Shown here piece after piece: positions 1-64,000 of a stretch of 64,000 nt of DNA. The notes beneath the pieces are model-generated. The model worked only from the letters and a program-made list of their open reading frames with translations. It made no database searches and was not told where the DNA came from. The DNA comes from Phycisphaerae bacterium (lineage in GTDB: Bacteria; Planctomycetota; Phycisphaerae; JAJVII01). Numbering within the stretch: the stretch's first letter is position 1; every line of letters starts with the position of its first letter. Made by a program: the position numbers and the translations under genes. The stretch is taken from positions 1 through 64,000 of the forward strand of contig JAJVII010000021.1 of assembly GCA_022072085.1 (NCBI GenBank). The letters run 5' to 3'.

Positions 1-143
1 GCTCGCGCGACCGCGCGGCGGAGGATGGGGCGACCGGCCAACGGCTCGGCAGCCCGGCCGGGACGCGCCAGCAGCGCGGGGCCCGCGGCGCGCGCGGGCG
101 GCGCGCCCCCCAGATCCACCCACATCAGGCCAATCGTTCGCAT
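1..143 (-). CDS. Cytidylyltransferase-like protein, 5' fragment cut by window edge
   Basis: An open frame starts at an ATG one base after the stop of the upstream DUF115 gene and runs off the window edge, giving 47 codons. The peptide begins MRTIGLMWVDLG and continues with LLARPGRAAEPLAGRPIL. This resembles the N-terminus of nucleotidyltransferases of the SpsF/NeuA type, in which a hydrophobic first strand is followed by a LPGK-like nucleotide loop and an L-x-G-x-P-(L/I)-L segment. Those enzymes activate sugars as CMP or related derivatives. The family call is inference from this short stretch; the tight coupling to a DUF115 gene, which often sits in sugar-modification loci, supports it. It is missing from the ORF track because it is partial. 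Confidence 0.5.
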   Translation of the reverse strand, partial: MRTIGLMWVDLGGAPPARAAGPALLARPGRAAEPLAGRPILRRAVAR

Positions 144-144
144 G

Positions 145-2160
145 TCAGACGGACTCCCGGGGGCCATCGGCGGCGGCGCGTTCCAGCCGGGCGATCGACT
201 CGGTGAGGATCTTCTCCAGGCGGTCGCAGCCGTCGGCGATCGCCGCGACGTAGGCTTGGTCGCGGGCGAGCTGGAACCGGCGGCGCTCGACGCCCTGCGC
301 GCCCTGGATGCGCAGCGAGCGGTCAGCCCGGTGGCGGTGCAGCTCAGCCGACTGGCTGACGAAGCTGACGACGGCGTAGACGCGGCCGTGCTCCTTGACG
401 CCGGCCTTGAGTTTGTCCAGTTCGGCGACGGCGCGGTTGAAGGCGGTCGGGTCGGCGGTCAGCAGGCCGTCCATCGTCCCCAGCAGCTCCAGCGTGCGGC
501 GGCAGATGTCGCGCAGGCTGCGGACCTCGTCCAGCCGCTCGCGCTGCCGGGCCAGGCCCGGGGCGATCCGCGAGGCGTCGAACCAGTCGGTGCGGTCGCG
601 GTAGGCCAGCGCCTCGGGCGGCAGGGGGCGATCAGGAAGTTGGGCGGCGACCTCGGCGAGCGAGAGAACCTTGGCGCCCTCCTTGCGGACGCCGCCGCCG
701 GTGGCGTCGATGACCCGCTGGGGCGCAGCCGCGAAGTCGCGCTGGAACTGCTGGAGGTAGGTGAACATCTGCTCGTCGAGGTAGATCGGGCGGCCGTGCA
801 CGTCGGCGAGCCGGCGTAGCCGCGGGCGGTCACGGACGATCCGCTGCCACTCCATCGACTCCAGGCTGTTGAAGCGGTTCAGCTCCGGCGACCAGAGCCG
901 GTGGATCGCGGTGCCAGGGGTGTAGTAGCTGCCGTTGGAGAATCCGAGGTCCTGGCCGACGAAGACGATGGGGTCGCAGCCGATGTGCTGGGCCAGGTAG
1001 AACGCCAGGTGGGCGACGGTCGCCCCCGAGGGCAGGCGGGCGTGGGGCGGGGCGCCGGGGCCCAGCAGGGCGTCCAGCAGGTCGTTGCCGAGCAGGCTGA
1101 TCATGGCCGGTCGGCCCGGCTGGGCGGCGGCGAGGGTGAAGGTGTCGAGCACGGCGGCGTTGGCCTTGGGCTCGGCCACGAGATGGACGCGGGCCAACTC
1201 GTCGGCGGGCAGGTCCTGGAAGAATCGGCTGCTGATCTCGGCGTAGTCCAGGCTGGTAACGAAGTGCGGACGGATGCCGGCCTCCAGCAGCACCCGCAGC
1301 GTGGTCTGGACGGCAATGATGACGACGCGGTCGGCCAGCGTCTTGAGCCGCGGCAGCTCAGCCGCCAGGGACGGGCCGGCGCTGACGACGACCGCGGGGC
1401 AGCCGGCAAACGCGCCGGCCAGCGCGTCGATGCCCGGCGTCGCCAGCCAGGCGCCGGCGTTGTGGCAGAGGTTGCGGCAGGTGGCCTCGTTGTTCAGCAG
1501 CAGCGTTACCACGCCCATGCGGGTGAACGAGACGTAGTCGGACAGCCCGCGGCGGACGTCGGCCATGAACGGCCCGTCGAGCGGGTCGGCCGTCGGCGAG
1601 TTGACCAGCCGAACGCCCGCGAGGATGTTCGCGTTGTGCCCGCGCAGCCGCCGGTGCAGGTGGGCCGTGTCGGACGCCCACAGCAGCGTCAGCCGACCGG
1701 CAGCCAGCGGGCCGGACCAGTCGTGCAGCGACAGCGCGGCCGCCAGCGTCGGGCGGTCGCGCTCGACGACGACAACCGACGCCTCAGCCGGCAGGCGATC
1801 CAGCAGCGCGGCGGCCAGGTAGCCCAGGCCCATGCCGAACAGGACGTAGCAGAGGTCGGCAGGGCGGACTTCGGCGTCGGCCTGAGCGGCGGCCTCAGCC
1901 AGCGGGTCGTAGCGGGAGTGGAGGTATCGGGCGACGCCATCGGGCCCGGCGGCGCGGGCGGTCGGTGGGCCGGAGCGGCTGGGCTCCAGCATCAGGCAGG
2001 CGTCCCGGGGCAGGCCCGCGATGGCGTCGGCCAACTCCGCGTCGGCCCGGCGAAGGGCAGCCAGGTTGTCAGCCAACTGCCGCGAGCGGCATCCGGCGGC
2101 GTCGGCAGGGGGCGCAACACCCAGCATGGCAGTGACGATTTCGCTGGCGGGTCGGGTCAT
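145..2160 (-). CDS. DUF115 / MptE-like protein (motility-associated glycosyltransferase family)
   Basis: A 671-residue protein with no signal peptide. Residues about 100-140 hold a Rossmann-like motif (FGMGLGYLAAAL, then VVVVERD). The centre has VVVSAGPSL near residue 258, then VTSLDYAEI and VFVGQDLGFSNG near 395-405, which are hallmarks of the DUF115/MptE-like family. The C-terminal 140 residues look helical. Relatives include the Maf flagellin glycosylation factors and archaeal 6-hydroxymethylpterin diphosphokinases; in bacteria a role in glycosylating surface or flagellar proteins is the usual inference. The next gene starts one base after the stop and looks like a sugar cytidylyltransferase, consistent with that. 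The start is the first ATG and has only a weak ribosome site. The exact substrate cannot be told. Confidence 0.8.
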   Translation of the reverse strand: MTRPASEIVTAMLGVAPPADAAGCRSRQLADNLAALRRADAELADAIAGLPRDACLMLEPSRSGPPTARAAGPDGVARYLHSRYDPLAEAAAQADAEVRPADLCYVLFGMGLGYLAAALLDRLPAEASVVVVERDRPTLAAALSLHDWSGPLAAGRLTLLWASDTAHLHRRLRGHNANILAGVRLVNSPTADPLDGPFMADVRRGLSDYVSFTRMGVVTLLLNNEATCRNLCHNAGAWLATPGIDALAGAFAGCPAVVVSAGPSLAAELPRLKTLADRVVIIAVQTTLRVLLEAGIRPHFVTSLDYAEISSRFFQDLPADELARVHLVAEPKANAAVLDTFTLAAAQPGRPAMISLLGNDLLDALLGPGAPPHARLPSGATVAHLAFYLAQHIGCDPIVFVGQDLGFSNGSYYTPGTAIHRLWSPELNRFNSLESMEWQRIVRDRPRLRRLADVHGRPIYLDEQMFTYLQQFQRDFAAAPQRVIDATGGGVRKEGAKVLSLAEVAAQLPDRPLPPEALAYRDRTDWFDASRIAPGLARQRERLDEVRSLRDICRRTLELLGTMDGLLTADPTAFNRAVAELDKLKAGVKEHGRVYAVVSFVSQSAELHRHRADRSLRIQGAQGVERRRFQLARDQAYVAAIADGCDRLEKILTESIARLERAAADGPRESV

Positions 2161-2205
2161 GGCACGGCGATTCCCGACGCCGGGTCGGCCCGTTCAACGT
2201 CCGTG

Positions 2206-2234
2206 TTGACAGGACCGGCGGCGCAGCAGACAAT
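2206..2234 (+). promoter_or_regulatory. Sigma-70-type promoter for the class V aminotransferase
   Basis: A perfect -35 TTGACA is followed by a 17-bp spacer and GACAAT, which matches four of six -10 positions. It lies in the divergent gap and would give a leader of about 87 nt before the ATG at 2328. Confidence 0.55.
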
Positions 2235-2327
2235 AGGCCCGCGCTGTGGGCCGATGGTGGAGTCATCGGCCGACACGACCCGATTTCATTAACCTTATCG
2301 GACCCCTGGAGATACGGAGAATTCACC

Positions 2328-3473
2328 ATGCCGGCCGTCAAGCACCTTATGACCCCCGGACCCACGCCGGTCCCTGCCCCCGTTCTGGAAGCCCTTGCCC
2401 TGCCGATCCTCCACCACCGGACTTCCGAGTTCCGCGGGATCGCCGGCAAGCTCAACGAAGATCTGGCCTACCTGTTCGGCTGCACCGAAGTGCCTCAGCC
2501 GATCGTCGGCAGCGGGACGGCGGCGATGGAGGCCGCGATCGTCACCCTCCTGGGCCACCTGCGCGGCGGCGACGGCAAGGCCCTGTGCGTGAGCGTCGGC
2601 AAGTTCGGCGAGCGCTGGGTCAAGGTCTGCAAGGCCTACGCGATCCCGGCTGACGTGCTGGAGGCCCCCTACGGCCAGGTCGTCACGCCCGAGCAGGTCG
2701 AAGCCAAGCTGAAGGCCGACGCAAAGATCAAGGCCGTCATCCTCGTCCACAGCGAGACCTCCACCGCGACGGTGACCGACCTGGAGCCGATCGCCAGGCT
2801 CTGCCGGGCCCGCGAACTGCTGCTGCTGGTGGACGGCATCACCAGCGTCGGGGCCCTGCCGGTCGAGATGGGCTGGGGCCTGGACGCCCTGGTCACCGGC
2901 AGCCAGAAGGCCCTGATGAACCCGCCGGGCATGGGCTTCGCCGCGCTGAGCGAACGGGCCTGGGCCGCCGCCGACAAGCTCGGCAAGACCGCCGGCTGCT
3001 TCTACCTCGACCTTCGCCAATATCGCTCCAAGACGGCGGAGAACGACAGCCCCTTCACCGCGGCCGTGAACCTGGTGCGCGGGCTGGGCGTGGCGGCTGC
3101 GATGATCCGCGCCGAGGGCCGCGAGAACGTCTGGCGCCGCGTGACGGCGCAGGCCAAGGCCCTGCGGGCGGCCGCCGGTCCGCTGGGCACGCCGCTGTTC
3201 AGCAGCGCCCCGGCCGACTCGGTGACCGCGCTGGTCCTGCCCCAGGGCGTGGACGAGAAGCGGCTGCGCAAGGAGACGGTGAGCAAGCACTCGGTGCAAC
3301 TGGCCGGCGGACAGGGCACGATGGAAGGCAAGATCGTCCGGGTCAGCCACATGGGCGCGGTGACGATGGACGACTGCCTGGCGACGATCGCGGCGCTGGC
3401 CGACTGCCTGTCGGCGCAGGGCCACAAGTGCTCGGCCAAAGAAGCCCTGGCGGCCGCCAAGGCAGCGGTCTGA
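2328..3473 (+). CDS. Class V aminotransferase (alanine-glyoxylate / serine-glyoxylate type)
   Basis: A 381-residue PLP enzyme of fold type I. The N-terminus KHLMTPGPTPVP and the following HHRTSEFR are typical of the alanine-glyoxylate/serine-pyruvate aminotransferase group. VDGITSVGALP carries the cofactor-binding aspartate, and the Schiff-base lysine is Lys194 in GSQKALMNPPG. Length and order match full-length family members. The reaction is transfer of an amino group between serine or alanine and glyoxylate or a related 2-oxo acid, in the cytoplasm; some relatives act in photorespiration-like or serine pathways, and the exact donor is not readable. A GGAG/CGGAG ribosome site precedes the ATG. 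It appears to be a single-gene unit behind its own promoter and is followed by a heptamer repeat. Confidence 0.88.
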   Translation: MPAVKHLMTPGPTPVPAPVLEALALPILHHRTSEFRGIAGKLNEDLAYLFGCTEVPQPIVGSGTAAMEAAIVTLLGHLRGGDGKALCVSVGKFGERWVKVCKAYAIPADVLEAPYGQVVTPEQVEAKLKADAKIKAVILVHSETSTATVTDLEPIARLCRARELLLLVDGITSVGALPVEMGWGLDALVTGSQKALMNPPGMGFAALSERAWAAADKLGKTAGCFYLDLRQYRSKTAENDSPFTAAVNLVRGLGVAAAMIRAEGRENVWRRVTAQAKALRAAAGPLGTPLFSSAPADSVTALVLPQGVDEKRLRKETVSKHSVQLAGGQGTMEGKIVRVSHMGAVTMDDCLATIAALADCLSAQGHKCSAKEALAAAKAAV

Positions 3474-3476
3474 AGA

Positions 3477-3539
3477 AGTGCTGAGTGCTGAGTGCTGAGT
3501 GCTGAGTGCTGAGTGGCGAGTGCTGAGTGGCGAGTGGCG
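3477..3539 (+). repeat. Heptanucleotide tandem repeat, nine units of AGTGCTG/AGTGGCG
   Basis: Nine successive 7-nt units: five AGTGCTG, then AGTGGCG, AGTGCTG and two AGTGGCG. It starts four bases after the aminotransferase stop. Related heptamer runs recur at 4070, 19114, 19216, 19418, 22451 and 22535. There are no spacers, so it is not a CRISPR. Confidence 0.95.
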
Positions 3540-3596
3540 ATCTATTCGTCATTCGATATGGCGCCGTTGTCCGGCCGAACCCTTTCGGGGATGGAC

Positions 3597-4064
3597 ATGA
3601 TTATGAGCGAGAAGAACGCAGAGCCAGACGGGGCGTCCACGATCCTGGTGGCCGACGACAACGAGCAGAACCTCGAGCTGCTGATCGCCTACCTGGACGA
3701 GCTGGAGAACGTCCGGATCGTCACGGCCCGCGACGGCGCCGAGACGATGGAGAAGATCCGCGCCGAGAACCCCGACCTGGTCCTGCTGGACATCATGATG
3801 CCCAAGATGAGCGGCTTCGAGGTCTGCCGCCAGGTCAAGGGCGACGAGGAACTGAAGAAGATTCCGATCATCATGGTGACCGCGCTCAACGAGCTGAGCG
3901 ACATCGAACGGGGCGTCGAGTGCGGCACGGACGACTTCCTCTCCAAGCCGATCAACCGGCTGGAACTGGTCACCCGCGTCAAGAGCCTGCTGCGCGTCAA
4001 GCACCTCAAGAGCGAGCTGGAGCGCACGCTGGCCTACCTCAACGACGTGGACCAGGAGGAGTGA
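3597..4064 (+). CDS. Single-domain response regulator (CheY-like receiver)
   Basis: About 155 residues, almost all a receiver domain. ADDNEQN holds the acidic pair, LLDIMMPKMSG carries the phospho-acceptor at about Asp65, VTAL the conserved threonine, and SKPIN the conserved lysine at about Lys117. A short charged helix follows, with no output domain, so it probably acts through protein contacts, for example with a kinase, phosphatase or diguanylate-cyclase partner. No histidine kinase lies nearby. The ORF track starts upstream inside the heptamer repeat; three ATGs at 3591, 3597 and 3603 are possible, and 3597 is preferred because GGGG sits about six bases upstream. Confidence 0.88.
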   Translation: MIMSEKNAEPDGASTILVADDNEQNLELLIAYLDELENVRIVTARDGAETMEKIRAENPDLVLLDIMMPKMSGFEVCRQVKGDEELKKIPIIMVTALNELSDIERGVECGTDDFLSKPINRLELVTRVKSLLRVKHLKSELERTLAYLNDVDQEE

Positions 4065-4069
4065 GGCGG

Positions 4070-4104
4070 GTTTCAAGTTTCAAATTTCAAGTTCCGAGTC
4101 CGGA
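4070..4104 (+). repeat. Heptanucleotide degenerate repeat, five units (GTTTCAA type)
   Basis: Units GTTTCAA, GTTTCAA, ATTTCAA, GTTCCGA and GTCCGGA run in phase directly after the response-regulator stop. This is an AT-rich variant of the same 7-nt family seen elsewhere. The rest of the gap to 4298 holds a small GGGGCG/CGCCCC hairpin and no visible gene. Confidence 0.9.
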
Positions 4105-4298
4105 GCGATGGCAAGTATCAGGGGGCGCCGAGGCGGTGACGCCCCAACCGGGACGCCTCCCCCGCCAAGTCTTTGGAGGGCCTGCGACTTCAGCGACCCG
4201 GGTTCTCTCTTGTCCGGTCAGGTTTCTCACAGCCCCCGACGCCTTCCTCGCCAACCGCGGACGATAGGATTCTTTCCTGAAACTGAAAGGCTAACGCG

Positions 4299-7055
4299 AT
4301 GAGGACCGCAACGCTGATCGTCGCCGGGACGCTTCTGCCGCTCTTGACTTGCCTGGCGGCCGGCTGTACAGGCAGGACGCCAATGACGCAGGCCCCGCCC
4401 AAGACCGCCGCCGCTCCGCCCGACGCCCAGGCCGCCGCCGCGCCCGCGCCGCCAACCCGCGTCGAGAACGAGAGCCGCCTGGTCAGCCGACCCGATGAGA
4501 TCATCTCCGTCCTGGGCAACGGCATGACGGTCATCGCCAAGCGCTACCCGGCGGTCCCCGTCGCCGCGGTGCGGATGTACGTCAAGGCCGGCTCGATCTG
4601 GGAGCAGGAATACGCCGGGGCGGGCATCTCGCACCTCTTCGAGCACCTGCTGCACGGCGGGGCCACGCCCACCCGCAGCGAGGAGCAGAGCCGCGAAATC
4701 CTCGACGCCATCGGCGCCTCCACCAACGCCTACACCACCTTCGACCACACCTGCTACTACATCGATCTGCCGGCCGCCCACGCCGAGCAGGCCGTCGATC
4801 TGCTGGCGGACTGGGTCACGCGGCCGCTCTTCCCCGAAGCCAGCGTGCAGCGTGAGGTCGGCGTCGTGCAGCGCGAGTTGGAGCGCGGGCTCCAGGACCC
4901 TGACCGCGAACTGTGGTACAAGGCGGCTGCCAACCGCTACCTCGTCCACCCGGCCCGCTGGCCGGTCATCGGCGAGCAGCCCGCGGTCGCCCGCCTCACC
5001 CGCGCCGACATCCTGAAGTATTACCACCGCATGTACGTCCCGGCCCGCGTCTGCTTCGTCGTCGCAGGCGACGTCGATCCCGAGCAGGTCGTCGCGTGGT
5101 GCAAGAAGCACTTCGCCGACTTCGCCGCCCGCGCCGACTCGCCGATTTCGCTGCCGGCTGAGCCGGCCGTCACCGCCCCGCGGCGGACCGTCTATCCCAT
5201 GCAGGTCGCCCAGGTCCGCTTCATGATCGGCTACCCGACGGTGGACCTGCTCAGCGAAGACCTCTACCCGCTGGACGTGATGATGTACGTCCTGGCGGCC
5301 GGCGAATCGTCGCGGCTGCGCGTCGAGCTGCGCGACAGGCAAAAACTGGCCCTGGCGATCGACGCCGCGAGCATCACGCCTTCTTACGCCGAGGGGACGT
5401 TCTATATCCAGGGGCTCTGCCTGCCGGACAGATGGCCCGCGCTGCGGGCGGCCATCATCGAGGAGTTCGCCCGGCTGAAGGACCAGCCCGTCGACGCCGC
5501 GACGCTGGCGCAGGCCAAGCAGCAGGCCCTGGTCTCGCACATCCGCAGCCAGCAGACCGCGTCGGCCATCGCCGCGAACCTGGCGATCTCCCAGCTTTCG
5601 GTCGGCGACGCCCACTTCGACGACCAGTACGTCAAGCGGCTGGGCCAGGTGACCGCGGCGCAGATCCAGGCGGCGGCCCGCAAGTACTTCGACGCCGGCC
5701 GCCTGCTCACCGCGCTGGTCGTGCCGGCTGACAAGGCCGCCGACTTCGCCCAGGCGCCGGGCGCCGCCGACGCCGCCGCCGGGCGCATCGAGGTCTCCGA
5801 CATCCGCCGGCTCACCCTCGACAACGGCCTGACCGTGCTGCTTCGGCGGAACACGGCCGTGCCGCTGGCGTCGCTCCAGATGCACTTCCGCGGCGGGCTG
5901 CTGGGCGAGTCGGCCGACCAGGCCGGCGTCAGCCGACTGATGAGCATGGTCGCCCTGCGCGGCACGAAGACCCGGTCGGCCCAGCAGGTGCTGGGCGCGT
6001 TCGAGTCGGCCGGCGGCGCCATCAGCAGCCAGAGCGGACGGAACAGCTTCAACTTCTCCGCGTCGCTGCTGGCCGACCAGCTCGACGCCGCCCTGCCCGT
6101 CTTCTCTGACGTGGTGCTGCACCCGAGCTTCCCGGCTGACGAGTTGGAGAAATACAAGGCGTTCACGCAGGCGGCCATCGAGAGGGTCGGCGACGACCTG
6201 GGCGCGTCGGCGTCGGCGATCTTCCTCAGGCAGTATTTCGGCGACTCGCCCTACGGCCGCATGGTCCTGGGCACGCGCGAGTCGGTGGACAAGCTGACCG
6301 CGAAGGAGCTGGCGGCGTTCCACGGCCGCTTCGCCGTCGCCACTAACGGCGTGCTGGCGATCTTCGGCGACATCGACCTGGACAAGACCGAGGCCCTGGT
6401 GCGCAAGCTCTTCGCGGCGATGCCCCGCGGCGACGGGCCGGCCGTGCCGGAGATCGCCCCGATCGCGCCACCGGCCGCCGACCGCATGGCCGTCGAAAAA
6501 TTCAAGCAGGACCAGGCGGCCCAGGTGGACGTCGGCTACCCGGGCGTGAAGTTCACCGACCCAGACTACTACGCCCTGACGCTGCTGGACACGATGATCA
6601 GCGGCTATGGCCTGCCGGGCGGCTGGCTGCACGAGGAGCTGCGCGGCCGACAGCTCGTCTACGTCGTTCACGCGGTGAACCTGGCGTGGTCGCAGGCCGG
6701 CTGCTTCTGGATCTACGCACAGTGCCAGCCGGGCAAGGTGAACGAGGTCGTCGCGGCCATCCACGGGCAGATCGCCCGCGTGCTGCGCGGCGACCTGACC
6801 GAGAAGATGCTCACCGACGCCAAGGCTCAGGTGCTGGCTGGCGAACTGCTGGGCAACCAGACCAACGACGCGCTGGCGTATCAATGCGCGCTCGACGAAC
6901 TGCTCGGCCGTGGTTACGATCACTACCGCCGCCTGGCTGAGCGGATCAACGCGGTGACGCTGGCGCAGGTGAACGCGGCGGCCAGGAAGTACCTGACCCA
7001 CGCGGTAACGACGGTGACGACAGGCCAGCCCGACCTGGTGAAGACCGCCCCCTGA
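4299..7055 (+). CDS. M16 family zinc protease lipoprotein with two tandem M16 units
   Basis: A 918-residue secreted lipoprotein. The signal peptide ends in LTCLAAGC, so it is probably lipid-anchored and periplasmic-facing. The first M16 unit has the inverted zinc motif H112-L-F-E115-H116, with the third ligand Glu193 in VVQREL, exactly 77 residues after His116 as in pitrilysins. A second M16-like unit starts near residue 500 (RLTLDNGLTVLLRR) and lacks HxxEH, the usual arrangement of one active and one inactive half. It probably degrades peptides in the cell envelope. AAAGG precedes the ATG. The next gene begins 25 bases after the stop, so it likely heads an operon reaching 8007. Confidence 0.92.
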   Translation: MRTATLIVAGTLLPLLTCLAAGCTGRTPMTQAPPKTAAAPPDAQAAAAPAPPTRVENESRLVSRPDEIISVLGNGMTVIAKRYPAVPVAAVRMYVKAGSIWEQEYAGAGISHLFEHLLHGGATPTRSEEQSREILDAIGASTNAYTTFDHTCYYIDLPAAHAEQAVDLLADWVTRPLFPEASVQREVGVVQRELERGLQDPDRELWYKAAANRYLVHPARWPVIGEQPAVARLTRADILKYYHRMYVPARVCFVVAGDVDPEQVVAWCKKHFADFAARADSPISLPAEPAVTAPRRTVYPMQVAQVRFMIGYPTVDLLSEDLYPLDVMMYVLAAGESSRLRVELRDRQKLALAIDAASITPSYAEGTFYIQGLCLPDRWPALRAAIIEEFARLKDQPVDAATLAQAKQQALVSHIRSQQTASAIAANLAISQLSVGDAHFDDQYVKRLGQVTAAQIQAAARKYFDAGRLLTALVVPADKAADFAQAPGAADAAAGRIEVSDIRRLTLDNGLTVLLRRNTAVPLASLQMHFRGGLLGESADQAGVSRLMSMVALRGTKTRSAQQVLGAFESAGGAISSQSGRNSFNFSASLLADQLDAALPVFSDVVLHPSFPADELEKYKAFTQAAIERVGDDLGASASAIFLRQYFGDSPYGRMVLGTRESVDKLTAKELAAFHGRFAVATNGVLAIFGDIDLDKTEALVRKLFAAMPRGDGPAVPEIAPIAPPAADRMAVEKFKQDQAAQVDVGYPGVKFTDPDYYALTLLDTMISGYGLPGGWLHEELRGRQLVYVVHAVNLAWSQAGCFWIYAQCQPGKVNEVVAAIHGQIARVLRGDLTEKMLTDAKAQVLAGELLGNQTNDALAYQCALDELLGRGYDHYRRLAERINAVTLAQVNAAARKYLTHAVTTVTTGQPDLVKTAP

Positions 7056-7080
7056 CCGTGGCCGAGCACAGGAGCCGACG

Positions 7081-7716
7081 ATGAGCGAGACGCAGCAGGA
7101 TTACCGGCAGATGCCGCTGGCCGAGTTCGTCGAGGCGGCCGCCGCCCGCACGCCCACGCCCGGAGGCGGGTCGATCGCCGCGGTGGCCGGGGCGCTGGGC
7201 ACGGCCATGTTCGCGATGAGCGTGAACTTCACCCGCGGCGGCAAGAGCGACAAGTTCAAGCACGTCGAGGGGGAGATGAACGCGGCGGCCGACGAGATGG
7301 CGCGGGCCCGCTCGATGTTCCTGGAGCTGATGAGCGAGGACATGAAGGCGTTCGCCGCCTGGCAGGAGGCGTCGCGCCTGGACAAGGCCGACCCCAAGCG
7401 GCCCGAGGCGCTGAAGTTTGCGACGCTGGCAGCCGTGGCCGTGCCGCGCGAGCAGGCGGCGCTCTGCCTGACGGTGCTTCAACGGATCGCCCACCTGGCC
7501 GACAAGATCAACGAGCGACTGCTCTCGGATGTGGGCGTCGCGGGCGTGCTGGTGGAGGCGGCGCTGCGGGCGGCGCACTACAATATCCGGGTGAACCTCG
7601 GTTCGCTGGACGGCGAGCAGGACGTCGCGGCGCTGCGCAGTGAGATGGCCGAGTCGACCGAGCGGGCCCGCAACCTGCTGGCCCAGATCGAAGCCAAGCT
7701 CGCGGGCAAGTTCTGA
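7081..7716 (+). CDS. Cyclodeaminase/cyclohydrolase family protein (FTCD C-terminal type)
   Basis: A 211-residue, mostly helical protein matching the FTCD_C family. The N-terminal signature is EFVEAAAARTPTPGGGSIAA followed by a glycine/alanine helix ending in FTRGG. Characterised members are formiminotetrahydrofolate cyclodeaminase or methenyltetrahydrofolate cyclohydrolase, which process one-carbon folate intermediates in the cytoplasm. It is a stand-alone domain of normal length with no transferase fused. It follows the M16 protease by 25 bases and precedes a small Zn-ribbon gene by 9 bases. Which of the two reactions it performs cannot be told from sequence. Confidence 0.88.
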   Translation: MSETQQDYRQMPLAEFVEAAAARTPTPGGGSIAAVAGALGTAMFAMSVNFTRGGKSDKFKHVEGEMNAAADEMARARSMFLELMSEDMKAFAAWQEASRLDKADPKRPEALKFATLAAVAVPREQAALCLTVLQRIAHLADKINERLLSDVGVAGVLVEAALRAAHYNIRVNLGSLDGEQDVAALRSEMAESTERARNLLAQIEAKLAGKF

Positions 7717-7725
7717 GGAACCGCC

Positions 7726-8007
7726 ATGAGCGAAGAGGAAGACTCGCTGGATGTTCAGGGGGCCGGGCCGGCGGACGACCGCGACGGCGGGCCGGATTTC
7801 GAGGCCGCACCCGGCGCGCCGCCGCCGAGCGCCCAACAGGGCAGGCCTTTCATCTCCGTCCACTTCACCTGCTGCAACGTCTTCGCGCGGATCTACCGCA
7901 ACCGCGCCGGGACGGCCTACGTCGGCTGGTGCCCCAGGTGCGCCCGCAAGGTGTCGGCCATGATCGGCCCGGGCGGGACCCACTCGCGCCTGTTCACGAC
8001 CGGCTGA
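7726..8007 (+). CDS. Small conserved hypothetical protein with Cys-rich C-terminus
   Basis: 93 residues. The first 40 are acidic and Pro/Ala-rich and probably disordered. The last 50 contain [14 protein letters not shown] and [10 protein letters not shown], whose cysteines (CC and CPRC) could bind one zinc. The C-terminus is [17 protein letters not shown] sits before the ATG, and the gene is 9 bases downstream of the cyclodeaminase, so they are likely co-transcribed. Its function is unknown; it resembles small conserved planctomycete proteins but no named family is claimed. Confidence 0.7.
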
Positions 8008-8070
8008 CGCCCGGCGAAATCGCCTGGGGCAAAGCAGCGGAGCTGAGGGGCGAAGGGGCTTGGGGGCTGA

Positions 8071-8154
8071 GGCGGGAACAGAGGCGTCTGCTTCCTCAAA
8101 GAAGTCGAAGCTCTGTCGGACCTCTGCCGCTCATCCGCTCTGCGTTCGATCCGG
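8071..8154 (-). repeat. Dispersed intergenic repeat, copy 1 (inverted relative to 11917-11999)
   Basis: Read on the minus strand, this 84-nt stretch aligns with 11917-11999. A core of about 34 bases containing AACGCAGAGCGGATGAG and GGCAGAGGT is nearly identical, then more divergent similarity ends in CCTCTGT-CCC-CCTC. Both copies lie just upstream of a sigma-70-like promoter. Confidence 0.75.
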
Positions 8155-8190
8155 GCTTCGCGTTTGCCCGGCGAAATCGCCCGATCGGCC

Positions 8191-8219
8191 GTGACCTGCC
8201 GCCCGCCGCCGTCTATAAT
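8191..8219 (+). promoter_or_regulatory. Sigma-70-type promoter with perfect -10 TATAAT
   Basis: GTGACC (four of six -35 matches), a 17-bp spacer and a perfect TATAAT. It would drive the three-gene envelope operon starting at 8284 with a leader of about 58 nt. Confidence 0.6.
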
Positions 8220-8283
8220 GCGCACTCGATACCGGCCCAGAGCCTCTTGAGGTCCCGCAGGGACGTGAGAAGAGTTTCCGCGC

Positions 8284-8994
8284 ATGACCAGCGAACCCGT
8301 CAACCCGCCGCCCGGCACGTCCAGGCCCGGCATCCGGCGCGGCAGCATCGAATCGCTTCAGCGTTCCGGACATGCCTGCCTGCTTTGTGGGCGCGAGCTG
8401 GCTGAGGGCGAGCTGCTGACCGCCGTGCTGGTCGAGCTGCCGGTCGCCCGCACGGGCGGCCCGGGGACGCCGTCGGCCGACTTCGAGCGGATGGACTACT
8501 GCCCCGGCTGCTGGGACAGCGCCCCCTGGTCGGGCGCCGAGCCGCTGCTGGACGAGGGCCAGTCGGCCCATCCCGTGGACCGCTACGGCGCCGAGCCGGT
8601 GGCCGTCTGGACCAGCCGCGTCAGCCCGCCCAATCGCCCGAAACGCACCTTCGTCGACGACCGCGTGCTGACGCAGTTCTTCCTGCGGCTGGGCGACAGC
8701 GACGACCCGCAGCGGCTGCGGTTCCGCTTCGTGCTGATGCTGATCCTGCTGCGGCACCGCAAGCTGCGGCACGTCGGCACGCAGCGCGGCGGCAGCGGGG
8801 AGGTCTGGAAGGTCCGCCTCACGCCGGCGATGGCCGGAGTCACCGCGACCGACCCCGAGGCCGTCCACGAGGTCGTCGACCCGCAGCTCGGCGAGGAGCA
8901 GGTGGGCCAGGTGGCTGAACAGTTGCGGCAGATCCTCCACGACGACATCGACGACTCCGAGGACGCCCGCCCGCCGGGGGAGGAGAGCGCATGA
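8284..8994 (+). CDS. Conserved hypothetical protein with N-terminal zinc-binding cysteines
   Basis: 236 residues with no signal peptide. CLLCGRELAEGE and YCPGCWDSAPW supply two CxxC pairs about 40 residues apart, which is enough for one zinc knuckle. The middle has a basic/hydrophobic stretch (RFRFVLMLILLRHRKLR). The C-terminus is acidic. No catalytic signature is recognised. The stop overlaps the next gene's start by four bases (ATGA), so the two are translationally coupled. Lipoprotein and membrane genes follow, suggesting a service role for that envelope set, but this is only inference. Confidence 0.7.
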   Translation: MTSEPVNPPPGTSRPGIRRGSIESLQRSGHACLLCGRELAEGELLTAVLVELPVARTGGPGTPSADFERMDYCPGCWDSAPWSGAEPLLDEGQSAHPVDRYGAEPVAVWTSRVSPPNRPKRTFVDDRVLTQFFLRLGDSDDPQRLRFRFVLMLILLRHRKLRHVGTQRGGSGEVWKVRLTPAMAGVTATDPEAVHEVVDPQLGEEQVGQVAEQLRQILHDDIDDSEDARPPGEESA

Positions 8995-9920
8995 GCGGAG
9001 CATCGCCTGTCCGATCGGCGGCCTGGGCGCTGGTCGCGGCTGTCGCGACGGTGGCGCTGGGCGGCTGCCCGGCGGCCGGGCCCCTGCCCCCGCCGATGAC
9101 GCTGCCGCAACTGGCCGCCGAGCTGGACAGCAACAACGACCTGCTGCCCTGGCTGCGGGCCAGCAGCGACTCGATCACCATCACGGCGGCCGACGAGCAC
9201 GGCCTGCCGATCAGCACGCAGTTGGGCGGCGTGATGATTTACTCCCAGCCGCACTGCTTCTACATGGACGTAAAGGAGGCGGGCGAGGTGCTGGCCGGCG
9301 CCGGCGCCAACGACGAGCTTTACTGGTTCTGGTCGCGGGCCGGCGGCAGGGGCGTCTGCTGGGCCGGTCGGCGAGCGCACGGCGTCTGGGCCGGCTCGCT
9401 CGAGGTGCCGATCAACCCGACGCAGTTGACCGTGCTGCTGGGCATCGACTCGTTCGGCGGCAAGCTGACCCGCCTGCCGCTGCCGGTGCTGCGGTCGGCC
9501 GACGCGCAGCGCTGCTACGTCATCGAGTCGATCGACCTGGGCCAGGACCACGCGGTGCTGCTGAGCGAACTGTGGTACGACCGCGACACGCACCGGCCGG
9601 TGCGCGTGCGGCTGTTCGATTCGCAGGGACGCCCGAGCCTGGAGAGCACGCTGAGCGACTGGCGGCTGGCGACGGGGTCGGCCGGCTGGTTCCCCTGCGA
9701 CGTCACGATCCGCTGGCTGGACCGCGAGGGCCAGAAGCCCTCGGGCAAAGGGCTGCGGCCGGTGAAGCTGCGGCTGCGTTTCCGCACGGTGGAGGTGGAC
9801 CCGAAGTTCGGCCCGTCAGCCAGCCCGCGGGTGTTCGACTTCCAGGCCCGCCGCCCGCCCGACCTGCCGCTGAACTGGATGGGCCCGGGCGCGCCGCCCG
9901 GCCCGCAGCCAACCCCCTGA
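8991..9920 (+). CDS. Lipoprotein, LolA-like fold suspected
   Basis: 309 residues. The signal peptide ends in VALGGC, so it is a lipoprotein. The mature part shows alternating beta segments such as GGVMIYSQPHCFYMD and SELWYDRDTHRPVRVRLFD, and ends in a proline-rich tail. The pattern of a beta-rich half-barrel that ends by relating a solvent-exposed residue string to model parameters resembles LolA/outer-membrane-lipoprotein-sorting proteins, but the match is by impression only. It overlaps the upstream gene by ATGA and is 10 bases from the downstream RDD gene, giving a three-gene operon. Confidence 0.6.
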   Translation: MSGASPVRSAAWALVAAVATVALGGCPAAGPLPPPMTLPQLAAELDSNNDLLPWLRASSDSITITAADEHGLPISTQLGGVMIYSQPHCFYMDVKEAGEVLAGAGANDELYWFWSRAGGRGVCWAGRRAHGVWAGSLEVPINPTQLTVLLGIDSFGGKLTRLPLPVLRSADAQRCYVIESIDLGQDHAVLLSELWYDRDTHRPVRVRLFDSQGRPSLESTLSDWRLATGSAGWFPCDVTIRWLDREGQKPSGKGLRPVKLRLRFRTVEVDPKFGPSASPRVFDFQARRPPDLPLNWMGPGAPPGPQPTP

Positions 9921-9930
9921 CTGGAGCGAC

Positions 9931-11823
9931 ATGCGCGAGTCCCGATCCTCAACATGGACGATCGTCGCGGTCGCAGCGCTGGTCTGCGCCCTGGCTGCCG
10001 GCGTCGTGATCCCCTCCGACAGCATCGACCAGCCCCCGCCGGCGACCTACAAGGCCCCGGCGCTGGTGGCGTCGGGCCAGGGCGACTGGCTCTGGGTCGT
10101 CTGGATGGGAACCGGCGGACAAGCCGGCCAGGAGTCCGGCAAGGACGAGCCGCCGACGCGAATCGCCGCCCGGCAGTTGCTCAAGGACTGGCAGCGGCTG
10201 CGCGACCTCAACCTGTCCGAGCTGCGGGCGCTGGCCGCCGACGGCGACGAGTTGCACGTCTTCCTCCGCGACGGGCAGCACCTGGCCTACGCCGCCGACG
10301 GCGGCACGAACTTCCGCGGCATGATCCCCGACAAGGGCTACACGCCCATCGCCGCGTGCGTCGCCGCCTCCGGCGAGGGCAACCGCTTGCACGTCCTGAC
10401 CGCCGGTGCGACCAGCCAGCCCGACACGCTGGCGGCAACGACGCAGCCGGCGGCCGCGCCCCTGGTCGGCGACGGCGGCGACAAGCCCGGGCCGCAGTCC
10501 CAGCCGGCCGACGCGCCGGCCAACCCCTATCGCCCGCTGCGGCTCTACACGAGCTGGCACGGCAAGTGGAAGACGCCCGACGACCTGCCGTTGTTCGTCA
10601 CTCAGGCGACGCGCGTGCGGCTGGCGGTCTATCGCGGCCAGCCGGTCTGCTTCTTCCTGCTGCGCGGCGAGCGGACCACGCTGCACGCGATCCAGTTGAC
10701 CGAGAGCGGCTGGCACGGGCTGGGCGAGGCAGCCGGCACGCCGCCGGGCCAACTGCCCCCGCCCATCGCCGACGCCGACCGGAAGATGCCCGCGCTGAGC
10801 GATCTGCTGGTCGCCACCATCAACAACCAGCTCTTCCTGCTGGGCTGGCCGGAGCAGGAGGGCGTGCCCCTGAGGCTGGCGCAGGTGACCGAGGACAGTC
10901 GGCTGACGCAGGTGGAGGAACTGGACCTCCAGCCGGCGCCCGGGTCCGACTTCGCCCGCAATCGCCAGTGGGACGTGACGGCTGACGACCAGCGGCTGAT
11001 CTTCGTGCGGATGGAGCAGGAGAAGGGCAAGGAGACGGTCCTCCAGACGCGCCGCTATGATCCGGTCAACCGCAAGTTCGAAGCGAACTGGGAAGACATC
11101 TCCGCGCTCAAACCGGCGACCGGCCTGCTGCCGATCCTCGAAAGCAAGTACGTCTACTGGATCGCCCTGGCGGTGCTGGCCGGGCTGTTCCTGCTCCGCC
11201 GGCCTGAGGGGCTGATCCGCATCCCCGGCGACGCCCGCGTGGCAGGCCTGCTGCCGAGGCTGCTGGCGTTCATGATCGACTCGATCCCGGCCAGCCTCAT
11301 CGCGTTTTACTACGTCTACGGCGGCCGATTCGATCAGTTGCCCCGGACCTTCGGCGAGATGACCTCGGACAAGGTCGCAACCGATCCGAAGATGCAACTG
11401 GCCTACTTCTGGTCGCTGGTGGCGCTGGCAGCCTACCAGTCGATCTGCGAAATCCTCTTCGCCAGCACGCCGGGCAAGAAGCTGTTCCGCCTCCAGGTCC
11501 GCAACACCCGCGCCGAGAAGCCGGCCGTCTGGCAGGTGTTCGTCCGCAACGCAATCAAAATCGTCGAGCTGCCCACGCTGGTTCCGCTGGTCGTCGTGTT
11601 CCTGGACCCGGGCCGCCGACGGCTGGGCGATATGGTCGCCGGCACGATCGTCGTCGCGCCGCGGCCGGGCGGGCAGTCGTGGATCTACCCGCCGGGCAGC
11701 CAGGGCCCGCCACCGCCTCCGCCGCAGGCCCGCCCGCCGGGCGATGAAGGCCCGCAGGACGTTGACGACCCCCCCGCACAGAAGGGCCCGCCCCCCCTGC
11801 CGCCGGATCGCCAGGACGAGTAG
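9931..11823 (+). CDS. RDD-domain membrane protein with large extracytoplasmic region
   Basis: 630 residues. An N-terminal hydrophobic helix (about 8-25) is followed by a soluble region of nearly 380 residues with beta-propeller-like spacing (SGQGDWLWVVW, DELHVFLRDG). One more helix lies near 403-420. The RDD domain spans about 440-580, containing RLLAFMIDSI, FASTPGKKLFRLQV and PGRRRLGDMVAGTIVV, the standard RDD signatures. The tail is proline-rich and acidic. RDD proteins are membrane proteins of poorly known function, some linked to ion exchange. It ends the operon that starts at 8284. Confidence 0.82.
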   Translation: MRESRSSTWTIVAVAALVCALAAGVVIPSDSIDQPPPATYKAPALVASGQGDWLWVVWMGTGGQAGQESGKDEPPTRIAARQLLKDWQRLRDLNLSELRALAADGDELHVFLRDGQHLAYAADGGTNFRGMIPDKGYTPIAACVAASGEGNRLHVLTAGATSQPDTLAATTQPAAAPLVGDGGDKPGPQSQPADAPANPYRPLRLYTSWHGKWKTPDDLPLFVTQATRVRLAVYRGQPVCFFLLRGERTTLHAIQLTESGWHGLGEAAGTPPGQLPPPIADADRKMPALSDLLVATINNQLFLLGWPEQEGVPLRLAQVTEDSRLTQVEELDLQPAPGSDFARNRQWDVTADDQRLIFVRMEQEKGKETVLQTRRYDPVNRKFEANWEDISALKPATGLLPILESKYVYWIALAVLAGLFLLRRPEGLIRIPGDARVAGLLPRLLAFMIDSIPASLIAFYYVYGGRFDQLPRTFGEMTSDKVATDPKMQLAYFWSLVALAAYQSICEILFASTPGKKLFRLQVRNTRAEKPAVWQVFVRNAIKIVELPTLVPLVVVFLDPGRRRLGDMVAGTIVVAPRPGGQSWIYPPGSQGPPPPPPQARPPGDEGPQDVDDPPAQKGPPPLPPDRQDE

Positions 11824-11916
11824 GGGTGCGGGGATCGGGGGTCGGGGGTCGGTCGGAAGACGCACGGCCTCGCCCCCAGCCCCCGCCCTCCAGGGCAATC
11901 GGAAAGTCGGGAAGAC

Positions 11917-11999
11917 CGGATCAAACGCAGAGCGGATGAGTGGCAGAGGTGGACAGCGTCTTGAATTCCTTGAAAACAAGACACCTCTGTCCCCACCTC
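11917..11999 (+). repeat. Dispersed intergenic repeat, copy 2
   Basis: Plus-strand copy of the element at 8071-8154. It contains AACGCAGAGCGGATGAG and CCTCTGTCCCC. It continues into a pyrimidine-rich run (CTCTGCCTCTCTGCCCCTCTG) that ends in CTCTGCGTTC, a string also found at 8139-8148. It lies directly upstream of the promoter at 12060-12089. Confidence 0.75.
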
Positions 12000-12059
12000 T
12001 GCCTCTCTGCCCCTCTGCGTTCACGGTTTTGCGTTTGTCCTGCCCGCCCTCCACGCCCC

Positions 12060-12089
12060 TTGTTCGGCCCGCCGCGGCCGCTATACAAT
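12060..12089 (+). promoter_or_regulatory. Sigma-70-type promoter upstream of the paralogue array
   Basis: TTGTTC, an 18-bp spacer and TACAAT within CTATACAATGC. The leader to the ATG at 12134 would be about 38 nt. It is the first promoter before the five-gene paralogue array. Confidence 0.5.
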
Positions 12090-12133
12090 GCACGCTGGTT
12101 GCACAGCCGAACTCTATGCAAGAGGACACCCCC

Positions 12134-12934
12134 ATGCGTTGGATCGCCCTGGCCTTGCCGCTTCTGTTGATCTCGTCCGCACTGGCTGAGGACGCCGCCC
12201 CGGCCCCGACCACCCGGCCCGAGGCCGTCGCGCCGACGACCCAGCCGGCGGCCTTGCGCGTGATGCACCAGGAGAGCCCGCAGGCTCTGCTGGGCAGCGT
12301 CCACGAGGCGACCGTCGCCCACGACCTGCGGGCGATGGCCATCATCATCCACCCCGACTACAAGGTCGGGCTGGTCCCGGTGCTCAACCTGATGGCCGAG
12401 GTCATGGACGCCAATCTCGGACTGGCCGACGTGGTCGAGAAGAAGCTCGACAAGGGACTGGCCGACAAGCTGCGAGGCCAGATCGCCCCGCCCGGCGGTT
12501 CGCCCCTGGATGCCGTCCAGGACGAGCACGGCAAGGTGGACTGGTCCAAGGTGAAGGTGACCGAGGAGAAGGACATCGCCACCTTCGCGGTGAACGGGGA
12601 GCCGCAGCCCGGTCGGCTGGCCCGCGTCGACGGCAAGTGGTACATCGTGCCCAACGACGACCCGAACGTGACGCCGGCGCAGATGGCCGCCCAGGCCGCC
12701 CAGATGGTCCCCATGCTCAAGACCATGCTGACGGCGACGACGGAGATCACCGACCAGGTCCGCAGCGGTGCGATCAAGGCCGAGGACTTCCAGCGGGCCT
12801 ACATGCTGGCAATGACCAAGGCGATGATGGGCTCGATGCCGCAGCCGCCGGGCCCGGATGACGAGCCGGTCATCATGCCGCCGCCCGGTCCCGAGCCGGA
12901 ACACGTTCCGCCGGCCCCGGACGACGACGAATAG
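12134..12934 (+). CDS. Secreted protein, first member of the tandem paralogue family
   Basis: 266 residues. The ORF track starts far upstream, but the ATG at 12134 has AGAGGA before it and gives a classical signal peptide (MRWIALALPLLLISSALA). One family domain spans about 40-225. Its shared landmarks are ESPQALLGSVHEA at the start, VVEKKLDKGLADKLR in a middle helix, a GKVDWSKVKVTEE strand, VDGKWYIV, and a closing helix with SGAIKAEDF. A proline-rich acidic tail follows. The helix-strand-KWY layout suggests an NTF2-like or DUF4878-like fold; this is a guess. No catalytic residue is evident, so a binding or structural envelope role is more likely. Confidence 0.75.
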   Translation: MRWIALALPLLLISSALAEDAAPAPTTRPEAVAPTTQPAALRVMHQESPQALLGSVHEATVAHDLRAMAIIIHPDYKVGLVPVLNLMAEVMDANLGLADVVEKKLDKGLADKLRGQIAPPGGSPLDAVQDEHGKVDWSKVKVTEEKDIATFAVNGEPQPGRLARVDGKWYIVPNDDPNVTPAQMAAQAAQMVPMLKTMLTATTEITDQVRSGAIKAEDFQRAYMLAMTKAMMGSMPQPPGPDDEPVIMPPPGPEPEHVPPAPDDDE

Positions 12935-12967
12935 AACGCCCCCGGCCTGCGCCCGGGCGGAAGATGA

Positions 12968-13080
12968 GTTGACAGCCACAGATGCACACAGATTCCCACA
13001 GATGATGGGAGACGGGGCAAGGAGACCGTCGGCCCTCTTGCCAATATCATCTGTGTTCATCAGTGGCCATCCGTGGCAAC
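12968..13080. repeat. Imperfect inverted repeat of CACAGATG-type motifs
   Basis: The left arm (12968-13006, with CCACAGATG, CACACAGAT and CCACAGATGAT) pairs imperfectly with the right arm (13046-13080, with ATCATCTGTGTTCATC and CCATCCGTGGCAAC). The whole fills most of the gap between two paralogue-family genes. A transcript would fold into a long hairpin. Confidence 0.8.
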
Positions 13081-13114
13081 CCGGTCCGACGATTTCATCT
13101 GCAAGGGGAATGCG

Positions 13115-15070
13115 ATGCGATTGCGCTGCCTGTTGCTGATCGCGATGCCGCTGGCCGCAGCGCCCTGCTTCGCCCGGGCCGACGATGCCCCGAAGAGTAT
13201 CTCCGTTCGCCACGACTCGCCCGAAGCGGTCGTGGAGAGCTGGCTGGACGCCACAGCCGCGGGGGACATCGCAGCCAAGGTCGAGTGTTACGAGCCGCGC
13301 TATGCACCGATTGCGCAGCACGCCTTGCAGGACATCCCTGCCCTGGTCGAGTACTTGCAGGGCTTCGCCGACCGCGTCCAGGACCGCCTGGGCAAGGGAC
13401 CCGCCGACCTGGTCCGGGCCCATCGCGAGCTTGTCGCGTATCAGCTCCCAGCCGACAACCCGGGCAAGCCAGACCACCGGCCGAAGCTGACCGTGCACAT
13501 GGACGGGGATGACAAGGCGGAGGTCAGGCTGGGCTCGGGACACTCCTTCCGCCTGCGACGAATCGACGGCAAGTGGTATTTCGACATGCTCTCCGGGCCG
13601 GATGTGGAGATGCGGCAGCGGCGACTCGCGCAGGCATTTGACCTGCTCAAGGAGACCTCGCAACGCCTGGAAGTCCTCAACGCGGCCCTGATGAACAACG
13701 ACCTGTCGGCTGAGCGGTTCCCGCTGCTCTACGCACAGGCGGTGCGATGGGCGATCGAACCGATGCCCGTGGCCATCGACGCGTCCTCGCCCAAGGGCCT
13801 GCTGGCGACCGTGGCGACGGCCCAGGCGGCCGGCAACGGCGTGACGCTCATCGAACTGGCCAAGCCGAGCGATGGATTCCCGGCGGTGAACAGCGCCCTG
13901 GAACGCAACCATTGGGCCCACCTGCTGGCAGAGGCGGTCGACAAGAAGATCGGCTCGGGGCAGGCGCAGCAGGTCCGCGACCGCTACGGGCACATCGAGC
14001 CCTTCCCGCCGATGGAGCAGATCATCCGGGACGGCCGCATCGACTGGGGGCAGGTTGAGATACTCATCGACGGCAACACAGCGACCGCCCGCATCGCCTG
14101 CGTGGACAACCCGGTAAAGATGATCCGCGGCAGCGACGGTCGATGGGCTGTCGCAGCACCGGGCGACAAGACCCCAAGGCAGCCCGACAATCCCTACACG
14201 TTGGGCCAGGCCTTGCGCGACCTGACCGACGCCGTCAACGCCGGCCAGGTGACAGCCAAGAACTGGGAAGAGGCCTTCGCCAAGGCCATCCAGGGCGAGT
14301 CGGCTCACGCGTTCAACATCATCCCGCGGCGGACCTGGACGAAGGTGGCGGACAACACCTACGGCCACCCGCCGACCTACAGCAGCGACGAAGGCGAGCC
14401 GGGCCCGGCGGCGGCGCATCACGAGCGGCCCGGCCTGGACCGGCCCATGCCCCCGGGCGCGGCCGAGGCGCCCAAGGAAGGCGAGAAGCCCAAGTACGAC
14501 CAGTCCAGCCCGCGGGCCCTGCTGGGGAGCATGAACAAGGCCGCCGGCGACCGCGACTACGAGGGGCTGTTCAGCCTACTCAGCCCCGACGTCGCCGACG
14601 CCCTCAAGCCGGTCACCCCCGTGCTCGCCAAGCTGCTGGGCAAGATGGTCCGGGTGGCCGAGCTGGTCAGCGAGCGGATCGACGCGGACAAGGGGCGCGA
14701 GCTGTCTCGCCAGTTCGCCGGCAACATCATGCCGCTGTCGGCGGCCCGCAACCGTGACGGCAGCCTGGACTGGTCCAAGATCAGCATCACCGGCAGCGGC
14801 AACTCGCTGAAGGTGAAGATCGAGGGATCGCACGGCGGGCTGATCCTGGAGAAGTTCGGGCAGCGGTGGTACTGGCTGCTGGACGAGGACGATTTTACGG
14901 CTGCCAAGATTCGCGAGGAGATGCCGAAGTTCAAGCGGGTCTTCCCGGCGATGCTGGCTGCGTTCACGCAACTGGAGGCCGGCCTGCTCAACGGCTCGAT
15001 CAACGCCTCCAACTTCGATCAAAAGCTGGGCGAAATCATGATGGCGGCGATGCGCGAGGGCGGCGACTAG
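13115..15070 (+). CDS. Secreted three-domain member of the tandem paralogue family
   Basis: 651 residues from the ATG at 13115, preceded by AAGGGGAA. It has a signal peptide cut after FARA. Three tandem family domains are visible. Domain 1 begins DSPEAVVESWLDA and has IDGKWYFD. Domain 2 begins SSPKGLLATV and has DGRIDWGQVEI and DGRWAV. Domain 3 begins SSPRALLGSMNKA and has DGSLDWSKISI and QRWYWL, and ends NFDQKLGEIMMAAM. Domain 3 is closest to the single-domain genes and domains 1-2 have diverged. A Pro/Gly-rich linker joins 2 and 3. This looks like internal duplication followed by drift. Function unknown. Confidence 0.75.
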   Translation: MRLRCLLLIAMPLAAAPCFARADDAPKSISVRHDSPEAVVESWLDATAAGDIAAKVECYEPRYAPIAQHALQDIPALVEYLQGFADRVQDRLGKGPADLVRAHRELVAYQLPADNPGKPDHRPKLTVHMDGDDKAEVRLGSGHSFRLRRIDGKWYFDMLSGPDVEMRQRRLAQAFDLLKETSQRLEVLNAALMNNDLSAERFPLLYAQAVRWAIEPMPVAIDASSPKGLLATVATAQAAGNGVTLIELAKPSDGFPAVNSALERNHWAHLLAEAVDKKIGSGQAQQVRDRYGHIEPFPPMEQIIRDGRIDWGQVEILIDGNTATARIACVDNPVKMIRGSDGRWAVAAPGDKTPRQPDNPYTLGQALRDLTDAVNAGQVTAKNWEEAFAKAIQGESAHAFNIIPRRTWTKVADNTYGHPPTYSSDEGEPGPAAAHHERPGLDRPMPPGAAEAPKEGEKPKYDQSSPRALLGSMNKAAGDRDYEGLFSLLSPDVADALKPVTPVLAKLLGKMVRVAELVSERIDADKGRELSRQFAGNIMPLSAARNRDGSLDWSKISITGSGNSLKVKIEGSHGGLILEKFGQRWYWLLDEDDFTAAKIREEMPKFKRVFPAMLAAFTQLEAGLLNGSINASNFDQKLGEIMMAAMREGGD

Positions 15071-15231
15071 GCGCGTGCATGAGAACCTGCGCGACCCCGT
15101 GTAGACTTTCATACACGCTCTGGGGGACTGGATTTGGCGGGGGTAACCGGCCTATTGTTAAGGGTCGCGAACAATCGCCGCGATATATCCGGTTGAGCCG
15201 ATCTGCCAGACCCTGATCCAAAGGAGCCGCC

Positions 15232-16158
15232 ATGACTCGCTCACGTTTGACGCTCGGTTTGCTCGCCTGCGCCCTGCTGGTGCTGGCCGGCTGCGGCAAG
15301 AGCAAGGCCCGCCGCGGCGACACCGGCGGCCAGCCGCCGCCTACGCAACTGGCCGGCAGCGGCAACACGCCCGCCCCCACGCAAACGCCAGCACCCAACC
15401 CGACGCCGACCCCGGGCCCGGTTGTCGCCCCGACGCCGACGCCAACTCCGACGCCAACACCCACACCCGGTCCGGTGAACGTCCCGACGCCCACGCCCAC
15501 ACCAACGCCCACGCCCACACCAACCCCCGGGCCAACGATGGGCGGGGATGACCTCTCCACGCCCAAGGGGACTCTGGCGGCGGCCCACAGACTGGCCAAG
15601 GCCCACGACCTCGACGGCCTGCTGATGCTGGTTCATCCGGATTACCGCAAGGCGGCCGGCGACTTCGTCCGCACGACCCTGCCCATCGTCGAATACGGCA
15701 ACAAGGTCGCGGACCTGGCGTCGGCCAAAGTCAGCCCGCAGGCCGGCGATTCCCTGCACATGGACCCCAGCCAGTTCGACCTGGATCCGATGAAGGAGGC
15801 CCTGGACGCCAACGGCAACATCCAGTGGGACAAGGTGACGTTCACCGATCTGGCCAACGGGCAGAAGCAGGTGAACATCCCCGGCGACAAGAACCCCACG
15901 CACCTCCAGAACGTCAACGGCCAGTGGCTGATGGTCATCGTGACGGACGCCACCCGCACGCCGGCGGAGTTTGCGAAGATGGCCGCCCAGATGACGGCCC
16001 AGATGAAGACCGCGGAGTCCGCCTACCGAGATATCGAGACCGGACTGAAGAACGGCACGATCACGGCGCAGACCTGGGATGTCGAAGTGGGCAAGATCGT
16101 CCAGAAGTACGGCCTGGGCGGCGGCGGCCAGGGCGGCGACGGCGACATGGACGAATGA
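15232..16158 (+). CDS. Lipoprotein of the tandem paralogue family with Pro-Thr linker
   Basis: 308 residues, with AAAGGAG before the ATG. The signal peptide ends VLAGCGKSK, so it is lipid-anchored. Residues about 40-105 are a (Pro-Thr)n linker that should hold the domain away from the membrane. The family domain follows: STPKGTLAAAH, VHPDYRKAAG (shared with the first member's IHPDYKVG), GNIQWDKVTFTD, VNGQWLM, and a final helix with NGTITAQTW. A Gly-rich acidic tail ends the protein. It is followed by a strong terminator, so it likely closes a transcription unit. Function unknown. Confidence 0.75.
   Translation: MTRSRLTLGLLACALLVLAGCGKSKARRGDTGGQPPPTQLAGSGNTPAPTQTPAPNPTPTPGPVVAPTPTPTPTPTPTPGPVNVPTPTPTPTPTPTPTPGPTMGGDDLSTPKGTLAAAHRLAKAHDLDGLLMLVHPDYRKAAGDFVRTTLPIVEYGNKVADLASAKVSPQAGDSLHMDPSQFDLDPMKEALDANGNIQWDKVTFTDLANGQKQVNIPGDKNPTHLQNVNGQWLMVIVTDATRTPAEFAKMAAQMTAQMKTAESAYRDIETGLKNGTITAQTWDVEVGKIVQKYGLGGGGQGGDGDMDE
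15368..15534 (+). repeat. Coding minisatellite encoding the Pro-Thr linker
   Basis: Short repeats of ACGCC(G/A)AC(G/A)CC type within the lipoprotein gene encode alternating Pro and Thr, broken by two GPV(V/N)(A/V)PTP blocks. Such tracts change length easily by slippage. Confidence 0.8.
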
Positions 16159-16188
16159 CAGCCGCCACTGACGAAACGCAGAGCATCA

Positions 16189-16220
16189 GGGCCCCGGGCG
16201 GAGTCCTCCCGGGGCCCTTT
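16189..16220 (+). terminator. Rho-independent terminator
   Basis: A perfect 10-bp stem, GGGCCCCGGG pairing with CCCGGGGCCC around a 9-nt loop, followed by TTTCT. It lies 30 bases after the lipoprotein stop. Confidence 0.85.
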
Positions 16221-16404
16221 CTATCGGCTGACGCGACCGGCGGGCCGACGGCGCAGCCGGCGATGCGCCGAAGCTGGATTTCGCTTGTCCGCTCGAAGCG
16301 GGCAGGTTATGACTGGCAACCGGACTGGGCTCTGTCCCCGTTCGGGCCGGGGCGTCGGCCGGTTCCGGCGGATTGCGCCGTCCCCATCCTGCAAGGAGAT
16401 ACCC

Positions 16405-17127
16405 ATGAGTTCGGCCTGGCGGTTGACGACCGGCGTTCTGTGCGCCCTGCTGGCGGGGCTGGCTGGATGCGCCAAGCCCGAGACGACCGGCCAGACGGTA
16501 ACCCCCAAGGGGGCCGAGACGACGCGGGAACTGCTCGATCGGCTGCACGAGGTGTCGCGCCGGGGCGATCTGCCGGCGGCGGTTCCGCTGCTGGAGCCCA
16601 GGCACCAGGCGCTGTTCGCGGACATCTTCGGGGCGATGAGCCGGATGGACCGCCGCGGGTTGGAAGTGGCAGCGGTGATCGAGCAGAAAATCGACAAGCA
16701 GACGGCCGACGGCTTCCGCGGACAGTATGACCGCAGCGAACCGTCGCCGCTGGCTGAGGCGCAGAAGGAAGACGGATCGCTGGACTGGGAGAAGGTAAAG
16801 GTGACCGAGAGGGGCGACACGGCGACCGTGGCGGTCAACGGCCGACCGCTGGACGTGAAGATGGTGCGCGCGGAGGGGCGGTGGTATCTGAGCCCGGGCG
16901 ATGACGAGGCGCTGCCGACGCCGGAGCAGGTGGCCCAGGGCAAGCGGGCGTTCGATGCGATGATCGGGGCGCTGGATAAGATCGAAGCCGGCGTCAAGGA
17001 CGGGTCGATCAACAAGGAGAATTTCCGGCAGCAGATGTGGCAGATCCAGATGGCGGCCATGGCGGCGGCGATGCCGAACGAGGGCCCGACGACACAGCCG
17101 GACATGGAAGAGGAAGACGACGATTGA
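16405..17127 (+). CDS. Lipoprotein of the tandem paralogue family
   Basis: 240 residues from the ATG at 16405, preceded by AAGGAG; the ORF track starts 40 codons early. The signal peptide ends LAGLAGCAK. One family domain: ETTRELLDRLHEV, AAVIEQKIDKQTADGFR, DGSLDWEKVKVTERGD, AEGRWYLSP and DGSINKENF. It is acidic at the C-terminus like the first member, to which it is closest by eye (both have EAQKED/AVQDEH then DWxKVKVTE). Function unknown. The 246-bp gap before it holds only the terminator. Confidence 0.75.
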   Translation: MSSAWRLTTGVLCALLAGLAGCAKPETTGQTVTPKGAETTRELLDRLHEVSRRGDLPAAVPLLEPRHQALFADIFGAMSRMDRRGLEVAAVIEQKIDKQTADGFRGQYDRSEPSPLAEAQKEDGSLDWEKVKVTERGDTATVAVNGRPLDVKMVRAEGRWYLSPGDDEALPTPEQVAQGKRAFDAMIGALDKIEAGVKDGSINKENFRQQMWQIQMAAMAAAMPNEGPTTQPDMEEEDDD

Positions 17128-17267
17128 CGGCGGACGGGGCTTGCCAACGGCAGCCGGGTCGGCTATGAAAGGAAGCAAGCCCGGGCGACGGAGAACGCCC
17201 GGCAGGTCGCAGACACTTCAAGAGAATCGAGAACGGTCACATCACAGCGAACTTGAAAGGAGCAGAC

Positions 17268-17903
17268 ATGATTCACGCACGAAGGATGGTCGCGTTGGCG
17301 GCGGTGGCCGGACTGGCTCTTCTGGCCGGTTGCAACAGCTACAAGCAGAGCACGCCCAAGGAACTGCTGGAGAGCATGAACAAGGCCAGCCAGAAAAAGG
17401 ACTTCAAGGGCATGGCCAAGCTCGTCGAGCCGGATGCCCAGAAGTACTACGATCAGATGGTTTCCAAGATGAAGGAAGCCGCCGACAAGATGGACGACCT
17501 GGCCGACCTGGTCGAGAAGAAGATCGACAAGGACAAGGCCAAGGAGATGCGCGACAGCATGACCGAGGGCCCCTCGTTCATCACGCTGAAGAAAGCCCGC
17601 AAGGACGACGGCAGCCTGGACTTCGACAAGATCGAGATCAAGGAGGACGGCGACAAGGCCACCGTGAAAGTCAAGGACTCCTGGAGCTCGGCTGACATCA
17701 AGAAGGTGAGCGGCAAGTGGTACTTCGTCGAGAAGAAGTCGGCCGACGAGTTGAAGAAGAAGGTCGAGGAGACAGAGAAGGAGTTCCCCAAGATGATCAA
17801 GGCCCTGGATGAGATCAAGGACGGCATCAACAAGGGCGACATCAAGAAGGACAACTTCGACGCCAAGTGCGGCGAAATCATGATGAAGGCCATGAAGGAC
17901 TGA
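17268..17903 (+). CDS. Lysine/aspartate-rich lipoprotein of the tandem paralogue family
   Basis: 211 residues from the ATG at 17268, with AAAGGAG eight bases upstream. The signal peptide ends LLAGCNS. It consists of just the family domain with no linker or tail: STPKELLESMNKA, LVEKKIDKDKAKEMR, DGSLDFDKIEIKEDGD, VSGKWYFVEKK and KGDIKKDNFDAKCGEIMM. It is far richer in Lys, Asp and Glu than its neighbours. This compact form best defines the domain limits of about 180 residues. A 12-bp-stem hairpin lies about 110 bases downstream. Function unknown. Confidence 0.78.
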   Translation: MIHARRMVALAAVAGLALLAGCNSYKQSTPKELLESMNKASQKKDFKGMAKLVEPDAQKYYDQMVSKMKEAADKMDDLADLVEKKIDKDKAKEMRDSMTEGPSFITLKKARKDDGSLDFDKIEIKEDGDKATVKVKDSWSSADIKKVSGKWYFVEKKSADELKKKVEETEKEFPKMIKALDEIKDGINKGDIKKDNFDAKCGEIMMKAMKD

Positions 17904-18013
17904 TCGCGCCTTCGTTCGCACGGATCGCGAATTGAACGGCGGGCCGACCTCGACAGCCTCGGGGCCGGCCCGCTGTCTGCGCACGCGGCCCGCGCCCGAT
18001 CCCGGTACGCGAC

Positions 18014-18046
18014 GGGGCCGACGCCCGGTTTCCCGGCGTCGGCCCC
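18014..18046. terminator. Strong hairpin after the paralogue array, no T-run
   Basis: A 12-bp perfect stem, GGGGCCGACGCC pairing with GGCGTCGGCCCC around a 9-nt loop, sits between convergent genes. There is no U-tract on either side, so termination is plausible but not certain. Confidence 0.5.
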
Positions 18047-18085
18047 GCAGATCCTCCCACCTCAAGGGGAATCTACCGTCGCTAT

Positions 18086-18244
18086 CTAGTCGGGCAGCAG
18101 GCCCTCGCCCACGCGGACCAGCCAGTCGGCCAACCGCCGCAGCGCCGACCGATCCGCAGCCACCGGCCGCTCGTCCCGCTCGCCCGTCTGCTTCCGGTTC
18201 ATGGCCTTGTCATCCTCCTGCTTGACTGCTTCCTCTGCCTTCAT
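18086..18244 (-). CDS. Small 52-residue protein, probably leaderless
   Basis: Too short for the ORF track. From the ATG at 18244 the frame encodes 52 residues beginning MKAEEAVKQEDDKAMNRKQT and ending LADWLVRVGEGLLPD. The first half is strongly charged; the last 18 residues could form an amphipathic helix. A consensus sigma-70 promoter ends seven bases before the ATG, so transcription should start at or next to the A of the ATG. An internal ATG at codon 15 has an upstream AGGAGG, but spaced too far. No family is recognised. The strong promoter is the main reason to treat it as real. Confidence 0.55.
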   Translation of the reverse strand: MKAEEAVKQEDDKAMNRKQTGERDERPVAADRSALRRLADWLVRVGEGLLPD

Positions 18245-18251
18245 TACCTAT

Positions 18252-18280
18252 AATATAGGTCGGAATACTAGGATTGTCAA
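18252..18280 (-). promoter_or_regulatory. Consensus sigma-70 promoter for the 52-residue ORF
   Basis: Read on the minus strand: a perfect TTGACA, a 17-bp spacer and TATATT, in a local AT-rich patch that stands out from the GC-rich surroundings. It is the best sigma-70 match seen in the window. Confidence 0.75.
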
Positions 18281-18495
18281 GCGGGATTCTTCCCGGAGTA
18301 TCGGCCCCACTTCCCCCACCATCCGCCGCAGGCCCCCCGACATCGCCCCGCCAACCCGCCTGGCGCCCCCAAGAACCGCGTTCCAGCCGTGCAATCCCTC
18401 CTCCTCCGTGCAATCTGGCCCCGGCTCCCTTTCCCCGGAATATCCCGCGTGCTAGAGTCTCCTTGTTCCGGAACCCGCACTGGCGAGGCCCGAGC

Positions 18496-19110
18496 GTGGA
18501 TCAGCAGGTCGGCCAGCCCATCCCGCCGCCGCCGGAGGAGGCCTTGTTCGCCGGGACGAACCCGCAGCGCCGGGCCGCCCTGGGCGAGCTGATGGCCCGC
18601 TTCGGCCCGCGGCTGTACGCGCTGGCCCGCCACCTGGTCCGCTCGCCCGAATTGGCTGAGGAGCTGGTGCAGGAGTGCTTCGTCCGCCTCTGGCAGCGGG
18701 CGATCCACCCGCCGCCGCAGGCCGGCCCGGTGCTCAAGGTCTACGGCTACCTCCGCCGCGTGCTGGTGAACCTGACCTACCACCAGCACCGCCCGGACGC
18801 CGCCGCCGGCTGGGCCACCGACGCAGCCGACCCGTTGGCCGACCACGCCGACGACGGGCCCGCACCGGCGGACCTGCTCATCCGCGCCGAGTCGGCCGGC
18901 CGGGCGATGGAAGCGATGGACCGCCTGCCTGACGATCAGCGGACGGTGCTGGCGTTGCGGGTGCTGGAGGGGCGAAGCTACCAGCAGTTGGCTGACGAGC
19001 TGGGTTGGCCGATCGGCACGGTGATGAGCCGCCTGCACCGAGCCCGATCGGCGTTGGCCGAGATGCTGGAGGAGTCCGAACCGAAGCTGCGTCTCCGCCG
19101 GCCGTCGTAG
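18496..19110 (+). CDS. ECF RNA polymerase sigma factor
   Basis: About 204 residues using the GTG at 18496 (GAGG upstream); the ORF-track start adds 74 proline-rich residues that look like non-coding DNA. Region 2 is RLYALARHLVRSPELAEELV with CFVRLWQR; region 4 is LPDDQRTVLALRVLEGRSYQ with the HTH around LADELGWPIGTVMSRLHRAR. Length and order fit ECF sigma factors. An anti-sigma-like gene follows, but 575 bp away across a repeat array rather than overlapping, which is unusual. The regulon is unknown. Confidence 0.88.
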   Translation: MDQQVGQPIPPPPEEALFAGTNPQRRAALGELMARFGPRLYALARHLVRSPELAEELVQECFVRLWQRAIHPPPQAGPVLKVYGYLRRVLVNLTYHQHRPDAAAGWATDAADPLADHADDGPAPADLLIRAESAGRAMEAMDRLPDDQRTVLALRVLEGRSYQQLADELGWPIGTVMSRLHRARSALAEMLEESEPKLRLRRPS

Positions 19111-19113
19111 GGA

Positions 19114-19148
19114 AGTGGCGAGTGCTGAGTGCTGAGTGCCGAGTGCGG
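19114..19148 (+). repeat. Heptanucleotide repeat, five units
   Basis: AGTGGCG, AGTGCTG, AGTGCTG, AGTGCCG and AGTGCGG run in phase three bases after the sigma-factor stop. These are the same units as at 3477-3539. Confidence 0.92.
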
Positions 19149-19154
19149 AGCGCG

Positions 19155-19617
19155 TACGGGGACTGGTCCGTTTTTCGCGTCCTCGCGAAAAAGGGACCTG
19201 TCCCCCTCTCCGGGCAGTGCCGAGTGCCGAGTTTCAAGTGCGGAATGTGGAATGCGGAATGCGGAGCCAAGACACCCTCACCCCGGCCCTCTCCCTCGCG
19301 AGCGAGGGAGAGGGAGAAGAGCGGGAACCGAGCGATTGCGGGGACTGGTCCGCTCTTACGGGGACTGGTCCGTTTTTCGCGTCCTCGCGAAAAAGGGACC
19401 TGTCCCCCTCTCCGGGCAGTGCCGAGTTTCGAGTTTCAAGTGCGGAGTGCGGAATGTGGAATGCGGAATGCGGAGCCAAGACACCCTCACCCCGGCCCTC
19501 TCCCTCGCGAGCGAGGGAGAGGGAGAAGAGCGGGAACCGAGCGATTGCGGGGACTGGTCCGCTCTTACGGGGACTGGTCCGTTTTTCGCGTCCTCGCGAA
19601 AAAGGGACCTGTCCCCC
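19155..19617 (+). repeat. Tandem array of 202/209-bp composite repeat (REP-like hairpins plus heptamers)
   Basis: Two full units (19155-19356 of 202 bp, 19357-19565 of 209 bp) and a third partial unit (19566-19617). Each unit holds a quasi-palindrome with arms GGGGACTGGTCC-TTTTTCGCG and CGCGAAAAA-GGACCTGTCCCC, a run of 7 or 8 heptamers (19216-19264 and 19418-19473), and a perfect palindrome CCCTCTCCCTCGC/GCGAGGGAGAGGG. The 7-bp length difference between units equals exactly one heptamer. The first hairpin resembles REP sequences mobilised by RAYT transposases; no transposase is present here. The array separates the sigma and anti-sigma genes. Confidence 0.95.
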
Positions 19618-19685
19618 TGCTATCTCTCCCCGCCCTTCGTGGTCCTTCGTGGGAGACCTCTTGCCGGCGTTGAAGGAAGCGTGCG

Positions 19686-20717
19686 ATGACCGACGATGAA
19701 ATCCGCAACCGGCTGAGCGCCTACCTCGACGGCCAACTGCCCGAGGCCGAGGCGGCGGCGGTCCGCGCCTACCTTGCCCGGCATCCCGACGCGCAGGGGA
19801 ACCTCGACCGCCTCTCGCGCGCCGACGCGGCGGTCCGCGCGTCAGCCGACCAGGCCGCCAGCCAACTCGACACCGAGCGGCTGATCGCCGCCGTCGGCGG
19901 CCGACTGGACGCACAGCCTTCGCCGCGGCGGCGGACCGGCTGGCTGGGCTGGACCGTCGGGGCGGCGGCGGCGCTGCTGGCGGTCGGACTGCTGACGGTT
20001 CTCTACCGCACGCTTCCGGCCGGGCCGACACACCGGCAAGAGGCCATGCAGGCCGGCTTCGCGGCGGCTGACGCCCCCCTGCCCCCGATCGTGCCCGCGT
20101 CGCAGGTGTCGGCCGCCCAACTCGGGGCGATCAGCGACGACGTCGCGGCGCCCGGCGCGACGATCCAGCCGATGCGTTCCGCGCCGCCGCCGGGCTATGT
20201 GGCCGCGCCGGGCGTTCGGCCCGCGCCACCGCCGGTCGCGACCCCGCAGGCGGCGACCGCGCTGCAATTCCCGGCTGCCGCGACGGGCCCGGCTGCGTCG
20301 GCCCAGGCGGCACTGGCGGGCGATGATCCCGAGGCGGCGGCCCTGCCGCCGGCCGGCGTGGCGCTGGCGGAGGTCCCGCCCGCGGACCCCGAAGGCGTGC
20401 AGCGGGCCCTGCTCTACGACGAACTGGTCCGCAAGATCGAGGTGGTGATGATCCGGGCCTCGACGCTGGGCCCGCAGCGCTCGCCGCGCTGGCAGTCGCT
20501 GGCCGACACGATCCGCAGCGACGAACTGGTGGAGCGCTGCCGCCGGGGGCGGCGGATGCTGCCGGCCGACAGCGACCTGGCCCGGCTGTTGGCATCGGCC
20601 GAGGTGATCCTGGTCCGCACCGAGCTGGCCGGCAGTTGGGTGGACGAAGCGGCGGCGGTGCAGGAAGCGATCGCCGCCTCGAACATCCTGGAGCGATGCC
20701 GCAGGCTGAGAGCGTGA
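19686..20717 (+). CDS. Anti-sigma-factor-like membrane protein
   Basis: 343 residues. The N-terminus (DDEIRNRLSAYLDGQLPEAE, then LARHPDAQGNLDRL) is the usual anti-sigma opening, with a YLDGQL core, but it lacks the HxxxCxxC zinc motif. One transmembrane helix lies near 96-119 (LGWTVGAAAALLAVGLLTVL). The outside part is a long Pro/Ala-rich stretch followed by a helical domain of about 100 residues ending at SNILERCRRLRA. By position it should hold the ECF sigma factor at the membrane. The ATG has no strong ribosome site nearby. A TPR lipoprotein starts 10 bases after the stop. Confidence 0.78.
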   Translation: MTDDEIRNRLSAYLDGQLPEAEAAAVRAYLARHPDAQGNLDRLSRADAAVRASADQAASQLDTERLIAAVGGRLDAQPSPRRRTGWLGWTVGAAAALLAVGLLTVLYRTLPAGPTHRQEAMQAGFAAADAPLPPIVPASQVSAAQLGAISDDVAAPGATIQPMRSAPPPGYVAAPGVRPAPPPVATPQAATALQFPAAATGPAASAQAALAGDDPEAAALPPAGVALAEVPPADPEGVQRALLYDELVRKIEVVMIRASTLGPQRSPRWQSLADTIRSDELVERCRRGRRMLPADSDLARLLASAEVILVRTELAGSWVDEAAAVQEAIAASNILERCRRLRA

Positions 20718-20726
20718 GGTGAACCC

Positions 20727-21176
20727 ATGAGCAGATATCAAGTCGCGTCAAGCTTGTTCATCGCAGCCGCCGGACTGATGCTGGCTGGGCTGGGCGGTTG
20801 CTCAGCCGCCGGCTACTTTGCGCAGCAGGACGAGGCCCCGCCGGCGCCGCCGATGTGGAACCGCACGCCGCAGCCGGCGCCGGCCGACCCGCCCGCGGCG
20901 GCTGACCCGGGCCTGCGTCAGGACCAGCTCGACCGAGCCTACGACCGCATCTACGCCAACGAGTATGTCCAGGCGATCGCCATCCTCCAGCGGCTGGCAG
21001 CCAACACCGGGCCGGGCGACCCCATCGGTCCGCAGGTGATGCTGTGGCTGGGCTGGTGCCGGCAGGAAAGCGGCGACCGTGAGGGGGCGCAGGCTGCGTA
21101 TCAGAAACTCCTGGACACCTGGCCTGCCGACCGCAATGCCCCGCGAGCCCGCCGCTGGCTGGACGAGCTGAAGTAG
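20727..21176 (+). CDS. TPR-containing lipoprotein
   Basis: 149 residues. The signal peptide ends LAGLGGCSAAG. A Pro/Ala-rich spacer runs to about residue 68. The remainder is two helical hairpins of TPR type (DRAYDRIYANEYVQAIAILQ and GDREGAQAAYQKLLDTWP). TPR lipoproteins usually scaffold envelope complexes. Its 10-base spacing from the anti-sigma gene suggests it is part of the same sigma/anti-sigma locus, perhaps an accessory sensor. The partner is unknown. Confidence 0.78.
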   Translation: MSRYQVASSLFIAAAGLMLAGLGGCSAAGYFAQQDEAPPAPPMWNRTPQPAPADPPAAADPGLRQDQLDRAYDRIYANEYVQAIAILQRLAANTGPGDPIGPQVMLWLGWCRQESGDREGAQAAYQKLLDTWPADRNAPRARRWLDELK

Positions 21177-21185
21177 AGCAGTTTG

Positions 21186-21519
21186 TTGAAACCTGCGAAA
21201 GAAATGTTCATTCACCACAGAGAACAGAGCATCTTTCATAATTCAGTTCGCCGCTGAGGCGCAGAGACGCGGAGTGAAAGGACTTGGTTCAAAACGGGCA
21301 TCGGAAGTAATCGAAAGACTCGAACGCAACGCCTTCCATAAGCCTTTGTCCCTCTGCGGCTCAGCGCCTCAGCGGCCAATTATGAAAAGTCCTGAGAACA
21401 CAGAGATCAGAGAGGTGGTCAGAAACGTCAAGAAATGCCCGAAATCAAGATTTTTTCAATACTCCCGACTCTGTGCCCTCTGTGTTCTCTGTGGTGAGAG
21501 TTTCTTCCGCAGGATTCAA
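21186..21519. repeat. 334-bp nested imperfect inverted repeat, no gene
   Basis: This fills most of the 483-bp gap. The outer arms are TTGAA-CCTGCG-AAGAAA followed by CACCACAGAGAAC at 21186-21229, and the complement at 21478-21519. The inner arms are TTTCATAATT followed by GCCGCTGAGGCGC at 21234-21273, and the complement at 21351-21387. The arms are nested in the same order, so the whole could fold into one long interrupted hairpin. The right half carries an extra 90 bases. No coding potential is seen; it resembles a MITE-like or structured-RNA element. Confidence 0.8.
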
Positions 21520-21659
21520 TGGCAAGCGCTGTGATGAATTCCTGCCGCCCGCTCGGGCTCGGCACTCCTACAATCTCACATAACCGGCGGGGTTTTCACT
21601 TTCCCCGCGGCTGTGGCTGCGCAATAATATCTGTCGATACGTACGTAGCGGGAGGGTTT

Positions 21660-22442
21660 ATGACCGCCGATATCAGCGATGTCCTCGATGGCTGGCCCTA
21701 CGAGTCCGGGCAGATCACCGTGCGGCGGATTCGCGGCCTGGACGGGCGCGAAAAGCTCCAGCTTCGGCTGGACCTCGGGCTGCTCCAAATGGAACTCCAG
21801 GACCGGCCCGACGGGCGGCGGCCCCACGGCTGCCCCACCGCGCTGGACTACGCCGAGCGGCTGCTGGCCGAGCATCGCGGGGCGCGCGGCACGCTGGAGG
21901 GCTTCGTGCTGGACGACGCGGTGTGCGGCGAGCTGCGCGAAGAAGCCCTGATGAACTACCACCGCTACCTCAGCCTCTACGTGCTGGAAGACTTCGACGG
22001 CGTGGTGCGCGACACGTCGGCCAACCTGCGGATCTTCGACCTCATCAAGCGGTTCAGCCGAACGCCGGCTGAGCAGATGTCGATGGAGCAGTACCGCCCC
22101 TACGTGACGATGATGAACTCGCGGGCCCAGGTGCAGCAGGCGCTGGGCGCGGGCGACCTGTACCGGGCGATGGCGGTGGTCAACAGCGGGCTGGGAGCGA
22201 TCCGCAGCTTCTTCCGCGAGAACGGACACCCGGAGCTGTACCAGCGGTCCAGCGAGGTGGAGATACTCAAGGACCTGCGGCGCGAGGTGTCGGCCAAGCT
22301 GCCCAAGGATCCGCTGCGCGAGTTGCAGAAAAAGCTGCGCAAGGCCGTCCAGACCGAGCACTACGAAGACGCCGCCCGCTTCCGCGACCAGATCGATGCC
22401 CTCAAGACCGGCAGCGTCCAGCCGGAGCAGCCGACGGTGTAG
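21660..22442 (+). CDS. UVR (UvrB/UvrC-interaction) motif protein
   Basis: 260 residues from the ATG at 21660, which has GGGAGG upstream; the ORF-track start lies inside the repeat element. The last 40 residues (KDPLRELQKKLRKAVQTEHY then EDAARFRDQIDALK) are a clear UVR motif, the helical hairpin through which UvrB and UvrC interact and which McsA-type proteins also carry. The first 200 residues match no family I can name and include mostly helical segments. There are no nuclease motifs and no CxxC pairs, so it is neither UvrC nor McsA. A role in DNA repair or protein quality control is possible, not shown. Confidence 0.72.
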   Translation: MTADISDVLDGWPYESGQITVRRIRGLDGREKLQLRLDLGLLQMELQDRPDGRRPHGCPTALDYAERLLAEHRGARGTLEGFVLDDAVCGELREEALMNYHRYLSLYVLEDFDGVVRDTSANLRIFDLIKRFSRTPAEQMSMEQYRPYVTMMNSRAQVQQALGAGDLYRAMAVVNSGLGAIRSFFRENGHPELYQRSSEVEILKDLRREVSAKLPKDPLRELQKKLRKAVQTEHYEDAARFRDQIDALKTGSVQPEQPTV

Positions 22443-22450
22443 CCCGGCCG

Positions 22451-22569
22451 ATGTCGAATGTCGAATGAAATGCCGCGGGAGTCTGTCCGCATCCGGGCCG
22501 CTTGAAGAAGCGCCCGCTCCCCTCCCCCAATCCCAAATCTGAAATCGAAAATCTGAAATCCGAAATCCC
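22451..22569 (+). repeat. Two heptanucleotide runs between convergent genes
   Basis: Two ATGTCGA units (22451-22464) and five AAATCTG-type units (22535-22569: AAATCTG, AAATCGA, AAATCTG, AAATCCG, AAATCCC). They occupy the gap between the UVR gene and topA, with no gene between. Confidence 0.9.
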
Positions 22570-22574
22570 CACCG

Positions 22575-25500
22575 TCACTTCTCGTCGGCGCGGGTGAGTT
22601 CGACGGGCAGCGGGGCGGTGTTGCGGCAGGACGGGTAGCCCGAGCAGCCGAGGAACTTGCCGCTGAGCCCGGAGCGGATGACCATCGGCTTGCCGCACTT
22701 GGAGCAGCTCACGTCGGTCACCTTGGGCGGCTCCTTCTTGGCTGGCTTCTCCGGCAGGCCGAGTTGCACGCGGGCCTGCTTGAGGGCGTCGCCCTTGACC
22801 TTCAGGATGCCCTTGCAGGTCGGGTAATTGCGGCAGCCCAGGAACGGCCCGAACCGCGACGAGCGGAGCTGCACCGGTCCGTGGCACTGCGGGCAGCCCT
22901 GCTTCATCAGCTCGCCCAGCTCGCCGCCGACGGCGTCGGCCTCGGCGGCCGCGGCGGCGTCCGGGCCCTGGCCGGCGGCGGCAGGCGATTCGGCCTTGGC
23001 CTTCGAGGCCTTCTTCTTCGTCGATCTCTTCGCGGTCTTCTTGCCGTCAGCCGACGGGTCGGGCGAAGCGCCGTTGGGCTCGGCCGCCTCGAGGTAGCCG
23101 GTGGTCTCGATGCTGGCGCGCTCGGCCTTGGTCAGGTTGCGGGTGTTGCGGCAGCGCGGGAAGCCCGTGCAGGCGAGGAACATCCCCTTGCGTCCTGTGC
23201 GCACGACCATCGGCCGCTGGCACTTCTCGCACGCGATCCCGGTCTCGATGACCTTGGCCTTGGGGCGTTTGACGGCCAGCCCCTCGGGGATCGGCGCGGT
23301 CCCCTTGCAGTCGGGGTAGCGCGAGCAGCCCATGAACGACCGGCCGCGGGCGAACTTGGCCTGCATCGGCGAGCCGCAGTCGGGGCAGGACATCTCGATC
23401 TCGTCGGGCTCGACCAGCTTGAGCGGCGTGCCGTCGTCGGCGCAGGGCAGCGTGCCGTTGCACTCGGGGTAGCGCGTGCAGCCGAGGAACACGCCCGTGC
23501 GGCCGCGCCGCAGGAGCATCGCCGAGCCGCACTCGGGGCACTTGGCGTCGACTTCCTTGCGCTCGATCGGCTCGCCGGCGTCGTTGACGTCCGCGGTGTG
23601 GTCGCACTGGGGATAGTTGGCGCAGCCGAGGAACCGCCCGGCCCGTCCGATGCGATACATCAGCTTGCCGCCGCACTTGGGGCAGGGGTAGGGCGACTCC
23701 TCGACCGGCTTGACCATCTTGTCGCCGGCCTCGGCCAGCCGCTCGCTGAACGGCTCGTAGAACTCGCGCAGCACGTGGACCCAGTCGAGGTGGGCCTCCT
23801 CGATCTTGTCCAGTTCACTCTCCATGAAGCGGGTGAACTCGACGTCGAAGATTGTCGGGAAGGCCGCGATCAGCATGTCGGTGACGACTTCGCCCAGCGC
23901 GGTCGGGTGGAACCGCCGGTCGCGCAGCTCGACGTAGTGCCGGCTCTGGATCGTGTCGATGATCGAGGCGTAGGTGCTCGGCCGCCCGATGCCCTCGGCC
24001 TCCATCGCCTTGACCAGCGTCGCCTCGCTGTAGCGCGGCGGGGGCTCGGTGAAGTGCTGCGTCGGATCGACGCGGGCGGCGAACATGGCCGCCCCCTCCG
24101 CGACGCCCTCGGGCAGCATCGGCTCGGGCGTGTCGCGCCGCTCGGTGACGGCCAGGTGGCCGTCAAACAGCAGCTTGCGGGCCGACGCACGCAGCATGCC
24201 GACACGGCTGCCCGCGTCGCCGGGGCACTCGGCCCGCACGTCCATCGTCACCGTCTGCCAGCGGGCCGGGGCCATCTGGCAGGCGACGAACCGCCGCCAG
24301 ATCAGGTCGTAGAGCTTGAACTGCTGCTCGTCGAGATAGCCGCGCAGGTCCTGCGGCGTGCGGGTCACGTCGGTCGGGCGGACGGCCTCGTGGGCCTCCT
24401 GGGCGCCGGCCGACGCAGTGTATCGTTGCGGCTGATCGGGCAGGTAGGCCGCCCCGAACCGCCCGCCGATGAACTCCCGCGCCGCCGCCACGGCCTCGGG
24501 CGCGAGGTTCATCGAGTCGGTTCGCATGTAGGTGATCAGGCCGGTCGGGCCCGACTCGCCGATCTCCACGCCCTCGTAGAGCTGCTGGGCGATCCGCATC
24601 GTCTGCGACGTGCGGAAGCCGAGCTGGTTGGCCGCCGCCTGCTGGAGCGCCGCCGTCGTGAACGGGCCGGCGGGCTTGTCCTGCCGCTCGCTGGTCTTGA
24701 GCCCCGCGACCGCGTAGGTCGCCTGCCCCAGCGCCGCGGCCGCGTCGTGAGCGAAGGCCTGGTTGTCCGGCCGAAACTTCTCGCCCGCCCATTCGACCAG
24801 CTCGCAGCGGACGAGATGGTTGGCGGCGTAGAAGTCGAACAGCGCCTGCTTGGACAGCCCCTTCTCGGGGTCCGCCGACGCGAGCAGCGCCTTGAGCGCC
24901 TCGCCGGCGCGGGCGGCGGCATCGGCGCCGTCGGGCGTCAGCTCCACGCCGATCCGCCAGTATTCCTCGGCCACGAACGCGCGGATTTCGCGCTCGCGCT
25001 CGACGATGATGCGCACCGCGACGGTCTGCACGCGGCCGGCGCTCAGCCCGCGGCGGACCTTGCGCCACAGCAGCGGCGAAACCTGGTAGCCCACGATGCG
25101 GTCGAGGATTCGGCGGGCCTGCTGGGCGTTCACCTTGTCCATGTCGATCGCATGCGGGTCGCGGAAGGCCTCCTGGATCGCGGCCTTGGTGATCTGGTTG
25201 AAGATGACTCGGCCGATCCGGTCGTCGGGGACGTTGAGGGCCTCGGCCAGGTGCCAGGCGATGGCTTCGCCTTCGCGGTCAAGGTCGGTCGCGAGCATGA
25301 TGCGGTCGGCCTGGGCGGCCATCTTGCTCAGCGGGCCCAGGACGTTGCGGCGGTTCTGGAGCGGCACGTAGGTCGGGGCGAAGTCGTGTTCGAGGTCCAC
25401 GCCGAAGTCGCGCTGCGGCAGGTCGCGGACGTGGCCCATGCTCGCCCGCACGACGTAGTCGTCGCCGAGGTAGCGGTTGATGGTGCGGGCCTTGGCCGGC

Positions 25501-25607
25501 GACTCGACGATGACCAGCGTCTTGCCCCGCGCGTCGACCGCGCCGGGGCCGCGCGCACCGCCGGCGCTGCGTCGAGCAGCCGTCTTGCGTTTCGCCTTCT
25601 TGGCCAC
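22575..25607 (-). CDS. topA: DNA topoisomerase I with six C-terminal zinc ribbons
   Basis: 1010 residues, GTG start with GGAG upstream. The TOPRIM domain begins TLVIVESPAKARTINRYLG and has the ATDLDREGEAIAWHL acidic cluster. The active-site tyrosine is about Tyr360 in GLITYMRTDSMNL. The enzyme relaxes negative supercoils by breaking one strand. The C-terminal third has six tetracysteine ribbons of CPxC-x(n)-GC-x(n)-C form (starting near YPCPKCGG, AKCPECGS, MSCPDCGS, IACEKCQR, QGCPQCHG and VSCSKCGK), separated after the fourth by a Lys/Ala-rich linker. E. coli TopA has three zinc-binding ribbons, so this tail is expanded. Confidence 0.96.
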   Translation of the reverse strand: MAKKAKRKTAARRSAGGARGPGAVDARGKTLVIVESPAKARTINRYLGDDYVVRASMGHVRDLPQRDFGVDLEHDFAPTYVPLQNRRNVLGPLSKMAAQADRIMLATDLDREGEAIAWHLAEALNVPDDRIGRVIFNQITKAAIQEAFRDPHAIDMDKVNAQQARRILDRIVGYQVSPLLWRKVRRGLSAGRVQTVAVRIIVEREREIRAFVAEEYWRIGVELTPDGADAAARAGEALKALLASADPEKGLSKQALFDFYAANHLVRCELVEWAGEKFRPDNQAFAHDAAAALGQATYAVAGLKTSERQDKPAGPFTTAALQQAAANQLGFRTSQTMRIAQQLYEGVEIGESGPTGLITYMRTDSMNLAPEAVAAAREFIGGRFGAAYLPDQPQRYTASAGAQEAHEAVRPTDVTRTPQDLRGYLDEQQFKLYDLIWRRFVACQMAPARWQTVTMDVRAECPGDAGSRVGMLRASARKLLFDGHLAVTERRDTPEPMLPEGVAEGAAMFAARVDPTQHFTEPPPRYSEATLVKAMEAEGIGRPSTYASIIDTIQSRHYVELRDRRFHPTALGEVVTDMLIAAFPTIFDVEFTRFMESELDKIEEAHLDWVHVLREFYEPFSERLAEAGDKMVKPVEESPYPCPKCGGKLMYRIGRAGRFLGCANYPQCDHTADVNDAGEPIERKEVDAKCPECGSAMLLRRGRTGVFLGCTRYPECNGTLPCADDGTPLKLVEPDEIEMSCPDCGSPMQAKFARGRSFMGCSRYPDCKGTAPIPEGLAVKRPKAKVIETGIACEKCQRPMVVRTGRKGMFLACTGFPRCRNTRNLTKAERASIETTGYLEAAEPNGASPDPSADGKKTAKRSTKKKASKAKAESPAAAGQGPDAAAAAEADAVGGELGELMKQGCPQCHGPVQLRSSRFGPFLGCRNYPTCKGILKVKGDALKQARVQLGLPEKPAKKEPPKVTDVSCSKCGKPMVIRSGLSGKFLGCSGYPSCRNTAPLPVELTRADEK

Positions 25608-25627
25608 TGAGGTCTCCGGGGGCGGTA

Positions 25628-25656
25628 ATTGTTGCCACCAAGAGCCGTTCTGTCAA
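25628..25656 (-). promoter_or_regulatory. Sigma-70-type promoter for topA
   Basis: On the minus strand: a perfect TTGACA, a 17-bp spacer and AACAAT. The leader to the GTG start would be about 14 nt, enough for the GGAG ribosome site. Confidence 0.6.
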
Positions 25657-25693
25657 ACGCTATTCATGCGAGAGGCTCCGCGGCAGACCGCCA

Positions 25694-25723
25694 TTGCCCG
25701 CCGCGGGGCGATTGGATTAATAT
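25694..25723 (+). promoter_or_regulatory. Possible sigma-70 promoter for the oxidoreductase
   Basis: TTGCCC, an 18-bp spacer and TAATAT, divergent from the topA promoter. It gives a leader of about 38 nt to the ATG at 25768. Confidence 0.45.
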
Positions 25724-25767
25724 CGACTCCTCCGGGCCGACCGTTCACCCAATCCGGGAGAATCGCC

Positions 25768-26757
25768 ATGACCGTCGGATGGGGCATCGTCGGATGCGGG
25801 GCGATCGCCGCGACGCGGATCGCGCCGGCCATCCGCTCCGGCGAGAACGCCGAGTTCGTCGCCTGCTGCTCGCGGACGCTGGACAAGGCGTCGGCCTTCG
25901 CCTCGCAACAGGGGGCCGCGCGCGGGTACGACGACCTGAGCGAACTGGCTGACGACCCCGACGTGCAGGCCGTCTACATCGCCACCCCCAACGCCGCCCA
26001 CCGCGCCGCCGCCGTCGAGTTGCTCGAGGGCGGCAAGCACGTGTTCTGCGCCGCGCCGCTGGCGACCTCGGCGGAGGACGCCGACGCGATGGTCGAGTCC
26101 GCTGCGTCGGCCGGCCGGCTGCTCGGCGTCGGCTGCCAGATGCGCTGCCTGCCCGCGCTGGTGCAGGTGCGCGAGCTGATCGCGACCGGCCAACTCGGCG
26201 AACTGCTGCTGATGCGGGCCGGCTTCGGCTGCCCGCTCGACGGCGACGGCGGCTGGCGGGTCCAGCGGGCCCTGTCCGGCGGCGGGGCGTTGATGGACCT
26301 GGGCCCGCACGTCATCGACGCGCTGCGCTGGCTGGGCGGGGAGATCGTGGCGGCCAGCGGCCGGGCCGCCAACCTTCGGCTGCGCGGCGACGTGGAGGAT
26401 CTGGCCACCGCGGAACTGGAACTGGCCGGCGGGGCCCTGGCAACGATGGACGTCGCCTGGTGTCACCAGGACGCGTCGATGGCGGTCTTCGGCAGCGAGG
26501 GGTCGGCCCGTGTGGCCGGGGCCTTCGGGCAGGCGATGACCTGGCGGCTGGACGTGCGGATCGGCGGCGAGACGACGACGCAGGAAGGCCGGGCCGACCG
26601 GGCCTATCGCGAGGCGATCGAGGAGTTCGGCGCGGCTGTCGAGGAGGGCCAGCCGACGGCCCCGATCGACGGCCTGGCCGGCCTGCGAGCCGTGGAGGTC
26701 ATCGGCGCGATCTACGAGTCGGCCGACTGCGGCGAACGGATCGAGCTGGAGGAGTGA
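25768..26757 (+). CDS. Gfo/Idh/MocA family oxidoreductase lacking the EKP motif
   Basis: 329 residues from the ATG at 25768 (GGGAG upstream). The N-terminal Rossmann motif is WGIVGCGAIAATRIA, followed by CCSRTLDKA and VYIATPNAAHRAAAVELL, so an NAD(P)-binding fold is certain. The family's EKP motif, whose lysine usually takes part in catalysis and substrate binding, is replaced by AAP at residues 95-97 (VFCAAPLA). The C-terminal alpha/beta domain has GGGALMDLGPHVIDALRWL, the normal substrate-domain signature. It may be a sugar or inositol-type dehydrogenase with altered chemistry, or inactive. hicA begins four bases after its stop. Confidence 0.85.
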   Translation: MTVGWGIVGCGAIAATRIAPAIRSGENAEFVACCSRTLDKASAFASQQGAARGYDDLSELADDPDVQAVYIATPNAAHRAAAVELLEGGKHVFCAAPLATSAEDADAMVESAASAGRLLGVGCQMRCLPALVQVRELIATGQLGELLLMRAGFGCPLDGDGGWRVQRALSGGGALMDLGPHVIDALRWLGGEIVAASGRAANLRLRGDVEDLATAELELAGGALATMDVAWCHQDASMAVFGSEGSARVAGAFGQAMTWRLDVRIGGETTTQEGRADRAYREAIEEFGAAVEEGQPTAPIDGLAGLRAVEVIGAIYESADCGERIELEE

Positions 26758-26761
26758 GGGG

Positions 26762-26956
26762 ATGAAGTACCGTGACCTGGAGCGAACCCTGAGGGAGGAC
26801 GGCTGGGTGCATGTCGCCACCCGCGGCAGCCACCGCCAGTTCAAGCATCCCAGTAAGCCCGGACGCGTGACGTTGCCCGGAACCGGGGGCAAAGATGTGC
26901 CTCATGGCACATTGAACAGTATAATGAAGCAGGCGGGACTGAAGCGAGGTGGATGA
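26762..26956 (+). CDS. hicA: HicA-type mRNA interferase toxin
   Basis: 64 residues, normal HicA length. It has the double-stranded-RNA-binding-like fold signature: MKYRDLERTLREDGW, the catalytic His24 in RGSHRQFKHP, then VTLPGTGGKDVPHGTL and IMKQAGL. HicA cleaves mRNAs and is neutralised by HicB. The stop overlaps the hicB start by four bases. It begins only four bases after the oxidoreductase gene, with GAGGGG as ribosome site, so it appears co-transcribed with a metabolic gene as well as its antitoxin. Confidence 0.92.
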   Translation: MKYRDLERTLREDGWVHVATRGSHRQFKHPSKPGRVTLPGTGGKDVPHGTLNSIMKQAGLKRGG

Positions 26957-27177
26957 TGGAACGCCAGTATCTGGTCATCGTCGAGCCGGGGGCGGATGGG
27001 AGTTTCAGCGCCTACGTGCCGGACCTGCCGGGGTGCGTTTCCTGCGGCGACTCGCGAGAAGAGGTGCGCCGCCTCATCCGCGAAGCCATCGCCTTCCACA
27101 TCGAAGGGCTGAAGGAGGACGGCCTGCCCGTTCCCGAGCCGACCTCACGGGCCGACTACGTTGACGCGGTCGCCTGA
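26953..27177 (+). CDS. hicB: HicB-type antitoxin
   Basis: 74 residues beginning MMERQYLVIVEPG, with the HicB hallmark SAYVPDLPGCVSCGDSREEV and a helix AIAFHIEGLKEDG. This is the partial RNase-H-like fold that binds HicA. It is a short HicB with no C-terminal DNA-binding domain visible, so autoregulation may need another factor. The start overlaps hicA (ATGATG), and a second Met lies one codon later. It is convergent with the downstream PEP-CTERM gene. Confidence 0.92.
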   Translation: MMERQYLVIVEPGADGSFSAYVPDLPGCVSCGDSREEVRRLIREAIAFHIEGLKEDGLPVPEPTSRADYVDAVA

Positions 27178-27231
27178 TTCCCGCATCGTCGATATCCCCA
27201 TCCCCGAAGCAATCCGCACTCCGGGTGATCG

Positions 27232-28419
27232 TCACCCGGCGCGGCGGCGACGGGAGGCGGCCAGTGCCAGGCCGCCCAGGCCCAGCAGGGCCAGGGTCGC
27301 CGGCTCGGGCACCTGGGCGACGGCCGTGAACTTGAAGAGCTGATTGCTGTTGCCGGCGCCGTTCCAGCCGCCGCCTTCGAGCACCAGCAGGTTGTCGGCG
27401 TCATACCAGAGCAGGGCATTGGCCCGGTCGCCCTGGGAGTGATTGGTCGGGCTGAACTGGTCGGCCGGGATGATGTCGCGGCAGTAGAGGCTCTGCAACC
27501 GCTTCCAGGTGTCGCCGCCCTGGTTGGCGTATTCCTCGATGGACCAGTTGTCGTAGGCAGTGCTGTAGCGGAGCACCCAGAGGTCGCCGTCGGCGTCGAA
27601 GCTGAGGCTGGAAATGGTCCCGGTGGTGATGGCGACGCCGCTCTCGTTCTGGAGGGTCAGGGCCGTCGGCGTGGTGGCCGTCCGCGTCCCGACGGTGTAG
27701 GTCGGCGTGCCGCTGTCGACGACCAGCCCGCTGCGGGCCGCCAGGTCGAAGTAGTAGACGCCCGCGCCGGCGGCGCCGAACATGCGGGCAACGTTGCCGC
27801 CCGACGGCGTGCCGTGAAGCTGGAGCCCGTGCAGGTGGTTGCCCCCGGTGCTGCTGGTCGCGATCTGGGTCATCGCCAGCGTCGCGCCGTCCTTGTCGGT
27901 CGGGTCATAGGCGCCGCTGCTGTTCTGGGGCTGGAGCTCCAGGATCGTCGTAACGGAACTGCCGATGTTGTCGTAGCTCCAGAACATGCTCGGGTCGCCG
28001 CCGCTGTCGCCGCCGTAGTAGGCGATCGACTGGCCGGTCTTGCCGCCCGTGCCCATCACGCCCCCGTTGAACGTGTCCACGGGATTGAGAAACGATGCAT
28101 CGCGCCACCGGCCGTCGACCGACGTGCCGTAGTAGTTGCTGCTGGTGGTCAGGGAGTAGCGGTAGTTGGTGAACGTGAGGTCGGCGATGTTGAAGTCCTG
28201 CCGGGCGACCGACGGGTAGTAGAGCGGCCGGGCGCTACCCACGAACGCCAGGTGACCCGCGCCGTCGGTGCTCATCGCGTTGCCCGACCAGCGGGTGCTG
28301 TCGCTGCTGCCCTGAGCGTAGGAGTCGTACTGGATTTCCGTCAGCCCCGCCCGCGCCGGCAGACAGGCCGCAAGCGTCAGGATCGCAGCCGCCGCACAAG
28401 TCGTCCCGAGTCGCAACAT
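27232..28419 (-). CDS. PEP-CTERM protein (propeller-like passenger)
   Basis: 395 residues. Signal peptide (MLRLGTTCAAAAILTLAACL, cut after ARA). The C-terminus is VPEPATLALLGLGGLALAAS followed by RRRRAG: the PEP motif, hydrophobic helix and basic tail recognised by an exosortase. The passenger has short repeated strands with DGAGHLAFVGS, SFDADGDLWVLRYS and WYDADNLLVLEGGG, spaced like a six- or seven-bladed propeller; it resembles secreted propellers only by impression. GGAGG precedes the ATG. A sigma-54 promoter lies 115 bases upstream. It is probably processed and attached to the outer envelope or matrix. Confidence 0.85.
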   Translation of the reverse strand: MLRLGTTCAAAAILTLAACLPARAGLTEIQYDSYAQGSSDSTRWSGNAMSTDGAGHLAFVGSARPLYYPSVARQDFNIADLTFTNYRYSLTTSSNYYGTSVDGRWRDASFLNPVDTFNGGVMGTGGKTGQSIAYYGGDSGGDPSMFWSYDNIGSSVTTILELQPQNSSGAYDPTDKDGATLAMTQIATSSTGGNHLHGLQLHGTPSGGNVARMFGAAGAGVYYFDLAARSGLVVDSGTPTYTVGTRTATTPTALTLQNESGVAITTGTISSLSFDADGDLWVLRYSTAYDNWSIEEYANQGGDTWKRLQSLYCRDIIPADQFSPTNHSQGDRANALLWYDADNLLVLEGGGWNGAGNSNQLFKFTAVAQVPEPATLALLGLGGLALAASRRRRAG

Positions 28420-28792
28420 GATCGACCTCCGTTCTCCCGCGAGTCTTCACGAAACGAGCCAGGAATTGGCCTGTCCCCGGTCCCCGGCGCCCCGGTTTGC
28501 CGCCCTCGGACGTGTGGACCGTTTGGCGATGCCGCAAACGGCGTGCCAGGACCGACTATCGCCCTCGACTTCTTCCCTTGGAGGCCATAAGCCGTTGGGC
28601 TTCCCCGCCTTGCAGTGCAAAATTCTCTCCGGAATAACTCCGCTGCCCGATTCCAGAGGCTGACGGTGTTGATTTGCATCAACATGGAACACGCCGCGCG
28701 TTGATTCCAGGCAACGCGCAGGCTCCGCGGGCGCGGATCGATGCGGCGGGCGCAAGGACCTCAGGCGGGCCCACTTCAGGCGGCCGGGGGGA
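28420..28792. other. Intergenic region with sigma-54 promoter and small dyad
   Basis: This 373-bp gap has no credible gene. It contains the sigma-54 site at 28534-28548 and a GTTGAT-TTGC-ATCAAC dyad at 28668-28683, about 128 bp upstream of the promoter. The dyad's position would suit an activator site, but nothing else ties it to this gene. Confidence 0.5.
28534..28548 (-). promoter_or_regulatory. Sigma-54 (-24/-12) promoter of PEP-CTERM gene 27232-28419
   Basis: On the minus strand: TGGCACG, four bases, TTGC, then G. This matches the RpoN consensus TGGCACG-N4-TTGC completely. The distance from the -12 C to the ATG is 115 bp. Confidence 0.88.
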
Positions 28793-29626
28793 TCAGGTCA
28801 GCAGTTGCTTGCTGCGGGTGAACTGGAGTTCGCGGTCGGCCAGGCGGCCTTCGAGGCAGGCCCGGCTGATCTCGATGACCTCCCGGGCCTCGTCGGGCGT
28901 CATCGTGCCGACGGTCACCAGGTCGATCGGCCGAAGCGTGGACCAGGCGAAGGGCAGCCCGACGTAGGGCATGACGCGGCCGGCGGCCATCGGCTTGATG
29001 GTCGTCACCGGATGGCGGGCGTTGTGGATCATCTTCTGCGTCCAATCGATCTCCAACGGCATGAGGAAACCGGCGGAGTTGTAGATGCAGATGTAGCTGG
29101 CGACGTCCAGCTCGGTCCGGTCGGCGGCGACGATGGCCTCGGGCAGGTGCGTGCTCAGGCCGGGGATCATGCCGCGCTGGCGGGCCATCTCGCTGATGCG
29201 GTCCATGTGCCGGATCGTCCGCGTCAGCCCGTCGTAAAGCCGGTCGGTCAGCGACGTATGCGGCCAGCAGAACGTCGCCCCGCGGGCGGCGCAGCGGTCG
29301 TAGGAGCGGGCGACCGAGTCCCAGTCCGGCCCGCTCTCGGTCAGGTCGAAGCCTGGCGTGCAGATCCAGTGCAACTCGGCGCCGACGGACTGGCGGGCCT
29401 GCTCGATCGCGTCCGGCAGCGGGTCCTGCATCGGGCCCATCGTCACGTTGACGCCGGCGGTCAGGAAGACCGCGAGCATCTCGGCCAGCTTGTCGCGGTC
29501 CTGGATGCTGCGGACCCACTGGCCCCGCGACTTGGTCTGGTGGGCATAGCCCAGCCACCAGTTGGAGCCGGCCACCAGCCGCGAGACACTCACGCCGCCG
29601 ATCTGCGTCCGGGGAAACTGATCCAT
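28793..29626 (-). CDS. Aldo/keto-reductase-like TIM-barrel protein
   Basis: 277 residues with no signal peptide. The opening (RTQIGGVSVSRLVAGSNWWL) matches the first strand of aldo/keto reductases. Later segments look like successive barrel strands: GVNVTMGPM, ELHWICTPGFDL, GATFCWPHTSL, GLSTHLPEAI, SYICIYN, VTTIKPMAAGRVMPY and LVTVGTMTPDEAREVIEI. The classical Asp-Tyr-Lys-His tetrad is not evident: the strand-2 Asp/Tyr positions look replaced. A cytoplasmic enzyme or an inactive relative is likely; the substrate is unknown. It lies among PEP-CTERM genes but has no sigma-54 site of its own. Confidence 0.55.
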   Translation of the reverse strand: MDQFPRTQIGGVSVSRLVAGSNWWLGYAHQTKSRGQWVRSIQDRDKLAEMLAVFLTAGVNVTMGPMQDPLPDAIEQARQSVGAELHWICTPGFDLTESGPDWDSVARSYDRCAARGATFCWPHTSLTDRLYDGLTRTIRHMDRISEMARQRGMIPGLSTHLPEAIVAADRTELDVASYICIYNSAGFLMPLEIDWTQKMIHNARHPVTTIKPMAAGRVMPYVGLPFAWSTLRPIDLVTVGTMTPDEAREVIEISRACLEGRLADRELQFTRSKQLLT

Positions 29627-29985
29627 CGCAAGACTCCCTGACGGCTGGCCGCCGCGTTACGAACCCGAACCATCATACGCCGACACGAACCGTCGCAGCC
29701 AGCAAAATGGGCGCCGGCCCGCCAGGCCGACGGGCAGTGTTGCGGCCGGTTATCGCTGGTGTCGAGAATTTGTACAGAATCCAGTGGAAATGACTGCGGC
29801 CAAGGCTCAATGGAATTTTTTCTATTCCTTCCATTAGCAGGACTTGCGGCCCAGACCGCGTTTCCTGGCACGCCATTTGCAGCACTTGTGAGGTCACCTT
29901 GAGGCATTTCCTGCACCCGTGAGACGCTTGTCGGCGGCCGTCCCAACTGAGCGAGAAGGGCCATTGTAATCGAAGGAGTCTGGCG
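29627..29985 (+). other. Regulatory region of the 29986 PEP-CTERM gene
   Basis: A 359-bp gap with no gene. It holds TGTACAGAATC at 29771-29781, AATGAC soon after, CAGGACTT at 29838-29845, the sigma-54 promoter at 29866-29880, and a 105-nt leader with GAAGGAG before the ATG. The same boxes occur at the same distances upstream of the gene at 36911, so they are candidate activator-binding sites. Confidence 0.7.
29866..29880 (+). promoter_or_regulatory. Sigma-54 (-24/-12) promoter of PEP-CTERM gene 29986-31986
   Basis: CTGGCACG, four bases, TTGCA: a full match to the RpoN consensus. The -12 C lies 106 bp before the ATG. Confidence 0.92.
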
Positions 29986-31986
29986 ATGAAGCGATTCATT
30001 TTCGCGGCCATGGCCGTTGGTCTGCTGCTGAGTTTGCACGGGGGGGCGCAGACGGCACAGGGGGCAACCTACTACGTCAACTACGGCGCCAGCGGCGGCG
30101 GTACGGGCTGGGGCGACGCCTATGGGTCGATCCTGTCGGCGCTCAATGCGATCGACACGGCTGACGACACCAGTGCAACGATCAAGGTCGGCCTGACCAC
30201 GGGCGGCAATTATTACGGCGCTTCCAGCAAGACCATCGCCTACGCCAGTTCCAACACGACGGCCGACATCAGCATCCTGGGCGGCTGGGATCCCAACACC
30301 GACACGGTCACCGGCGTCAGCAACATCGGCGGGACCGGCATGGGCCTGAGCCTGATGGTCAGCGGCGGGGCCGTCGGCAACGCCAACATCGGCAACATCA
30401 CGATCCGCGACTTCAACATCAACACCTCCGGCATCGGGCTGAACACCAACGCCAGCACCAACAACTCCAACTATGTCAACTTCGCCGTTTACGACAGCAC
30501 CCTCAGCACCTCGTCGCTGACGTCCAATGTCATCCGGACCTCGGCCAACGGCGGCAAGGTGGCCGGGCTGCTCCTGGACAACACCGACGTGAGCACGCCG
30601 GTCGGCAGCGTCATGTCGGCCATCTACGGCAGTTCCGCCAACGCCGGCGGGGTGAACACGTTCGAGGTGCGCAACGGCTCGACGATCACGGCGGCCGCCG
30701 ACGGCAGCGGCAACGGCAAGAATGGGGCGGCCGAGGTCATCGGCGCCCGGTTGGTCGCCTCCGGCGCGACCACCACCATCACCAACACCGGCGCCGGCTG
30801 GGGCGCGTATGTGGGCAACACCGCCTACGGGCCGTACGGCCACAGCGTCACCGACGTGACGATCACCTCGACCGGCGGGGCCACCGGCGGCGGGCTGAGC
30901 CTGGTCGCCGACGACTTCAGCCCCAGCGCGGTCGCCTCGGTCGTCTCCAACGTCACCATCACCACTGGGGGCGGGGCGGCGCTTCGGCTCTATGGCTGGC
31001 ATGGCAGCGGCAGCGATGCCAACGCGACGGACGTGGCCATCAGCAACGCGACGCTGACCGCCAACGGCGCCGCCGGCATCGCTCTCTACATCCAGTTTCA
31101 AAACGGCGGTATCTCGGACGTGGATGTCACCGACAGCACGCTGCACGGCGGATCGCAGGCCGTCTATCTCGCCGGCGGCGGCGGAAACCGCGGCGCCGAC
31201 ACGCTGGATTTCCTCCGCTCAACGCTCTCGGCCGGCGCGGCCGACGGCTCGACCAACTCGGCCAGCCCGGTCGTCCAGATCAACACCTACGACGACTCGA
31301 CGACGATGACCCTCGACCGCACCATCGTCCGCAACGGCGCCGGCGGGGTTCTCATCGCCCCGGTCACCACCCAGGGCAACGCCTTTCTCACGATGATCAA
31401 CTCGGTCATCACCGACCAGACCGGTTACGGTGTGCAACTGGATGCCCCCGGAAACAGCGGCGAGAGGCTGACCGCCACCAACTCCACCTTCAGCGATCTG
31501 GGCGGACCGGCCGCCGTCTTCGGCGACAACGGCACCAGCACCATCCTGGAGGCGATACTGAACTACGTCGCCTTTGTCCTGCGCGACCCCAGCGCAACGA
31601 TCTTTGAGAACCTGGACGCCAACCGTCAACTGGCGCTCATCGGTGACCTGAACGCCTTCTACGAGTATCTCACTTACTTCGCCAACACCGGCGGCGGCGG
31701 GTTGAACGACACCCTCACCTCCAGCCTGGACGCCCCGGCCGGCGACGCCATGCTCGACGCCGACGGCTACCACCTGCTGGCCGGCTCGCCGCTGGCCAAC
31801 CAGTACACCCCCTCCGGCGGCGACCCGCTGGTCGACATCGAGGGCGACATTCGCCCGGATGTCACGCTGGCCGACATCGGCGCCGACGAGGCCTACCCCG
31901 TCCCCGAGCCGGCGACGCTGGGGCTGCTGGCGATCGGCGGCGCGGGGATGGTCGCCGGCGCGTTCCGCCGGCGCCGCCGCGATTGA
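29986..31986 (+). CDS. PEP-CTERM beta-helix protein with choice-of-anchor-Q-like region
   Basis: 666 residues. The signal peptide (MKRFIFAAMAVGLLLSLHGG) is followed by TYYVNYGASGGGTGWGDAY, the typical start of right-handed parallel beta-helix surface proteins. The body is Gly/Asn/Thr-rich with many short strands. Near the C-terminus, YHLLAGSPLANQ and VDIEGDIRPD, then DIGADE, resemble the choice-of-anchor-Q region. The tag is VPEPATLGLLAIGG with RRRRRD. It should be exported, cut by an exosortase and placed in the extracellular matrix. The promoter, leader and signal peptide resemble those of the gene at 36911 although the passengers differ. A terminator follows. Confidence 0.9.
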   Translation: MKRFIFAAMAVGLLLSLHGGAQTAQGATYYVNYGASGGGTGWGDAYGSILSALNAIDTADDTSATIKVGLTTGGNYYGASSKTIAYASSNTTADISILGGWDPNTDTVTGVSNIGGTGMGLSLMVSGGAVGNANIGNITIRDFNINTSGIGLNTNASTNNSNYVNFAVYDSTLSTSSLTSNVIRTSANGGKVAGLLLDNTDVSTPVGSVMSAIYGSSANAGGVNTFEVRNGSTITAAADGSGNGKNGAAEVIGARLVASGATTTITNTGAGWGAYVGNTAYGPYGHSVTDVTITSTGGATGGGLSLVADDFSPSAVASVVSNVTITTGGGAALRLYGWHGSGSDANATDVAISNATLTANGAAGIALYIQFQNGGISDVDVTDSTLHGGSQAVYLAGGGGNRGADTLDFLRSTLSAGAADGSTNSASPVVQINTYDDSTTMTLDRTIVRNGAGGVLIAPVTTQGNAFLTMINSVITDQTGYGVQLDAPGNSGERLTATNSTFSDLGGPAAVFGDNGTSTILEAILNYVAFVLRDPSATIFENLDANRQLALIGDLNAFYEYLTYFANTGGGGLNDTLTSSLDAPAGDAMLDADGYHLLAGSPLANQYTPSGGDPLVDIEGDIRPDVTLADIGADEAYPVPEPATLGLLAIGGAGMVAGAFRRRRRD

Positions 31987-32029
31987 GACGGCGGCCCGCG
32001 AGTCCGCATCCGAACCGACTTCTCCCCGA

Positions 32030-32054
32030 AGCCCGGGCACGGCCGGCCCGGGCT
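32030..32054 (+). terminator. Hairpin terminator after PEP-CTERM gene
   Basis: A 9-bp perfect stem, AGCCCGGGC pairing with GCCCGGGCT around a 7-nt loop, then GTTCGTTTCG. The T-run is weak. Confidence 0.65.
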
Positions 32055-32268
32055 GTTCGTTTCGTATGACTCAGCCCGCGCCGGAGGGGCGTCGGGATGC
32101 CCGGGGCTCGGCGTCTGCCGCTGTTGCGTCCGAGCATCATTTCGCCCAGCCGTGTTGCCTTTTCGCATCAGAGCGGTTGTGGCGCCACCGGCGAACCGCT
32201 GCGACGCAGTATTCCTATCTAATTTATTAATAAGACTTTACGGGAATTCCCTGCCCCCCTTCCGCGTT

Positions 32269-32283
32269 TGGCACGCTGTTTGC
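32269..32283 (+). promoter_or_regulatory. Sigma-54 (-24/-12) promoter of PEP-CTERM gene 32476-36516
   Basis: TTGGCACG, four bases, TTGCA: a full RpoN consensus match. The -12 C lies 193 bp before the ATG. Confidence 0.92.
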
Positions 32284-32475
32284 ATGTATTTCCTATCAGC
32301 AAAGGTGACTAACTGAACGCAGCCTCGGGGCAGCACTCCCCCTACCACGCTCTTCCGTCACCTGCTCCAAGACATGATATCGACAAGCGGCGTGCGCGGT
32401 GCGCGCGGTCCGCAGTCCGTCCCGGCTGACAGTCCGCCTTGGCGACGAATCGCGAATTGCCTGGAGGAGTCCGCT

Positions 32476-35400
32476 ATGTTCAAACGCACGACTCTGACCT
32501 TCCTGGTCTGCCTGCTGACGCTCGGGGCGGGCTGGGCCCACGCAGATGTCTACACCTGGGGGCTGTCCGGCAGCGGCGCCTGGGCCACCGGGACCAACTG
32601 GACGCCGACCGGCCCGCCGACGTCGGCCGACACCGCCGTCTTCGACGACAGCACGGGCGCGGGGCGGACGATCACCCTGGCCACCAACACGATCGCCACC
32701 GTGAACGTCACGGGCAGCTACGGCTGGACCTTCAGCGGCAGCGGCTCGTCGCTGACCTTCGGCACGCTGTTCAGCTACGCCAGCAGCGGGCAGAGCTCGA
32801 TCAGTTCCCGGCTGCGCGGCACCGGCCAACTGAGCGTCACCGCCGGGCGCCTGGACCTCAACAACTCCACCAACGACTTCAGCGGGGGCCTGCTGATCGA
32901 CGGCGGACAGGTCCGCGTCAGCGGGGCGACCTCGGGCACGCCCCTGGGGGCGGGCCTGCTGCGGCTCAAGAGCGGCAGCCTCAGCGGCCAGGGGTCGCAG
33001 AACTACTCGATCATCAGCAACACCTTCCAGATCGAGGGCAACTTCACCTTCGGCGGCATGGTCGAGACGATCACCAACCAGTTCACCGGAACCGGCACGC
33101 TGCTGGGCAGCTACAACCTGACGGTCCCAACCGGGGCCGGCGTGCAGTTCAACAGCACCGCGGTCATCGGGGACGGCGGCAACGGCTACGGCTTCGCCAA
33201 GCTGGGCGGCGGCACGCTGACCACATCGGCCCTGAACACGTTCACCGGGCAGGTGGCCATCAAGGAGGGCGTCCTCGGCTTCACCGGCGGCAGCGCAACC
33301 GTCGGGTCGGCCAGCCCGTTGGGCAAGAACTCGACGATCCTGCTGGGCGACGCCGTCCTCGGGGCCGACGCCTCGCTGCTCAAGGGCAACGGCGCCGGCA
33401 CGCTGTGGCAGAACATCACCGTCGTCGCCGGCGCGGGCACACGCACCATCGGCACCAGCGGCCAGTCCAACGGCACCTATGCCGGCAACATCACGTTGAA
33501 CAAGAACGTGACCATCAACACTTTCAGCGGGGACAACGCCACCTTCAGCGGCCAGATCACCGGCGTCGGCGGCATCACCAAGACCGGCACCGCGACGGCC
33601 ACCTTCTCCGGCGACAACAGCTTCCAGGGCGCGGCGGACCTGACCGCCGGCACGACGATCCTCTCGACGTCGGCCAATGCCCTGAGCACCAACGCCCTGG
33701 GCGGCACGGTGACCGTCCAGAGCGGCGCCATCCTCCGCTACCAGGTCGACATCAGCCGAAATATCACGCTCAACGGCGGCACGCTCATCCCCGGCGACGC
33801 CGGCAACAACATGTACAACAACTCCGGCAACCTGACCGTGACCGCCCCATCGACCCTCGGCGGCAGCGGCGACGGAACGAGATGGCGGGCCGTCTCCGGC
33901 CTGGTTTCCGGCGGCAGCCTGCTGACGGTCAACAACACCTCGCACGCCAGCACGCTCCTGTTCACCCATGTCGACAACTCGCACAGCGGCGGGCTGCTGA
34001 TCATCAATGGCTCGCTGGGGGCCGGGGCGGCCGGTTCGCTGGGCACGGGCCCGGTTCAGGTCGGCGACGCCACCGGCGTCGGCGCCCTGCGGTTCTACGA
34101 GGATCTGCCGGCCGCCAATAATCGCCCCAGTTCCATCGTCGTGAACGCCAACAGCGAAGTCAGCATGAACACCACAGCCGCCGTGACCATGCCGATCACC
34201 CTCAACGGCGGGTCGTTCTGGGGCGGCACCCGCGGCGGCGGCGTCCGCACCGCCGGCGGAATGACCGCTGGCACCACGCACGGCCTCAACATCTACTCCG
34301 GCGCCCTCACGCTGGCGGCCGACTCCTTCGTCGGCGTTTCCGGCGACGGCAGCGACAAGCTCACCCTCAACGGCCAGATCGTCGACGACACGCCGGCCCA
34401 CGACTTCAAGGTGACCTACTACTCCGGATCGACCACGCAGGGCATCTGGCTGGGGTCGGCCAACAGCTACGGCGGCGGCACCGAGATCAACGGCGCCCTG
34501 GTCGTCACCGCTGCGACCGGCGGCCTGTCCAGCGGACCGGTGGTCGTCTCCCGCATGGGGCCGGGCGCCTATCCGGGCAACTACACGTCGATCGTTCAGA
34601 ACCGCGGCATCCTGCGCACCACCGTGGACGGATCACTCACCTCCGCTTCCAGCGTCTCGTTCACCGCCGACAGCCTGTATGACATCCGCTCGATCGAAAG
34701 CAAGGTTGTCTCGCTGGGTTACGGCGCCGCCATCACCCGCGGCGCCGGGTCGGCCCCGATCGTCTACAGCGGCGCGGGGCAGAACGTCGCCCTGTCGCGC
34801 GGCGCCATCATCGACCCCAGCGCCCCCGAGCCGACCCGCACCGAGGTGGCTGCCCTGGGCGGGACCGGCAGCGACTTCGGCCTGTTCCGCGGCCGCACTG
34901 TCGCCGAGTCCGGCACGTGGTCCTTCGGCAACGACGGCAGCTCGACGCTCTACCGCGGACTGGCCGCCACGACCGTCGACTTCACCTTCACCGGGACGGC
35001 CAACGACGTGGCTTCCGGCACGCCTGGCGTCAGCTTCTACTCCCAGGCAGCCCGCACGCTGACCATCGGCACGACCGGCGCCGGTGCGGCCATCAACAGC
35101 AGCAAGCTGATCCTCGACGGCGCGGGCAGCTTCGTCTTCGCCGGGTCGCTCAACACGCTGCCCGGGACGATCCAGCAGAACGGCGTCTGGATGGTGCGGT
35201 TCAACGACGCCGGCGGACTGGCCAGCGGCAAGACCCTCAACGTCAACGGCGGCTGGCTCGACCTGAACCATGCCGGGGCCCTGGCGGCCGGGTCGGCCGT
35301 GAACGTCAACAACGGCGGCATCTTCTACCTCGACCAGACGCTCACCAGCGGCACGGTGGCCGTCAACAACGGCGGCGGGCTCTACCTGACCGGCGACCAG

Positions 35401-36516
35401 TCCCAACTGGGCGCGGCCGCCTGGACCTTCGCCGCCGGCTCGCAGATCTTCCTGGGCGTCAACCTGACGGCCGCCCTGCCGGGCTCGACCGTCGGAAACT
35501 CGGACATCGTGCTGCGATCGTCGAGCACGGTTTCCTTGAGTTCCGCCGGCCTGGCGCTGAGCGAGTCGACGCGCCTGACCGTGGCGCCGACCTCCATCGG
35601 CGGCGCCCAGACCGCGACGCTGAGCACGGGCAACCTCTCCCTGGTCGGCGGGCAGACCTTCGGCCGACTGACCGCCCTGACCGGCGGCTCGCTGGTCGTC
35701 AGCACAGTCGTCAACTTCACGGGCGGCAAGCTGATCGTCGGCGACGTGAACGACTTCCGCGTGATCAGCCAGATGAGCACGCCGGTGTACTACATGGCCG
35801 GACAGGCCGGCCTGGTGCAGTTGTCCAGCACGTCCAACCAGATGGCCGCCATCGAGATTCAGAAGGGCACGCTGCGGGTTGACGCCCTGGCGCACCTGGG
35901 CGGAGCGACCGACATCAACCTGGTCGCCGGCGGCACGCTGCGGCTGGACTACAACACTCCCGCGTGGACCGGCGCGCTGCACGGCACGGGAACCGTCCTG
36001 ATCGGCGACGCCGCCAGCGGCACGAGCACGCTGACCCTGAACACCGGCACGACCGTCAGCCCGGGCAACAGCGCGGGCGTGATGGACTTCACCGGCAATC
36101 TCGCCTTTGGCGCGGGGACCTCGACGCTGAACATCGAGGTGCTCGGCGGCGGGGCCGTCGCCGGCACGGACTACGACGCGCTGCACGTCACCGGCACGCT
36201 GACCGGCCTGTCCAATGTGGACCTCGTCATCACCTTCGACACCGGCCTGTTCGACGTCGACCTGCTGGGCGACACGCTGACGATCGCGACCACCAGCAGC
36301 GACCTGAGCGGCCTGCTCACCGGCACGACGGGTTTCAAGTCGGTCACGATCGTGACGCCCGGCTACTCGGCCGACCTGAACTACAACAACGGCAGCATCA
36401 CCCTGACCAACCTCACCGGTCCCGAGCAGCCCGTCCCCGAGCCGGCGACGCTGGGCCTGCTGGCGCTGGGCGGAGTCGGCCTGATCGCCGGAGCATCCCG
36501 CCGCCGCCGCATCTGA
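32476..36516 (+). CDS. Giant PEP-CTERM protein with autotransporter-type beta-strand repeats
   Basis: 1346 residues from the ATG at 32476 (GGAGGAG upstream; the ORF-track start is 34 codons early). Signal peptide to GWAHA. The body carries repeats of the passenger-associated type (for example TKTGTATATFSGDNSFQGA then TAGTTILS, and YGFAKLGGGTLTTSALNTFT), which build long beta-helices in autotransporters. There is no C-terminal beta-barrel; the protein ends VPEPATLGLLALGG plus RRRRI, so export and anchoring must rely on an exosortase. Composition is Gly/Thr/Ser/Asn-rich with almost no Cys. It is the largest gene in the window and probably an adhesin or matrix protein. Confidence 0.92.
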   Translation: MFKRTTLTFLVCLLTLGAGWAHADVYTWGLSGSGAWATGTNWTPTGPPTSADTAVFDDSTGAGRTITLATNTIATVNVTGSYGWTFSGSGSSLTFGTLFSYASSGQSSISSRLRGTGQLSVTAGRLDLNNSTNDFSGGLLIDGGQVRVSGATSGTPLGAGLLRLKSGSLSGQGSQNYSIISNTFQIEGNFTFGGMVETITNQFTGTGTLLGSYNLTVPTGAGVQFNSTAVIGDGGNGYGFAKLGGGTLTTSALNTFTGQVAIKEGVLGFTGGSATVGSASPLGKNSTILLGDAVLGADASLLKGNGAGTLWQNITVVAGAGTRTIGTSGQSNGTYAGNITLNKNVTINTFSGDNATFSGQITGVGGITKTGTATATFSGDNSFQGAADLTAGTTILSTSANALSTNALGGTVTVQSGAILRYQVDISRNITLNGGTLIPGDAGNNMYNNSGNLTVTAPSTLGGSGDGTRWRAVSGLVSGGSLLTVNNTSHASTLLFTHVDNSHSGGLLIINGSLGAGAAGSLGTGPVQVGDATGVGALRFYEDLPAANNRPSSIVVNANSEVSMNTTAAVTMPITLNGGSFWGGTRGGGVRTAGGMTAGTTHGLNIYSGALTLAADSFVGVSGDGSDKLTLNGQIVDDTPAHDFKVTYYSGSTTQGIWLGSANSYGGGTEINGALVVTAATGGLSSGPVVVSRMGPGAYPGNYTSIVQNRGILRTTVDGSLTSASSVSFTADSLYDIRSIESKVVSLGYGAAITRGAGSAPIVYSGAGQNVALSRGAIIDPSAPEPTRTEVAALGGTGSDFGLFRGRTVAESGTWSFGNDGSSTLYRGLAATTVDFTFTGTANDVASGTPGVSFYSQAARTLTIGTTGAGAAINSSKLILDGAGSFVFAGSLNTLPGTIQQNGVWMVRFNDAGGLASGKTLNVNGGWLDLNHAGALAAGSAVNVNNGGIFYLDQTLTSGTVAVNNGGGLYLTGDQSQLGAAAWTFAAGSQIFLGVNLTAALPGSTVGNSDIVLRSSSTVSLSSAGLALSESTRLTVAPTSIGGAQTATLSTGNLSLVGGQTFGRLTALTGGSLVVSTVVNFTGGKLIVGDVNDFRVISQMSTPVYYMAGQAGLVQLSSTSNQMAAIEIQKGTLRVDALAHLGGATDINLVAGGTLRLDYNTPAWTGALHGTGTVLIGDAASGTSTLTLNTGTTVSPGNSAGVMDFTGNLAFGAGTSTLNIEVLGGGAVAGTDYDALHVTGTLTGLSNVDLVITFDTGLFDVDLLGDTLTIATTSSDLSGLLTGTTGFKSVTIVTPGYSADLNYNNGSITLTNLTGPEQPVPEPATLGLLALGGVGLIAGASRRRRI

Positions 36517-36558
36517 CGCCGCGGGTGTGGGTCGCCAGCGCCCATCCGATTCTTCTTC

Positions 36559-36588
36559 AAGGCCCAGTCACCGCCGTGGCTGGGCCTT
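36559..36588 (+). terminator. Hairpin terminator after the giant PEP-CTERM gene
   Basis: Stem AAGGCCCAGTCAC pairs with GTGGCTGGGCCTT (one mismatch) around a 4-nt loop, followed by GTGTGTT. Confidence 0.7.
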
Positions 36589-36791
36589 GTGTGTTGGCCG
36601 GCGGCGCTGCTTCCGGCGGCCGGCAGGGCTGCATGGGGAGTTCTGGCCAAGCCCCCTCGACAGCGTTGCGAAAACGCCTCAATGGGGGTGAAAAAATGTA
36701 CAGAATCGGCCTGCAATGACCGACGACAACATCTCAAAATACAATTGTTAGCTCATATCTCATCAGGACTTACAATTTTATTGGCGTTCTA

Positions 36792-36806
36792 TGGCACGGA
36801 ATTTGC
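36792..36806 (+). promoter_or_regulatory. Sigma-54 (-24/-12) promoter of PEP-CTERM gene 36911-38380
   Basis: ATGGCACG, four bases, TTGCA: a full RpoN consensus match. The -12 C lies 105 bp before the ATG. Confidence 0.92.
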
Positions 36807-36910
36807 AGTAGCAGGCGATCAGGCTGTGACACTTCCAGTGCACGAAAGACGCATGTCGGCAACGGTTTCGGCAGAGTGAGAAGGACAATCGCGATTGAAG
36901 GAGGCTCGAG

Positions 36911-38380
36911 ATGAAGCGATCCATCATAGCGGTCGTGGCCATTTGTCTGCTCGCCAGTATGGTTGGGCTGTTGCAGACGGCGCGGGCTGCCGAGGTCACG
37001 CTTTCGGCTGATGCCGACCTCGGCAGTGGCGGCGCGCTGGGGTCGATCGCCCCGACAGGGACAGGGACAACGGCAGACCCCTACGTCTACGCCTTCTCCT
37101 CCGGCGGGCTTGACGTCGGATCGTTCAAGTCCTTCGCCAACACCGGCAACAGCTACACACTGAATCTGGCCGGCTTCGACATCACCGGCGTCAGCGGCGG
37201 CGTGTCGCTCTCGTCGTCGCGATCTGCCTACGGCGCGGCCGTGCCGGCCGGCAACCTGACGATCCTGAACGCGGGCAACATCGCGGTCGGCGCGATCGAA
37301 ACCTACAGCAACGCCAGCTACTGGGGGCAGAACAACAACTCGCCCGCCGGCAACCTGACGATCGGCGACTCCGGCCAGCGCGTCGGAAACATCCGGACCG
37401 ACGCCATCGACGTGCACGCCACCTTCAACGGCAGCTCCGGCCTGATCACCATCTTCGGCGGCGGGGACGTGCTGATCCAGACCTCGGGCGGGACGGCCGG
37501 TGACGTGAACGGCGCCAACTGGACCGGCGCCAAAGGAATGAACGTCAACCACGACGGCGCGTTCAACGTCGGCACGGTCATGATGTACACGACGTCCTAC
37601 GCCAACAGCGCCGGCTCGATCGTGTTCAACGGCGACGGACTGGGCAACGGCGCCAGCGGCGCCTTCACCGCGACCAGTCTCCAGACCTACAGCGGGCACG
37701 CCGACACCTCTAACCTGGCCGGCGACATCTCCATCAGCGGCTATCAGTCCATCACCGTCACCGGCGACATCCTGGCCCAGAGCCTGTCGGCTGACAAGTG
37801 GAACACCGACCCCCACGGCGGCGACCTGACGGCGTCGGCTGCGGGCGACATCAGGCTGCTCGGCCAAATCAACCTGGCCACCTCGCGCGGGACCGCGTAC
37901 AGCGGACACATGGAACTGACCGCCACCAACGGCGGCGGCATCGAGCTGGGCGACCAGGCCAGCCCCGGCGCCGTCGGCCTCGACCTCAACGGCTTCGAAT
38001 ACCTCTACTTCAACTCCAGTCGAATGACCGACGGCAATCCGACCACCAACGGCGAATCGGTCATCTACGACAACATCCTCAATTTCGCCCCCGGGGGCGA
38101 CGCTTCGACGCCCAACGCCCAGTTGCGGGTCGAGCAGGATGTCGACATCATCTACTACTACCACGACGATACGGTCAACGCTTCGCTGTTTGCGGGCAAC
38201 GACTTCGGCCTCGACCCCGGCACCTACTACATTCAAAGTAACGGGGCGATCGGGCTGGGGCTTCTGGCCCCGCTGCCCACAGGCGCCGCCGTTCCCGAGC
38301 CGATGACGCTGAGCCTGCTGGCGCTGGGCGGAATCGGCCTGATCGCCAGGGCCTCCCGCCGCCGCCGCGCCGCCGCATGA
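36911..38380 (+). CDS. PEP-CTERM protein, Gly/Asn-rich beta-solenoid type
   Basis: 489 residues. The signal peptide (MKRSIIAVVAICLLASMVGL) is close to that of the gene at 29986. The passenger has regular short strands such as GNLTILNAGNIAVGAI, GDISISGYQSITVTGDIL and GDIRLLGQINLAT, typical of a filamentous-haemagglutinin-like or other beta-solenoid. The C-terminus is VPEPMTLSLLALGGIGLIAR plus RRRRAAA, a PEP-CTERM tag. GAAGGAGG precedes the ATG. A strong palindromic terminator follows. It is likely an exported matrix component; its ligand is unknown. Confidence 0.88.
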   Translation: MKRSIIAVVAICLLASMVGLLQTARAAEVTLSADADLGSGGALGSIAPTGTGTTADPYVYAFSSGGLDVGSFKSFANTGNSYTLNLAGFDITGVSGGVSLSSSRSAYGAAVPAGNLTILNAGNIAVGAIETYSNASYWGQNNNSPAGNLTIGDSGQRVGNIRTDAIDVHATFNGSSGLITIFGGGDVLIQTSGGTAGDVNGANWTGAKGMNVNHDGAFNVGTVMMYTTSYANSAGSIVFNGDGLGNGASGAFTATSLQTYSGHADTSNLAGDISISGYQSITVTGDILAQSLSADKWNTDPHGGDLTASAAGDIRLLGQINLATSRGTAYSGHMELTATNGGGIELGDQASPGAVGLDLNGFEYLYFNSSRMTDGNPTTNGESVIYDNILNFAPGGDASTPNAQLRVEQDVDIIYYYHDDTVNASLFAGNDFGLDPGTYYIQSNGAIGLGLLAPLPTGAAVPEPMTLSLLALGGIGLIARASRRRRAAA

Positions 38381-38404
38381 GCGACGCCACGACAGGACAC
38401 TCCC

Positions 38405-38434
38405 AAGGCCCGGGCACGGCCGTGCCCGGGCCTT
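38405..38434 (+). terminator. Perfect palindromic terminator
   Basis: A 30-nt perfect palindrome (AAGGCCCGGGCACG and its complement) followed by TCTTTC on the plus strand. It closes the PEP-CTERM cluster. Confidence 0.85.
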
Positions 38435-38459
38435 TCTTTCGCCCGAGGCAGGCAGGGAT

Positions 38460-38488
38460 TTGCGGGCGAACCGGCGGCAGGCTAGAAT
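38460..38488 (+). promoter_or_regulatory. Possible sigma-70 promoter giving a leaderless LacI-like transcript
   Basis: TTGCGG, a 17-bp spacer and TAGAAT. The -10 ends seven bases before the ATG at 38496, so the transcript would begin at or next to the start codon. Confidence 0.45.
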
Positions 38489-38495
38489 TCAGGGC

Positions 38496-39485
38496 ATGAG
38501 CAACCCCGACCTCAAGTCGCGCCCCGTCGCCACGGGCAACACCGGACTGCTGTTCACCCTTGACGTTTCCGGGCTGATCACCGGGCCTTTCTTCAACCCG
38601 GTCTACCTGGGCATGGCCGCGGCGGCCGCGGCGGCCGAACGGAACATCCTCGGCCTGTTCGCCGCCACCGGCCGGCCGGACCACGTCGAGCAGGCCGCCC
38701 TGTCTCCGGCGGCGCTGGCAGCCATCGACAGCTTCGTCTGCCTGGAGTTGTTCGACGAGTCGGTGATCGCCAGGCTGGCGTCGCAGCGCCCGCTGGTCGT
38801 CGTGGACGCCGAGATGAAGCTGTCCAACGTCAGCTCGGTCAGCTTCGATCACGCCGGGTCGCTCAAGATGGCGTTCGATTACCTGCTCGGGCTCGGCCAC
38901 CGGCGGATCGGTTTCGTCGGGCACGCGTCGGGCACGGACCCGGCCGTGGCCGCCCGGCGGCGAAGCTTCGAGCAGGAACTGGCCCGCCTGGACGAGCCGC
39001 ACAAGGACCGGCTGCTCTTTCTGACCGACCGGCGCACGCACGCGGGCGACCAGGTGAAGCAGTGGCTGGGCCAGCCACCGCAATGGAGACCGACCGCGCT
39101 GATTGTCATCGACAACACGTTCTGGGGGTTCCTGTTCGCGCTGATCTCGGCCGGGCTGAAAGTGCCGGCCGACCTGAGCGTGGTCAACGTTGGCACGGTG
39201 CAGACATGGGCCGACTACGCCACGCACCGCATGCGCCAGCGGCGAAGCCCCGGCGTCCGCCCGGCGGTGCTCGAACCGATTCCGCACTACTTCAACAACG
39301 AGCCGGCCGCCCTGGCATCGCTGCGCCCGACGACGGTGAGCCTGTCGGCCATCGACATGGGCCGATGGGCGATCGAGGAACTCTGCCGCCGCCTGGCCGG
39401 CGCCTCGCCCGAGCCCAGCCACCAGGTCTTCGGCCCCGAGATGGTGATCGGCAACACGACCGGCCCGGTCCACCCGTCCGCATAG
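38496..39485 (+). CDS. LacI-type ligand-binding domain protein without HTH
   Basis: 329 residues from the ATG at 38496. It opens directly with the periplasmic-binding fold of LacI regulators (TGLLFTLDVSGLITGPFFNP, then YLGMAAAAAAAERNI), with SSVSFDHAGSLKMAFDYLLG then HRRIGFVGH later and TALIVIDNTFWGFLFALISA after that. The 50-60-residue LacI HTH and hinge expected in front are absent, and the upstream DNA holds a terminator and a promoter rather than lost HTH codons. No signal peptide. It is either a truncated regulator or a cytoplasmic sugar sensor acting through other proteins. Confidence 0.72.
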   Translation: MSNPDLKSRPVATGNTGLLFTLDVSGLITGPFFNPVYLGMAAAAAAAERNILGLFAATGRPDHVEQAALSPAALAAIDSFVCLELFDESVIARLASQRPLVVVDAEMKLSNVSSVSFDHAGSLKMAFDYLLGLGHRRIGFVGHASGTDPAVAARRRSFEQELARLDEPHKDRLLFLTDRRTHAGDQVKQWLGQPPQWRPTALIVIDNTFWGFLFALISAGLKVPADLSVVNVGTVQTWADYATHRMRQRRSPGVRPAVLEPIPHYFNNEPAALASLRPTTVSLSAIDMGRWAIEELCRRLAGASPEPSHQVFGPEMVIGNTTGPVHPSA

Positions 39486-39590
39486 CGGCTGCCCATCCGC
39501 AGAACCAAAATCCCCCCGCGCGAGTCAACCTTTGGCGTCCGGTTGGCCGATAGATGCTGATGCGCCCCCACGGCGGCGCGGCGAGGAACC

Positions 39591-40592
39591 ATGCAACGGG
39601 ATGTCTTCCACTTCGACGGCACGCACCGCCCGCTCAGCCGGGCGGCCCGCTGGCTGGGATGGGCCCTGCCGGTCGCCGGCCTGCTGCTGCTGATGGCGCT
39701 GGGCGGCTGCACGCCGAGCGTGCGGCAGTTGCGGGCCCAGGGCCGCTACTACGTCAAGCCGTCGGTCGCGGTGCTCAACTTCGAGAACGCCGGCTCCGGC
39801 GGCACGGGCTGGGACATCGGCGACGGGCTGGCCGACGTGCTGACCGACGAGCTGGTCAAGACCGAGCGGTTCCACGTGATGGAGCGTCCTCAACTGGGGG
39901 CGGTGATCCGCGAGTTGCAGCTCCAGCAGGGCGGCGCGACCCGACAGCAGGGCAAGAAGGAGTTCGGCCGACTCAAGAACGTCGAGTTTCTCATCAAGGG
40001 CAAGGTGACCGACTTCGGTCACGTCGCCGGCGGCGGGGTCTGGGCGAAGATGGACATGCTCAACGTCTTCGGGGCGCGGAACAAGGCCGTGCTTCGCATC
40101 GTCTATTACGTCGTCGACGTCGAGAGCGGCGAGATCGTCGCGTCGCGCACGGTCAGCGAGTCGGCGCCCGCGGGCGAGGCCTCGGTGCAGGCAGCCTACA
40201 AGGGCGTCACGTTCGGCGGGTCGATGTTCTACCGCACGCCGCTGGGCAAAGCCACCGCCGCCGCCACGCGAGAGGCCGTCGCCGCCATCTGCGACGCCAT
40301 CGCCCGCCAGCCCTGGCAGCCCAGGATCGCCCTGGTCGACGGCGAGCGGATTGTCATTAACGGCGGGACCGACCGCGGGCTGGCCGCCGGCGGGTTCTTC
40401 CGCGCCCTCCAGCCCGGGACCGCCATCGTCGACCCCGACAGCGGCGACGTGCTGGACCACCTGCCCGGACAGCAGATCGGCCAGATCGAAGTCGTCGAGG
40501 TCCACGACCGCTACTCCGTCGCCCGCAGCGTCAAGCGGGCGGACTACCAGATTGGCCAGCGGCTCACCGCCATCGTCGTGGACGAACCCTGA
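39591..40592 (+). CDS. CsgG/curli-assembly-like lipoprotein
   Basis: 333 residues, with GAGGAA before the ATG. Its N-terminus is unusually long for a signal peptide (about 40 residues), ending MALGGCTPS, so it is a lipoprotein. KPSVAVLNFENAG, DIGDGLADVLTDELVKTERF and VMERPQLGAVIREL are the CsgG-family core, and IKGKVTDFGH follows. The C-terminal third adds NGGTDRGLAAGGFF and GQIEVVEVHDRYSVA, a small beta domain also seen in FlgT-like proteins. CsgG relatives form secretion pores or envelope scaffolds. There are no curli genes nearby. Confidence 0.78.
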   Translation: MQRDVFHFDGTHRPLSRAARWLGWALPVAGLLLLMALGGCTPSVRQLRAQGRYYVKPSVAVLNFENAGSGGTGWDIGDGLADVLTDELVKTERFHVMERPQLGAVIRELQLQQGGATRQQGKKEFGRLKNVEFLIKGKVTDFGHVAGGGVWAKMDMLNVFGARNKAVLRIVYYVVDVESGEIVASRTVSESAPAGEASVQAAYKGVTFGGSMFYRTPLGKATAAATREAVAAICDAIARQPWQPRIALVDGERIVINGGTDRGLAAGGFFRALQPGTAIVDPDSGDVLDHLPGQQIGQIEVVEVHDRYSVARSVKRADYQIGQRLTAIVVDEP

Positions 40593-40653
40593 GCCATATC
40601 CTCCGTCTTCTCTCCTCTCCCGCCGCCCCACTGCGCTGATTCCCCTTCTCCAT

Positions 40654-40680
40654 CAATCTGCGCAATCTGCGTAATCTGCG
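40654..40680 (+). repeat. Nonanucleotide repeat, three CAATCTGCG-type units
   Basis: CAATCTGCG, CAATCTGCG and TAATCTGCG in tandem in the 186-bp gap between two genes. It is short and belongs to a different period class from the heptamers. Confidence 0.85.
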
Positions 40681-40778
40681 GACGGCTTCTCTTCTCCGTG
40701 CTCTTGACGGTGGAATCCCCCCCGCCTCGGCCGGCGCGTGGGCTGTCGCTCCGGGGCGTTTGGGCTTATCATGGGAGC

Positions 40779-41381
40779 ATGGACCAGATCCGCGAACTCA
40801 TCTTCGGTTCCCCCTGGCCGGTCATCGTCGGCACGGTCATCATCGCCCTGCCGCTGCTCTGGCTGGCCCGGTCGGCCGTCAAGCTGATGATCCTCGTCCT
40901 GCTGCTGGCCGGCCTGATCGTCGGCGGGCTGCTGGTGGCCGACCGCTACGTCGTCACCGACGCCGAGCAGATCGAGGCCCTCGCCCGCGAGCTGGTCGAC
41001 CTGGCCCGAGACAAGCAGATCGACGCCCTCGGCGAGCGGATGAGCAGCGATTTCGTCCTCAAGATCAACGGCGTGCCGTTGTTCCCCGACCGCGAGACGA
41101 CGCTCCGGCGTCTTCGGCTGATCCTGCCGGCGTTCAAGTTCCAGTCAGCCGACATCAGCAAGCTCACCGTGCTGGCGGACCGCAGCGGCGCCGGCAGCGC
41201 GTCACTGAACGTGCAGGTGAAGGGTTCGCGGATCCTGGCCGGCGAGTTCAACAGCGACGCCGCCTGGCATTTCACCTTCGCGCACTCGTCGGAGAAGGGC
41301 CGCTGGCTGATCACGTCAGCCGACCTGACCCGGCTCGACGGCGACAAGCCCTCCGCAGGCATCTTCGATTTCCTGCAATAG
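40779..41381 (+). CDS. Two-helix membrane protein with C-terminal soluble domain
   Basis: 200 residues from the ATG at 40779 (GGGAG upstream). Transmembrane helices lie at about 12-29 (WPVIVGTVIIALPLLWLA) and 33-54 (VKLMILVLLLAGLIVGGLLV). The remaining 145 residues begin with a helix (AEQIEALARELVDLARDKQI) and contain alternating strands ending GRWLITSADLTRL, which looks like an NTF2/DUF4878-type cone and echoes the KWY strand of the 12-18 kb paralogues. Function unknown. A TATCAT box seven bases before the ATG may be a -10. Confidence 0.68.
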   Translation: MDQIRELIFGSPWPVIVGTVIIALPLLWLARSAVKLMILVLLLAGLIVGGLLVADRYVVTDAEQIEALARELVDLARDKQIDALGERMSSDFVLKINGVPLFPDRETTLRRLRLILPAFKFQSADISKLTVLADRSGAGSASLNVQVKGSRILAGEFNSDAAWHFTFAHSSEKGRWLITSADLTRLDGDKPSAGIFDFLQ

Positions 41382-41484
41382 CCCACCCGGCCTCTAACCC
41401 CTACCTCCGACCCCCTGCCCTCTCCCTGTCTGACGCGGGAGTGGGAAGAGAGCGCGGCATCGCTGACTGGGCAATGGCCTGCAA

Positions 41485-42837
41485 TCACGGCACGTCGATG
41501 TCCACCGGCGTCAGGCCCTCCGTCGGCTCGTCCGGCTCGGTCGTCGCCATCGGCAGCGCGGGCAGCCGCGTCGGCCAGCCCTGCATCGCCAGCCACGCGG
41601 CAGCCGGCCGAAGAGCGTCCCCGGCGTTCTCCCCTTCGATCCGCCAGCGATCCCCTTGCCGCTGGACGCGCACCCTCGGGCCGCCCAGCCGGGCGGTCAG
41701 CTCGCGGACCTGCTCGGCGTGGCTGCGGTCGTCCAGTTCGATCGCGTCGCCGCGGCCGGCCTGGAGGACCAGCTTCCACGCCGCCAGCAACTGCCGCCCG
41801 TCCGGCCGCTGGAACAGGATCGTCGGCCCGTCTGTCGGCCCCGGGGCCGGCGTCCGTCCGTCCTCCCGCCAGTTGCCCGTGCACGACCAGGTCCGCACGA
41901 CGCGGTGGTCGCGCCGCAGGCCCAGCAGCAGCTTCCACGCCCGCGGCCGGTCGGCGGCGTTCCACAGCGACTGGTTGGCGCCCATCCAGTCCAGCCATTC
42001 GTCAGCCAGCCCCGCCCACCACGTCGGCGCCGGCGCAGGCTGGAGCACGACGCAGCCGTTGGTCGCCCAGGCCAGCCGCAACTGGCTCGGCCGGTCCGGG
42101 CCGGGCAGCATCCGGGCGATCAGGTCGGCTGGCCCGCCCGCTGGCGTCGGGCCCAGCGGCGTGAGCAGGAGCACCGGGACGATCTGGCCGTTGTCGTCGG
42201 CCAGCCGCCCGGACGACACCGCCTCCAGGTCAGCCAGCAACTGCGGCAGGCGGGCGATGTGCTCCCAGCGCGTCGTGACAGGGAAGAGGTCCGCCAGGTC
42301 GGGGGCGGTGGTCGGGGCAGCCGCGTCGGCCCGGAGCACCTGCAACGCCGGGGCCATCGCCAGCACATCGACGCGGCGCTGCGGATCGTCTGCCGGCATG
42401 CCCGCGGCGGCGTAGGCGTCCATCGCGCCGACCAGGGCGTCGAAGTAGTCAGCCCCCCCGGACAGGGCGTCGGCTGCTGCCCGGGCAGCAGCGGCCGCTG
42501 CCGGCCCGTCGCCGGCCAACCACAGCGCCAGCACCCGCTGCTGCTGCCAGTGGAAGACCGGCCAGGGCTGGGCCGGGGGAGGCGGCGGCTCGTCGGGCGC
42601 GGCTTCGACGACCAGAGGGGCCACGGTGGCCGACAGCGCGACCGCCTGGCGGTAGAAGTCGGCCGACTCGGCGTATTGCCGGGCGTCAAAGGCCCGGTCG
42701 GCCTTGGCGACCAGGGCCAGCACGTCCACCGCCGACGGCGGAGGCGGCGGCGTCGCGGGCGGTCCGGAGTCCGACCGGCAGCCGGCCAGTCCGACAGCCA
42801 TCGCGACGGCAACGAGATGCCCGAATCGGGGGATCAC
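41485..42837 (-). CDS. Lipoprotein of unknown function
   Basis: 450 residues from a GTG at 42837; the ORF-track start lies far inside the divergent gene and is an artefact. The signal peptide (IPRFGHLVAVAMAVGLAGC) makes it a lipoprotein. A Pro-rich spacer precedes a helical segment (VLALVAKADRAFDARQYAES) that resembles a TPR. The middle and C-terminal parts have mixed alpha/beta features, including RLAWATNGCVVLQPAP and RVRVQRQGDRWRIEGE. No catalytic motif is seen. It is convergent with the gene at 40779 and divergent from the BtrH-like pair. Confidence 0.65.
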   Translation of the reverse strand: MIPRFGHLVAVAMAVGLAGCRSDSGPPATPPPPPSAVDVLALVAKADRAFDARQYAESADFYRQAVALSATVAPLVVEAAPDEPPPPPAQPWPVFHWQQQRVLALWLAGDGPAAAAAARAAADALSGGADYFDALVGAMDAYAAAGMPADDPQRRVDVLAMAPALQVLRADAAAPTTAPDLADLFPVTTRWEHIARLPQLLADLEAVSSGRLADDNGQIVPVLLLTPLGPTPAGGPADLIARMLPGPDRPSQLRLAWATNGCVVLQPAPAPTWWAGLADEWLDWMGANQSLWNAADRPRAWKLLLGLRRDHRVVRTWSCTGNWREDGRTPAPGPTDGPTILFQRPDGRQLLAAWKLVLQAGRGDAIELDDRSHAEQVRELTARLGGPRVRVQRQGDRWRIEGENAGDALRPAAAWLAMQGWPTRLPALPMATTEPDEPTEGLTPVDIDVP

Positions 42838-42844
42838 GGAATCC

Positions 42845-42872
42845 AGATTACCCGGTTTGCATCGGACGGCAA
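42845..42872 (-). promoter_or_regulatory. Possible sigma-70 promoter giving a leaderless lipoprotein transcript
   Basis: On the minus strand: TTGCCG, a 16-bp spacer and TAATCT, ending seven bases before the GTG at 42837. No ribosome site is visible before that GTG. Confidence 0.4.
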
Positions 42873-43080
42873 ACCGAAAGCGCGGCAGCCGGCGCGGCGG
42901 CAAGGGCATAATCTGAGCGCGCGGAGGAAAAAAGAATAGGAGCGGCGGTCGCGACAAGCGTATAATCGCTGTGCATATCCCGCCGCGAGCCATGGAAGGT
43001 GGACGACGGACGATTCGGGCTTGGGTCCGGAGGGCCGCACCGGGGAGCCGCGAGTCGTTGTCCCTGGCACAGGAGCCTGT

Positions 43081-44130
43081 ATGACCACCATTGCACAGGC
43101 CGGCGCACAGGTCCAGCGCGAGGGCGATCGCGTCTGGATACGCGACGTCGGTCGGCTGCAATGGGGCAAGGGCCAGGAGAACACGTTCATCGCCGCGCTG
43201 ACGCTGGCGATGCGGGCCGTCGGCGAAGAGATCGGTTACGTCGAGATGATGGGCCTGTCGGGGGCGGCGTTCCGCCTGCACTTCCACGAACCCAACTGGT
43301 GCCCCAGCTCGCCGGACGCGACCTGCGGGTTCAACTGCTCGGTTCCGGCGCTCAAGGCGATGGGCTACGAGTTCGAGGACCGCTTCGGACCGTCGGAGAA
43401 CCCCGACCTGGTCCGCAAGACCCGCGCCGACATCGTCCGCAGCATCGACCACGGCTTGCCCGTGCCGGCGATCGACCTGGTCAAGGTCCCCGACTGGGGC
43501 CTGATCGTCGGATACGCCGACCGAGGGGCGACACTGCTGGTGCGCGACTATCACGCCGACGGCGACGGCTACACGGTCGCCGCCAAATGGCCCTGGTCGG
43601 TCCTGCTGATCAAGAGCAAAGGCCGCGCCCCCGACCGCCGCGAGAGCGTCATCCGCTCGCTGCGGCTGGCCGCCGGGCTGGCCAAGACCGTCTCGTTCGA
43701 CAAGTACACCAGCGGGTTCGACGCGTTCGAGCACTGGATCGCCCAACTGAACAAGCCCGAACTGTTCAAGGGGCTGGACGAGGAGGCCCTGGCCACCCCC
43801 CGACAGGCCAACGGCTGGATATACCACAGCCTGATCCACGCCCGCCGCACCGCGGCCCAGTATCTCCGCGACGCGGCGCCGATGTTCAGCGAGCAGGCCG
43901 CCCCGTTGCTGCTGGAGGCGGCGGAGCACTACGGCCAGTTGGCCGACCGGCTGGAGGCCACGTGGGACCACGTGCCGCGCCCCTGGCTGGGCAAGGCCGC
44001 CCACCCCTGGACCCCCGAGGACCGCGCCGCCCAGGCCGCCGCCCTCACCGACGCCCTCGCCCTGGAGCACATGGCCGTCCGGGCCATCGAAAAGGCCCTG
44101 GCCATCATCGCCCCACCCCGCCCGGCGTAG
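43081..44130 (+). CDS. BtrH/papain-like protein, single-domain paralogue
   Basis: 349 residues from the ATG at 43081 (AGGAG upstream), no signal peptide. The first 180 residues align with the neighbour at 44222: VQREGDRVWI, GLSGAAFRLHF, EPNWCPSSPDATC, a GLIVGYADRGATLLVRDYH strand pair and a WPWSVLLIK edge. This layout, with a gatekeeping helix, a glycine strand and VGY, recalls papain-like folds such as the butirosin BtrH N-terminal family. The helix where the neighbour has Cys (MRCLAIAL) reads ENTFIAALTLAM, so the nucleophile is lost. The second half is helical (AAQYLRDAAPMFSEQAAPLL). Probably a non-catalytic partner. Confidence 0.6.
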   Translation: MTTIAQAGAQVQREGDRVWIRDVGRLQWGKGQENTFIAALTLAMRAVGEEIGYVEMMGLSGAAFRLHFHEPNWCPSSPDATCGFNCSVPALKAMGYEFEDRFGPSENPDLVRKTRADIVRSIDHGLPVPAIDLVKVPDWGLIVGYADRGATLLVRDYHADGDGYTVAAKWPWSVLLIKSKGRAPDRRESVIRSLRLAAGLAKTVSFDKYTSGFDAFEHWIAQLNKPELFKGLDEEALATPRQANGWIYHSLIHARRTAAQYLRDAAPMFSEQAAPLLLEAAEHYGQLADRLEATWDHVPRPWLGKAAHPWTPEDRAAQAAALTDALALEHMAVRAIEKALAIIAPPRPA

Positions 44131-44150
44131 GCCAGACGCCGACGACCCCG

Positions 44151-44179
44151 TTGCCGCCGGCCCCCTCCTGCGCTATACT
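44151..44179 (+). promoter_or_regulatory. Sigma-70-type promoter for the two-domain BtrH-like gene
   Basis: TTGCCG, a 17-bp spacer and TATACT. The leader to the ATG at 44222 would be about 36 nt. So the two paralogues are not strictly one operon. Confidence 0.55.
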
Positions 44180-44221
44180 GGCGGCGCATTTCCACTACAT
44201 CCGTTCAGGGGAGAAGACGAG

Positions 44222-46447
44222 ATGCTCCGCGCCGCTGCAATCGCGCTGTCGGCCGCCCTCGTCCTTGCGACGACCGGTTGCCAGGCGCCCCCACCGAGAG
44301 GAACCGCCATGACCGCCGCACAGATCCACGGACCCGCCCGGGTGGTCCGCGAAGGAGACCGCGTCGTCATCGCCGGCTTCGACAAGCTCGAATGGCCGCA
44401 TGAGCAGGAAAGCTCGACCATGCGCTGCCTGGCGATCGCGCTTCAGACGATCGGCGAACCGGTAACCTACGAGTATCTGCTCGGGGCCAGCGGGCTGGCG
44501 TTCCGGCTCCAGGTCTACGAGCCGGGCTGGTGCCCTAGTTCGCCGCACGCCTGCGTCGGAGCCGACTGCGCCGCCCGCGCCGTCGCGGCCGTCGACTACG
44601 AGGAGATCGGCCACGAGGCCAAGGCCGACGACGCCGCGGGCGTGGCCCGCGTACGCAAGGCCATCGTCGCAAGCATCGACGCCGGCGCGCCAGTGATCTA
44701 CCACCACTACGAGGACGGGTTGGTCGTCGGCTACGAGAAGGATGGCAAGGTCCTGCTGGGTCGGGCCTATCCCGGATTCGGCAGCAGGAAGGACGCCGGC
44801 GCGGGCATCTACGAGTTGACCGAGTGGTCGCCCTTCGCGTATGGCACGTTGAAGAAGCGGGCCCGGCCGGTCGATCGCCGGGCCATCGCCGTCAACGCCA
44901 TCCGCGCCGCGACCGAGATGTGGAGCACGCCGCGGTTCAAGGCCGGGGAAGATTCTTACTACACCTGCGGCCGGGCCGCGTACGAGGCGTGGATCGCCGA
45001 CCTCCGCGACGACTCTCGCTTCGAGAAGGTTGACCAGAAGGACTTTCGCAATCTCCGGCACCACAACGCCTACATCTTCTACTGCCTGGTCGAGTGCCGC
45101 ACGGCCGCCGCGAGCTACCTGCACGACGTCGCCAGGCTGTTCGAAGGCGAGGCAGCCGACCGCGTCGGCCGGGCGGCCGCGCTTTACGGCCGGCTGCGCG
45201 ACCTGTTGACCGAGCGCTGCGTTACAGATGTCGCCGCGATGCCGTGGATGCCCGGCGGCAAGCAGTGGACGGCCGATATGCGCCACGCCCAAGCCGACCT
45301 GCTGGCCAAGGCGGCCGACATGGACGCCGCCGCCATCGCCGAGTTGGAGAAGGCGCTGGCGGCACTGGCAACGCCGTCGGCCCAGCACTCCCAGGTGCTG
45401 CTGGACGACGTCGTACGCATCTTCGGCCAGGTCTACGGCGGCAAGCTGATCCAGCGGTCGGCCATGGCCACTCACCTGGTCTGCATGAGGGCGGCCGGCT
45501 GGAACGACGTCGACTATGCCGACCTGATGGTGCTGTCGGGCTACGGCCTGTCGTTCGCCTACCACCCGAAGGAGAAGCACTACGTTTCGTTCATGCCGCC
45601 ACCCGGCGATGCTGAGCGCATCACGCGAGCGACGGGCTTCGAGTGGGAGTGGTTGAGCTTCAAGACCAGCGAGGAATGCTGGACCGAGCTGAAACGGACG
45701 TTGGACGCGGGCAAGCCCGCCCGGGCGGGATGGTATGAGGACCTCGTCTTCGCCGGTTACCGCGACGCCGCGGACAAGGCCGCTCGCCGCGTCTTCGTGC
45801 TCTGCGCGCCGTTCGCGCACCCGGGCAAGTGGTGGACCTGGGACGAATTCGAGAAGTGGTTCAAGGGCCTTGGCGAGCAGAGGTTCGGCAGGCACACGAC
45901 GCGTGTCGAGGCGGCGACGCCGCGAGAGACGGCTGTCGCGATGATGAAGAACATCATCGCATGGTCCGAACGTCACCCGCTGGCTGAGCAGCAAGAGCAC
46001 GCCGGGGCGAAGTTCGGGCTGGCGGGGATCGAGGCATACGCCGACGACGTGGCCGACGCGAGCAAGACGATAGCCGGCCCGGCCCACAAGACCGACTACT
46101 ACTTCGACCGCGGCTGGGGCTGTTACTGCGTATATCCGCAGTGGACATCGCGGAAATGCACGGCAACCTGGCTGAAGCGCGTGGCCAGGCAGTTGCCCGA
46201 GCCCGCGGCGAATCGCATGCTCGCGGCCGCCGACGAGTACGAAGCCGCCTTCGCGGCGTGGGAAGAGTGGGAGAAGCAGATCGGCAGACAGGCGCACCTG
46301 CCCCAGGCCGATCGCAACGCCGGGTTCGACCGTGCGTGGGCGTCGCAGGAGCGTCGCCAGGCCGGTGCCGCCGGTGTCCGCAAGGCCATCGCTCGGGAAC
46401 GTGCCGCCATCGCCGAGTTGGAGAAGGCGCTGGCCGCGATCAAGTGA
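44222..46447 (+). CDS. Two-domain BtrH/papain-like lipoprotein
   Basis: 741 residues. The signal peptide ends LATTGCQAPP, so it is a lipoprotein. Domain A (about 40-380) has VVREGDRVVI, MRCLAIALQTIG with a possible nucleophile Cys, GASGLAFRLQVYEPGWCPSS, VIYHHYEDGLVVGYEKDG and a helical half with SYLHDVARLFEGEAADRVG. Domain B (about 390-741) repeats the plan: HLVCMRAAGWNDVDY, VLSGYGLSFAYHP, FAGYRDA and ARRVFVLCAPF, ending in helices. Both halves end in the same phrase, AAIAELEKALAAL/AIAELEKALAAI, confirming internal duplication. Likely an envelope protein acting on an amide or peptide; unproven. Confidence 0.62.
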   Translation: MLRAAAIALSAALVLATTGCQAPPPRGTAMTAAQIHGPARVVREGDRVVIAGFDKLEWPHEQESSTMRCLAIALQTIGEPVTYEYLLGASGLAFRLQVYEPGWCPSSPHACVGADCAARAVAAVDYEEIGHEAKADDAAGVARVRKAIVASIDAGAPVIYHHYEDGLVVGYEKDGKVLLGRAYPGFGSRKDAGAGIYELTEWSPFAYGTLKKRARPVDRRAIAVNAIRAATEMWSTPRFKAGEDSYYTCGRAAYEAWIADLRDDSRFEKVDQKDFRNLRHHNAYIFYCLVECRTAAASYLHDVARLFEGEAADRVGRAAALYGRLRDLLTERCVTDVAAMPWMPGGKQWTADMRHAQADLLAKAADMDAAAIAELEKALAALATPSAQHSQVLLDDVVRIFGQVYGGKLIQRSAMATHLVCMRAAGWNDVDYADLMVLSGYGLSFAYHPKEKHYVSFMPPPGDAERITRATGFEWEWLSFKTSEECWTELKRTLDAGKPARAGWYEDLVFAGYRDAADKAARRVFVLCAPFAHPGKWWTWDEFEKWFKGLGEQRFGRHTTRVEAATPRETAVAMMKNIIAWSERHPLAEQQEHAGAKFGLAGIEAYADDVADASKTIAGPAHKTDYYFDRGWGCYCVYPQWTSRKCTATWLKRVARQLPEPAANRMLAAADEYEAAFAAWEEWEKQIGRQAHLPQADRNAGFDRAWASQERRQAGAAGVRKAIARERAAIAELEKALAAIK

Positions 46448-46484
46448 CATCCCGCCCGCGCGGGCGGCCCGCACATGTCACTTG
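46441..46484. terminator. Bidirectional hairpin between convergent genes
   Basis: CAAGTGACAT and ATGTCACTTG form a perfect 10-bp outer stem, with CCGCCCGC/GCGGGCGG inside. It overlaps the stop codon of the BtrH-like gene and sits eight bases from the surE stop. No U-tract. Confidence 0.6.
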
Positions 46485-46491
46485 AAGCTTG

Positions 46492-47268
46492 TCACCCGCC
46501 CCAGCCACCCCAGTTCCACCCGGCCACGTCGGGCAGCGCCTCGCGGTTGGTCAAGTCGAAGTGAAGCGGGGTCACCGTCACGTAGCCGGCGTCCAGGGCC
46601 GTCGCGTCGGAGTCCTCGCCCGTCAGGTCCGGGGCCTCGGGGTTGGAAATCCAGTAATAGGTCCGCCCGTCCGGGCCGATCTGCGTCGTGTAGCTGTCGC
46701 GCATGACGGCCGTCGATTGGCCGACCACCCGCAGGCCCAGCGGCCGCGGCCGAGTCGCCGTGGGGCGCGGCACGTTCACGTTCAGCAGCAGGCCCGGCCG
46801 CAACGCCTCCAGCGCGATCAGCCGATCCAGCACGCGGCCGCAGCAGTCGGCCGACGCGTCGAAATCGACCGCGTCGCCCATCTGCTGGCTGAAGGCGATG
46901 CTGGGCAGCTTGAAGAAGGCCCCCTCGACCGCGGCCGCTACCGTGCCGGAGTAGATGACGTTCACGCCGACGTTGGCCCCGGCGTTGATGCCGCTGACGA
47001 CCAGATCGGGCAGTTCCGTCAGCAGCGCCCGGCAGGCGAGCTTGACGCAGTCGGCCGGCCGGCCGTCCACGCTGTGCCCGTCGAACAGGTCGGCGACGCG
47101 GACATGGCTGACCCTCAGCGGCGTGTGCAGTGTGATCGAGTGCCCGGCGGCCGACTGCTGCGTCTCGGGCGCGACGACGCTGACCTGGCCGAAGCGCGTC
47201 AGCACGCGATAAAGCGCGATCAGCCCCGGCGCGAGAATGCCGTCGTCGTTGCAGAGGAGAATCTTCAT
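46492..47268 (-). CDS. surE: 5'/3'-nucleotidase SurE
   Basis: 258 residues, normal SurE length. MKILLCNDDGILAPG carries the metal-binding Asn7-Asp8-Asp9, followed by VVAPETQQSAAGHSIT and VSGINAGANVGVNVIYSGTV, the full SurE signature. It dephosphorylates nucleoside monophosphates and exopolyphosphate in the cytoplasm with a divalent metal. It lies 31 bases downstream of a methyltransferase gene on the same strand, so they may be co-transcribed. In proteobacteria surE pairs with pcm, a protein-repair methyltransferase; the neighbour here is not Pcm. Confidence 0.95.
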   Translation of the reverse strand: MKILLCNDDGILAPGLIALYRVLTRFGQVSVVAPETQQSAAGHSITLHTPLRVSHVRVADLFDGHSVDGRPADCVKLACRALLTELPDLVVSGINAGANVGVNVIYSGTVAAAVEGAFFKLPSIAFSQQMGDAVDFDASADCCGRVLDRLIALEALRPGLLLNVNVPRPTATRPRPLGLRVVGQSTAVMRDSYTTQIGPDGRTYYWISNPEAPDLTGEDSDATALDAGYVTVTPLHFDLTNREALPDVAGWNWGGWGG

Positions 47269-47299
47269 GCGAGCGATTGTACGCCCGCGTCGCCGACCA

Positions 47300-48109
47300 T
47301 CAAGTCGCCGGCTTGCGGCAGCGGATGTGGAGGAAGTAGGCGACGATGCGGGTGTCGGCGACGGCCGGGTGGGCAGCCACCGTCGCTTCGTCGGCGCAGG
47401 GCTCGGCGATGCGGTCGATGGCGAAGCCCGCGTCGCGCAGCGTGTTGATCCACCACTCCAGCGTGCGGTCGAAACGCGGGATGCTGAACGGCGGCAGGCC
47501 CGCCCGAGCCTCGGGCGGGGCGGCGCCGAAGGTCCACTCGTCGATGCGGCCGTCGCCCGCGCCGCCGTCGCCGGTCGGACCGAAGTAGTCGCCGCAGACC
47601 ACGCCGGTGCGTCGGCCGGCTTCGTCGCGGATCCACCGCCACTGCGGCGTCTGGAAGCAGGGGTGCGTGATCGAGAACTGGAACAGCCCGCCGGGGGCGA
47701 GCACGCGGGCGATCTCCGCGATCGCCCGGCCCGGCTGGGGCACGTCCATCAGGCTCATGAACGCGGTGGCCAGGTCGAAGCTCGCGTCGTCGAACGGCAG
47801 CGCCTGGGCCGAGGCGAGACGGTAGTCGATGCCCAGCGGCTCGTCGGCCTCGGCCTGGCGGGCGTGGCCGAGGAAGGTCTCGCTGATGTCGATCGCCATC
47901 ATCTTCGCGCCGGCGCGGGCGAGCAGCCGCGTGTTGTGCCCTTCCCCGCAGCCGACATCCAGCCCGCGCAGCCCGGCCACGTCGCCCAGCAGACGCAGGA
48001 ACGCCGGCGTGTTGACCAGGTCGCGGTAGACGTCGTAGCCGGCCCGCGACAGGGCCGTCCATGCCTCGGCGTTGGCGTCCCAGTAGCGTCCGACTTCGCG
48101 ATCGTCCAC
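47300..48109 (-). CDS. Class I SAM-dependent methyltransferase
   Basis: 269 residues from a GTG at 48109 with AAGGAG five bases upstream; the longer ORF-track start runs through the divergent gene. Motif I is GLRGLDVGCGEGHNTRLLA, then MMAIDISETFLGHAR and ALPFDDASFDLATAFMSLMD, and VLAPGGLFQFSITHPCF. That order fits UbiE/Methyltransf_11-type small-molecule methyltransferases. The C-terminal part is a substrate lid (EWTFGAAPPEARAGLPPFSI). The substrate is unknown. Confidence 0.9.
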   Translation of the reverse strand: MDDREVGRYWDANAEAWTALSRAGYDVYRDLVNTPAFLRLLGDVAGLRGLDVGCGEGHNTRLLARAGAKMMAIDISETFLGHARQAEADEPLGIDYRLASAQALPFDDASFDLATAFMSLMDVPQPGRAIAEIARVLAPGGLFQFSITHPCFQTPQWRWIRDEAGRRTGVVCGDYFGPTGDGGAGDGRIDEWTFGAAPPEARAGLPPFSIPRFDRTLEWWINTLRDAGFAIDRIAEPCADEATVAAHPAVADTRIVAYFLHIRCRKPAT

Positions 48110-48173
48110 AGCGGCTCCTTTCCCGCGGGGCGGGTCTGGATTATCCTGCACAGTCGAACGGGAGGCAACCGGC

Positions 48174-49295
48174 ATGACGCACCTGGAACGGTTCGTGGCG
48201 ACGATGGAGTATCGGCCGACCGACCGTCCGCCCAACTGGGAGGCCGGCGCGTGGCGGCAGACGCGCGACCGCTGGCTCGCCGAGGGCGCGCCGGTGGAGA
48301 AGTTCCATTGGCAGTGGTTCCCCGGCGAGGCGGCGCTGGGCATGGACCCGCGCGAGTTCATCGAGTTCGACGGCAAGCTGCTGCCCCCGTTCAAGGACGA
48401 GGTGCTCGAGGAGGACGAGCGGACGCAGGTGATCCGCGACAAGTCCGGACGAGTGCGGCGGGCGCTGAAGGAGGGCGCCTCCGGCGGCATGCGGATGTCG
48501 ATGGATCAATTCCTGCGGTTCGCGGTGCACACGCCGGCGGACTGGGAGGACGTGAAGCGCCGCATGGACCCGACCGACCCGCGGCGCTACGAGCCGAACT
48601 GGCGGACGATCCGCCCGGCCGGCTGGCGGGCCCGGCAGCATCCGCTGATCTTCGCCCCCAACACGATGACGCCGGGGTTCTACTGGACCGCCCGCGAGCT
48701 GATGGGCACCGAGAACCTCTGCTACGCCTGGTACGACCAGCCCGCGCTGCTGCACGACATGATGGAGCACGTCGCACACTTCCTGATCGAGTCGGCCCGC
48801 CCGGTGCTGGCAACCACAACGGTCGACTACATCTGCCTGGCCGAGGACTGGGCGATGAAGACCGGCCCGCTGCTGAGCCCGGCCACGTTCCGCGAGTTCG
48901 TCTACCCGCGGCTGAAGCGCGTCGCGGAGTTCTACAAGAGCCACGGCGTGCGATACCTGGTGATCGACAGCGACGGGAACTTCGAGGCGCTGATCCCGAT
49001 GATGCTGGATGCGGGCGTGGACGCGACCTGGCCGCTGGAGCGGGCCGCGGGCATGGACCCGGCGGCGCTGCGGGCCAAGTTCGGCCGGTCGATGCGGCTG
49101 TGGGGCGGCGTGGACAAGCGGGAACTGGCCAGGGGGCCCGCCGCCATCGACGCCCACCTGCGGACGCTCGCCCCGCTGGTGGCCGAGGGGGGGTTCATCC
49201 CGACCGTCGATCACACCGTTCCGCCGGATGTCGGTTGGGAGAGTTTCGCGCACTACATAAAAAGCAAGGAGCGGCTGATTCAGGGTAAACTGTAA
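48174..49295 (+). CDS. Uroporphyrinogen decarboxylase (URO-D) family protein
   Basis: 373 residues. GGGAGG upstream of the ATG decides the start. The family pattern is visible: MTHLERFVATMEYRPTDRPP at the N-terminus, a middle barrel (ARPVLATTTVDYICLAEDWA, LLSPATFREFVYPRLKRV), VRYLVIDSDGNFEALIPMML and RLWGGVDKRELARG at the C-terminus. This divergent group (MtaA/CmuA-like) includes methylcobamide:coenzyme-M or corrinoid methyltransferases and is common in planctomycetes; it is not HemE, since the FPR arginine motif is missing. It is probably a cytoplasmic methyl-transfer enzyme. Confidence 0.8.
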   Translation: MTHLERFVATMEYRPTDRPPNWEAGAWRQTRDRWLAEGAPVEKFHWQWFPGEAALGMDPREFIEFDGKLLPPFKDEVLEEDERTQVIRDKSGRVRRALKEGASGGMRMSMDQFLRFAVHTPADWEDVKRRMDPTDPRRYEPNWRTIRPAGWRARQHPLIFAPNTMTPGFYWTARELMGTENLCYAWYDQPALLHDMMEHVAHFLIESARPVLATTTVDYICLAEDWAMKTGPLLSPATFREFVYPRLKRVAEFYKSHGVRYLVIDSDGNFEALIPMMLDAGVDATWPLERAAGMDPAALRAKFGRSMRLWGGVDKRELARGPAAIDAHLRTLAPLVAEGGFIPTVDHTVPPDVGWESFAHYIKSKERLIQGKL

Positions 49296-49347
49296 CTTGG
49301 ATTCATTTCCTTTCTCACACCGGCGCCTTCCTCTCAGGAGGCCGATC

Positions 49348-52200
49348 ATGTTGAGACGGTCGATTCAATGGGGCGGGCTCGCGCTCCTGCTGTGCTGTCC
49401 GTGCGTCCGAGCCGTCGATGCGGCGTCCGAGGTGTCGCCAGGGGAATGCAAGGGGCTGTGCCTGGTGCTGGGAGACGCCGACGGGCAAGTAGCCATCGCC
49501 CGGGCGCGTGACGGCTGGTTGGTTTGTGTCCAGGCGACCGCGCCGGCTGAGGCCCTGGCGGTGCGCCAGGCGGCCGAGTCGGCCGGGCTGCTGGGCCGAT
49601 CGCTCTTTGTCACTGAGGGCGACCTGCACCGGCTGAACCTTGCCGACAATCTGGCTGACGAGGTCCTGTCCGTCGGCGCCGTGCAGGTGGACCGGGCCGA
49701 GATTCTCCGCGTCCTTCGCCCCGGCGGAAGGGCAACCATCGGCGGCAGGGAGATCATCAAACCCCAGCCAGAAGGCGCCGACGCCTGGTCGCATCCCTAT
49801 CACGGGCCGGACAATAATCCCCAGTCGGCCGATCGGATCGCCCGGGCCCCTTACCTGACGCAGTTCATCGCGGACCCGGCCTTCGGCTGCATGCCGGAAG
49901 TCACCGTGGCGGCCGGCGGTCGCGTGTTTCGGGCGTTCGGGCACCTGGCGTTCCGGCAGTATCAGAACCCGGTCATCAACACGCTGTTCGCGGTCAACGC
50001 CTTCAACGGCACGATCCTCTGGACGCGCCCGCTGACGCCGGGCTTCATGATTCACCGCAACACGATGATCGCGACCGAGGACCTGCTGCTCCTGGGCGAC
50101 GACACCTCGTGCAAGCTGATCGACGCCGCCACCGGGCGTGTGACGCGGCAGATCCTCGTGCCCGAGGGCATCTCCGACGGGCCGGTCTTCAAGTGGATGG
50201 CCCTGGCCGACGGCGTACTCTACGCGCTGGTCGGGGCGAAGGAGGTCCAGCCGCCCGTGCAGAAGGGCCAGCCGGCAACGGTGGGCGGCTGGCCCTGGGC
50301 CATGTGGCCGGGCTTTGACTATGCCGATCCGAAGACCGCCTACGGATTCGGCCGCACGCTGGTCGCCTTCGACGTCAAGAGCGGTGACGTGCTCTGGCAT
50401 CACCGTGAGAACGACTACATCGACAGCCGCGGGACCTGCCTGTCGGACGGGAAGATATTCTACATCAGCCCTGGGCGGTTCCTCGCGCGGCTGGATTGCC
50501 GCAAGGGCGCCGTAGACTTCAAGGCCAACCAGGCTGACCTGATGGAGGCGATCGGTCCCAACGGCCGGGCCCAGGGCTACCGGACGGGCTTTGCCAGCAC
50601 GACCTATCTGAAGGCATTCAAGAAATACCTGCTGCTGGCCGGTCCTCAGCGACCCAGGCTGGTGGCGGTGTCGGCCGAAACGGGCAAGCTCCTCTGGCAG
50701 CGGCCCGATGGCAACCTCCAGATCGTGCTGCGTGACGATGCGATCTACGCGGCCGGCGGACAGGGCACCAGCAGCTACAAACTCGACTACGAAACTGGGC
50801 GAGAACTGGCCCGCTTCACCGATCGCCGCGCCTGCACGCGGGCAACCGGCAGCATCGACAGCATCTTCTATCGCGCCAAGGAAGGCACTGTGCGGATGAT
50901 CCCGGCGACGGGGACGACCGAGCACATCGCCGCGTTCCGCCCGCCTTGCGAGTCGGGCGTGATAGTCTCGCAGGGGCTTCTTCACTGGGGGCCGTGGATC
51001 TGTGGCTGTCGGCTGGCCCAGTTCGGCCACATCGCGCTGGGACCGGCCGGGGCGTTCGAGTTCCACTCGCCGGCGGATGACGCGTCGCGTTTCCAGGCCG
51101 GCCCGGGCGACCCGGCCCGAGTGCAGCCGCTGGAGGTCGCCGCCGGCGACTGGCCCGCCGTCCGGATGAATCTTTCGACCGACGTCGCCGTCGGGCAGGC
51201 CGGGCGGGAGCGGTGGACCTTCACACCCGAGAGCCGGGGCCTGCCCAGCCCGGCCATCGCAGCCGCGGGGCTCGTGTTTGTCGGCGGCGGCGACGGCGTC
51301 GTGCGAGCCCTGAACGAAGGCGACGGCACGATGCGATGGCAGGCGTTCACCGGAGCGGCCATCCGCTCGGCCCCGGCATTGTGGAACGGCCGGCTCTATG
51401 TCGGGTCGGCCGACGGCTGGCTGTACACTTTGGAGGCGGCAACGGGGCGGCTGCTGTGGCGATATCGAGTGGCGCCGACCGACCGATGGATTCCCGTGTT
51501 CGGGCATTTGCAGTCGACCTGGCCTGTGGCGGGCGGGGCGGCGGTGGCGGACGGCGTGGTCTATGCGGCCGCGGGCATGGCCCACTACGACGGCACCTAC
51601 GTCGTCGCCCTGGACGCCGTGACCGGCAAGCTGAAGTGGAGCAACGACGGCTCCGGTTCGCTGTCCAAGGTTCACAACGGCATCGAGGTGCGCGGGCCGC
51701 TCTACGTCGACGGCGACGCGATCTGCTTCGCCGGCGGCAATGTCTACGCGGTTGCGCGATTCAACCGCGCTACAGGGCGTTGCCTGAACACCCCGGTCGA
51801 CAGCGAGACATCGTCGGCCTACTGCTTCTTCAGCCTTCCGCTGGGCCTGTCTCCCGGGATGCAATTCAAGCTGGCCGGAGAGCTGGACCTGTCGGCCAAC
51901 AACAACCGCGGGCAACTTACGATCGGCCGCCAACCGGTCAACCTGCTGGCGACGTACCGCGCGTTCGCCCTGGCCGGCAAAACAGTGCTGGCGGCCGGCA
52001 GCCCCGCCCCTGGCGACGACGCGCGGGCCGTCTTCGCCCTGGCCGCCGGCAACATCGACAGCGGCGCCAAGCTCTGGTCGGCGTCCCTGCCCGCCTGCCC
52101 GGTCCCTGGCGGGGTCATCGTCACGCGCTCGGGACGGGTGGTCACGTCACTTGCGGACGGACGGATCGTGTGCTTCGACACGGCGGCACAGCAGCGGTAG
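49348..52200 (+). CDS. Secreted PQQ-like beta-propeller with methyltransferase-like N-terminal domain
   Basis: 950 residues from the ATG at 49348 (CAGGAGG upstream). Signal peptide to VRAVDA. Residues about 30-150 carry GLCLVLGDADGQVAIARA, RSLFVTEGDLHRLNLADN then LADEVLSV and EILRVLRPGGRATIGG, which resemble strands of class I methyltransferases, though motif I is degenerate. A long propeller follows with repeats such as LLLGDDTSCKLIDAATGRV, LVAFDVKSGDVLWHHREND, LYVGSADGWLYTLEAATGRL and VALDAVTGKLKWSNDGSGS, which are PQQ-type blades. It is probably a periplasmic binding or scaffold protein, not an active dehydrogenase, since calcium-binding dehydrogenase motifs are absent. Confidence 0.8.
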   Translation: MLRRSIQWGGLALLLCCPCVRAVDAASEVSPGECKGLCLVLGDADGQVAIARARDGWLVCVQATAPAEALAVRQAAESAGLLGRSLFVTEGDLHRLNLADNLADEVLSVGAVQVDRAEILRVLRPGGRATIGGREIIKPQPEGADAWSHPYHGPDNNPQSADRIARAPYLTQFIADPAFGCMPEVTVAAGGRVFRAFGHLAFRQYQNPVINTLFAVNAFNGTILWTRPLTPGFMIHRNTMIATEDLLLLGDDTSCKLIDAATGRVTRQILVPEGISDGPVFKWMALADGVLYALVGAKEVQPPVQKGQPATVGGWPWAMWPGFDYADPKTAYGFGRTLVAFDVKSGDVLWHHRENDYIDSRGTCLSDGKIFYISPGRFLARLDCRKGAVDFKANQADLMEAIGPNGRAQGYRTGFASTTYLKAFKKYLLLAGPQRPRLVAVSAETGKLLWQRPDGNLQIVLRDDAIYAAGGQGTSSYKLDYETGRELARFTDRRACTRATGSIDSIFYRAKEGTVRMIPATGTTEHIAAFRPPCESGVIVSQGLLHWGPWICGCRLAQFGHIALGPAGAFEFHSPADDASRFQAGPGDPARVQPLEVAAGDWPAVRMNLSTDVAVGQAGRERWTFTPESRGLPSPAIAAAGLVFVGGGDGVVRALNEGDGTMRWQAFTGAAIRSAPALWNGRLYVGSADGWLYTLEAATGRLLWRYRVAPTDRWIPVFGHLQSTWPVAGGAAVADGVVYAAAGMAHYDGTYVVALDAVTGKLKWSNDGSGSLSKVHNGIEVRGPLYVDGDAICFAGGNVYAVARFNRATGRCLNTPVDSETSSAYCFFSLPLGLSPGMQFKLAGELDLSANNNRGQLTIGRQPVNLLATYRAFALAGKTVLAAGSPAPGDDARAVFALAAGNIDSGAKLWSASLPACPVPGGVIVTRSGRVVTSLADGRIVCFDTAAQQR

Positions 52201-52273
52201 CCGTCAACGCGGAATCGAATGAGTCGGGCCCCCGGCCTCCGGCGGCGGGAGCACTGGCAGGCCGGCCGCGCGG

Positions 52274-53500
52274 CTACTTCAGCGACCAGCAGGTCAGGTT
52301 GTCCTTGTCCTTGACGTAGATGCAATCGCCAGCGATGGCCGGGCAGGCGAAGGTGTCCCGGTCGGCCACTTTATAGGTCGCCAGGTCGGTGCGCTTGTCG
52401 GCGCCGGCCTTGAGGACGATCAACTGACCGTCGTCGGGCAGTGCCAGGATGGCGTCCCCGGCCGCGAGCATCGCGCTGTAGCCGCCGAGGTTCCCGGTGT
52501 CGGTCCAGACCGTCTTGCCGTCGGAACCGTTGAGGCAGAACAGGTCGCCCTTCTCGCTGACGCCGTAGAGCCGGCCGCCGCTGAGCACCGGCGTGCAGAA
52601 CTGGACGGCAACCGGGCTGGTCCAGGCCTCCGTCGCACTCAGCTTGCCGCTCTGCATCTTCGCGACCTTAAGTGCCTTGGTCCCTCGGCCCGAGCCGCTG
52701 ACGATCACCATGTCGCCATCGACCACCGGCGTGGCCGCATTATACGACCGGCCGCTCCCGGCGAACGGAACTTCCCACAACACCTGGCCATCGGCCACGG
52801 CCAGGCTGACGACCGACTTGCTGGTCAGCGCGACGATCTGGCTGACGCCGTCGACCGTCATGAGGACCGGGGAGGCGTAGGCGCTGCCCTGATTGGGACA
52901 CGTCCACTTCTGCTTCCCGTCGTCAAGAGCATAAGCGACGATTGCGCCGCCGGTCTCCGGTCCAAGCTGCGCCACGGCCATGCCGTCGACGATGATGGGG
53001 GAGGAGGACGTGAAGAATCGCGGCGTGCCCTTGATTTCGTCCTTACGCCAGACGACCGTGCCCTTCTCGGCGTCCAGGCAGCTCAGCACGCCGGAGACGC
53101 CCAGGGTGACGACCTTGCCGCTGGCGACGGCAGGCGTTGACCGCGGCCCGGAGTGGGCCCGTGCCGCCGGACCGGCGATGGCGGCAACCGGGTTCCTGTC
53201 GCGCCAGATTTCCTTGTGGTCTTCGGCATTCAGGCAGAGCGTGACCTCGTCGTTGCCGACGCGGGCAAAGACATAGAGCCGTCCTCCCGCGAGCACCGGC
53301 GAAGCATCGCCCCCGCCAACGCTCACCTGCCACTTGCGGGTCAGTTCCTTCGGCCAGGCGTCTGCCGCCTTGAAGTCGGCCGCTCTCCCGTCCCGGTTCG
53401 GCCCGCGCCACTGCGGCCAGTCACCGCCTTGCAGTTGGCAGACCGCCAGCAGAATCGTCCCTGCCGTCGCCGCGCACAATGCCCATTTCGTCCTGCTCAT
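52274..53500 (-). CDS. Secreted PQQ-like beta-propeller protein
   Basis: 408 residues from the ATG at 53500 (GGGAGG upstream). Signal peptide MSRTKWALCAATAGTILLAV. The mature protein begins DWPQWRGPNRDG, the hallmark of planctomycete PQQ propellers, then blades such as VTLGVSGVLSCLDAEKGTVV, SLAVADGQVLWEVPFAGSG and GVSEKGDLFCLNGSDGKTVW. Seven or eight blades fill the length. Likely a periplasmic BamB-like scaffold. It is convergent with the larger propeller gene; the two are probably related but belong to different subgroups. Confidence 0.88.
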   Translation of the reverse strand: MSRTKWALCAATAGTILLAVCQLQGGDWPQWRGPNRDGRAADFKAADAWPKELTRKWQVSVGGGDASPVLAGGRLYVFARVGNDEVTLCLNAEDHKEIWRDRNPVAAIAGPAARAHSGPRSTPAVASGKVVTLGVSGVLSCLDAEKGTVVWRKDEIKGTPRFFTSSSPIIVDGMAVAQLGPETGGAIVAYALDDGKQKWTCPNQGSAYASPVLMTVDGVSQIVALTSKSVVSLAVADGQVLWEVPFAGSGRSYNAATPVVDGDMVIVSGSGRGTKALKVAKMQSGKLSATEAWTSPVAVQFCTPVLSGGRLYGVSEKGDLFCLNGSDGKTVWTDTGNLGGYSAMLAAGDAILALPDDGQLIVLKAGADKRTDLATYKVADRDTFACPAIAGDCIYVKDKDNLTCWSLK

Positions 53501-53790
53501 GACGTGCCTCCCGTTTCCGGCCCAACCGAGGAAGTGGTATTCGACGGTGGTCCAGCATACGTCTGCCCCGTCGCTGACGTCAAGCCCGTCACCACGAGCC
53601 GCCCGGAGCCGAGACAGAGCGCGCGGACAAGAATGCCATAATGAATTGGCCGGGCCGGCTCGGCCCCCCTGCCGATCACCGACCCGGCGTGCCCCCGGTT
53701 CCGGAACTCTCACGTCGGCGCCGTTTCCCCCTGGGGCATGCGCGATTGTAAGACAGCCCGCGCCGCGACGCGATGATAACGTCCCGGGTT

Positions 53791-53817
53791 TTGTGTAACC
53801 CGCGCGTCGGGTAAGAT
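53791..53817 (+). promoter_or_regulatory. Possible promoter giving a leaderless nnrE transcript
   Basis: TTGTGT and TAAGAT with a 15-bp spacer (short). The -10 ends six bases before the ATG at 53824, and no ribosome site fits between. Confidence 0.35.
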
Positions 53818-53823
53818 GACGCC

Positions 53824-54552
53824 ATGCCCATCTCGCTCCAGGACATCTATCTCACCGTCGCCCAGACGCGGCGGATCGACGCGCTGGCCGTCGAGCGCTA
53901 TCGCATGCCGTCGATCGTGCTGATGGAGAACGCGGCCCGCTCGGCGCTTGCGGCCGTCACGACGTTCTACCCGCCCGAGAACTTCCGCCGCGTCGCGGCG
54001 CTGGTCGGGGCGGGCAACAACGGCGGTGACGGGCTGGCCGTCGCCCGGCTGCTGCACAACGCCGGCTATCTCGTCCGCGTCGTCTACGCGGCCGACCCCG
54101 ACAAACTCGACGGCGACGCGGGCGTCAACCGCGACATTGTCCAGGCGATGCACCTGCCCGACGAGTTGCTGCGGAGCGGCGACGAGTTGAACCTGGAGCG
54201 GGCCGAGGCCGTCTTCGGCGACAGCGACCTGGCCGTCGACGGGCTGCTGGGCACAGGCATCAAGGGCGCGGCTCGCCCGCCGCTGCGCGACCTGATCGAG
54301 TTGCTGAACAATCAGCCGGCGCTGCCGGTGGTCGCGCTGGACGTGCCCAGCGGCTTCGACGCCGACGCGGGCATGCCGGCCGACCAGGGCGAGGGGTCCG
54401 CCGTCATCGCCGAGACGACGGTGACCTTCGCCGCCAACAAGGCCGGCTACCGCGAGCCCGGAGCCGACGCCTACACCGGCCGAGTTATCGTCGGCAGCAT
54501 CGGCGTGCCGGTGGAACTGCTCGAAGAGGTCCGCGGCACTCTTCGGCCGTGA
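53824..54552 (+). CDS. nnrE: NAD(P)H-hydrate epimerase (YjeF N-terminal domain)
   Basis: 242 residues. LTVAQTRRIDALAVERYRMP, SIVLMENAARSA, AALVGAGNNGGDGLAVARLL and DGLLGTGIKG are the YjeF-N signatures, with VVALDVPSGFDADAG and ETTVTFAANKAGY near the end. The enzyme epimerises damaged NAD(P)H hydrates in the cytoplasm. The dehydratase half (NnrD) is not fused here and not seen in the window. The start codon has only a -10-like box upstream and no ribosome site. Confidence 0.93.
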   Translation: MPISLQDIYLTVAQTRRIDALAVERYRMPSIVLMENAARSALAAVTTFYPPENFRRVAALVGAGNNGGDGLAVARLLHNAGYLVRVVYAADPDKLDGDAGVNRDIVQAMHLPDELLRSGDELNLERAEAVFGDSDLAVDGLLGTGIKGAARPPLRDLIELLNNQPALPVVALDVPSGFDADAGMPADQGEGSAVIAETTVTFAANKAGYREPGADAYTGRVIVGSIGVPVELLEEVRGTLRP

Positions 54553-54602
54553 GCAAAGGATTGTCTGCGGATGCTCGGGGGAATCTTCGCGGACCTCTGG
54601 GT

Positions 54603-55502
54603 TCACCGCGCCAGCCAGCGGCGGCGGGCCTTGCACAGGTAGGTGATCAGCGGGTTGACGAACTGCGTGGCCCGGGCCTCGAGCACCTGGGCCAGCAGCA
54701 TGTGGGCGTCGGTGAGCGAATGGCCGAACTCCGCGGCCATCCATCGCAGCAGGTCTTCCAGCGCCTGCTCGAAGGCCGCCTCGGCCGGCCGGGCGAATCC
54801 GGTCGTCGCGATGAACTCGTCGGACTCGATCCGCGGATTGCGGAACGAAGCGGGCCGATCGGCCAACTCGACCTTCAGCGTCAGCCGGGCGCCGGTCTCG
54901 ATGCCGCCGGCGCCGTCGATTTCGCCGTCGCCCTGGATCGCGTGCACGTCGCCGACGTGCAGCAGCGCCCCCTCGCAGAACACCGGCAGGTGAACGCGGA
55001 CCCCGACGGCGATCTCCGGCACGTCGAAGTTGCCGCCGTACTCGCCGTTGTGGGCGTTGGAAAGCGCTTCGGCCGGCCGGGCAACGCCGATGTAGCCGAT
55101 CATCGGGGCCGCCGGTATCCGCAGCGCGTCGGACCATTCCACCCAGCCGTCGCGGACGCGCACGACCTTGCAGCCGGGCTGCCAGCCGTCGTCGGGGCCG
55201 AGTCGGCCGACTACCGGGCTCCGCCGCCCGACACGCGTGTAACCGAACTCGTGCAGCTCGATGCCCAGGACGTGGACGACGGCCACCTGGCCCGGCCGGG
55301 CGCCGGTCACGGCGATGCAGCCGGCGGAGGCGTTGATACCGCCTTCGGCGTCCTCGTGCCATTGGCCCGTGCGCGAGTCGAACTGCCGGCCGCAGGTCGG
55401 CACAGTGTCGACCTCGAACGCCTCGCCGGGCGCGACGGTGAAGGTGACCGGGTTGCTCGCGGCCGTATGGGAGTAGATCGCTTCGGGCGTTGCGCGGCGC
55501 AT
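54603..55502 (-). CDS. Acetamidase/formamidase family protein
   Basis: 299 residues with no signal peptide. GGINASAGCIAVTGARPGQV, the GNFDVPEIAVGVRVHLPVF core and GALLHVGDVHAIQGDGEIDG match the FmdA/AmdA family, which hydrolyses short amides to the acid and ammonia using bound zinc. It ends with a helical tail (EALEDLLRWMAAEF). It is the last gene of the kelch operon; its ATG lies two bases beyond the kelch gene's stop. This suggests that an amide product of whatever the operon breaks down is handled here. Confidence 0.88.
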   Translation of the reverse strand: MRRATPEAIYSHTAASNPVTFTVAPGEAFEVDTVPTCGRQFDSRTGQWHEDAEGGINASAGCIAVTGARPGQVAVVHVLGIELHEFGYTRVGRRSPVVGRLGPDDGWQPGCKVVRVRDGWVEWSDALRIPAAPMIGYIGVARPAEALSNAHNGEYGGNFDVPEIAVGVRVHLPVFCEGALLHVGDVHAIQGDGEIDGAGGIETGARLTLKVELADRPASFRNPRIESDEFIATTGFARPAEAAFEQALEDLLRWMAAEFGHSLTDAHMLLAQVLEARATQFVNPLITYLCKARRRWLAR

Positions 55503-55504
55503 GG

Positions 55505-56851
55505 TTACTGCTCCTTCTTCCCTTCGGCCGTCACGCGGCAGACGCGAACCGACTGTCCGTCGTAGACGATCAGCACATCATGGTCCGGGTCGTAGTATCC
55601 GGTCTGGCGGGCGTAAGGCCGCTTGTCGAAGGTCAGTTTGCCCTCGGTCGGCAACTTGCGCCACTGCCCGGCGGCCACGTCGAAACCTCGCAGGTCGCGG
55701 GCGTCGCCCCAATGCCCCTTGGTCGCATTGACCAGCAGGAACAGATCGGCTGCACTGTCGTAGGCGAATATCGTCACCGCGTCATGGGCATACTGGTCGT
55801 CAACGGTCGTCGCGTGCGACCAGGCGTTGGTTGCGACATCGTAGACGAAGGTCTCCTTCTCCAGGACCGCGACCAGCTTGCGGTGGCGCGGGCTGTAGGC
55901 CATCTGGCACTCGCTGCCCGGGACCAGCTTGGCGCCCCACAGGTCGCGGATGGACTTGCCGCCGTTGGGCTTCAACTCGGCCCAGGCGTTGGCCGCGGCG
56001 TCGTAGGTCCACATCGCGAAATCGTTGGGCGAGACGTTCTGGGCGGCGCAATACCAGAGGGTCTTCTTCCAGTCGGGAATGTATGTGAGCGAGCCGCCCA
56101 TCCCGCGGAGGTACGGCCGCGGGTCGTCGCCGAGCTGCCGCTGCCACTGGCGAGCGACCGGGTCGAAGCAGTAGAGCCCCGTGCCGGGCTTGAGCCGTTT
56201 CTCCAGTTCGGCGGCATCCTGACCGGTTGCCTCGGCGTAGCTCTTCACCTTCTCGCGCATCACCGCGTCGTTGTCGAGCACGGCCCAGAGCAGCCGCCCC
56301 GCCGACTCGTCCCACGCCAGCCCGTCCCATGTGTGCCACGGCTCGACGGGACCGTGGTTGCGTCTCGTGCGGAGGTGGCCGTCGGCCACCTCGGCGTATT
56401 GCGTGTACCACTGCGTGAGGAACTCGCGCTGTTTGGCGACGTCCTGGCCGCGCTTGATCGCGTCGCGGGCGCGGCGGATGGCGCCGTGGTCGCCGCCGTC
56501 GCCGGCTGCCAGGCGGATCCATGTGTTCGAGCCGAGGTGATACTCCCAGCAGTCGTTCAGCCGCGATGGCGACTGGTGGTTGGCCCCGGCGAAAAGGGCC
56601 GTGCGGCGCGAGGGGGCGTAGCACATCTTGTCGCAGTAGTCGCGCCCCTGGGGACCGGACTTCGCGAAGCCCGGGTCCCCGTCGATCCGGTCGCCGGTGA
56701 CCTTGAACTGCGGCAGCGCGACGACCTGGTTGGCCGGCAGGTCGGTCAGCAGCTTCACGACGGCCGGGTCGTCCGCATAGGGCTGTGTCGTCTGGGCCGT
56801 CGCAGCCGACGCCAGGAAGAGCACGGCAGGCATCCACAGTGTCGTTCGCAT
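55505..56851 (-). CDS. Secreted kelch-type beta-propeller protein (small)
   Basis: 448 residues. Signal peptide MRTTLWMPAVLFLASAATAQ. Blades of kelch spacing include LNDCWEYHLGSNTWIRLAAG, FAMWTYDAAANAWAELKPNG and ETFVYDVATNAWSHATTVDD, the last near LVAVLEKETFVY. A long helical insert (AIRRARDAIKRGQDVAKQRE) separates two blade groups. Likely periplasmic or extracellular. The third kelch gene of the operon. Confidence 0.82.
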   Translation of the reverse strand: MRTTLWMPAVLFLASAATAQTTQPYADDPAVVKLLTDLPANQVVALPQFKVTGDRIDGDPGFAKSGPQGRDYCDKMCYAPSRRTALFAGANHQSPSRLNDCWEYHLGSNTWIRLAAGDGGDHGAIRRARDAIKRGQDVAKQREFLTQWYTQYAEVADGHLRTRRNHGPVEPWHTWDGLAWDESAGRLLWAVLDNDAVMREKVKSYAEATGQDAAELEKRLKPGTGLYCFDPVARQWQRQLGDDPRPYLRGMGGSLTYIPDWKKTLWYCAAQNVSPNDFAMWTYDAAANAWAELKPNGGKSIRDLWGAKLVPGSECQMAYSPRHRKLVAVLEKETFVYDVATNAWSHATTVDDQYAHDAVTIFAYDSAADLFLLVNATKGHWGDARDLRGFDVAAGQWRKLPTEGKLTFDKRPYARQTGYYDPDHDVLIVYDGQSVRVCRVTAEGKKEQ

Positions 56852-56889
56852 GGTCGATGTCCTCTTTTCGTGCAGGTGAGGCGAGCGTG

Positions 56890-58101
56890 TCAGCCGGGCT
56901 CGTTGGCCAGCCAGCGGTCGAGGAACTTTACGAACTGGATGTCGCTGACATCGTCCGTCGCCTCGACCTCGTGGCCGCCGCCGTGACGGAAGACGGCGAA
57001 GCGATCGGCCAGGCCCAGGCGCTCGTAGAAGCCGGCCAGGCGGGCGTATTCCGCCTCGGCTGCGCCGCGGTCGACCGCGTCGTCGCCGACGCCGGCCTCG
57101 ATGCCGAAGGGGCGCGGGCAGATCAGCGAGGCGATGTCCGCGTCACCGAAGTCCGTCAGCTTGGCGAAGCTGGACGCGTCCTCGTCGTAGAACAGCGTCG
57201 GGCGGTAGCCTTGCGTGCCGCCGATGAGCTTGCCGTATCGCTCGTTGAAGTAGGCGCTGGAGACCGCGGCCGCGACGCGCGTGTCCATCGCGGGCATGTG
57301 CACCGCGCTCATGCCGCCCTGGCTCAGGCCGTACATGCCCACGCGCTGCGGGTCCGCCTCGGCCAGTTCCCGCAGCAGATCCACGCCGCGCGACAGGGCG
57401 AACATCTCGGTAGTGAACAGCCGCCAGCCGAAGTAGCGGAACCCGCGGTCGATGTAGTTGCGGGCCTTGGTCTGAGGCGACCACTTCTTGGACTCGTCCT
57501 TGCCGTACTTCTCCAGGATGTAGTTGCGGATTTCGGTCTCGGTTTCGTTCATCAGGTGGAACGCCCGGTGGTCCAGATCGCGCGTGCGTCCGGGGTCGAA
57601 ACCCGTGACCATCCGCGTCGCCAGCACGACGTAGCCGTGCGCCGCCAGGCGCGCGCCGATGTCCTTGTAGATCGTCTGCTCCGCGACGAAGCCGCAGATT
57701 CGCTCGGGCGGACCGTTCACGCCGACCTGCACGATCAGCCCGGCCCGCGGGCCCGGGGCCCTGGGGACCAGCAGCAGGCCGTCGGTGCGCACGCCCTCGA
57801 ACAGCGTGTAGGTCGCCCGCTCCAGCGTGAAGGCCTTGAACTCACGGATGGGCTCGCGGACCAACTCCAGCGGCCCGCGATCCCAGTGCCAGCCGCCCAT
57901 CATCTGCATGTATTTCGTCCGCATCGGCTCGACGGACCGCTCGTAGGCTGCGACGCTCGAGAAGTCGCGGGCCCAGCGGGCGTCGCGCCCGTCGTAGATC
58001 TCGCGGGCCTTGCGCTTGAAATACGCCTCGAACTGGTCGAACAGCGCCCTCTGCCGCGGATAGACGTCATCGGGCCCGAAGCAGAAATCCTCATAGGGCA
58101 T
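56890..58101 (-). CDS. Alpha/beta hydrolase (esterase-like)
   Basis: 403 residues, no signal peptide. The nucleophile elbow is GMYGLSQGGMSAVH with Ser260; VDLLRELAEADPQRV precedes it. The acid and His candidates are DDAVDRGAAEAEYARL and FRHGGGHEVEAT. The oxyanion strand is GLIVQVGVNGPPERI. A long N-terminal helical cap (RALFDQFEAYFKRKAREIYD) covers residues 1-90. It resembles planctomycete acetyl-xylan-esterase or Abhydrolase_7-type enzymes, which usually act on esters of sugars. It sits between two kelch genes in one operon (9 bases from the upstream gene). Confidence 0.82.
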   Translation of the reverse strand: MPYEDFCFGPDDVYPRQRALFDQFEAYFKRKAREIYDGRDARWARDFSSVAAYERSVEPMRTKYMQMMGGWHWDRGPLELVREPIREFKAFTLERATYTLFEGVRTDGLLLVPRAPGPRAGLIVQVGVNGPPERICGFVAEQTIYKDIGARLAAHGYVVLATRMVTGFDPGRTRDLDHRAFHLMNETETEIRNYILEKYGKDESKKWSPQTKARNYIDRGFRYFGWRLFTTEMFALSRGVDLLRELAEADPQRVGMYGLSQGGMSAVHMPAMDTRVAAAVSSAYFNERYGKLIGGTQGYRPTLFYDEDASSFAKLTDFGDADIASLICPRPFGIEAGVGDDAVDRGAAEAEYARLAGFYERLGLADRFAVFRHGGGHEVEATDDVSDIQFVKFLDRWLANEPG

Positions 58102-58110
58102 CGCTGCACC

Positions 58111-60366
58111 TCACTTGCCAAGCGGCCTGACGGCCGTCTTGTCGAACCTCATGGCGAATACCGCTCCGTTGGTCTGCACCAGCCAGAGCAGGTCGCGCTT
58201 CGGATCGTACTCCACGCCCGTCGAGACGCCATAGCCGGGCTCCGTGCGGCCTTTGGCATCGGTGGCAAACGCGCCGGGCAACTCGCCCCAGGCGTCGGCG
58301 GCGCAGTCATAGATCAATGTGTGCTGCGCCGGCTTGCCGGAGGAGCAGACGATCACCACGTCGGCCGAGGGCACGTAGGTGGCCTCGCGCCCGACCGAGG
58401 CGTCGTCGGGGAAGCGGTCGCTGCCCTTGGGCGTCAGGACGGCGACTTCCCGGCTGGCCAGGTCGACCGCCCAGACGCGCGACTTGTCCTTGATGCCGAA
58501 GTGGAAGATGAGCACGCGGTCGCGCTTGGAGTCGTAGGTCATGCCGTGGCGGTCGCCGAAGGCCGGCGGGGGCAGGGTGGTGCTGTCTTTGGGGTCGGTG
58601 CCGGCGACGGGGCGGTAGACGCGGTGGGCCACGTCGGCCATCCACAGGCCGGTGCGCAGCCCGCTGCCGCCGTACTTGTCCGCCCAGACCGCCAGGCCGT
58701 GCGGCGTGCGGACCATGCAGGTCTTGTGCCGCTCGACGTCGAACGTGCCGCCCTCGATGCTGAACTGCGGCGACGACCAGCGGTAGGCGGCCGGGTCGTA
58801 GGTCCAGGTGCCGGCGGGATTGGTCAGGCGATAGGCGGCGTGCTCGCCGGCCCAGATCATCAGGCCGGTCACCTGGTCCCAGCCGTAGGACAGGTAGCTG
58901 TGCGGCCCCCAGGGCGCCCCGCTGAGCGTCGGCGCCGGCGCGCCGTCGTTGCTGTAGCAGTAACCCATCGGCAGTTCGGGCGTGTAGAGGATGTGCCAGC
59001 GGTTGAGTGCCGGGCTGTAGTGGGCGACGTCGGTGCCGCAGTGGCTGCTGTGGCCGCCGGCCCAGTGCAGGAGCTGGTCGCCCGCGACATCCAGCACCGT
59101 CGTGCCCCAGTCGCGGCTGACGTGCAGTTTCGGCGGGTTGACATCAGTCCACCGATTGGCCGGCAGGGCCTTGAGGAAAGCCTGGAACTTCTCGGGCTCG
59201 GGGGCCTGCACGGCCTCGTACCACGCCGGATCAAAGCCCTCGCCTCGGACCTGGATCGCGTCCCACGCGACGGCAACCTTGGCCGTGTCGGCGTCGCCGG
59301 CCGGCAGCGCCAGGCTGCCGGTCAGCGTCTTGACGATCTTGCCGTAGCTGTTGACGCCGGCCGACCAGTTCAGCGTCTTGCCGTTGTCGGAGAACGTGGC
59401 CACGACCGCAGGCTGGCAGGTCGTCGGCTGGGGCGTGCCCTCGCCGGCCGACAGCCGGGTCCATGTGTTGGCGGCAATGTCGTAGGCCCAGACGTCGAAC
59501 GGAAGCCTGGCCCACAGCCCAGCGCAGTAGCTCATCGACCCGCGGGCCTCCTGGCCGCCGACGAGGTAAGCCACCCCGTCGCGCGCGACCAGGCCGGCCG
59601 ACAGCCGCGGCGTCGGCGATCGCCCGGGCCTCGCGTTCCGCCACTGCCGCTTGGCGCAGTCGTAGACCCACGTGTCGGCGTAGACGCCGAAGATGCCCTC
59701 GCCCCCGAACAGGATGATGGATTTCGTCTTCGCGTCGTAGGCCATCGCGGGCATATTCCGTGGCGCGGGCTGGTCGCCGCTAACCATCGCGAGTTTCTCA
59801 GCTGACATCCACACCTCACGGGCATCAGCCACTTCCTTGACCGTCACGCCCTTGGCCAGTCTGCCGACCAGTGAGGCCAGTTGCGACTTGAGCGCGTCGA
59901 GCTGCGGCGCGGCGCCGGCCGGCGTGTCCTTGAAGGCGGCGGCGATCCGGTCCGCCAGCTCGCCGCCACGTTTGGCCAGGTCAACCGACGCCACCTTCTC
60001 GGTCTCGCAGCGATAGTAGCGGTTGGCCACCGCGGCGTAGAGATCCCGCAGGGCCCCAGTCTGCTCCGCCAGCGAGGAGGCAGGCAGGCCCGCCGGCGGA
60101 TTGAACTGCGCCTGGCGCCACTGCCCATCCTTGAGGATCCAGGTGTTCAACGGGCCGGTCTTGCTCAGGCCTCCGGCGCCGCCGAACCAGAGCCACTCGT
60201 CGTTGACCTCGTCCCTGACCGCGACGCCCCAGAGGGCGGGCGGGGTCTTGGGGCCGGCCGGGCCGGCCTGCGGATCGAGGGCGGACGCCGTCGTCGGAGC
60301 GTCAGCCGCCATCGCCAGCGCCGGCAGCAGGCAGGGCACGAGGCATCTGAGGAACAGGTTTCGCAT
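58111..60366 (-). CDS. Secreted kelch-type beta-propeller protein (751 residues)
   Basis: 751 residues from the ATG at 60366, with GCAGGAG upstream. Signal peptide MRNLFLRCLVPCLLPALAMA. Kelch blades: SIILFGGEGIFGVYADTWVY, YLVGGQEARGSM, LLHWAGGHSSHCGTD, LMIWAGEHAAYRLT and ADVVIVCSSGKPAQHTLIYD, where the signature pattern is a hydrophobic run, GG, then a Tyr/Trp pair. A helical insert (ALRDLYAAVANRYYRCETEK) sits near residue 110. Two propellers probably stack. Likely exported polysaccharide or peptide binding; no catalytic motif. Confidence 0.82.
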   Translation of the reverse strand: MRNLFLRCLVPCLLPALAMAADAPTTASALDPQAGPAGPKTPPALWGVAVRDEVNDEWLWFGGAGGLSKTGPLNTWILKDGQWRQAQFNPPAGLPASSLAEQTGALRDLYAAVANRYYRCETEKVASVDLAKRGGELADRIAAAFKDTPAGAAPQLDALKSQLASLVGRLAKGVTVKEVADAREVWMSAEKLAMVSGDQPAPRNMPAMAYDAKTKSIILFGGEGIFGVYADTWVYDCAKRQWRNARPGRSPTPRLSAGLVARDGVAYLVGGQEARGSMSYCAGLWARLPFDVWAYDIAANTWTRLSAGEGTPQPTTCQPAVVATFSDNGKTLNWSAGVNSYGKIVKTLTGSLALPAGDADTAKVAVAWDAIQVRGEGFDPAWYEAVQAPEPEKFQAFLKALPANRWTDVNPPKLHVSRDWGTTVLDVAGDQLLHWAGGHSSHCGTDVAHYSPALNRWHILYTPELPMGYCYSNDGAPAPTLSGAPWGPHSYLSYGWDQVTGLMIWAGEHAAYRLTNPAGTWTYDPAAYRWSSPQFSIEGGTFDVERHKTCMVRTPHGLAVWADKYGGSGLRTGLWMADVAHRVYRPVAGTDPKDSTTLPPPAFGDRHGMTYDSKRDRVLIFHFGIKDKSRVWAVDLASREVAVLTPKGSDRFPDDASVGREATYVPSADVVIVCSSGKPAQHTLIYDCAADAWGELPGAFATDAKGRTEPGYGVSTGVEYDPKRDLLWLVQTNGAVFAMRFDKTAVRPLGK

Positions 60367-60401
60367 CAGTGATGCTCCTGCAGGAACGGGAAGGTCCCGG
60401 G

Positions 60402-62765
60402 TCACTCCAGCGGCGTCAGCTTGAGCGACGCGGCGTCCAGGCGCATGACCATCGCCTGCGTGCCGCGGACGCACTGAAGCCGCACGACAGCGCCCAACCG
60501 CGGGTCCCAGATCGGCGAGTAGTCACGGCCGGAGGTGTTGATCCCGCCGATCGGTTCGCCGACGTAGGGGGCGGTGTACCACTTGTGGTCAGCCGGCTTG
60601 TAGAAGTACATCCGTTCGGGCCCCTTGGCGTCGGTGGCGAAGACCAGCAGCGCGGCGTCGAGGTCGGGGATGTAGGTCGAGTCGCCTGGCATCGCCTTGG
60701 GCGAACTGCCCTCGACCTGCTCCTGGGCCCACTGGCTGCTCTTAAAGTCGAACGTCCAGACCTGGGCCTTGTTGCGGTCGAAGTAGATCAGCCGATCGCG
60801 CTTGGAGTCGTAGCAGAGGTGGTTGTGCTCCTCGTGGGGCGGGCCGCCCTTGGCGACTTCCTCCCACTTGCCGGCAGCCACGTCGGCCCGGACGAGCAGG
60901 CCCGTGCTGTAGCCGTAGAGCCCGTGCGCCGTCGGGCAGAAGGAGACCTGCGTCGCCACACCGTACTTGCCCGGGCAGTCGCCGATGTTGCCGACGAACA
61001 TGCGGTGCTTGAGGCTGTAGACGTCGCCGACGTACGTGACCATCGAGTCGCTAGCCGCGTCGATGCCGTAGCTCTTGCGGCTGTGCGTGGGCAGCAGCGA
61101 CCAGCCCTGGAGGCTCACGCCCGGCGGGCCGGCGACCATGCCGTGCAGCCAGACGGGGTTGTAGTTGGGCGCGTCCACGGCCATGCCGCGCCAGCGGTCG
61201 GTCGCCAGGTCGAACTCGATGACGTCCGAGCCGGGGTAGGTGCTGTGCCCGCCGCCCCAGACGTAGCCGCGGTGCGTCCGCGGGTCGTAGATGCAACTCC
61301 CCCAGTTGCGGCCGGGCGGGGAGTAGGGCGGCTTGCAGGCGACCCACGTGTTGGCCGCCTGCGCCGCCACCTGCTTGAAACCGTCGAACGCCGGGTCGGG
61401 CGCCAGTTTGCCGGCGAGCCACTCGTCCGGCAGCGGCGAGCCCTGGCTGCGGAAGTTGCGGCAGTGGAAGCGGAGGCGCGGGTCGTCGGGAATCGGATCG
61501 GCCTTGGGGGCCGATGCCGCATCCAGCCGAAGCGTCAGCACGGGGGCGGTCTTGTTGCCGCGAGCGCCGGGGTAGGCAAGCATCACGACCAGGCCCGTCT
61601 TGGGATCGACTTCGGCGCTGGCGTTGGGCGCAGCCCACGGCAGGTCGATGCCCAGCCGCGTCCACTGCCCGGTCGTCACGGAGAAGGCCCACACGTCGCT
61701 GAGCCCGCGCCAGCCGCCCGCGTATCCGCCGGCCAGCAGCACGACCTTCTGCGACGGCACGTAGACCATCGCGGCGCTGGCCCGGGCGGGCGGGCTGACC
61801 TTCGGCTGCGCCGCCGACCAGGTGCGCGTCTTGCAGTCGTAGACCCACGTGTCGCCCAATACGCCGGTCAGGTCGTCGCCGCCGAACAGCACGATCTTGC
61901 CGGCGTCGCTGTCGGCAGCCATCGAGGGCAGGATGCGCCCGCCGGGCTGCTGGCCCATCGGCTGGTCGATCGGGGCCCACTTCTTCTCGGCTTCGGAGAA
62001 GGTCCACGTACCGCAATTGGCCGGATACCATCGGCGGGCCTCCGTCACTGCGGCATCGTCGGGCGTCAGTCGTCGGACGCGCTTGGCGGATTCGTCGTAG
62101 ATCCAATCGCCGACGGCCACCTTCTCCTTCACCTTGCCGACGCGGCCCCACACGCCGCCGCCGCCGAAGACGACGGCCTCATGGTTGACCGGGTCGTAGC
62201 AGGCGCCGCACCAGATGGGCATCGGCAGGCCATCGCGGCCGGGCGACGGATTGAAGTCCTTGGACGCGTCCGACATCGAGAGGTCGCCGGCGAGCGGCTC
62301 GTAGTCGGCCGACGCGGGGTCCGCCAGCCAGCCTCGCACCTCGGCCCGCTTGCGCTGGTAGTGCCACTGCCGCCGAACCAGCAGGATCTTCTTTAGGCCC
62401 GGGAGATAGACGTAACCCAGCGGCGTCTCCCAGAGATCGGGCCGGTAGTCGGGCGGCAGCTTCGTCGGCGTGAACGTCCACTTCGGCTGGGCCAGCGAAA
62501 TCGACCAGACGCCGTAATCCACCGGGTGCTCGGTCAGCAGCGGGACCATGACGCCGCAATCGCGGTCGGGAACCCAGAGCAGCCGCGGGCCGACCAGGTT
62601 GGGCCAGCCGCTCTTGGGCAGCTCGAACGCCCCGTCGCCCAGGGCCGACCAGCGATTGGCCGGCTGGTCCGCCGAGGCCGCAGGCAGCGGATCGGCTGCC
62701 CGGGCCTGGAGAGCTGGAACGAGGAGGATCGTCAGGAACAGGGCGAGAGCGGGCCGGCAATTCAT
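60402..62765 (-). CDS. Secreted kelch-type beta-propeller protein (787 residues), first operon gene
   Basis: 787 residues from the ATG at 62765, with AGG upstream; another ATG three codons earlier is less well placed. Signal peptide MNCRPALALFLTILLVPALQ. Blades include EAVVFGGGGVWGRVGKV, GKIVLFGGDDLTGVLGDTWV, VVLLAGGYAGGWRGLSDVWA, RGYVWGGGHSTYPGSDVIEF and DRLIYFDRNKAQVWTFDFKS. The GHS-x(n)-D and VWLHGMV parts match the 751-residue neighbour, so the two are paralogues. Heads the five-gene operon ending at 54603. Confidence 0.82.
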   Translation of the reverse strand: MNCRPALALFLTILLVPALQARAADPLPAASADQPANRWSALGDGAFELPKSGWPNLVGPRLLWVPDRDCGVMVPLLTEHPVDYGVWSISLAQPKWTFTPTKLPPDYRPDLWETPLGYVYLPGLKKILLVRRQWHYQRKRAEVRGWLADPASADYEPLAGDLSMSDASKDFNPSPGRDGLPMPIWCGACYDPVNHEAVVFGGGGVWGRVGKVKEKVAVGDWIYDESAKRVRRLTPDDAAVTEARRWYPANCGTWTFSEAEKKWAPIDQPMGQQPGGRILPSMAADSDAGKIVLFGGDDLTGVLGDTWVYDCKTRTWSAAQPKVSPPARASAAMVYVPSQKVVLLAGGYAGGWRGLSDVWAFSVTTGQWTRLGIDLPWAAPNASAEVDPKTGLVVMLAYPGARGNKTAPVLTLRLDAASAPKADPIPDDPRLRFHCRNFRSQGSPLPDEWLAGKLAPDPAFDGFKQVAAQAANTWVACKPPYSPPGRNWGSCIYDPRTHRGYVWGGGHSTYPGSDVIEFDLATDRWRGMAVDAPNYNPVWLHGMVAGPPGVSLQGWSLLPTHSRKSYGIDAASDSMVTYVGDVYSLKHRMFVGNIGDCPGKYGVATQVSFCPTAHGLYGYSTGLLVRADVAAGKWEEVAKGGPPHEEHNHLCYDSKRDRLIYFDRNKAQVWTFDFKSSQWAQEQVEGSSPKAMPGDSTYIPDLDAALLVFATDAKGPERMYFYKPADHKWYTAPYVGEPIGGINTSGRDYSPIWDPRLGAVVRLQCVRGTQAMVMRLDAASLKLTPLE

Positions 62766-63008
62766 GGCGTGCATCCTTTCGTCAGGGATAGCGGGAAGCT
62801 TCAGGATAGAAGCCGCAGGCGGTCCGACGCAAGCCCCCATCTACCCAAACCCAGAGCTGACGCATCTCTTTCGGCCAAGCCCCGCTTGCGAACCCCGAAC
62901 GCGACAAGGGAATTGGATGCGATTGCCCTACAGCCGACTCGGCACGCGGCGCTGCCGGTGACACGCGAACATGAAGGCTGATCGACGCATACCTCGTGCA
63001 TTCCGATG

Positions 63009-63764
63009 TCACGGCCGGCGGCGTCGGCGAACAGCCGGCCCGACCAGGGCCAGCCCCCCCAGCACCAGCAGCGAGAGCGTCGCCGGCTCGGGGACCGCGG
63101 TGACGGCATACATGTTGTGCAGCGTCGCCCCGGTGAAGGTCGGAACGATCGTCATCGACCGGATGGCCGGCTCGCCGCCGCTGCCGGTGATGGCCCAGGT
63201 GACCGCGGCCTTGCTCGAAGGCGAGCTGGCCGACAGGACCGTGCCGATCTGGTTGGTGTAGTTGTCGTCGGAGTAGAGCTTGATGGTCAGCGTGTGCTGC
63301 GCGTAGCCGCCGATGAGCGTGAAGAAGGAGACGGCCTCGACGGGATCGTCGAACTGCACCCGCCAGGCCGCCGGCGTGTCGTACCACCAGTCGTAGACCT
63401 TATACCCGCTGCGCGAGTCGTGGCGGAGCTGGGTGTAGTTGCTGACGCCCGCGTTGTTGATGTCGAACGAGGCGATCGAAAACCCTGTGTCGCCGCTGCT
63501 GAAGTGATCGTAGGGCGACATGCCGCCCGGGGCTGTCACGTTGATGTTCGCGTTCCAGGCCGAGTAGCCGTCGCCGAGGTTCGTGTCAAAGTCGACCGAG
63601 AGGTCCGCCGACTCGAATCCCGCCGGCGTCGTGCTCATGAACGTGGCGAACCCGCTGCTGCCGGTCGAGCCGGTGGCCTGGAGGATGTAGTCGGCCTGCG
63701 CGGTTCCGACCGCCAGCATCGCGACGGCCGCCATCGCCAGCAGAGAATGGAATGAGGTCCGCAT
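63009..63764 (-). CDS. PEP-CTERM protein (fifth)
   Basis: 251 residues from the ATG at 63764 (GGAGGG upstream; the ORF-track start is 39 codons early). Signal peptide MRTSFHSLLAMAAVAMLAVG, cut after AQA. A compact beta-rich passenger (ADLSVDFDTNLGDGYSAW, AWRVQFDDPVEAVSFFTLIG, TLTIKLYSDDNYTNQIG) resembles PEP-CTERM proteins with a single jelly-roll-like domain. C-terminus VPEPATLSLLVLGGLALVGP plus RRRRRP. A sigma-54 promoter lies 107 bases upstream, matching the other four. Located about 25 kb from the main PEP-CTERM cluster. Confidence 0.86.
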   Translation of the reverse strand: MRTSFHSLLAMAAVAMLAVGTAQADYILQATGSTGSSGFATFMSTTPAGFESADLSVDFDTNLGDGYSAWNANINVTAPGGMSPYDHFSSGDTGFSIASFDINNAGVSNYTQLRHDSRSGYKVYDWWYDTPAAWRVQFDDPVEAVSFFTLIGGYAQHTLTIKLYSDDNYTNQIGTVLSASSPSSKAAVTWAITGSGGEPAIRSMTIVPTFTGATLHNMYAVTAVPEPATLSLLVLGGLALVGPAVRRRRRP

Positions 63765-63870
63765 GTGAATCCCTCCGCGATCTTCGTTCGCCCCTGGCAG
63801 TCTTGGTTTCTCCACCGAAATCGACCGCAACAGCCCTTCCGGGCCGAGCAAGCGAGCGTGTTCGTATGTA

Positions 63871-63885
63871 GCAAAGGCCATGCCA
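63871..63885 (-). promoter_or_regulatory. Sigma-54 (-24/-12) promoter of PEP-CTERM gene 63009-63764
   Basis: On the minus strand: TGGCATG, four bases, TTGCT. One base differs from TGGCACG; the GG and GC essentials are intact with normal spacing. The -12 C lies 107 bp before the ATG. A CATAT/ATATG dyad (63931-63953) containing TTTGT-GA-ACAGAA lies about 57 bp further upstream; it shares half-sites with TTTGTACAGAA at 29769. Beyond it, to the window edge, I see no gene. Confidence 0.78.
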
Positions 63886-64000
63886 GAACCGCCCTAGGCC
63901 CGGCCCTGGACGGCCGGAGACACCCGTAACCATATTTGTGAACAGAAGATATGCCGCATGAGCGGCCGCGGAAATCGCTGCCGCCCACCACCCGTCATGG

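Follow-up and report, generated by a model that had tools for sequence, protein, structure and literature searches.

Predicted sigma-54 control of PEP-CTERM genes in a planctomycete, with a dyad as candidate enhancer

Background

PEP-CTERM proteins are exported proteins with a C-terminal sorting tag. They are numerous in planctomycetes, where little is known of what they do and how they are regulated. The closest described system is found in Proteobacteria, for which Haft et al. reported in 2006 the regulation of PEP-CTERM/EpsH genes by sigma-54 with the PrsK/PrsR pair (PMC1569441). Among the genomes of that study the motifs are common to Proteobacteria only, and motif 1, of 17 nt and ending in TTTACA, lies at a mean of 63 bp before the -24 site (PMC1569441). 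RpoN-dependent transcription has been shown experimentally for one PEP-CTERM gene, pepA of Aquincola tertiaricarbonis (PMC9850573). A survey of sigma-54 regulons in 2025 includes promoters of Planctomycetota, among them those of chaperones and NtrC-family regulators, with no mention of PEP-CTERM or exosortase in its main text (PMC12316311). In the open-access papers searched we find no report of such control in planctomycetes. On the whole, this kind of control is established for Proteobacteria, and what is new here is the predicted planctomycete case with a different candidate enhancer, a dyad.

Results

Sigma-54 sites and PEP-CTERM genes in the window

The window analysed here is a stretch of 64,000 nt from a planctomycete genome (5.49 Mb in 72 contigs, 97% complete). 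It contains four exact copies of TGGCACG-N4-TTGC, against a mean of 0.02 in dinucleotide shuffles, which never reach four, and its sites have GG at -24 and GC at -12 with ten bases between, the criterion for sigma-54. The first-pass annotation had read mismatch-free sites before four PEP-CTERM genes, with three leaders of 105-115 bp and one of 193 bp. All of these sites, strands and lengths are confirmed, the leaders having 115, 106, 193 and 105 bp (Table 1). Its statement that no other gene of the window has such a site is right for exact sites; at one mismatch, however, the PEP-CTERM gene at 63009-63734, not listed in that annotation, has one as well. The C-terminal PEP-CTERM domain is found in all four proteins of the main cluster. 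Those at 27232, 29986 and 32476 pass the PF07589 gathering score of 20.7 bits, while the protein at 36911 has 18.2 bits, slightly under it, and passes TIGR02595. The protein at 32476 also matches PF12951 with 21 bits, under the cut-off of that model.

Homology is visible between the leaders of 29986 and 36911, so the four sites do not stand for four independent events. The segment TGTACAGAATC, common to the regions upstream of 29866 and 36792, was weighed as a candidate enhancer and dismissed, since it reflects the homology of both leaders. In addition, a CsgG-like protein is located at 39591-40592, a short way downstream of the PEP-CTERM cluster.

Table 1. Features of the predicted regulon. 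Coordinates are those of the window unless a contig is given; promoter-to-gene distances are counted to the start codon, beginning at the final base of the site.
Feature	Coordinates	Strand	Remarks
Sigma-54 -24/-12 promoter TGGCACGCCGTTTGC	28534..28548	-	exact; 115 bp to ATG of 27232-28419
Sigma-54 promoter TGGCACGCCATTTGC	29866..29880	+	exact; 106 bp to start of 29986
Sigma-54 promoter TGGCACGCTGTTTGC	32269..32283	+	exact; 193 bp to start of 32476
Sigma-54 promoter TGGCACGGAATTTGC	36792..36806	+	exact; 105 bp to start of 36911
Sigma-54 promoter TGGCATGGCCTTTGC	63871..63885	-	one mismatch; 137 bp to PEP-CTERM gene 63009-63734
PEP-CTERM protein, 395 aa	27232..28419	-	PF07589 30.7 bits
PEP-CTERM protein, 666 aa	29986..31986	+	PF07589 23.7 bits
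PEP-CTERM protein, 1346 aa, autotransporter-like (PATR-like) repeats	32476..36516	+	PF07589 22.8 bits
PEP-CTERM protein, 489 aa	36911..38380	+	TIGR02595 18.1 bits (cut-off 16)
Fifth PEP-CTERM gene of the window	63009..63734	-	PF07589 over cut-off at C10:63018-63098 (minus)
Proximal element CCAACGGCTTATGG (consensus gAAAtgAcTTAcGa)	28585..28598	-	50 bp before TGG
Proximal element AGCAGGACTTGCGG	29836..29849	+	30 bp before TGG
Proximal element ATAAGACTTTACGG	32230..32243	+	39 bp before TGG
Proximal element ATCAGGACTTACAA	36762..36775	+	30 bp before TGG
Candidate enhancer dyad TGTTG-N8-CAACA, perfect	28667..28684	.	centre 127 bp from TGG of 28534 site
Second dyad, degenerate (2 mismatches)	28699..28716	.	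centre 159 bp from TGG, 32 bp beyond the perfect dyad
Candidate enhancer dyad TGTTGCCTTTTCGCATCA, 1 mismatch	32153..32170	.	centre 107 bp from TGG of 32269 site
Second dyad TGTTGCGTCCGAGCATCA, 1 mismatch	32122..32139	.	centre 138 bp from TGG, 31 bp beyond the first dyad
Degenerate dyad, 3 mismatches, TGTTG half intact; weak	29738..29755	.	centre 119 bp from TGG, in phase
Degenerate dyad, 3 mismatches; weak	36664..36681	.	centre 119 bp from TGG, in phase
NtrC-like response regulator	C56:18657-20033		receiver + sigma-54 AAA+ + Fis-type HTH (Pfam)

Sigma-54 sites in the whole genome

Overall, the genome holds 57 exact TGGCACG-N4-TTGC sites, against none for the reversed-pattern control, and about 86 PEP-CTERM matches over cut-off. 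Stretches were fetched around all motif and PEP-CTERM matches, plus some control stretches, and genes and their starts were called with a home-made codon model, a few PEP-CTERM genes being missed or split by the caller. Sites with at most one mismatch lie within 300 bp upstream of 47 among 97 PEP-CTERM candidates and of 20 among 1076 other genes (p=1e-40, odds ratio ~50), a contrast that is conservative because picking the stretches around motif matches inflates the background. One false PEP-CTERM gene, a regular-expression match at C20:27470, is counted in this comparison and dropped from the later counts. When the distance is extended to 620 bp, a site with no more than one mismatch precedes 52 of 86 PEP-CTERM genes (~60%; nearly all of the 86 over cut-off, a few by regular expression); the remainder includes 10 genes close behind a same-strand gene, 23 without a site and one at a stretch edge.

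This enrichment is in accordance with the first-pass proposal of one regulon, the PEP-CTERM genes forming a regulon-like set, and the proposed use of the motif for finding further members also works, as the genome search does retrieve more. Neither of the two refuting outcomes named in that annotation is seen, as the site is enriched before PEP-CTERM genes and rpoN is present. The wording 'all' stands for the four PEP-CTERM genes of the main cluster, but does not carry over to the genome, where 52 of 86 have a site at up to one mismatch.

The bare sigma-54 motif alone is not specific to PEP-CTERM genes, exact copies being present before dnaK and an hsp20-like gene as well as before genes of response regulators and sigma-54 activators (names by sequence reading). 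Some sites were considered as non-coding targets and discarded. By reading, C3:91184 precedes merely a 22-codon signal-peptide-like remnant and C30:65524 is without an ORF of its own, both being relics, while those on C16, on C34 and at C8:75347 look like PEP-CTERM genes broken in assembly. Apparently frameshift-split PEP-CTERM genes, due to assembly error or decay, are seen at C16:73539-74910, C34:2032-3300 and C8:73824-75179.

An upstream dyad and a proximal element

Reading of the upstream regions reveals an inverted repeat, TGTTG-N8-CAACA, mostly flanked by A/T (ATGTTG-N8-CAACAT). Perfect copies number 53 in the genome and 4 in the control. The fetched stretches contain 50 of them, of which about 45 lie upstream of a sigma-54 site, most of them before PEP-CTERM genes. 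The dyad is located about 96-172 bp upstream of the site, with centre-to-TGG distances clustering at ~96, 107, 118, 128, 139, 150 and 160 bp. These distances follow a period of 10.5 bp (R=0.62 for 50 sites, matched by 0 of 20,000 random sets; R=0.72 for perfect dyads, n=45, matched by 0 of 5,000), and a second copy often occurs 31-33 bp from the first. Dyads accompany 37 of 54 sigma-54 sites of PEP-CTERM genes and 3 of 18 sites before other genes. This shows that the dyad, and not the bare sigma-54 motif, marks the PEP-CTERM set, while about 30% of the PEP-CTERM sigma-54 sites have no recognisable dyad. Among the four exact sites of the window, those at 29866 and 36792 have only dyads with three mismatches; the site at 63871 has a one-mismatch dyad slightly past the window end. 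As described here, the dyad appears to be a new element, which resembles NtrC-type enhancers.

Between the dyad and the promoter, an EM motif search detects the element gAAAtgAcTTAcGa at 30-50 bp before TGG (log-likelihood 110.8, against 42-48 in shuffled segments). PEP-CTERM sites have higher scores for this element (p=0.007), although most of its training set came from these very sites, which weakens the comparison. IHF was considered for this element, and only the AA-N4-TTR core fits.

Dyad/sigma-54 targets also occur beyond the PEP-CTERM genes. A PilZ-domain protein is a conserved target (C9:13781 and, in a second genome of the order, L206:5486-5836, 67% identical), and a PilZ-like ORF is a target in G080 (L190), a genome of another class. 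The target at C37:25461-25763 encodes 83 aa without a Pfam match and lies beside a GAF-domain-like sigma-54 activator. At C45:39806 (minus), a perfect dyad and an exact sigma-54 site have no long gene behind them; an ORF of 35 codons (MTGGWWTNSGLSLGG...KPARG) and an RBS-like stretch can be read downstream. Exact sites without a dyad at chaperone genes, namely C23:9500 (dnaK), C33:77494 (hsp20-like) and L336 of the second genome (GroEL), are a separate sigma-54 branch.

The candidate regulator

Both rpoN (C12:73253, TIGR02395, 412.8 bits) and an exosortase (C8:85594-87459, EpsH plus DUF3485), which the first-pass annotation proposed to look for, are present in one copy each, together with 13 strong PF00158 matches for sigma-54 activators. 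The activator of most interest is the NtrC-like response regulator on contig C56 (Table 1). Directly upstream and overlapping its gene is that of a histidine kinase of 397 aa with PAS, HisKA and HATPase domains, and perfect dyads lie closely upstream of this operon. There is no sigma-54 site near these dyads, so control of the operon would be of another kind.

We then compared 80 loci with orthologs of the C56 activator (55-85% identity), nearly all of them in planctomycetes, Phycisphaerae included. Among the 70 loci with enough upstream sequence, 23 have a perfect dyad where the kinase gene starts, 900-1500 bp before the activator, and 44 have one when a mismatch is allowed, leaving 26 dyad-less. 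The rest of these loci holds only 15 perfect dyads in 566,694 positions. Boxes like TTGACA/TATAAT follow the dyad in many of the loci (by reading), and the HTH is strongly conserved, the orthologs retaining its motif INRTTL-KK. In L206 the C56-type pair has a PEP-CTERM gene and the PilZ gene as flanking neighbours, each with dyad and sigma-54 site. The presence of the dyad before C56-type operons in planctomycetes therefore points to the C56-type activator as the cognate regulator. The case is indirect but good, and the C56 protein is most likely what binds the dyad.

Distribution in planctomycetes

The one other genome of the order examined (G392) has eight composite sites, all eight before PEP-CTERM genes. 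Among the 21 exact sigma-54 sites in the stretches fetched from it, 12 lie before closed PEP-CTERM ORFs, and at others the ORF runs off the stretch; none of the 21 comes from L206, which has one-mismatch sites only. A relative of the receiver-less activator on C18 (73% identical) has a sigma-54 site and a one-mismatch dyad in this genome, and is a target there too. Elsewhere the strict composite pattern is rare, with only four other genomes matching in a sample of 392 of the phylum. PEP-CTERM matches, in contrast, are found in 186 of 198 genomes of the class, with 20-40 in many and often at least 40, while exact sigma-54 sites in these 198 genomes mostly number 0-10. The wiring looks lineage-specific, because most members of the class have many PEP-CTERM genes and few exact sites. 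This suggests that PEP-CTERM genes are common in the class and the sigma-54/dyad wiring is rare, seemingly confined to one family. The C56 operon is far more widespread than this wiring.

Two other genomes, G303 (f9) and G456 (f108), have one 15-mer of sigma-54 consensus many times over (TGGCACGCATTTTGC and TGGCACGCGAATTGC), in G456 often near contig ends. Since the identical 15-mer recurs, these sites are probably dispersed repeats.

Discussion

A model of the regulon and its alternatives

Based on what is read in the sequence, that is, promoter sites, dyads, their phasing, target identities, the kinase/activator pair, rpoN, the exosortase and the conservation of the design, we consider it quite probable that most PEP-CTERM genes form one RpoN regulon, with a dyad-bound C56 activator driven by the adjacent kinase. 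Each promoter would have as many as three elements. The near-perfect -24/-12 site would be joined by a proximal AA-N4-TTA element 30-50 bp upstream, perhaps the target of a DNA-bending protein, and, on the helix face of the promoter ~100-160 bp upstream, by either a single dyad or two. The PAS-containing kinase would activate the C56 regulator, which would bind the dyad, loop to the closed sigma-54 polymerase and open the complex with ATP, so that the sortable exported proteins are switched on together. In these steps we infer the identity of the dyad-binding protein, the dependence on RpoN, the looping and the role of the proximal element. The regulator probably also controls its own operon, via the dyad beside a sigma-70-type promoter, and the genes of the PilZ protein and of the second, receiver-less sigma-54 activator. 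In each of the two genomes of the family the latter (C18:38382; L345) has the dyad and the sigma-54 site, which suggests a two-tier cascade.

It is possible, though unlikely, that the regulon is real and a different one of the 13 activators binds the dyad, such as that at C18:38576-39538 or the GAF-domain one on C37. A perfect dyad and a sigma-54 site precede the C18 activator, whose relative in the second genome keeps the site with a one-mismatch dyad, and another pair of perfect dyad and sigma-54 site lies just downstream of the C37 activator; as perfect dyads thus belong to targets beside or encoding these activators, one of them could share the dyad. However, in many genomes the dyad recurs at a constant position ahead of the C56-type kinase, and in L206 targets flank the C56-type pair. 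The C18 activator itself looks like a target, and therefore like a second tier.

Even less probable is that the proteobacterial PrsK/PrsR system has been inherited or transferred and has diverged past the model cut-offs. Sigma-54 control of PEP-CTERM genes is indeed the known proteobacterial arrangement (PMC1569441), the C56 regulator is the best of the 13 activators on the PrsR model, and the TTA-C end of the proximal element recalls the TTTACA end of motif 1. But none of the 13 passes that model (TIGR02915, cut-off 502.6 bits), C56 having 418.7 bits and scoring better as AtoC (479.6 bits), and no kinase in the genome passes the PrsK model (TIGR02916, best 107.2 bits, cut-off 300), the C56 kinase having the length and domains given above. 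The dyad also differs from motif 1 in sequence and distance, and the latter was found in Proteobacteria only (PMC1569441). The first-pass idea that the planctomycete follows the same logic is thus not supported in the sense of PrsK-PrsR.

Finally, it is hardly credible that the sites are non-working promoters, inherited baggage that PEP-CTERM genes took along, leaders included, when they were duplicated: the 29986 and 36911 leaders are homologous, but elsewhere the sequence between dyad, proximal element and promoter looks largely unrelated, with the elements staying and the spacing shifting in 10.5-bp steps, as selection on the elements would give, and unrelated genes (PilZ, the C18 activator) have the same design, kept in the second genome.

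For the C56-driven RpoN regulon, we lean towards the view that sigma-54 control of PEP-CTERM genes evolved again, when an ancestral kinase/NtrC-like pair widespread in Phycisphaerae was recruited in this family to govern exosortase substrates by way of its own dyad, converging on the PrsK/PrsR of Proteobacteria. Independent recruitment in planctomycetes is a good case, not a proven one.

Through the shared enhancer-promoter code, dozens of scattered genes can be read as a single predicted regulon. Its candidate regulator has a name and is open to binding assays without the organism in culture. Sigma-54 control of likely exosortase substrates is thereby predicted beyond Proteobacteria, with different parts. 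The PilZ domain often binds c-di-GMP, and the PilZ protein within the regulon hints at a tie to a surface or matrix life style.

Comparison with known systems

The arrangement shares with the PrsK/PrsR system the long leaders, the -24/-12 site, a conserved upstream activator site and an NtrC-type regulator with a kinase. It differs in its host, a member of Planctomycetota, and in having no PrsK or PrsR by model cut-off. Its main upstream element is an 18-bp dyad ~100-160 bp away, in place of a 17-nt motif ~63 bp away; the proximal element at 30-50 bp is weakly TTAC-like beside the TTTACA of motif 1. For pepA of A. tertiaricarbonis, control was established by experiment for one proteobacterial gene, whereas here ~50 genes are predicted from sequence. 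The sites at dnaK and the hsp20-like gene are in accordance with the sigma-54 survey (PMC12316311). With NtrC/AtoC systems, the planctomycete case has in common the receiver, AAA+ and Fis HTH domains, tandem dyads about three helical turns apart, the dependence on the face of the helix and a dyad at the regulator's own operon; unlike in those systems, the dyad has another sequence and the targets are mostly predicted exosortase substrates.

Follow-up and report, generated by a model that had tools for sequence, protein, structure and literature searches.

Two PEP-CTERM gene promoters in the window analysed here, a stretch of 64,000 nucleotides (positions 1 to 64,000, forward strand, of contig JAJVII010000021.1, GCA_022072085.1), are likely to be diverged duplicates within a sigma-54 regulon whose characteristic dyad is most likely read by an NtrC-family activator encoded on contig C56. 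The initial annotation had noted that these promoters, upstream of genes starting at 29986 and 36911, carry the same boxes at identical distances, and the exact values bear this out: TGTACAGAATC, AATGAC and CAGGACTT lie 95, 77 and 28 bp, respectively, before both -24 Ts (Table 1). Its description of them as RpoN-type PEP-CTERM promoters also stands, as both match the TGGCAC-N5-TTGC[A/T] core exactly and both encoded proteins, with signal peptides recognised by eye from sequence, pass the TIGR02595 cut-off (24.4 and 18.1 bits versus 16). A further match that it had not listed, CAG[T/C]GTTGCG, is found at offset 131 in both promoters (29735-29744; 36661-36670). In addition, an AATGGAA-N13-TTCCATT inverted repeat lies between the boxes of promoter 1 (29809-29835) and is absent from promoter 2.

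Table 1 Promoter elements and PEP-CTERM genes in the window (offsets in bp from the -24 T)
Feature	Position	Strand	Basis, score or offset
Sigma-54 promoter of PEP-CTERM gene 27232-28419	28533-28548	-	
Regulon dyad, proximal, TGTTGATGCAAATCAACA	28667-28684	-	score 23.7, offset 136
Regulon dyad, distal, CGTTGCCTGGAATCAACG	28699-28716	-	score 16.6, offset 168
CAGTGTTGCG, degenerate regulon-dyad remnant, promoter 1	29735-29744	+	offset 128
TGTACAGAATC, private box of duplicated pair, promoter 1	29771-29781	+	sequence read
AATGAC, common word, promoter 1	29789-29794	+	sequence read
CAGGACTT, common word, promoter 1	29838-29845	+	sequence read, 28 bp before -24 T
Sigma-54 (-24/-12) promoter 1, TGGCACGCCATTTGCA	29866-29881	+	consensus match
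PEP-CTERM protein, 666 aa, signal peptide MKRFIFAAMAVGLLLSLHGGAQTAQGA	29986-31986 (ATG 29986)	+	
Regulon dyad, distal, TGTTGCGTCCGAGCATCA	32122-32139	+	score 16.6, offset 147
Regulon dyad, proximal, TGTTGCCTTTTCGCATCA	32153-32170	+	score 15.9, offset 116
Sigma-54 promoter of 1380-aa PEP-CTERM gene 32374-36516	32269-32284	+	
CAGCGTTGCG, degenerate dyad remnant, promoter 2	36661-36670	+	offset 128
TGTACAGAATC, second copy of private box, promoter 2	36697-36707	+	sequence read
AATGAC, second copy, promoter 2	36715-36720	+	sequence read
CAGGACTT, second copy, promoter 2	36764-36771	+	sequence read
Sigma-54 promoter 2, TGGCACGGAATTTGCA	36792-36807	+	consensus match
PEP-CTERM protein, 489 aa, signal peptide MKRSIIAVVAICLLASMVGLLQTARAA	36911-38380 (ATG 36911)	+	TIGR02595 18.1 bits
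Sigma-54 promoter TGGCATGGCCTTTGCT of PEP-CTERM gene 63009-63881	63870-63885	-	

Alignment of the two blocks from -140 to codon 25 gave 207 identical positions out of 333 (about 62%) and a score of 273, about 20 SD above shuffled sequences (mean 56, SD 11, maximum 97). Homology runs from about -131 through the leader and the signal peptide and stops on either side: the local alignment score further upstream is only 24, and BLASTP of the two proteins finds likeness confined to the signal peptide (14/27) and the PEP-CTERM tail (12/18), in line with the earlier claim that the passengers are unrelated. Since the block is homologous and the mature proteins are unrelated, the duplication of a promoter-leader-signal block onto different passengers, also proposed in the initial annotation, is supported. 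At fixed register the focal pair ranks second in similarity among 4005 sigma-54 promoter pairs, with 70 of 145 positions identical (all pairs: mean 38, SD 6). Such duplication is not unique to the focal pair, because other promoter-leader block pairs in the genome also score far above shuffles. Neighbouring PEP-CTERM genes on contig C6 (L028 and L073, at 142 and 144 kb) have near-identical promoters, leaders and signal peptides, a recent tandem duplication. For the 29986 protein, one partial paralogue was found, at C53, and no homologues in the six relatives examined. The pattern of homology supports regarding the focal pair as old, diverged duplicates of one promoter-plus-export-signal block.

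We then placed these promoters among the sigma-54 promoters of the genome, of which a set of 90 was picked by consensus. Exact TGGCACGNNNTTTGC sites number 49, against none in a reversed control. The genome has 86 PEP-CTERM matches, 47 with a sigma-54 promoter near the start and 39 without an assigned promoter of this type, and an exosortase match at C8 (PF09721, 190.9 bits). Motif discovery on the sigma-54 promoters, which the initial annotation had suggested, yielded a TGTTGC-N6-GCAACA dyad rather than TGTACAGAATC: the k-mers enriched de novo were GATGTTGC and GCAACATC, and the symmetric matrix obtained from the promoters was NATGTTGC-N6-GCAACATN, an 18-bp dyad. This matrix, trained on the same promoters that it scores, finds the dyad at 54 of the 90, with two sites at 39; the independent tests are the activator loci and a genome of another genus in the same family (G001), both described below. 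Exact dyads occur 53 times genome-wide versus 4 times in the reversed control, 36 of the 53 being in promoters. The dyad is present at 36/46 PEP-CTERM promoters versus 13/44 other sigma-54 promoters (Fisher p = 6e-6), the latter fraction being too high because several of these "other" promoters lead PEP-CTERM genes missed by the mapping. One example is the promoter at 63885, whose gene (63009-63881) has a dyad just beyond the window end (score 14.8, offset 141).

The arrangement of the dyads is regular. In the 39 paired promoters the spacing is 31-32 bp (30 promoters) or 21-23 bp (9 promoters), and most promoters of the regulon have one or two copies, at 105-170 bp before the -24 T. Measured from -24, dyad positions follow a helical lattice of 10.4 bp, with none of 2000 jittered controls as strong, and this phasing also holds with the proximal sites alone; such a pattern is to be expected if the activator must face the polymerase from a single side of the DNA. 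An AT-rich stretch is present 40-70 bp before -24, and IHF-like sites in this hinge show no excess (4/49 versus 3.5 in shuffles). The regulon as a whole has the NtrC-type enhancer arrangement of paired dyads, helical phasing and a sigma-54 promoter downstream. In G001, a strict dyad-plus-sigma-54 pattern gave 10 matches, at least seven of them before reading frames ending in a PEP-CTERM tail. Outside the family this pattern is nearly absent, with three single matches only, and therefore the role of the dyad in PEP-CTERM expression may be confined to the family. In G009, a genome of another family, the only strict match (L156:1501) is followed by the gene for a secreted protein whose tail, IPAPGAFLLSAVGLSFVSFLRRRRYL, is PEP-CTERM-like.

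About 8 of the 46 PEP-CTERM sigma-54 promoters, including the focal pair, have no good dyad, and the 36 promoters of the whole set that lack one gave no strong common word as a second shared box. Three dyad-less PEP-CTERM promoters (L024, L030 and L104) carry ATGAC-N5/6-ATGAC repeats around offset 140-160 in similar surroundings, which could reflect either a second class of enhancer or additional duplicated blocks. Dyad-less sigma-54 consensus sites also lie before genes that, judged by eye, resemble those for DnaK, a GroEL-type chaperonin and a flagellar rod protein (L049, L079 and L078, respectively); their lack of dyads means that further sigma-54 genes must depend on other activators.

Each focal promoter has one degenerate dyad site, unlike the paired arrangement of the regulon. 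The best site of promoter 1, AGTGTTGCGGCCGGTTATCGCT, scores 5.9 (95% shuffle threshold 5.6) and that of promoter 2, AGCGTTGCGAAAACGCCTCAAT, scores 9.1 (99% shuffle threshold 9.3), so the regulon membership of the pair is weaker than that of the rest. The left half TGTTGC is retained in 6/6 positions in promoter 1 and 5/6 in promoter 2, at an offset close to the helical lattice value of 127. This shared half-site, the homology of the whole block and the similar likeness of other promoter-leader blocks in the genome all favour simple duplication, with the pair driven via the degenerate offset-128 dyad or by sigma-54 with an activator acting from solution, and the common words being non-functional residue; we give this explanation about an even chance. 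Against it, the clustering of conserved positions is somewhat stronger than expected of a duplicate that diverged uniformly. When the 70 matches were permuted over the 145 columns, 1.6% of permutations had a run of 11 or more, and 0.15% had such a run together with a second one of 8 or more (p about 0.0015). The conserved words are considered clustered because runs of this length are rare in permutations, which makes a function private to the focal pair possible; with one duplication event only, there is no independent replicate to tell function from inheritance.

What, then, is TGTACAGAATC? The initial annotation proposed it as a candidate activator-binding site, but as the activator site of PEP-CTERM promoters it is not borne out by its distribution: the exact 11-mer occurs only twice in the whole 5,487,003-bp genome, both times in the focal pair. 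In the 200 bp upstream of the other sigma-54 promoters of the 90-promoter set, no match with 0 or 1 mismatch was found, and matches with two mismatches fall at scattered offsets. Nor was the box found before TGGCACG in any of 100 related genomes, or at the genes for two homologues of the 36911 protein in G001, whose perfect sigma-54 promoters have the regulon dyad. Absent from the other regulon promoters and from those of the G001 homologues, TGTACAGAATC is rejected as the activator box of the regulon. A related half-site pair, TTTGT-GA-ACAGAA, had also been reported near the 63009 promoter; the string is indeed there (TTTGTGAACAGAA, 63935-63947), but it runs opposite to the promoter and its distance from the -24 T at 63885 is 50-62 bp instead of 95 bp, and we rejected it as a related box. 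Judged by its sequence distribution, TGTACAGAATC is private to this one duplicated pair and as such carries little weight in itself.

A box private to the pair could still be functional. The palindromic core TGTACA may mark where a second sigma-54 activator, or else an accessory factor, binds at the focal promoters only, these having switched away from the dyad activator, as would fit the clustered runs (11 plus 8), the weak dyads at both promoters, the offset of 95 close to a lattice value of 95.8, and the 13 strong NtrC-type activator matches encoded by the genome. However, both copies in the 5.49 Mb belong to one duplicated block, none of the 100 relatives searched has the box, it has no partner half-site, and islands of conservation are expected from inheritance alone too. 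We therefore consider such a switch unlikely.

The best candidate for the activator of the regulon dyad is found in an operon on contig C56, which encodes a PAS histidine kinase and an NtrC-family response regulator (18660-20033). Two dyads, scoring 26.3 (GATGTTGCGAAAAAGCAACATT) and 17.2, lie upstream, and the former, just before the operon, is the strongest among the NtrC-type activators of the genome. Across members of the class, 16 of 17 orthologues of this activator have an upstream dyad, which is lacking at 13 of 15 other activators; the orthologue in G001 is 85% identical to the C56 regulator. In a broader sample of named Phycisphaerae and Planctomycetota genomes, which overlaps in part with the first, the dyad was found at 66/70 orthologous loci, versus 6/70 inside the activator gene itself and 1/70 in shuffled controls; these dyads cluster at the start of the kinase gene or, at several loci, directly before the activator. 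The dyad-linked activators form one group (support 99/96) and have an INRTTL[YF]KK segment of the HTH in common. Upstream of the operon (L139: 11281, 11476 and around 11522, minus strand of C56), the two dyads are accompanied by the string TGTACAGAA (TGTACAGAAAGTC), which has nine bases in common with the focal box, a likeness that is possibly due to chance. From these patterns, it is most likely that the C56 regulator binds the dyad, and it probably controls its own operon.

The initial annotation had suggested a DNA-binding assay with an encoded PrsR-like regulator. The window has no PrsR, its only TIGR02915 match being a receiver-domain fragment (3699-4025, 27.8 bits), and the best match in the genome, at 418.3 bits, stays under the cut-off of 502.6. 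We predict that a PrsR-independent, probably autoregulated activator drives the PEP-CTERM regulon in this family. Alternatively, the dyad could be the site of a different activator, with the C56 operon merely another target. A second NtrC-type activator gene, in which no receiver domain was matched (C18:38264-38396; L047, L239), also has a dyad plus a sigma-54 promoter, which suggests a regulatory cascade and indicates that activators can be targets. Nonetheless, the dyad follows the C56 orthologue across the class (66/70 loci), even where the strict PEP-CTERM pattern is not seen, and C56-type activators share their recognition-helix region, making this alternative quite improbable. A broader scenario, in which an autoregulated, class-wide, non-PrsKR kinase/activator pair governs the PEP-CTERM surface proteome of Phycisphaerae and the focal duplicate was rewired, its dyad decaying as TGTACAGAATC took over, appears to us unlikely. 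Finally, when up to two mismatches are allowed, TGTACAGAATC turns up in the window no more often than in shuffled sequence, yet a chance match of the focal boxes is refuted by the block homology score and by several words at exact spacing, and has next to no probability.

Our preferred reading, diverged duplicates within a dyad-controlled regulon, builds on the enrichment, pairing and phasing of the dyad, its link to orthologous operons and the duplication itself, all of which are read directly in the DNA; from them we infer binding, looping, autoregulation, expression and function. The C56 response regulator, encoded with a soluble PAS histidine kinase, is predicted to bind the dyads as dimers at enhancer sites that form pairs, separated by two or three turns of the helix and in phase with the promoter. 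Once oligomerised, it would throw the AT-rich stretch into a loop and open RNAP-sigma-54, and it is probably autoregulated. One module, consisting of the enhancer region, the -24/-12 promoter, the leader and the signal peptide, would have been duplicated and fused to unrelated PEP-CTERM passengers, so placing both focal promoters in a large sigma-54 regulon of surface proteins. The dyad at offset 128 had presumably weakened before the pair inherited it, and TGTACAGAATC, AATGAC and CAGGACTT would be islands kept since the duplication, either inherited or at most an accessory site of both genes.

In enteric NtrC enhancers such as that of glnA, paired dyads about three helical turns apart lie at a distance from the -24/-12 promoter, and the REC-AAA-HTH_8 activator is encoded with its kinase. 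The system described here is similar in its paired, distant dyads and in having a REC-AAA-HTH_8 activator beside a kinase, but differs in dyad sequence, in its surface-protein regulon and in its phylum, Planctomycetota; the C56 activator scores 405.7 bits, under the NtrC equivalog cut-off of 558.6. Its best NCBIfam score is for AtoC (479.6 bits, under the AtoC cut-off of 714), a likeness to the AtoC/ZraR-type activators of Planctomycetota. Planctomycetota NtrC-family regulators have been reported to carry sigma-54 promoters in a survey that says nothing in its text of PEP-CTERM or of a TGTTG site (PMC12316311). We found no link of Phycisphaerae PEP-CTERM genes to an activator in the open-access papers searched, which does not in itself prove novelty.

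PEP-CTERM regulation is known from Proteobacteria, where it involves PrsK/PrsR, with a motif 1 and a sigma-54 motif 2 (Haft et al. 2006, PMC1569441), a type of system also represented by pepA of Aquincola (PMC9850573). As in those systems, PEP-CTERM genes here have sigma-54 promoters, an upstream activator box that is sometimes repeated, and an NtrC-like regulator plus kinase. Motif 1, found in Proteobacteria only, is described in the text of that paper as 17 nt long, ending in TTTACA and lying about 63 bp before the sigma-54 motif (PMC1569441); in contrast, the TGTTGC-N6-GCAACA dyad is 18 bp long, farther upstream, usually paired and helically phased. Going by that textual description, logo aside, motif 1 is not among the enriched words of the 90 promoters. 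The C56 proteins differ as well, with the activator at 418 bits under the TIGR02915 cut-off of 502.6 and the kinase a short protein of PAS-HisKA type for which no match to PrsK was shown. Haft et al. (PMC1569441) noted that more motifs and regulators were still to be discovered outside Proteobacteria. For one planctomycete lineage, the dyad and its candidate regulator offer a concrete, testable answer to this gap, with dozens of natural dyad promoters providing varied helical spacing.
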